DNA from: Candidatus Mcinerneyibacteriota bacterium
Lineage (GTDB): Bacteria; AUK180; JAQVHJ01
Assembly: GCA_030630935.1 (NCBI GenBank)
Contig: DAOVMD010000039.1
Coordinates: forward strand, 1 to 12,423
Reading direction: 5' to 3'
DNA length: 12,423 nt
Part shown: positions 1-12,423 of the stretch, piece by piece
Numbering within the stretch: the first letter of the stretch is position 1
Layout of the letters: each line of letters begins with the position of its first letter
The notes under the pieces: model-generated
The model's database searches: none
What the model was told of the DNA's origin: nothing
Seen by the model: the letters and a program-made list of their open reading frames with translations, nothing else
Made by a program: the position numbers and the translations under genes

Positions 1-2273
1 ATTGTAAATACTACCTGGTCACCGGCCGTCTTTTGCTGTTGAGTTGCAAATGAAATTTGCTTTGCGGCATCAGTGGTTTTTTCAACCATATCATTTATTC
101 TCTTTAACTTTTCATTAACTTTTCCTGCCAGGAAAACACCCTCCTCGACCTTTTTTATCTCATCTTCCGTTGACATAATAGATGAATTAATAGAAAGTTG
201 AATTTCATTAATCAGGTTCCTGATCTCTTCAGTTGATTCTGCAACATTCTCTGCTAATTTTTTTATCTCGACTGCAACTACTCCAAATCGCTTCCCCGCT
301 TCTCCTGCGCCTGCTGCTTCAATTGATGCATTCAATGCAAGGAGTTTGGTTTGACTGGAGATATCATCAATCATTTCAACAATATTCCCTATTTGTGTTG
401 ATTTTTCACCCAACTCAAGAATTCGTTTTGAAGTATTTTGGGACGAGATTTTAATTCCTTCAATACTCCCTAATGTCTCTATCATATTCTGAGCACCTTC
501 AATAGTTATCTTTAGTGTCTCTTCAGCAAGTTTAGCAACAATTTCAGCATTCTCAGCGATCTGGCTTGCAGTAGTCGCAAACTCCTCAACAGTTGAAGAA
601 GTCTCCTCAACTGATGCAGCTTGTTGCCCTGCGCCTGAAGCCAGTTCTTCACTCGAAGATAAAATCTCTGCCGATGACGATGCAATTTTTAAGCCGGCGG
701 CGGTAACCTGGGTCACCATATCCTTCAGGTTCGCAACCATCCTTTTAAATGCAGTTTTCAAATCACCATCCAGTAAAACAGAAGTATCAATTGATAAATT
801 CCCATCTGCAATTGTCTCAACATGATATCCAAGTTTCAATAGGTTTTCAACCATCTGTGAAAATGCCGTTCCCAAGTCACCGGTCATTTTCTCCTTCAGT
901 GATAGATTCTTTAAATCATCTGCGGCGAGAGCTTTTGCCTGGTCAGCAAATTTCCTTAGTTTCTGAATCATTCCCCAGAATGCTTCTCCTAAATCACCTT
1001 GATAGCGGGTATCAAGAAGTTGATTGGAGAGATCATCATTTGAGATCGAAACGGCTTGGGAAGTTAATGCCCTTAACTGAACTAGCATCTTATTAAATGA
1101 TAATGCAAAATCGCCGACCTCATCATCGGTAATTGAATAAATCATATGACTAAGATCTCCTTCAACACTGACTTGATCAACTGAAAAGCGTAAGGCATTT
1201 ATTGAATCGGAAATCTGTTTCGCAAAAACATAAGTAATAAAAGTAATAATTATTAGAATTATTATTGTAAATAAGCCGTAACTAATAATAAATTTCGAAA
1301 CAGCGTGCATAATTACAGGGTCAAGATAAAACATGACACTTATATATCTCATCTCTTTATCTTTGAGTTTGGAATAAGCATAAATTTTCATATTATTGAA
1401 ATCTTCAACAATTCCACTTTCGCCCAGCATAATCTCTTCTACTATCCAATCGGGAATGTTTTTCTCTTCATAAATATTTTTAATTTCATCCGGATGATCA
1501 CTGACAATGTTTCCATCAATATCAACTAAAAACGCATAACCTTCTTCCCCAACTATTATCGTTTCCATTTTTTTCGAATTACCATCAAACTTCTCAGTAT
1601 AAGCAATTAATTGCTTGAGAAGTAAATTGGTAACCTGTTCATACATAATATTTTCTGCTTGAGTAAATGAAATAACTGCAATATTAAATAAAATTATTAA
1701 ACTTATAATTGTAACTGTTAAAAAGATCTTTTTCAATAACGGTGTTTTTGGAACTTGAAAATCGTAAGAAGAAAATTTCATTAATATTTTTGTATAATCC
1801 CGTAAGAAAAAACTCATTACGTGAAGATTGAGCAGGGCATAAAGAATACTGAGCCCTATTCCGATAAAAAACATTCTTAAACCGCCAATATGATTAAAAT
1901 GCGTAAATATCGTCAATAGCAAGACTCCGATTACAAATGCAATTAAAATTGTAATAGCACCAATTATGCTGATTTTCATGGGAAGTTTTAAGAGACCCTT
2001 AATCATATCTTCCAGTTCTTCAGAATCCTTCAATGCTTCGTCGCTTTTATTTAAGAAATCTTCAAATGGCTTAAATTTCACAAGGCATATTCCTAAAGTC
2101 ACGGCTAAAATAATAATCCCAAATAACGATCCGCCAATCATCAAAACTACTTTCTGTTCTGATGTAAAATTAACTCCATAAACCAAAGTCGTAATAATTA
2201 TTGCTGCAAGGGAAATAAAAACAATTATTTCATACTTAATAAAATCGGAAAAGATATTTATTTTTTTACTCAT
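1..2273 (-). CDS. Methyl-accepting chemotaxis protein with Cache-like sensor and four HAMP-like units (3' end cut by window)
   Basis: This is a membrane chemoreceptor that should control CheA through CheW. The ATG at 2273-2271 follows an AGGGGA ribosome site, and 757 codons are visible. Comparison with the neighbouring receptor suggests about 42 residues are missing. Hydrophobic segments lie near residues 16-34, 43-65, 100-123, 132-155, 183-203 and 328-351. Between the last two is an external domain of about 120 residues. Its [10 protein letters not shown] motif (about 245-254), followed by a VSDHP stretch, resembles a Cache ligand-binding fold. Residues about 352-517 hold four HAMP-like units, each with a GDL/DDL-type turn followed by a conserved F-x-x-M helix. 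The methylation helices and signalling hairpin fill about 525-757. The tip reads [19 protein letters not shown], clearly an MCP tip but with R-to-G and G-to-R changes against E. coli Tsr. It is the last visible operon gene, 22 nt after the other MCP. Receptor identity is sure; the ligand is unknown. Confidence 0.95.
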
Positions 2274-2295
2274 CAATATTCCCCTGTTTTCAGAT

Positions 2296-4182
2296 TTATT
2301 CTACTTTAAATTTCTGAACAATTTCTTTAAAGTCCTCAGCTAACTTATTCAATGCTTCAGTCGCATTCATAACTTGTTTTGTGGATATAGCGGATTGTTT
2401 TGTTACGTTTGCAATGTCTTTCATTGTGAAAACAACTTGTTCTCCTGCGGTCTTCTGCTGTTGAGTTGCAAAAGAGATTTGTTTAGCTGCATCAGTTGTT
2501 TTTTCTACCATATCATAAACTTTTTTCAATAGGTCATTAACTTTTCCGGCATATAAAACTCCTTCATCAACTTTTTTAATTTCGTCCTCAGTTGACATAA
2601 TTGAAGAGTTAATTGAAAGTTGAATTTCTTTAACCAAGTTACTGATCTCTTCAGTCGATTCGGCAACATTCTCTGCGAGTTTTTTTATCTCAACGGCTAC
2701 AACTCCAAACCTCTTTCCCGCTTCTCCGGCACCGGCAGCTTCAATGGAGGCATTTAATGCAAGGAGTTTTGTTTGACTTGAAATCTCATCGATCAATTCA
2801 ACGATATTCCCTATTTGTTTTGATTTTTCACCCAACTCAAGAATTCGTTTAGAGGTATTTTGTGACGAGATTTTAATCCCCTCAATACTGTTTAGAGTAT
2901 CAATCATTGCCTTGGTACCAGATTCTGTGATCTTCAATGTTTCTTCTGCCAGTTTTGCGACTATCTCGGCATTCTCAGCTATCTGCCTGGCAGTTGTGGC
3001 AAACTCTTCAATTGTTGAGCTTGTCTCTTCAACTGATGCTGCTTGTTGACCTGCGCCTGAAGCAAGTTCTTCACTTGACGATAAAATCTCTGCTGATGAC
3101 GCAGCAACTTTTAATCCCGCGGCTTTAATCTTAATAACAATATCTTTTAGATTCGTTACCATCCTTCTAAATGATGAGTTCAGGTCACCTTCCCTGTCAC
3201 TCATTCTTTTTAAAGTAAGATCTCCTTCAGCAATAACATCAACCTGAATACTTAATTTCTGAAGATTCTCAACCATATCTGTAAATGCCGTGCCAAGATC
3301 GCCCGTCATCTTTTCACGAAGTTTTTCACTTTTCAAGTTATCCGAAGCAATCTCACGGGCTTGACCTGCAAGTTTCCGTAATTTCTCTATCATATTCCAA
3401 AATGCTTCACCAAGCTCTCCAGGTACTTTTTGATTTAACCTCTCGTTAAAAAGATCATCGCTCGCAATAATTTGTGAGTATTCCACAATATTTCTTATAC
3501 TTCCGAGCATATTATTAAAACTCACCATTAACCAACCCAACTCATCTTTACCTGTAACCTCAACCCCAACAGTCAGATCACCATCTTCAACTTCCGCCAT
3601 AACTCTTCGTATCTTCTTTTGACGGTTTAAAAGATCCTTACTAAGTATACCAATCATAACACTTAGATAAATTGTAAATACAATTTTCAGAGATTCAAAA
3701 AAGATCACACTGCCGGTAAATTCTATCTTTCCGGTCTTGTGCCCAAATACAAGAGCAACGATGTAAGCTATCATTGAAAAAACTCCTGCATATAACGACA
3801 TCCCCAGACCTAATTCCATTGCATTATGGATGATTCCCAGAAAATATAAAACAAAGAAAGGACTCATATTATATCCGGTATATGGCACTATCAAAGTTAT
3901 CACGATAAGGTCTGTTAAAGGAAAAATATATCGAAAGGGCTTCCAATACTGGTCTTTTTTAAATATCACAAGCCAGATTACTATATTCTGAATTACAGGA
4001 ATTGAAATAAGAATCACAATCATCGACCAGGAAATCTCAATTAACGAGGTGCCTTTCATCACAAGGATTAAGACTAAAGATAAGGCAGCTGCACCGCAAC
4101 GATCCCAAAAACCGTTTTTTTGAAGTTGTTTTTCTTTCTCTTCCTGTTCCCATATTAATTGTTTTAGTAGCTTATCTTCCAT
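2296..4182 (-). CDS. Methyl-accepting chemotaxis protein with multi-TM sensor and four HAMP-like units
   Basis: This is a complete 628-residue chemoreceptor. The N-terminus (1-28) is charged and probably cytoplasmic. About six hydrophobic segments follow (near 29-44, 48-74, 86-102, 105-120, 126-147, 158-181) with only short loops, so there is no real periplasmic domain. The [16 protein letters not shown] stretch (101-116) recalls the integral-membrane sensors of some histidine kinases; that is a recollection of pattern, not a search. Residues about 182-347 contain four HAMP-like units with turns at GDL201-203, DDL242-244, DNL281-283 and GDL320-322. The methyl-accepting and signalling domain spans about 354-586, with the tip at 477-492. 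The C-terminus (EIVQKFKVE) has no NWETF-type tether for CheR. The start at 4182 follows GAGGAG, which lies inside the last codons of the upstream cheW gene, implying coupled translation. The signal could be membrane state, a lipophilic compound or another protein. Confidence 0.95.
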
Positions 4183-4184
4183 TA

Positions 4185-4739
4185 TTAATTCTCCTCTAAC
4201 TTTTCGAAAGTTTTAATTTCTGAATTTAAAACATTATTAATCTCAAGTAAAGTAATTATTATATTTCCATATTTAAATTCGCCTTCAATATACTCCATCT
4301 TTAACCTTTCAATCGTTGATAATGGCGGAGTAATTTTATCTTTGGTGACTGAAACAATCTCGCCAATCTCATCAATTAAAAAACCTAAGCGAATATCCCT
4401 GAAAAAGATTATACAGATATATTCTCCCTCTGCTTCACCGGGGGTCTGGTCTAATTCAAGTAATTTCTTCAAATCTAAAATTGATATTATATTCCCTTTC
4501 AAATTAAATATCCCCTTTGCGTATTCCGGGGCATAAGGCAATGAAATTATCTCAAAATCCTTTACTATCGCATTGAATTTTGTTAAATCTAATCCATACC
4601 ACTCCCTACCTAATCGAAAAGATAATATCTCACGTCCTGTTTGCAGCTCCATCTTAATTTCTTTTGAAAGTTCTTCGGCGCGCCGAAGCAGAATTGCATT
4701 AACTTCTTTTTCAGTAAATTTTTTCTTACCTGTGGCCAT
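4185..4739 (-). CDS. cheW: CheW-like coupling protein with N-terminal helical extension
   Basis: CheW scaffolds link receptors to the CheA kinase in signalling arrays. The protein is 184 residues. Residues 1-35 are a charged, probably helical extension (KEVNAILLRRAEELSKEI) ahead of the CheW fold at about 36-178. The family core AKGIFNLKGNIISILDLKKL (74-93) is present. The arginine usually found in the N-L-R-G motif is lysine (K81), a conservative change. I recall similar extensions in CheW proteins of non-flagellar, Frz-like systems. The ATG at 4739 overlaps the 3' end of the upstream cheW by 14 nt in another frame. A GGAG lies 10 nt upstream of the start, inside the upstream gene, so translation is probably coupled. 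The other CheW lacks the extension, so the two may play different roles, as FrzA and FrzB do. That comparison is inference. Confidence 0.92.
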   Translation of the reverse strand: MATGKKKFTEKEVNAILLRRAEELSKEIKMELQTGREILSFRLGREWYGLDLTKFNAIVKDFEIISLPYAPEYAKGIFNLKGNIISILDLKKLLELDQTPGEAEGEYICIIFFRDIRLGFLIDEIGEIVSVTKDKITPPLSTIERLKMEYIEGEFKYGNIIITLLEINNVLNSEIKTFEKLEEN

Positions 4740-5217
4740 TATCTTTATTCTCCAAGTTAATTACGCTGGATTTTAAAACTTCAAGTTCTTCAAAAGTAAT
4801 TATCTTTTTTAGGTCGAGTATAAAAATCAAATCATCATCCTCTCTCAATATCCCTGTCAGGAACTGAGAAAATGGAATATGCTTTGACGGCTTATCTATT
4901 TTATTCACATCAACTATTTTTATGTCAGAAACATCATCTACTATTAATCCGCTCAATTCATCATTATTCGAAACTATTATTATCGCACGATTTAAAATTT
5001 CGTTTCTATATTCCAAAGAAAACAACTCAGGCAAACCAATTACCGGTATTACTAACCCTCTGAAATTTAAAATACCCTTTACAAAGTCGGGGCTTTTGGG
5101 GACGGTTGTAATTTTCACCATCTTTATTATCTCAACTACACTCTCGATAGGTAAGGCAAAATTATGTTCTGAAATGTATAACAATAAAAAATTCTTAGTT
5201 TCAACCTGGTCATTCAT
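4726..5217 (-). CDS. cheW: CheW-like coupling protein (compact form)
   Basis: This 163-residue protein is essentially one CheW domain (about 8-150), near the usual family length. The core VKGILNFRGLVIPVIGLPEL (46-65) keeps the conserved arginine (R53) used by CheW to contact receptors. The aspartate common in the PVxDL segment is glycine (G61). A second typical region, GLIVDDVSDI (90-99), matches the second beta-barrel half. The C-terminal 20 residues are charged and variable. The ATG at 5217 is only 8 nt after the receiver gene's stop and has no strong ribosome site, only a purine-rich AGAAGA inside the preceding gene, so it probably depends on coupled translation. Its 3' end overlaps the next cheW by 14 nt. 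Its likely job is coupling one or both MCPs to CheA. Which receptor each CheW prefers cannot be read from sequence. Confidence 0.93.
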   Translation of the reverse strand: MNDQVETKNFLLLYISEHNFALPIESVVEIIKMVKITTVPKSPDFVKGILNFRGLVIPVIGLPELFSLEYRNEILNRAIIIVSNNDELSGLIVDDVSDIKIVDVNKIDKPSKHIPFSQFLTGILREDDDLIFILDLKKIITFEELEVLKSSVINLENKDNGHR

Positions 5218-5225
5218 AGTTTATT

Positions 5226-5618
5226 TTATCTTCTTTTTGATTCTGTTATTAACTTCTCAACATGTCCGTAGAGTTCATCTAAATCAAAAGGTTTCGGAAT
5301 AAACATTGAAGCTCCTGCTCTTAATGCAGTAATCTCGGATCGTTTCGCATCCCTGCTTGATGTTATAATTACCGGAGCGTTCTTATATTTTTCCCTGGCT
5401 CGGATCTCTTTCACGAGATTATAACCGGTTTTATGAGTACCTCTTAAAACAATGTCAAGAAGAAATAGATCTATTCGAGTTTTGTCGTCTAAAATCTTTA
5501 AGGCATCATCGACATTCTCAGCACTTAGTACAGTATAACCTTCACTTTCAAAATAATACTTAACCATGTTTACCAATGTCGAACTATCTTCAACATATAG
5601 AATTGTTTTTTTAGCCAT
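5226..5618 (-). CDS. Stand-alone response regulator receiver (CheY-like)
   Basis: This 130-residue single receiver domain should take phosphate from CheA. The acidic pair is E10-D11, the phospho-accepting aspartate is D55 (LFLLDIVLRG), the switch Ser/Thr is S87 (IITSSRD) and the conserved lysine is K109 (FIPKPFD). No output domain is attached. After D55 the usual MPxxDG turn is replaced by a longer VLRGTHKTGYN stretch, so the beta3-alpha3 loop is unusual. The ATG at 5618 follows an AGGGGG ribosome site formed by the last codons of cheR, whose stop is 6 nt upstream. Because no motor genes are present, it may act as a mobile output like CheY or FrzZ, or only as a phosphate sink. Receiver assignment is very sure; the specific role is inferred. 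Confidence 0.93.
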   Translation of the reverse strand: MAKKTILYVEDSSTLVNMVKYYFESEGYTVLSAENVDDALKILDDKTRIDLFLLDIVLRGTHKTGYNLVKEIRAREKYKNAPVIITSSRDAKRSEITALRAGASMFIPKPFDLDELYGHVEKLITESKRR

Positions 5619-5624
5619 TAATGA

Positions 5625-7139
5625 TTACCCCCTGAATATTTTTTTTATTTGTTTTATATTAAAGTTACAAAATTCTATTAATTGAGTGTTTACAAACATA
5701 CTTTTAAATGTCCTGAAGCAGGATTTATGGTTCTTTTTAAGAACCTTAATTGCATTACTATAATTCACTAAAGCCTCAGAATACAACCTGATCTGCTGAA
5801 ATGAGAATGCCAGTTCAAAATAAGCAACCCCGCAGTTATTATTAAGAAATAAGACTTGCTTAAAATATTTAATTGCAGAAATAAAATCTTCTTTTTCATT
5901 ACTGATGATACCCAGTAAAAAGTATGCTTCTGTATTAATTGGGTTCCGGTTTAAAACCTGTTTACATAAACGTTCTGACCAATCATACTTCCTCTCATTT
6001 GCAAGAATATTCGCTTTTAGAATAATCCCGTATTCGTTGTTGGGATTGATTCTTAAAAGACCCTCTACTTTTTCCAGAGATTCCCTGAACCGTTCATAAT
6101 TAAAATCTTCAAGTGCGTCATTAAATAAATTTTCCTCCAATTCTCTCCCTGCATAAATATCCTTCATCGCAGTCTTTTTCTCTCGTTCTTTGAGTTCCCG
6201 CTCTTCTCTTTCTCTTTGAGCTTTAATAATATCTGCCCTGATCGGTTTAACTTCAAATTGCTTGAGTATCTTTTTCGTCGGTTTCTTCACTATTCTTTTT
6301 TGGAAGACAAAAGTATCACCAAGAATTATTGGTTGAAATTTATCTGTAATTTGATTGATCGCTTCAGAATGGCCAACGATTAAAAAACCGTCATCATGCA
6401 GAAAATCAAAGAAACTATTTGTAACTTTCCTTATGCTGTCATGGTCAAAATAAATAAAGACATTTCTGCATAGAATCAAATCAATCTTTTGAGAACTATT
6501 TATAGGCGGTTCAATTTCAAGCAGGTTCGACTGTTTAAAATTAACCATGGATTTTATATCGCTTTTGAGTGAATATATCTCTTCGCTCAGATTGAAATAT
6601 TTATCAATAAAAAATTGAAAGGACGTATCTCTAAATGAACGATTTGAATAAAGACCCTGTCTACTTTTCTTAACCGAATCAATTGCAATATCAGTTCCAA
6701 TTATTTTAAATCTGCTGAGAGTAGTTTCCGGGAAAAATTCTTTTAGGTACATTGCAATGGAATATGGTTCTTCCCCTGTTGCACTTCCAGCACACCAGAT
6801 TATAATATCTTCATTAGCAGTTTTTCTTTCGATAATCCTGGGAATAATAAAATTCTTTAAACTTTGGAAATGAGTTTTATTCCTGAAGAAATATGTTTCA
6901 TGATTTGTTACAACATTCAATAACTCTTTATATTCCTTTGAATCCCTATTAACTAACAACAGTCTGTAGGTTTCAGGATCAAACTTAAAATTTAATTCTT
7001 CGATTCTCTTTAAAATTATGGTTTTCAAATTAATAGTTTTATCCTTATTGAACTTTATGCCTGTTCGTGAGGAAATCAGGTCGCGAACATATTCAACTGT
7101 CTCATCAGGAAGTTTTATTTTTTTGGCTTCCAAGTTCAA
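5625..7139 (-). CDS. cheR: CheR-type receptor glutamate methyltransferase fused to TPR repeats
   Basis: CheR uses S-adenosylmethionine to methylate receptor glutamates during adaptation. The protein is 504 residues, against roughly 270-290 for simple CheR. An all-helical N-domain (about 10-75) precedes the catalytic domain (about 76-282). Visible motifs are TNHETYFFR (78-86), the SAM-binding WCAGSATGEEPYSIAM (115-130), GTD148-150, ILCRNVFIYF (222-231) and GHSE (256-259). A very charged, probably helical linker (about 303-327, rich in R/E/K) leads to three or four TPR-like helix pairs (about 335-470). The TPRs may substitute for tethering, since the visible MCP C-terminus lacks the pentapeptide CheR normally binds; this is inference. 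FrzF of Myxococcus has the same CheR-TPR plan. The start is TTG, not ATG. It lies 9 nt after cheB ends. Confidence 0.95.
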   Translation of the reverse strand: MNLEAKKIKLPDETVEYVRDLISSRTGIKFNKDKTINLKTIILKRIEELNFKFDPETYRLLLVNRDSKEYKELLNVVTNHETYFFRNKTHFQSLKNFIIPRIIERKTANEDIIIWCAGSATGEEPYSIAMYLKEFFPETTLSRFKIIGTDIAIDSVKKSRQGLYSNRSFRDTSFQFFIDKYFNLSEEIYSLKSDIKSMVNFKQSNLLEIEPPINSSQKIDLILCRNVFIYFDHDSIRKVTNSFFDFLHDDGFLIVGHSEAINQITDKFQPIILGDTFVFQKRIVKKPTKKILKQFEVKPIRADIIKAQREREERELKEREKKTAMKDIYAGRELEENLFNDALEDFNYERFRESLEKVEGLLRINPNNEYGIILKANILANERKYDWSERLCKQVLNRNPINTEAYFLLGIISNEKEDFISAIKYFKQVLFLNNNCGVAYFELAFSFQQIRLYSEALVNYSNAIKVLKKNHKSCFRTFKSMFVNTQLIEFCNFNIKQIKKIFRG

Positions 7140-7147
7140 TTACTCCT
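7137..7147 (-). promoter_or_regulatory. Ribosome site and TTG start of cheR
   Basis: On the minus strand the sequence reads AAAAGGAGTAATTG. AGGAG occupies 7147-7143 and no in-frame ATG is near it. The first in-frame TTG (7139-7137) is only 3 nt from AGGAG, which is tight. A second in-frame TTG at codon 3 (7133-7131) has a more usual 9-nt spacing. Either would give a functional protein differing by two residues. Confidence 0.6.
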
Positions 7148-7148
7148 T

Positions 7149-8183
7149 TTAATTCATAAATTCAAGAATCATCTTTGATATTTTAAGTAATGGAAGAACC
7201 TTGTCTATCTTCCCTGTTTCAAATGCTGTTTTCGGCATTCCATAAACCACACTGGTCTCCTCGTCCTGGGCAATTGTCTTTCCCCCATAATGCTTCACCC
7301 TAACGATACCTCGCGTACCATCATCACCCATACCGGTTAATATAACTGCAATAACATTCGCCCTGAATGCAGAGGCAACTGTCTCAAGTAAGTAATCTCC
7401 TGCAGGTCTCAAACCGTTGATAGGAACTTCATTTGAAAGTTGAATCCTACCATGATGATTCACCTTCATATGTGTTCCCGTAGGGGCAAGATAAATTATC
7501 CCGGGCTTTATCTTCTCATTCTTCTCGGCTACAACAACCTTCATTTTACACTCGGAATCTAACCAGTCAGCCAAACCCTGGATAAAACCATCTGCAATAT
7601 GCTGAACTATTAAAATAGGCGCGGGGAAATCATTAGGCAATGGAGAGAGAACTTTCCCAAGGGATTTCGGACCACCGGTTGAAGATACAATCGCAACAAC
7701 CTTCATTGATTTCATAGCTTTTGGTAAAGGGATATTTAAATCTTTTTCAACTTTCAATGCTCCCTTGATATGTTTAATCACTTTAACTTTTGAAAGTAGT
7801 TTTACCTTGCGAATAAGCTTAAGAACTTCTTCCCCAGGATTATCCCATTCCCTGATATCTGGTTTCTTCACGACATCAAGAGCTCCTGCTTCCAATGCCC
7901 TGTAAATCAAATGCTTCCCTTCACTTAAAAAAGACGAGCTCGTAACTATTAAAATAGGAAGAGGGTTGTTACCCATGATCTCTTCAACTGCTTTGATTCC
8001 GTCAAGAACAGGCATACAAACATCCATCGTTACAATATCAGGTTTTAAGGTTTTAATCTTCTCAATTCCTTCCAGACCATCATGAGCAAAACCAATTATT
8101 TCAATATCAGGATCCTGTTCAAGAACGTGAGCTAACATCTTTCTTACAACCAGGGAATCATCCACTATTAATACTTTTATCAT
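7149..8183 (-). CDS. cheB: CheB protein-glutamate methylesterase/deamidase
   Basis: CheB removes methyl groups from receptor glutamates and deamidates glutamines; phosphorylation by CheA activates it. The 344-residue length and layout are standard. The receiver (about 1-125) has D8-D9, phospho-acceptor D54 (VTMDVCMPVLDG), T81 and K107. A basic linker (about 126-158) leads to the esterase domain (about 160-344). The nucleophile is S168 in SSTGG. The catalytic histidine is H195 in VQHI, and the aspartate is in GMGDDG (D288 by family alignment). All catalytic residues are present, so the enzyme should be active. The ATG at 8183 follows AGGA inside the end of cheA, 4 nt after the cheA stop. With the following cheR it supplies both halves of receptor adaptation. 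Confidence 0.97.
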   Translation of the reverse strand: MIKVLIVDDSLVVRKMLAHVLEQDPDIEIIGFAHDGLEGIEKIKTLKPDIVTMDVCMPVLDGIKAVEEIMGNNPLPILIVTSSSFLSEGKHLIYRALEAGALDVVKKPDIREWDNPGEEVLKLIRKVKLLSKVKVIKHIKGALKVEKDLNIPLPKAMKSMKVVAIVSSTGGPKSLGKVLSPLPNDFPAPILIVQHIADGFIQGLADWLDSECKMKVVVAEKNEKIKPGIIYLAPTGTHMKVNHHGRIQLSNEVPINGLRPAGDYLLETVASAFRANVIAVILTGMGDDGTRGIVRVKHYGGKTIAQDEETSVVYGMPKTAFETGKIDKVLPLLKISKMILEFMN

Positions 8184-8187
8184 TTTT

Positions 8188-10578
8188 CTAATCCTGCTTC
8201 TCGATTAAATACTTGATTGTATTTAATAAAGTTTCCTGGTTAAAACTACTCTTTAAAATATATTTATCTGCCCCGGCTTCAAGACCCTTGGTCTTGAATT
8301 CGGGCTTATCCCAGGTTGTAACAATTATCACTGGGATCTTTGAAGTTTCTTTAGTCGATTTTATCTTTTTTGTTAATTCAAACCCATCCATCTCGGGCAT
8401 CTCAATATCCGTGATTACAAGATCGTATATACCACGCTGCAGCTTGTTCCAGGCTTCAAGACCGTTAACTGAAAGGTCAACCTTGAACCCGGCACCTTCA
8501 AGAATACTCTGCTCCAACTGCCTGGCTGTAAAGGAATCTTCTGCTACAAGAATATTTATCTGGTGATGAACCTGCTTCCGATCCTTCTTGATAACATGCT
8601 GACGGTGATGTGGTCTTTTCTTTGTAATAGAAATTAAATCAGGGACATTTAAAACCGGAACAATCTCACCGGTACCAAGAATTGTAACACCGGCAATGGT
8701 CTTGGTGCCTTTTAAGGGTTCATCTAAAGTCTTGATTACAATCTGAAGTTCATCCAAAACCCTATCTATTTGAAAAACCATTCTATCTGTTCCAAGCTTT
8801 AAAATCATTCCAAATAATTTTCCCGAGTCTGTGGTCGATTTCTCTAACTTAAGAACCTCTGACAATCTAACATATGGAATAATCTCATCACGGATAATTA
8901 ACGCTTCCATGTTTTTTATATAAACAATTTCCGTTGAATTAAAACTTATAATCTGCTCAACCGCATTGACCGGTAAAGCCAATACCCGACCTGAAACTTC
9001 TACTAATAATGCCCAAATAATCGTAAGAGTAAGCGGTAACTTTAAAAGGAACTCACTCCCGGCTCCGGGAACTGAATGAATAATAATCTCCCCCTTTAAA
9101 GTATTCTGAACTGTTTTGCGGACAACATCCATGCCTACTCCACGACCGGAAATATCCGAAACTTGTTCACGAGTTGAAAAACCCATCTCGAAAATCAGGT
9201 TAAATGCTTCCTCGTCTGTCAGCTCCTTGGCTTCCTCTGCGAAAATTATCCCTTTTCTTAATGCAGATGCCTTTAATTCATTTGGGTCAATTCCCTTACC
9301 GTCATCTTTTACTGAAATGAAAATACTGTCACCTTTACGATAAACCTCTAGTATAATTGTTCCAATCTTCGGTTTTCCCAATTCAGAACGTTTCTCCGGT
9401 AATTCTATGCCGTGATCAATTGAATTTCTTAAAAGATGAATTAATGGATCTTTTAATTCTTCAAGCATATTCGTATCAACTTCTGTCTCAGCTCCCTTAA
9501 TGATAAATTCAATCTCCTTACCCTGAGACCGGCCAATATCACGAATTGTTCTTGGGAATGTATCAAAAAGCGTCGATGCAGGCAGCATCCTTATTTTTAA
9601 AATTCCTTCCTGAAGTTCTGTTGTAATTAAAGCCATTTTCGAAGTGTTCTCGTTATACTCCTTATAAAGACTTGCAATTAAAAGTTTTAAGTTTTTTATA
9701 TTATCTAAAAGTTGAATAACAATAGGTGTATCAAGCTGTTCGCTATACTCATCAAGTAAAAATTTATAATTGGAACTAATCGACTCTGTCAAAAGCTGGA
9801 TGTTTTTTATATCACCTTTTCTGGTATCAGAAAGCATCTGGTTTACAACAACTTCACCCATAATGTTAATCAAATCATCAATTTTCCTGATATTTACTCG
9901 AATTGATTCATGCTTTAATTTCTTTGCTAAAGTTTCCTGAGCCTGAGTCTTCTTTTCAGGCTGAGCAGGCGTAGGTTCGTCAGAAGAAATCTCTTCAACC
10001 TGAACCGGGTCTTCTTCAGACGGTAGCGTGATAGATTTTTCAGGTTTTAAGGTTTTCCTTCCGGATTTTCGAGATGGTTTCGGCTTTGCGGCCTGGGAAG
10101 GAGATTTCTTAGATGAGGTTTTTTTTCCCCTTTTTACCGATTTCGGTTTCCTGGGTTTCTCAAGTTTACTGGCCTCAGGAAGCGCTTTACCTTTTAACAA
10201 GGATTCTATCTTTTCAAGAATCGCATCAGGGTCAGTTTTCATATCATTATCTGAAAGCTTGGCATCTACAATATCATCTATTGAATCAAAAACATCAAAA
10301 CCAATATCTATAATCTCTCTGGAAAGACTAAGAGAGCCTTCTTTTACAACATTGAATAAGGTTTCAAATTCATGCGTAAGTTCAATAATCTTTGTTAAAC
10401 CAACCATCCTGGCAGCACCCTTTAAACCATGAACTTCCCTTAAAATTTCATCAAAAGATTCCGAATCATTGGGATCTTTCTCCAGCTTCAATAAATCATT
10501 ATTCAAAATGTTTATCCGTTCGGTGGATTCCTCTTTAAAAAAACCTAATACAACGGATTTCTTCAGCTTTTTTGCCAT
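8188..10578 (-). CDS. cheA: Hybrid chemotaxis histidine kinase CheA with C-terminal receiver
   Basis: CheA autophosphorylates and passes phosphate to receivers. The protein is 796 residues. The Hpt domain (about 5-130) has phospho-accepting H50 in VHGLKG. A long Lys/Pro/Ser-rich linker (about 131-219) stands where a P2 receiver-docking domain would be; I see no P2. The dimerisation region (about 224-325) starts IRVNIRKIDDLINIMGEVV. The HATPase domain (about 326-515) has the N box LLRNSIDHG (382-390), DDGKGID (425-431) and GRGVGMD (478-484). The CheW-like P5 domain covers about 516-650. A His/Lys/Arg-rich spacer (653-673) precedes a full receiver (674-796) with E680-D681, acceptor D724, T754 and K776. 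The layout matches FrzE-type CheA-CheY hybrids. It is the first gene of the operon, and its own promoter lies 25-53 nt upstream of the ATG. A weak GGGA ribosome site precedes the ATG. Confidence 0.97.
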   Translation of the reverse strand: MAKKLKKSVVLGFFKEESTERINILNNDLLKLEKDPNDSESFDEILREVHGLKGAARMVGLTKIIELTHEFETLFNVVKEGSLSLSREIIDIGFDVFDSIDDIVDAKLSDNDMKTDPDAILEKIESLLKGKALPEASKLEKPRKPKSVKRGKKTSSKKSPSQAAKPKPSRKSGRKTLKPEKSITLPSEEDPVQVEEISSDEPTPAQPEKKTQAQETLAKKLKHESIRVNIRKIDDLINIMGEVVVNQMLSDTRKGDIKNIQLLTESISSNYKFLLDEYSEQLDTPIVIQLLDNIKNLKLLIASLYKEYNENTSKMALITTELQEGILKIRMLPASTLFDTFPRTIRDIGRSQGKEIEFIIKGAETEVDTNMLEELKDPLIHLLRNSIDHGIELPEKRSELGKPKIGTIILEVYRKGDSIFISVKDDGKGIDPNELKASALRKGIIFAEEAKELTDEEAFNLIFEMGFSTREQVSDISGRGVGMDVVRKTVQNTLKGEIIIHSVPGAGSEFLLKLPLTLTIIWALLVEVSGRVLALPVNAVEQIISFNSTEIVYIKNMEALIIRDEIIPYVRLSEVLKLEKSTTDSGKLFGMILKLGTDRMVFQIDRVLDELQIVIKTLDEPLKGTKTIAGVTILGTGEIVPVLNVPDLISITKKRPHHRQHVIKKDRKQVHHQINILVAEDSFTARQLEQSILEGAGFKVDLSVNGLEAWNKLQRGIYDLVITDIEMPEMDGFELTKKIKSTKETSKIPVIIVTTWDKPEFKTKGLEAGADKYILKSSFNQETLLNTIKYLIEKQD

Positions 10579-10602
10579 ATTATATCCCGATTTTAATTAA
10601 TT

Positions 10603-10631
10603 ATTATATCATATTAGAAATAATAAGTCAA
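10603..10631 (-). promoter_or_regulatory. Probable sigma-70-type promoter of the chemosensory operon
   Basis: On the minus strand TTGACT (10631-10626) and TATAAT (10608-10603) are separated by exactly 17 nt. A TGA precedes the -10 hexamer, giving an extended -10 element. A run of A/T upstream of the -35 could act as an UP element. Transcription would start near 10597, leaving a leader of about 18-20 nt before the cheA ATG at 10578. This does not look like a sigma-28 flagellar promoter. Confidence 0.8.
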
Positions 10632-10639
10632 CTTTTTTT

Positions 10640-10680
10640 TATATATTATAATTATATTATAGAGCTTAATATAATATATA
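10640..10680. repeat. AT-only inverted repeat upstream of cheA promoter
   Basis: TATATATTATA at 10640-10650 is the exact reverse complement of TATAATATATA at 10670-10680, with a 19-nt spacer. All bases in the arms are A or T, so chance is a real possibility. No gene runs into it from either side, so it is unlikely to be a terminator. Confidence 0.4.
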
Positions 10681-10748
10681 GTAAAGATACACTCGTAGAG
10701 ATATATGTCATCGAGGTCACCAGACAACTCAAATGAAGATAAATTCTT

Positions 10749-10803
10749 TCTGCTATCTGTTCTCTGATATCTGCTATCTACAGCAAAGCTGATTCTGATA
10801 TCT
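10749..10803. repeat. Short direct repeats upstream of aldolase promoter
   Basis: TCTGCTATCT occurs at 10749-10758 and 10770-10779 (21-bp period). The one-base variant TCTGATATCT occurs at 10763-10772 and 10794-10803. The four copies sit 20-75 bp upstream of the -35 box. They could be operator sites or a decayed intergenic tandem repeat. Confidence 0.6.
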
Positions 10804-10813
10804 TCAGAAAGCT
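10787..10813. repeat. Inverted repeat/hairpin just upstream of aldolase promoter
   Basis: AGCT (10787-10790) and TTCTGA (10793-10798) can pair with TCAGAA (10804-10809) and AGCT (10810-10813) around a TATCT loop. GA at 10791-10792 would be a bulge. No T-run follows on either strand, so a terminator is unlikely. The -35 box begins 11 nt downstream, so an operator or cruciform is possible. Confidence 0.45.
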
Positions 10814-10823
10814 CTTCAAATGC

Positions 10824-10852
10824 TTGACAATCCATATTAAATATGTTATAAT
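10824..10852 (+). promoter_or_regulatory. Consensus extended -10 promoter of the aldolase gene
   Basis: TTGACA (10824-10829) and TATAAT (10847-10852) both match sigma-70 consensus perfectly with a 17-nt spacer. TGT directly precedes the -10, adding the extended -10 element. The start point would be near 10859, giving a leader of about 15 nt that holds the ribosome site. Strong constitutive expression is expected. Confidence 0.9.
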
Positions 10853-10863
10853 ACCAAAAATTT

Positions 10864-10870
10864 GAGGAGG
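10864..10870 (+). promoter_or_regulatory. Strong Shine-Dalgarno site of the aldolase gene
   Basis: GAGGAGG lies 4 nt before the ATG at 10875 and supports this start. It closely matches the anti-Shine-Dalgarno sequence of bacterial 16S rRNA. Confidence 0.9.
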
Positions 10871-10874
10871 TATT

Positions 10875-11804
10875 ATGCCATTAGTAAGTTCAAAAGCTCT
10901 TTTATTGAAAGCATACGAAGGAAACTACGCAATCGGTGCATTTAATGTTAATAACATGGAGATAATCCAGGGAATAATTGAAGGTGCAACAGAAGTTAAT
11001 GCTCCCATTATTATACAGGTTTCAGCAGGTGCACGAAAATATGCAAAGCAAGAATATCTTCGTCATCTGGTAAATGCGGGTTTGGAATCAACAGATATCC
11101 CCATCGCGCTTCACCTTGATCATGGAGAGGATTTTGAAATCTGTAAAGCTTGTGTAGATGGTGGTTTCACATCTGTCATGATAGACGGTTCCAAGTATTC
11201 CTTTGAAGATAACATTAGAATCACCAAACAGGTCGTTGATTATGCCCATGAAAAAGGTGTTCAGGTTGAAGCAGAGCTTGGCAAGTTAGCCGGAATTGAA
11301 GATAACATTTCAGTTGAGGAGAAAGATGCAATCTTTACTGATCCGGATCAAGCGGTGGAGTTTGTTGAGAAGACTGGTGTTGATTCATTAGCAATTGCAA
11401 TTGGAACAAGCCATGGTGCATATAAATTCAAAGGTGAACCCAAATTGGATTTTGAGAGATTAGAAAAGATTCAAGCTAAACTTCCCGGGCTACCATTGGT
11501 TCTTCATGGTTCATCAAGTGTTCCGGAAGACCTGGTTGCGATTTGCAATAACTTTGGTGCAGATATCCCCGGTGCAAGGGGTGTTCCTGAATCCATGATA
11601 GAGAAAGCCGCGAAGGAATATAAAATTTGTAAAGTAAATATTGATACAGATCTAAGGCTTGCGTTCACCGGACAAATAAGGAAGTTCCTGAAGGAAAATC
11701 CCTCAGTATTTGACCCGAGAAAATATCTTGGTCCTGCGCGTAATGCAATTAAAGAAGTTATAATTAGGAAGATTAAAATTCTCGGCTCAGACGGAAAAGC
11801 TTAA
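10875..11804 (+). CDS. fba: Class II (zinc) fructose-bisphosphate aldolase
   Basis: This cytoplasmic enzyme interconverts fructose 1,6-bisphosphate with dihydroxyacetone phosphate and glyceraldehyde 3-phosphate, in glycolysis and gluconeogenesis. The 309-residue protein is a single TIM barrel of normal length for the family. Key residues are in place: HLDHG (80-84) carries catalytic D82 and zinc ligand H83, and VEAELG (131-136) carries E134. The other zinc ligands are H180 in GTSHG and H211 in LHGSS. NIDTDLR (255-261) forms the substrate-phosphate site. It begins with MPLVSSKALLLKA, the usual family start. It has its own strong promoter and ribosome site, so its link to the divergent chemosensory operon is probably only positional. 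Tagatose-bisphosphate aldolase is a related alternative, but the sequence reads as the fructose-bisphosphate type. The ferredoxin gene starts 31 nt downstream with no visible terminator between them. Confidence 0.95.
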   Translation: MPLVSSKALLLKAYEGNYAIGAFNVNNMEIIQGIIEGATEVNAPIIIQVSAGARKYAKQEYLRHLVNAGLESTDIPIALHLDHGEDFEICKACVDGGFTSVMIDGSKYSFEDNIRITKQVVDYAHEKGVQVEAELGKLAGIEDNISVEEKDAIFTDPDQAVEFVEKTGVDSLAIAIGTSHGAYKFKGEPKLDFERLEKIQAKLPGLPLVLHGSSSVPEDLVAICNNFGADIPGARGVPESMIEKAAKEYKICKVNIDTDLRLAFTGQIRKFLKENPSVFDPRKYLGPARNAIKEVIIRKIKILGSDGKA

Positions 11805-11835
11805 ATTTAGGTTATATTTTTAAAAGGAGGAAAAA

Positions 11836-12012
11836 ATGAAAGTCACAATTAATCGAGATGACTGTGTAGGCTGTGGCGCATGCGCAAGCGTTTGCCCTGA
11901 TTGTTTTGAAATGGACGATGAAGGAAAAGCAATTGTAACTAATGAAGCAGGATGTGACTGCTTACAGGACGCAATTGATTCTTGTCCGGTTCAGTGTATT
12001 ATTACTGAATAA
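11836..12012 (+). CDS. Small [4Fe-4S] ferredoxin
   Basis: This 58-residue electron carrier is easily missed because of its size. An AAAAGGAGG ribosome site lies just before the ATG. The cluster motif is C10-x2-C13-x2-C16, with the fourth ligand C50 in SCPVQC. C20 and C42 match the two cysteines that form a disulfide in Thermotoga maritima ferredoxin, a single-cluster protein with the same MKV start and a DAxDSCP segment. C23, C40 and C54 are extra. The remote second CxxCxxCxxxCP motif needed for a two-cluster ferredoxin is absent. It should act in the cytoplasm as a low-potential donor for oxidoreductases, with no partner encoded nearby. It may share the aldolase transcript. Identity is sure; the redox partner is unknown. 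Confidence 0.95.
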   Translation: MKVTINRDDCVGCGACASVCPDCFEMDDEGKAIVTNEAGCDCLQDAIDSCPVQCIITE

Positions 12013-12019
12013 ATATTCA

Positions 12020-12038
12020 CAAGTAAATTTATTACTTG
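12020..12038 (+). other. Perfect 7-bp hairpin directly before the tRNA
   Basis: CAAGTAA (12020-12026) pairs with TTACTTG (12032-12038) around an ATTTA loop. It ends 2 nt before the mature tRNA 5' end and begins 8 nt after the ferredoxin stop. No T-run follows. It may protect the ferredoxin mRNA end or mark a processing site if tRNA and mRNA are transcribed together. Confidence 0.4.
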
Positions 12039-12040
12039 GA

Positions 12041-12130
12041 GGAGGGATGGCCGAGTGGTTGAAGGCGGCGGTCTTGAAAACCGTTGTTTCTGCAAGGGAA
12101 CCGTGGGTTCGAATCCTACTCCCTCCGCCA
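12041..12130 (+). tRNA. tRNA-Ser (anticodon UGA)
   Basis: The acceptor stem GGAGGGA (12041-12047) pairs with TCCCTCC (12120-12126), then discriminator G and an encoded CCA (12128-12130). The D stem is GCCG/CGGC. The anticodon loop CTTGAAA gives TGA at 12075-12077, which reads UCA codons. A long variable arm, as expected for serine, lies between the anticodon stem and the T arm. The T loop is the standard TTCGAAT (12108-12114). The 90-nt length fits a class II tRNA. Confidence 0.97.
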
Positions 12131-12143
12131 TCATTTTATTAGA

Positions 12144-12423
12144 ATGAAAATAAAAAAATATCCATACGACTTACATATTCACACCACAATTTCAGATGGA
12201 ACTTTCCCCCCTGAAAAATTAATTGCACATGCCTTTGATAATAAAATCAAGGGTATCTCAATTACAGACCATGATGCAGTTGGGTCAAAGGAAATATATT
12301 CAAAGGTTCTTGAATCAAGAATCTGCATACCCGGGCTAGAACTATCTTCACTAAACAATAATGTCCACATCCTGGGTTATGGGCTTGACTGGAGAAATCC
12401 AAAATTAATTGCATTCTTGAAAC
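12144..12423 (+). CDS. PHP-domain metal-dependent phosphoesterase (5' part, cut by window)
   Basis: The first 93 codons of a PHP-family protein are visible. Motif I is DLHIHTTISDGT (residues 9-20). Motif II is ISITDHDAVGS, and the next conserved metal-ligand segment is PGLELSS, followed by VHILGYGLD. Together these provide the His/Asp/Glu metal ligands of the family. The sequence resembles the stand-alone RNase AM / nucleoside 3',5'-bisphosphate phosphatase group (YciV/TrpH) more than histidinol phosphatase or the PHP domain of DNA polymerases. This is a pattern judgement, because the C-terminal part is missing. The ATG at 12144 is 13 nt after the tRNA CCA, with no clear Shine-Dalgarno site. 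It may be expressed by read-through of the tRNA or from a start I cannot verify. Confidence 0.88.
   Translation, partial: MKIKKYPYDLHIHTTISDGTFPPEKLIAHAFDNKIKGISITDHDAVGSKEIYSKVLESRICIPGLELSSLNNNVHILGYGLDWRNPKLIAFLK

Follow-up and report, generated by a model that had tools for sequence, protein, structure and literature searches.

The tandem chemoreceptor genes of enteric bacteria (tar-tap and tse-tas) are situated beside che genes and encode receptors with conserved signalling domains. These receptors belong to the 36-heptad class, serve the flagellar system and have four-helix-bundle sensors. In Campylobacter jejuni the receptors Tlp2, Tlp3 and Tlp4 have identical signalling domains and sensors that are about 30% identical, and their C-terminal halves form DNA repeats that have been proposed to recombine into large inversions (PMC9769880, PMC6433261). 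The receptors PctA, PctB and PctC of Pseudomonas aeruginosa are neighbouring paralogues whose signalling domains are more than 96% identical and whose sensors are less than 56% identical, a contrast that has been ascribed to duplication and selection, with gene conversion unmentioned (PMC6974571). A literature search, which lay mostly outside the subscription journals, yielded no paper in which gene conversion or concerted evolution of chemoreceptors is tested by synonymous sites.

In the current analysis we have compared two neighbouring receptors, A and B, encoded in a che cluster of a draft genome of 3.16 Mb (referred to as G000; 471 contigs, 80% complete). The window, that is the whole stretch of DNA analysed, is the entire contig C16 of this genome (12,423 bases). 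Base 1 of the window is base 1 of the contig and the 3' end of the gene for receptor A is therefore lost; as the contig starts inside this gene, about 42 C-terminal residues of A are absent. The genes of the cluster and the parts of the two receptors are as follows.

3-2276, minus strand: receptor A, a methyl-accepting chemotaxis protein with 758 residues visible (open frame; MCPsignal E=2.5e-34, HAMP E=2.8e-7)
1220-2276, minus strand: sensor part of A, with about four hydrophobic segments, a fifth, an external Cache-like domain and a last membrane segment (hydropathy; orthologue in the relative G001)
753-1226, minus strand: HAMP array of A (residues 351-508), diverged from that of B (HAMP match at 351-403; 42% identity to B)
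3-752, minus strand: signalling half of A, probably homogenised with B (change point at A residue 509)
2296-4182, minus strand: receptor B, a methyl-accepting chemotaxis protein of 628 amino acids with a compact sensor of several transmembrane segments (open frame; MCPsignal E=5.5e-35, HAMP E=3e-14; 75% identical orthologue in G001)
3628-4182, minus strand: compact transmembrane sensor of B (residues 1-185), with no external domain (hydropathy; type shared with paralogue C and with the cluster receptors found in the sister family)
3175-3636, minus strand: HAMP array of B (residues 183-336; HAMP match at 189-230, alignment to A and C)
2299-3174, minus strand: signalling half of B, of which 2428-3174 is comparable with A (change point at B residue 337)
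4185-4739, minus strand: first CheW-like adaptor (CheW E=4.3e-22)
4726-5217, minus strand: second CheW-like adaptor (CheW E=5.7e-31)
5226-5618, minus strand: CheY-like response regulator (Response_reg E=1.2e-21)
5625-7139, minus strand: CheR methyltransferase with C-terminal TPR repeats (CheR E=6.3e-52, TPR)
7149-8183, minus strand: CheB methylesterase (CheB E=8e-62, Response_reg)
8188-10578, minus strand: CheA kinase with Hpt, dimerisation, ATPase, CheW-like and C-terminal REC domains (five Pfam domains)

Both receptors pass the curated cut-off of PF00015 (119-121 bits against 34.6), and a HAMP domain (PF00672) is found over its cut-off in each, between the membrane and the signalling domain. 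We read A and B as two receptors of one chemosensory array, encoded beside its CheA, CheB, CheR, CheY and two CheW proteins. The C-terminal receiver domain of CheA (8188-10578) is a feature of many non-flagellar chemosensory systems. Elsewhere in the window a tRNA-Ser (tga) occupies 12041-12130; the start of an open reading frame listed at 12084 falls within it, and hence the true protein gene begins later. A perfect match to a sigma-70-type promoter (TTGACA, 17 nt, TG before TATAAT) is present at 10824-10852, ahead of a divergent class II aldolase gene.

The sequence-only reading of this DNA had described near-identical signalling halves, related HAMP units and unrelated sensors, and the alignments agree with it on all three. 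The gapless alignment of A with B from AAGLK to VVFT covers 233 residues, of which exactly 26 differ (88.8% amino acid identity); at the nucleotide level this stretch is 80.7% identical, with a dN of 0.073 and a dS of 1.24 by NG86 or 1.13 by YN00. The HAMP arrays of A and B share 42% identity with a dS of about 2.5, and the sensors are unalignable, their identity of about 16% being at the level of chance. A likelihood analysis places a change point in nucleotide identity at residue 509 of A and residue 337 of B, where identity rises from 51.0% to 80.1% (delta lnL 59). This is about 17 codons upstream of AAGLK, just beyond the last HAMP unit. In A/B and in the receptor pairs of a sister family the boundary lies at alignment columns 599-612. 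Change points are also seen, at columns 616-628, between B and the non-tandem paralogue C, so the position of the boundary partly reflects constraint on the protein.

The description of the A sensor as Cache-like with a large external domain stands as far as the external domain is concerned, while the Cache identity is weak and membrane segments are present ahead of the domain. Hydropathy gives about four hydrophobic segments in residues 8-158, another at 178-211, an external domain of about 120 residues (approximately 205-325) and a last membrane segment at 321-357. Residues 236-312 match dCache_1 weakly (E=0.0026, 17.8 bits against a Pfam cut-off of 45). In a single-sequence model of the external domain, helices and strands follow one another in a Cache-like order, but the pLDDT is 61, and a fold search with this low-confidence model returned no match. 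The A sensor is found at clear similarity only in G001 among 145 genomes searched. A receptor of a distant genome (L085, G046:C92) shows a weak match to A residues 43-195 (E=1.5e-4), in the membrane block ahead of the external domain, which suggests from sequence that this block may be part of a mobile sensor module.

The sensor of B is compact, as had been read from the sequence, and comprises a block of hydrophobic segments with no external domain by hydropathy. Paralogue C and the sister family's cluster receptors have sensors of this type as well. An identity with 6TM_PilS is not claimed for the B sensor, the resemblance being E=2.8 and in the orthologue. Among the cluster-type receptors found, A alone has a foreign sensor, and by parsimony A is likely to be the copy whose sensor changed.

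The pair resembles Tlp2, Tlp3 and Tlp4 in that its signalling half is far more alike than its sensor (88.8% against about 16%) and that synonymous divergence in this half is lower than upstream. The three Campylobacter receptors are of the 28-heptad class, are encoded by dispersed genes and all have dCache sensors, whereas A and B are probably of the 40-heptad class, are neighbours in a che cluster and include one sensor of another kind; the homogenisation of A and B is, moreover, measured at synonymous sites, unlike that of the Tlp receptors. PctA, PctB and PctC are also neighbours with matching signalling halves, but their sensors, unlike those of A and B, are of one family. With tar-tap and tse-tas the pair shares tandem receptor genes adjoining che genes and conserved signalling domains.

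The tentative assignment to the 40-heptad (40H) class comes from the hairpin of B, which aligns without gaps to the aromatic acid receptor 6s18 and shows a symmetric excess of 14 residues per arm over Tsr. A, B and C share one signature at the tip of the hairpin with those cluster receptors in the sister family whose tips were read: thirteen residues followed by alanine or valine and a further thirteen residues. It departs from the canonical tip, since K and G replace the N and R of QTNLLALNA and EAARAGE. These positions correspond to N376 and R388 of E. coli Tsr, where they lie in or close to the contacts between receptors. The remaining receptors found in these genomes lack the tip signature of the cluster and have N at the first position and R or K at the second. 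The K/G tip, which is present in the window (2431-3000 and 3-530) and at the loci L004, L009, L010, L011 and L041, is confined to one type of che cluster in this class. A tip of its own common to all receptors of one array is what would be expected from selection for fit with one set of CheA and CheW, and conversion would spread it.

No flagellin or FliG over cut-off was found in the seven genomes of the class, and ATPases of the pilT family are encoded in all seven. This combination makes type IV pili rather than flagella the likely output, and the array probably steers type IV pili, as far as gene content can suggest.

Taking these observations with those from related genomes described below, we consider that A and B are old paralogues, that the sensor of one of them was replaced, and that gene conversion has made their signalling halves alike again and again under selection for a fit with one CheA/CheW array. 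We give this reading a probability of about 0.7. A duplication would first have produced paralogues with a compact membrane sensor. The sensor of A would then have been exchanged for the larger one with the external Cache-like domain; the relatives place this event before the split from another genus of the same family, and its mechanism is presumed. Homologous recombination between the neighbours would since have overwritten the signalling half repeatedly, in a stretch beginning immediately after the last HAMP unit and reaching into the hairpin, and the sensors and HAMP arrays would have drifted meanwhile; for this step the support is direct in the sister family and moderate for A and B. Purifying selection on the contacts with CheA and CheW and on those between receptors would keep the amino acids alike and favour converted copies. 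In this manner an external input and one from inside the membrane could be relayed to a single kinase by output halves that are almost identical.

The age of the pair is indicated by G001, which represents a different genus (g2) of the family. Its gene order is as in the window, with cheB, cheR, cheY, two cheW genes and B (75% identical) followed by the A sensor (47% identical), where the contig ends. As both sensor types are found side by side in G001, the A/B pair is older than the split of G000 and G001. Duplication with sensor replacement and gene conversion had been proposed as alternatives; each is partly upheld, the replacement is older than this split, and the two processes are successive rather than rival. 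The signalling half of the G001 copy of A was sought in that genome and not found, the contig ending before it. For the other che genes the codon identity between G000 and G001 is 0.45-0.50, which serves as the background. The GC3 of the two genomes is 0.29 and 0.43 respectively, a gap that lowers the codon identity between them. G001 also encodes an apparent second chemosensory cluster (L048, G001:C180, 1-8308), judged from its frames alone, with a CheW-like gene, a receptor with a canonical tip and CheA- and CheB-like genes.

The strongest competitor of conversion is selection alone. By this explanation, which we consider unlikely, A and B are old paralogues held alike by purifying selection on the half that contacts CheA and CheW, with no exchange of DNA between them. 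The amino acid constraint is indeed strong (dN 0.07 with a dS of 1.24), and paralogue C, which is encoded away from the pair on contig C396, likewise reaches 85-86% identity in the signalling half at a nearly saturated dS. Protein selection does not, however, account for lower synonymous divergence in one half of a gene. Where A and B have the same residue, the fraction of identical codons is 0.557 for the signalling half but falls to 0.351 upstream of it (Fisher P=0.0009), whereas the B orthologues of G000 and G001 show no such contrast, with fractions of 0.408 and 0.439 (P=0.55). In the signalling half the codon identity of A with B thus exceeds that of B with its own orthologue (bootstrap P=0.0005), and it is also above the background of the che genes. 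The handicap from GC3 is equal in the upstream parts, yet the order there is the opposite. Measured against paralogue C within the genome the contrast of the signalling half is borderline (P=0.03-0.05).

Separate trees for the two halves were compared by codon-model tests of all 15 trees of A0, B0 and C0 of G000 with the G001 copies B1 and C1. For the HAMP array the best tree is ((B0,B1),A0,(C0,C1)) and a grouping of A0 with B0 is rejected (AU 0.0023). For the signalling half the best tree is ((A0,B0),B1,(C0,C1)); the orthologue tree falls short of it by 12.0 log units and, at an AU of 0.077, is left unrejected at 0.05, which selection alone may claim in its favour. With the signalling half restricted to columns 617-849 the tree joining the B orthologues has an AU of 0.30. 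A run test of the GENECONV type likewise gave no significant conversion tract between A and B (P=0.16 and 0.36), a result also compatible with selection alone, though old tracts would be blurred at a dS of about 1.2. The sequence-only reading had named evenly high synonymous divergence with separately clustering orthologues as the pattern that would speak for old paralogues under selection alone. This pattern was not found: along A and B the divergence is uneven, with a dS that is near 1.25 in the signalling half and reaches 2.5 or saturation in the parts upstream of it, and the halves favour different trees. That A and B were homogenised after the split of G000 and G001 is the better-supported, though not a proven, interpretation. 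The conversion had been called ongoing, and for A and B this word is not sustained, as there is no significant tract and a dS of about 1.2 makes the last homogenisation old.

More direct evidence is available from the sister family, in which one genus (g3) is represented by G002 and G003, each with a tandem receptor pair, P1 and P2, beside che genes. The dS between P1 and P2 in the signalling half is 0.60 in G002 and 0.40 in G003, with saturation in the sensor and HAMP parts, and the orthologues of P1 and of P2 in the two genomes are similar along the entire gene. In G003 a conversion tract is identified at alignment codons 681-792, where P1 and P2 are nearly identical between flanks with a dS near 1 (P<5e-5, silent-site permutation). 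Within the tract region the P1 of G002 is mostly the odd copy out, which indicates that in the line leading to G003 the P1 sequence was overwritten by that of P2; the tract does not discriminate among the three quartet trees. The low dS beside saturation, together with this tract, excludes selection alone in the sister family.

A third genome, G004, has contigs L046 (G004:C13, at its start) and L047 (G004:C8, at its end) that encode different sensors and both stop in the same exact run of 55 bp at the start of the signalling half. The last 24 of the 55 bases occur within the G004 bin only at those two contig ends. A continuation of the run, as a collapsed repeat contig, was sought in the bin and none was found; the remainder of both genes is missing. 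From the way assemblers work, shared contig ends of this kind usually indicate that an exact repeat has been collapsed.

A recent fusion, in which a foreign sensor and HAMP array were joined once to a copy of the B signalling half that has diverged since, is improbable. The sharp boundary between HAMP and signalling parts and an A sensor foreign to the receptor family are what such an event would produce. The HAMP array of A is, however, related to those of B and C, which places the join of the sensor upstream of the array and not at the boundary. The A sensor of G001, moreover, already adjoins B and has a background codon identity, so that the fusion predates a split that is itself older than the divergence of the A and B signalling halves; on this conservation the fusion was set aside. 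It would be less easily dismissed if the G001 copy of A had no matching signalling half beyond the end of its contig. Least probable is an assembly chimera, with a misassembled copy of B or of another receptor standing in for the signalling half of A. The contig does end inside this half, and G004 again has breaks in repeats of this kind. Across the half, however, about 19% of the bases of A differ from those of B and 24% from those of C; A is thus a copy of neither, and no assembler join is expected there.

Matching signalling halves in chemoreceptor paralogues are usually put down to selection on protein contacts. The pattern at the protein level is already known from Tlp2, Tlp3 and Tlp4 and from PctA, PctB and PctC; the evidence for a mechanism at the level of DNA in the relatives of this genome is unusually direct. 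Exchange of DNA between neighbours contributes to the pattern, as synonymous sites show clearly in the sister genomes and with less force in the window. Homogenisation of the signalling half also explains contig breaks at such genes in draft assemblies, and orthology can be misjudged from trees built on entire receptors or on signalling domains.

We put forward only tentatively the wider possibility that recurrent conversion, and not selection alone, is the usual way in which an output half is kept common to the neighbouring receptors of an array. If this were true, conversion would spread each change in the hairpin tip to all receptors of the array at once and leave the sensors free to vary, and it would have kept the non-canonical K/G tip uniform across the che-cluster receptors of this class. 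Exchange of DNA between neighbours is a simple route by which the receptors of an array may change the surface that contacts the kinase together.
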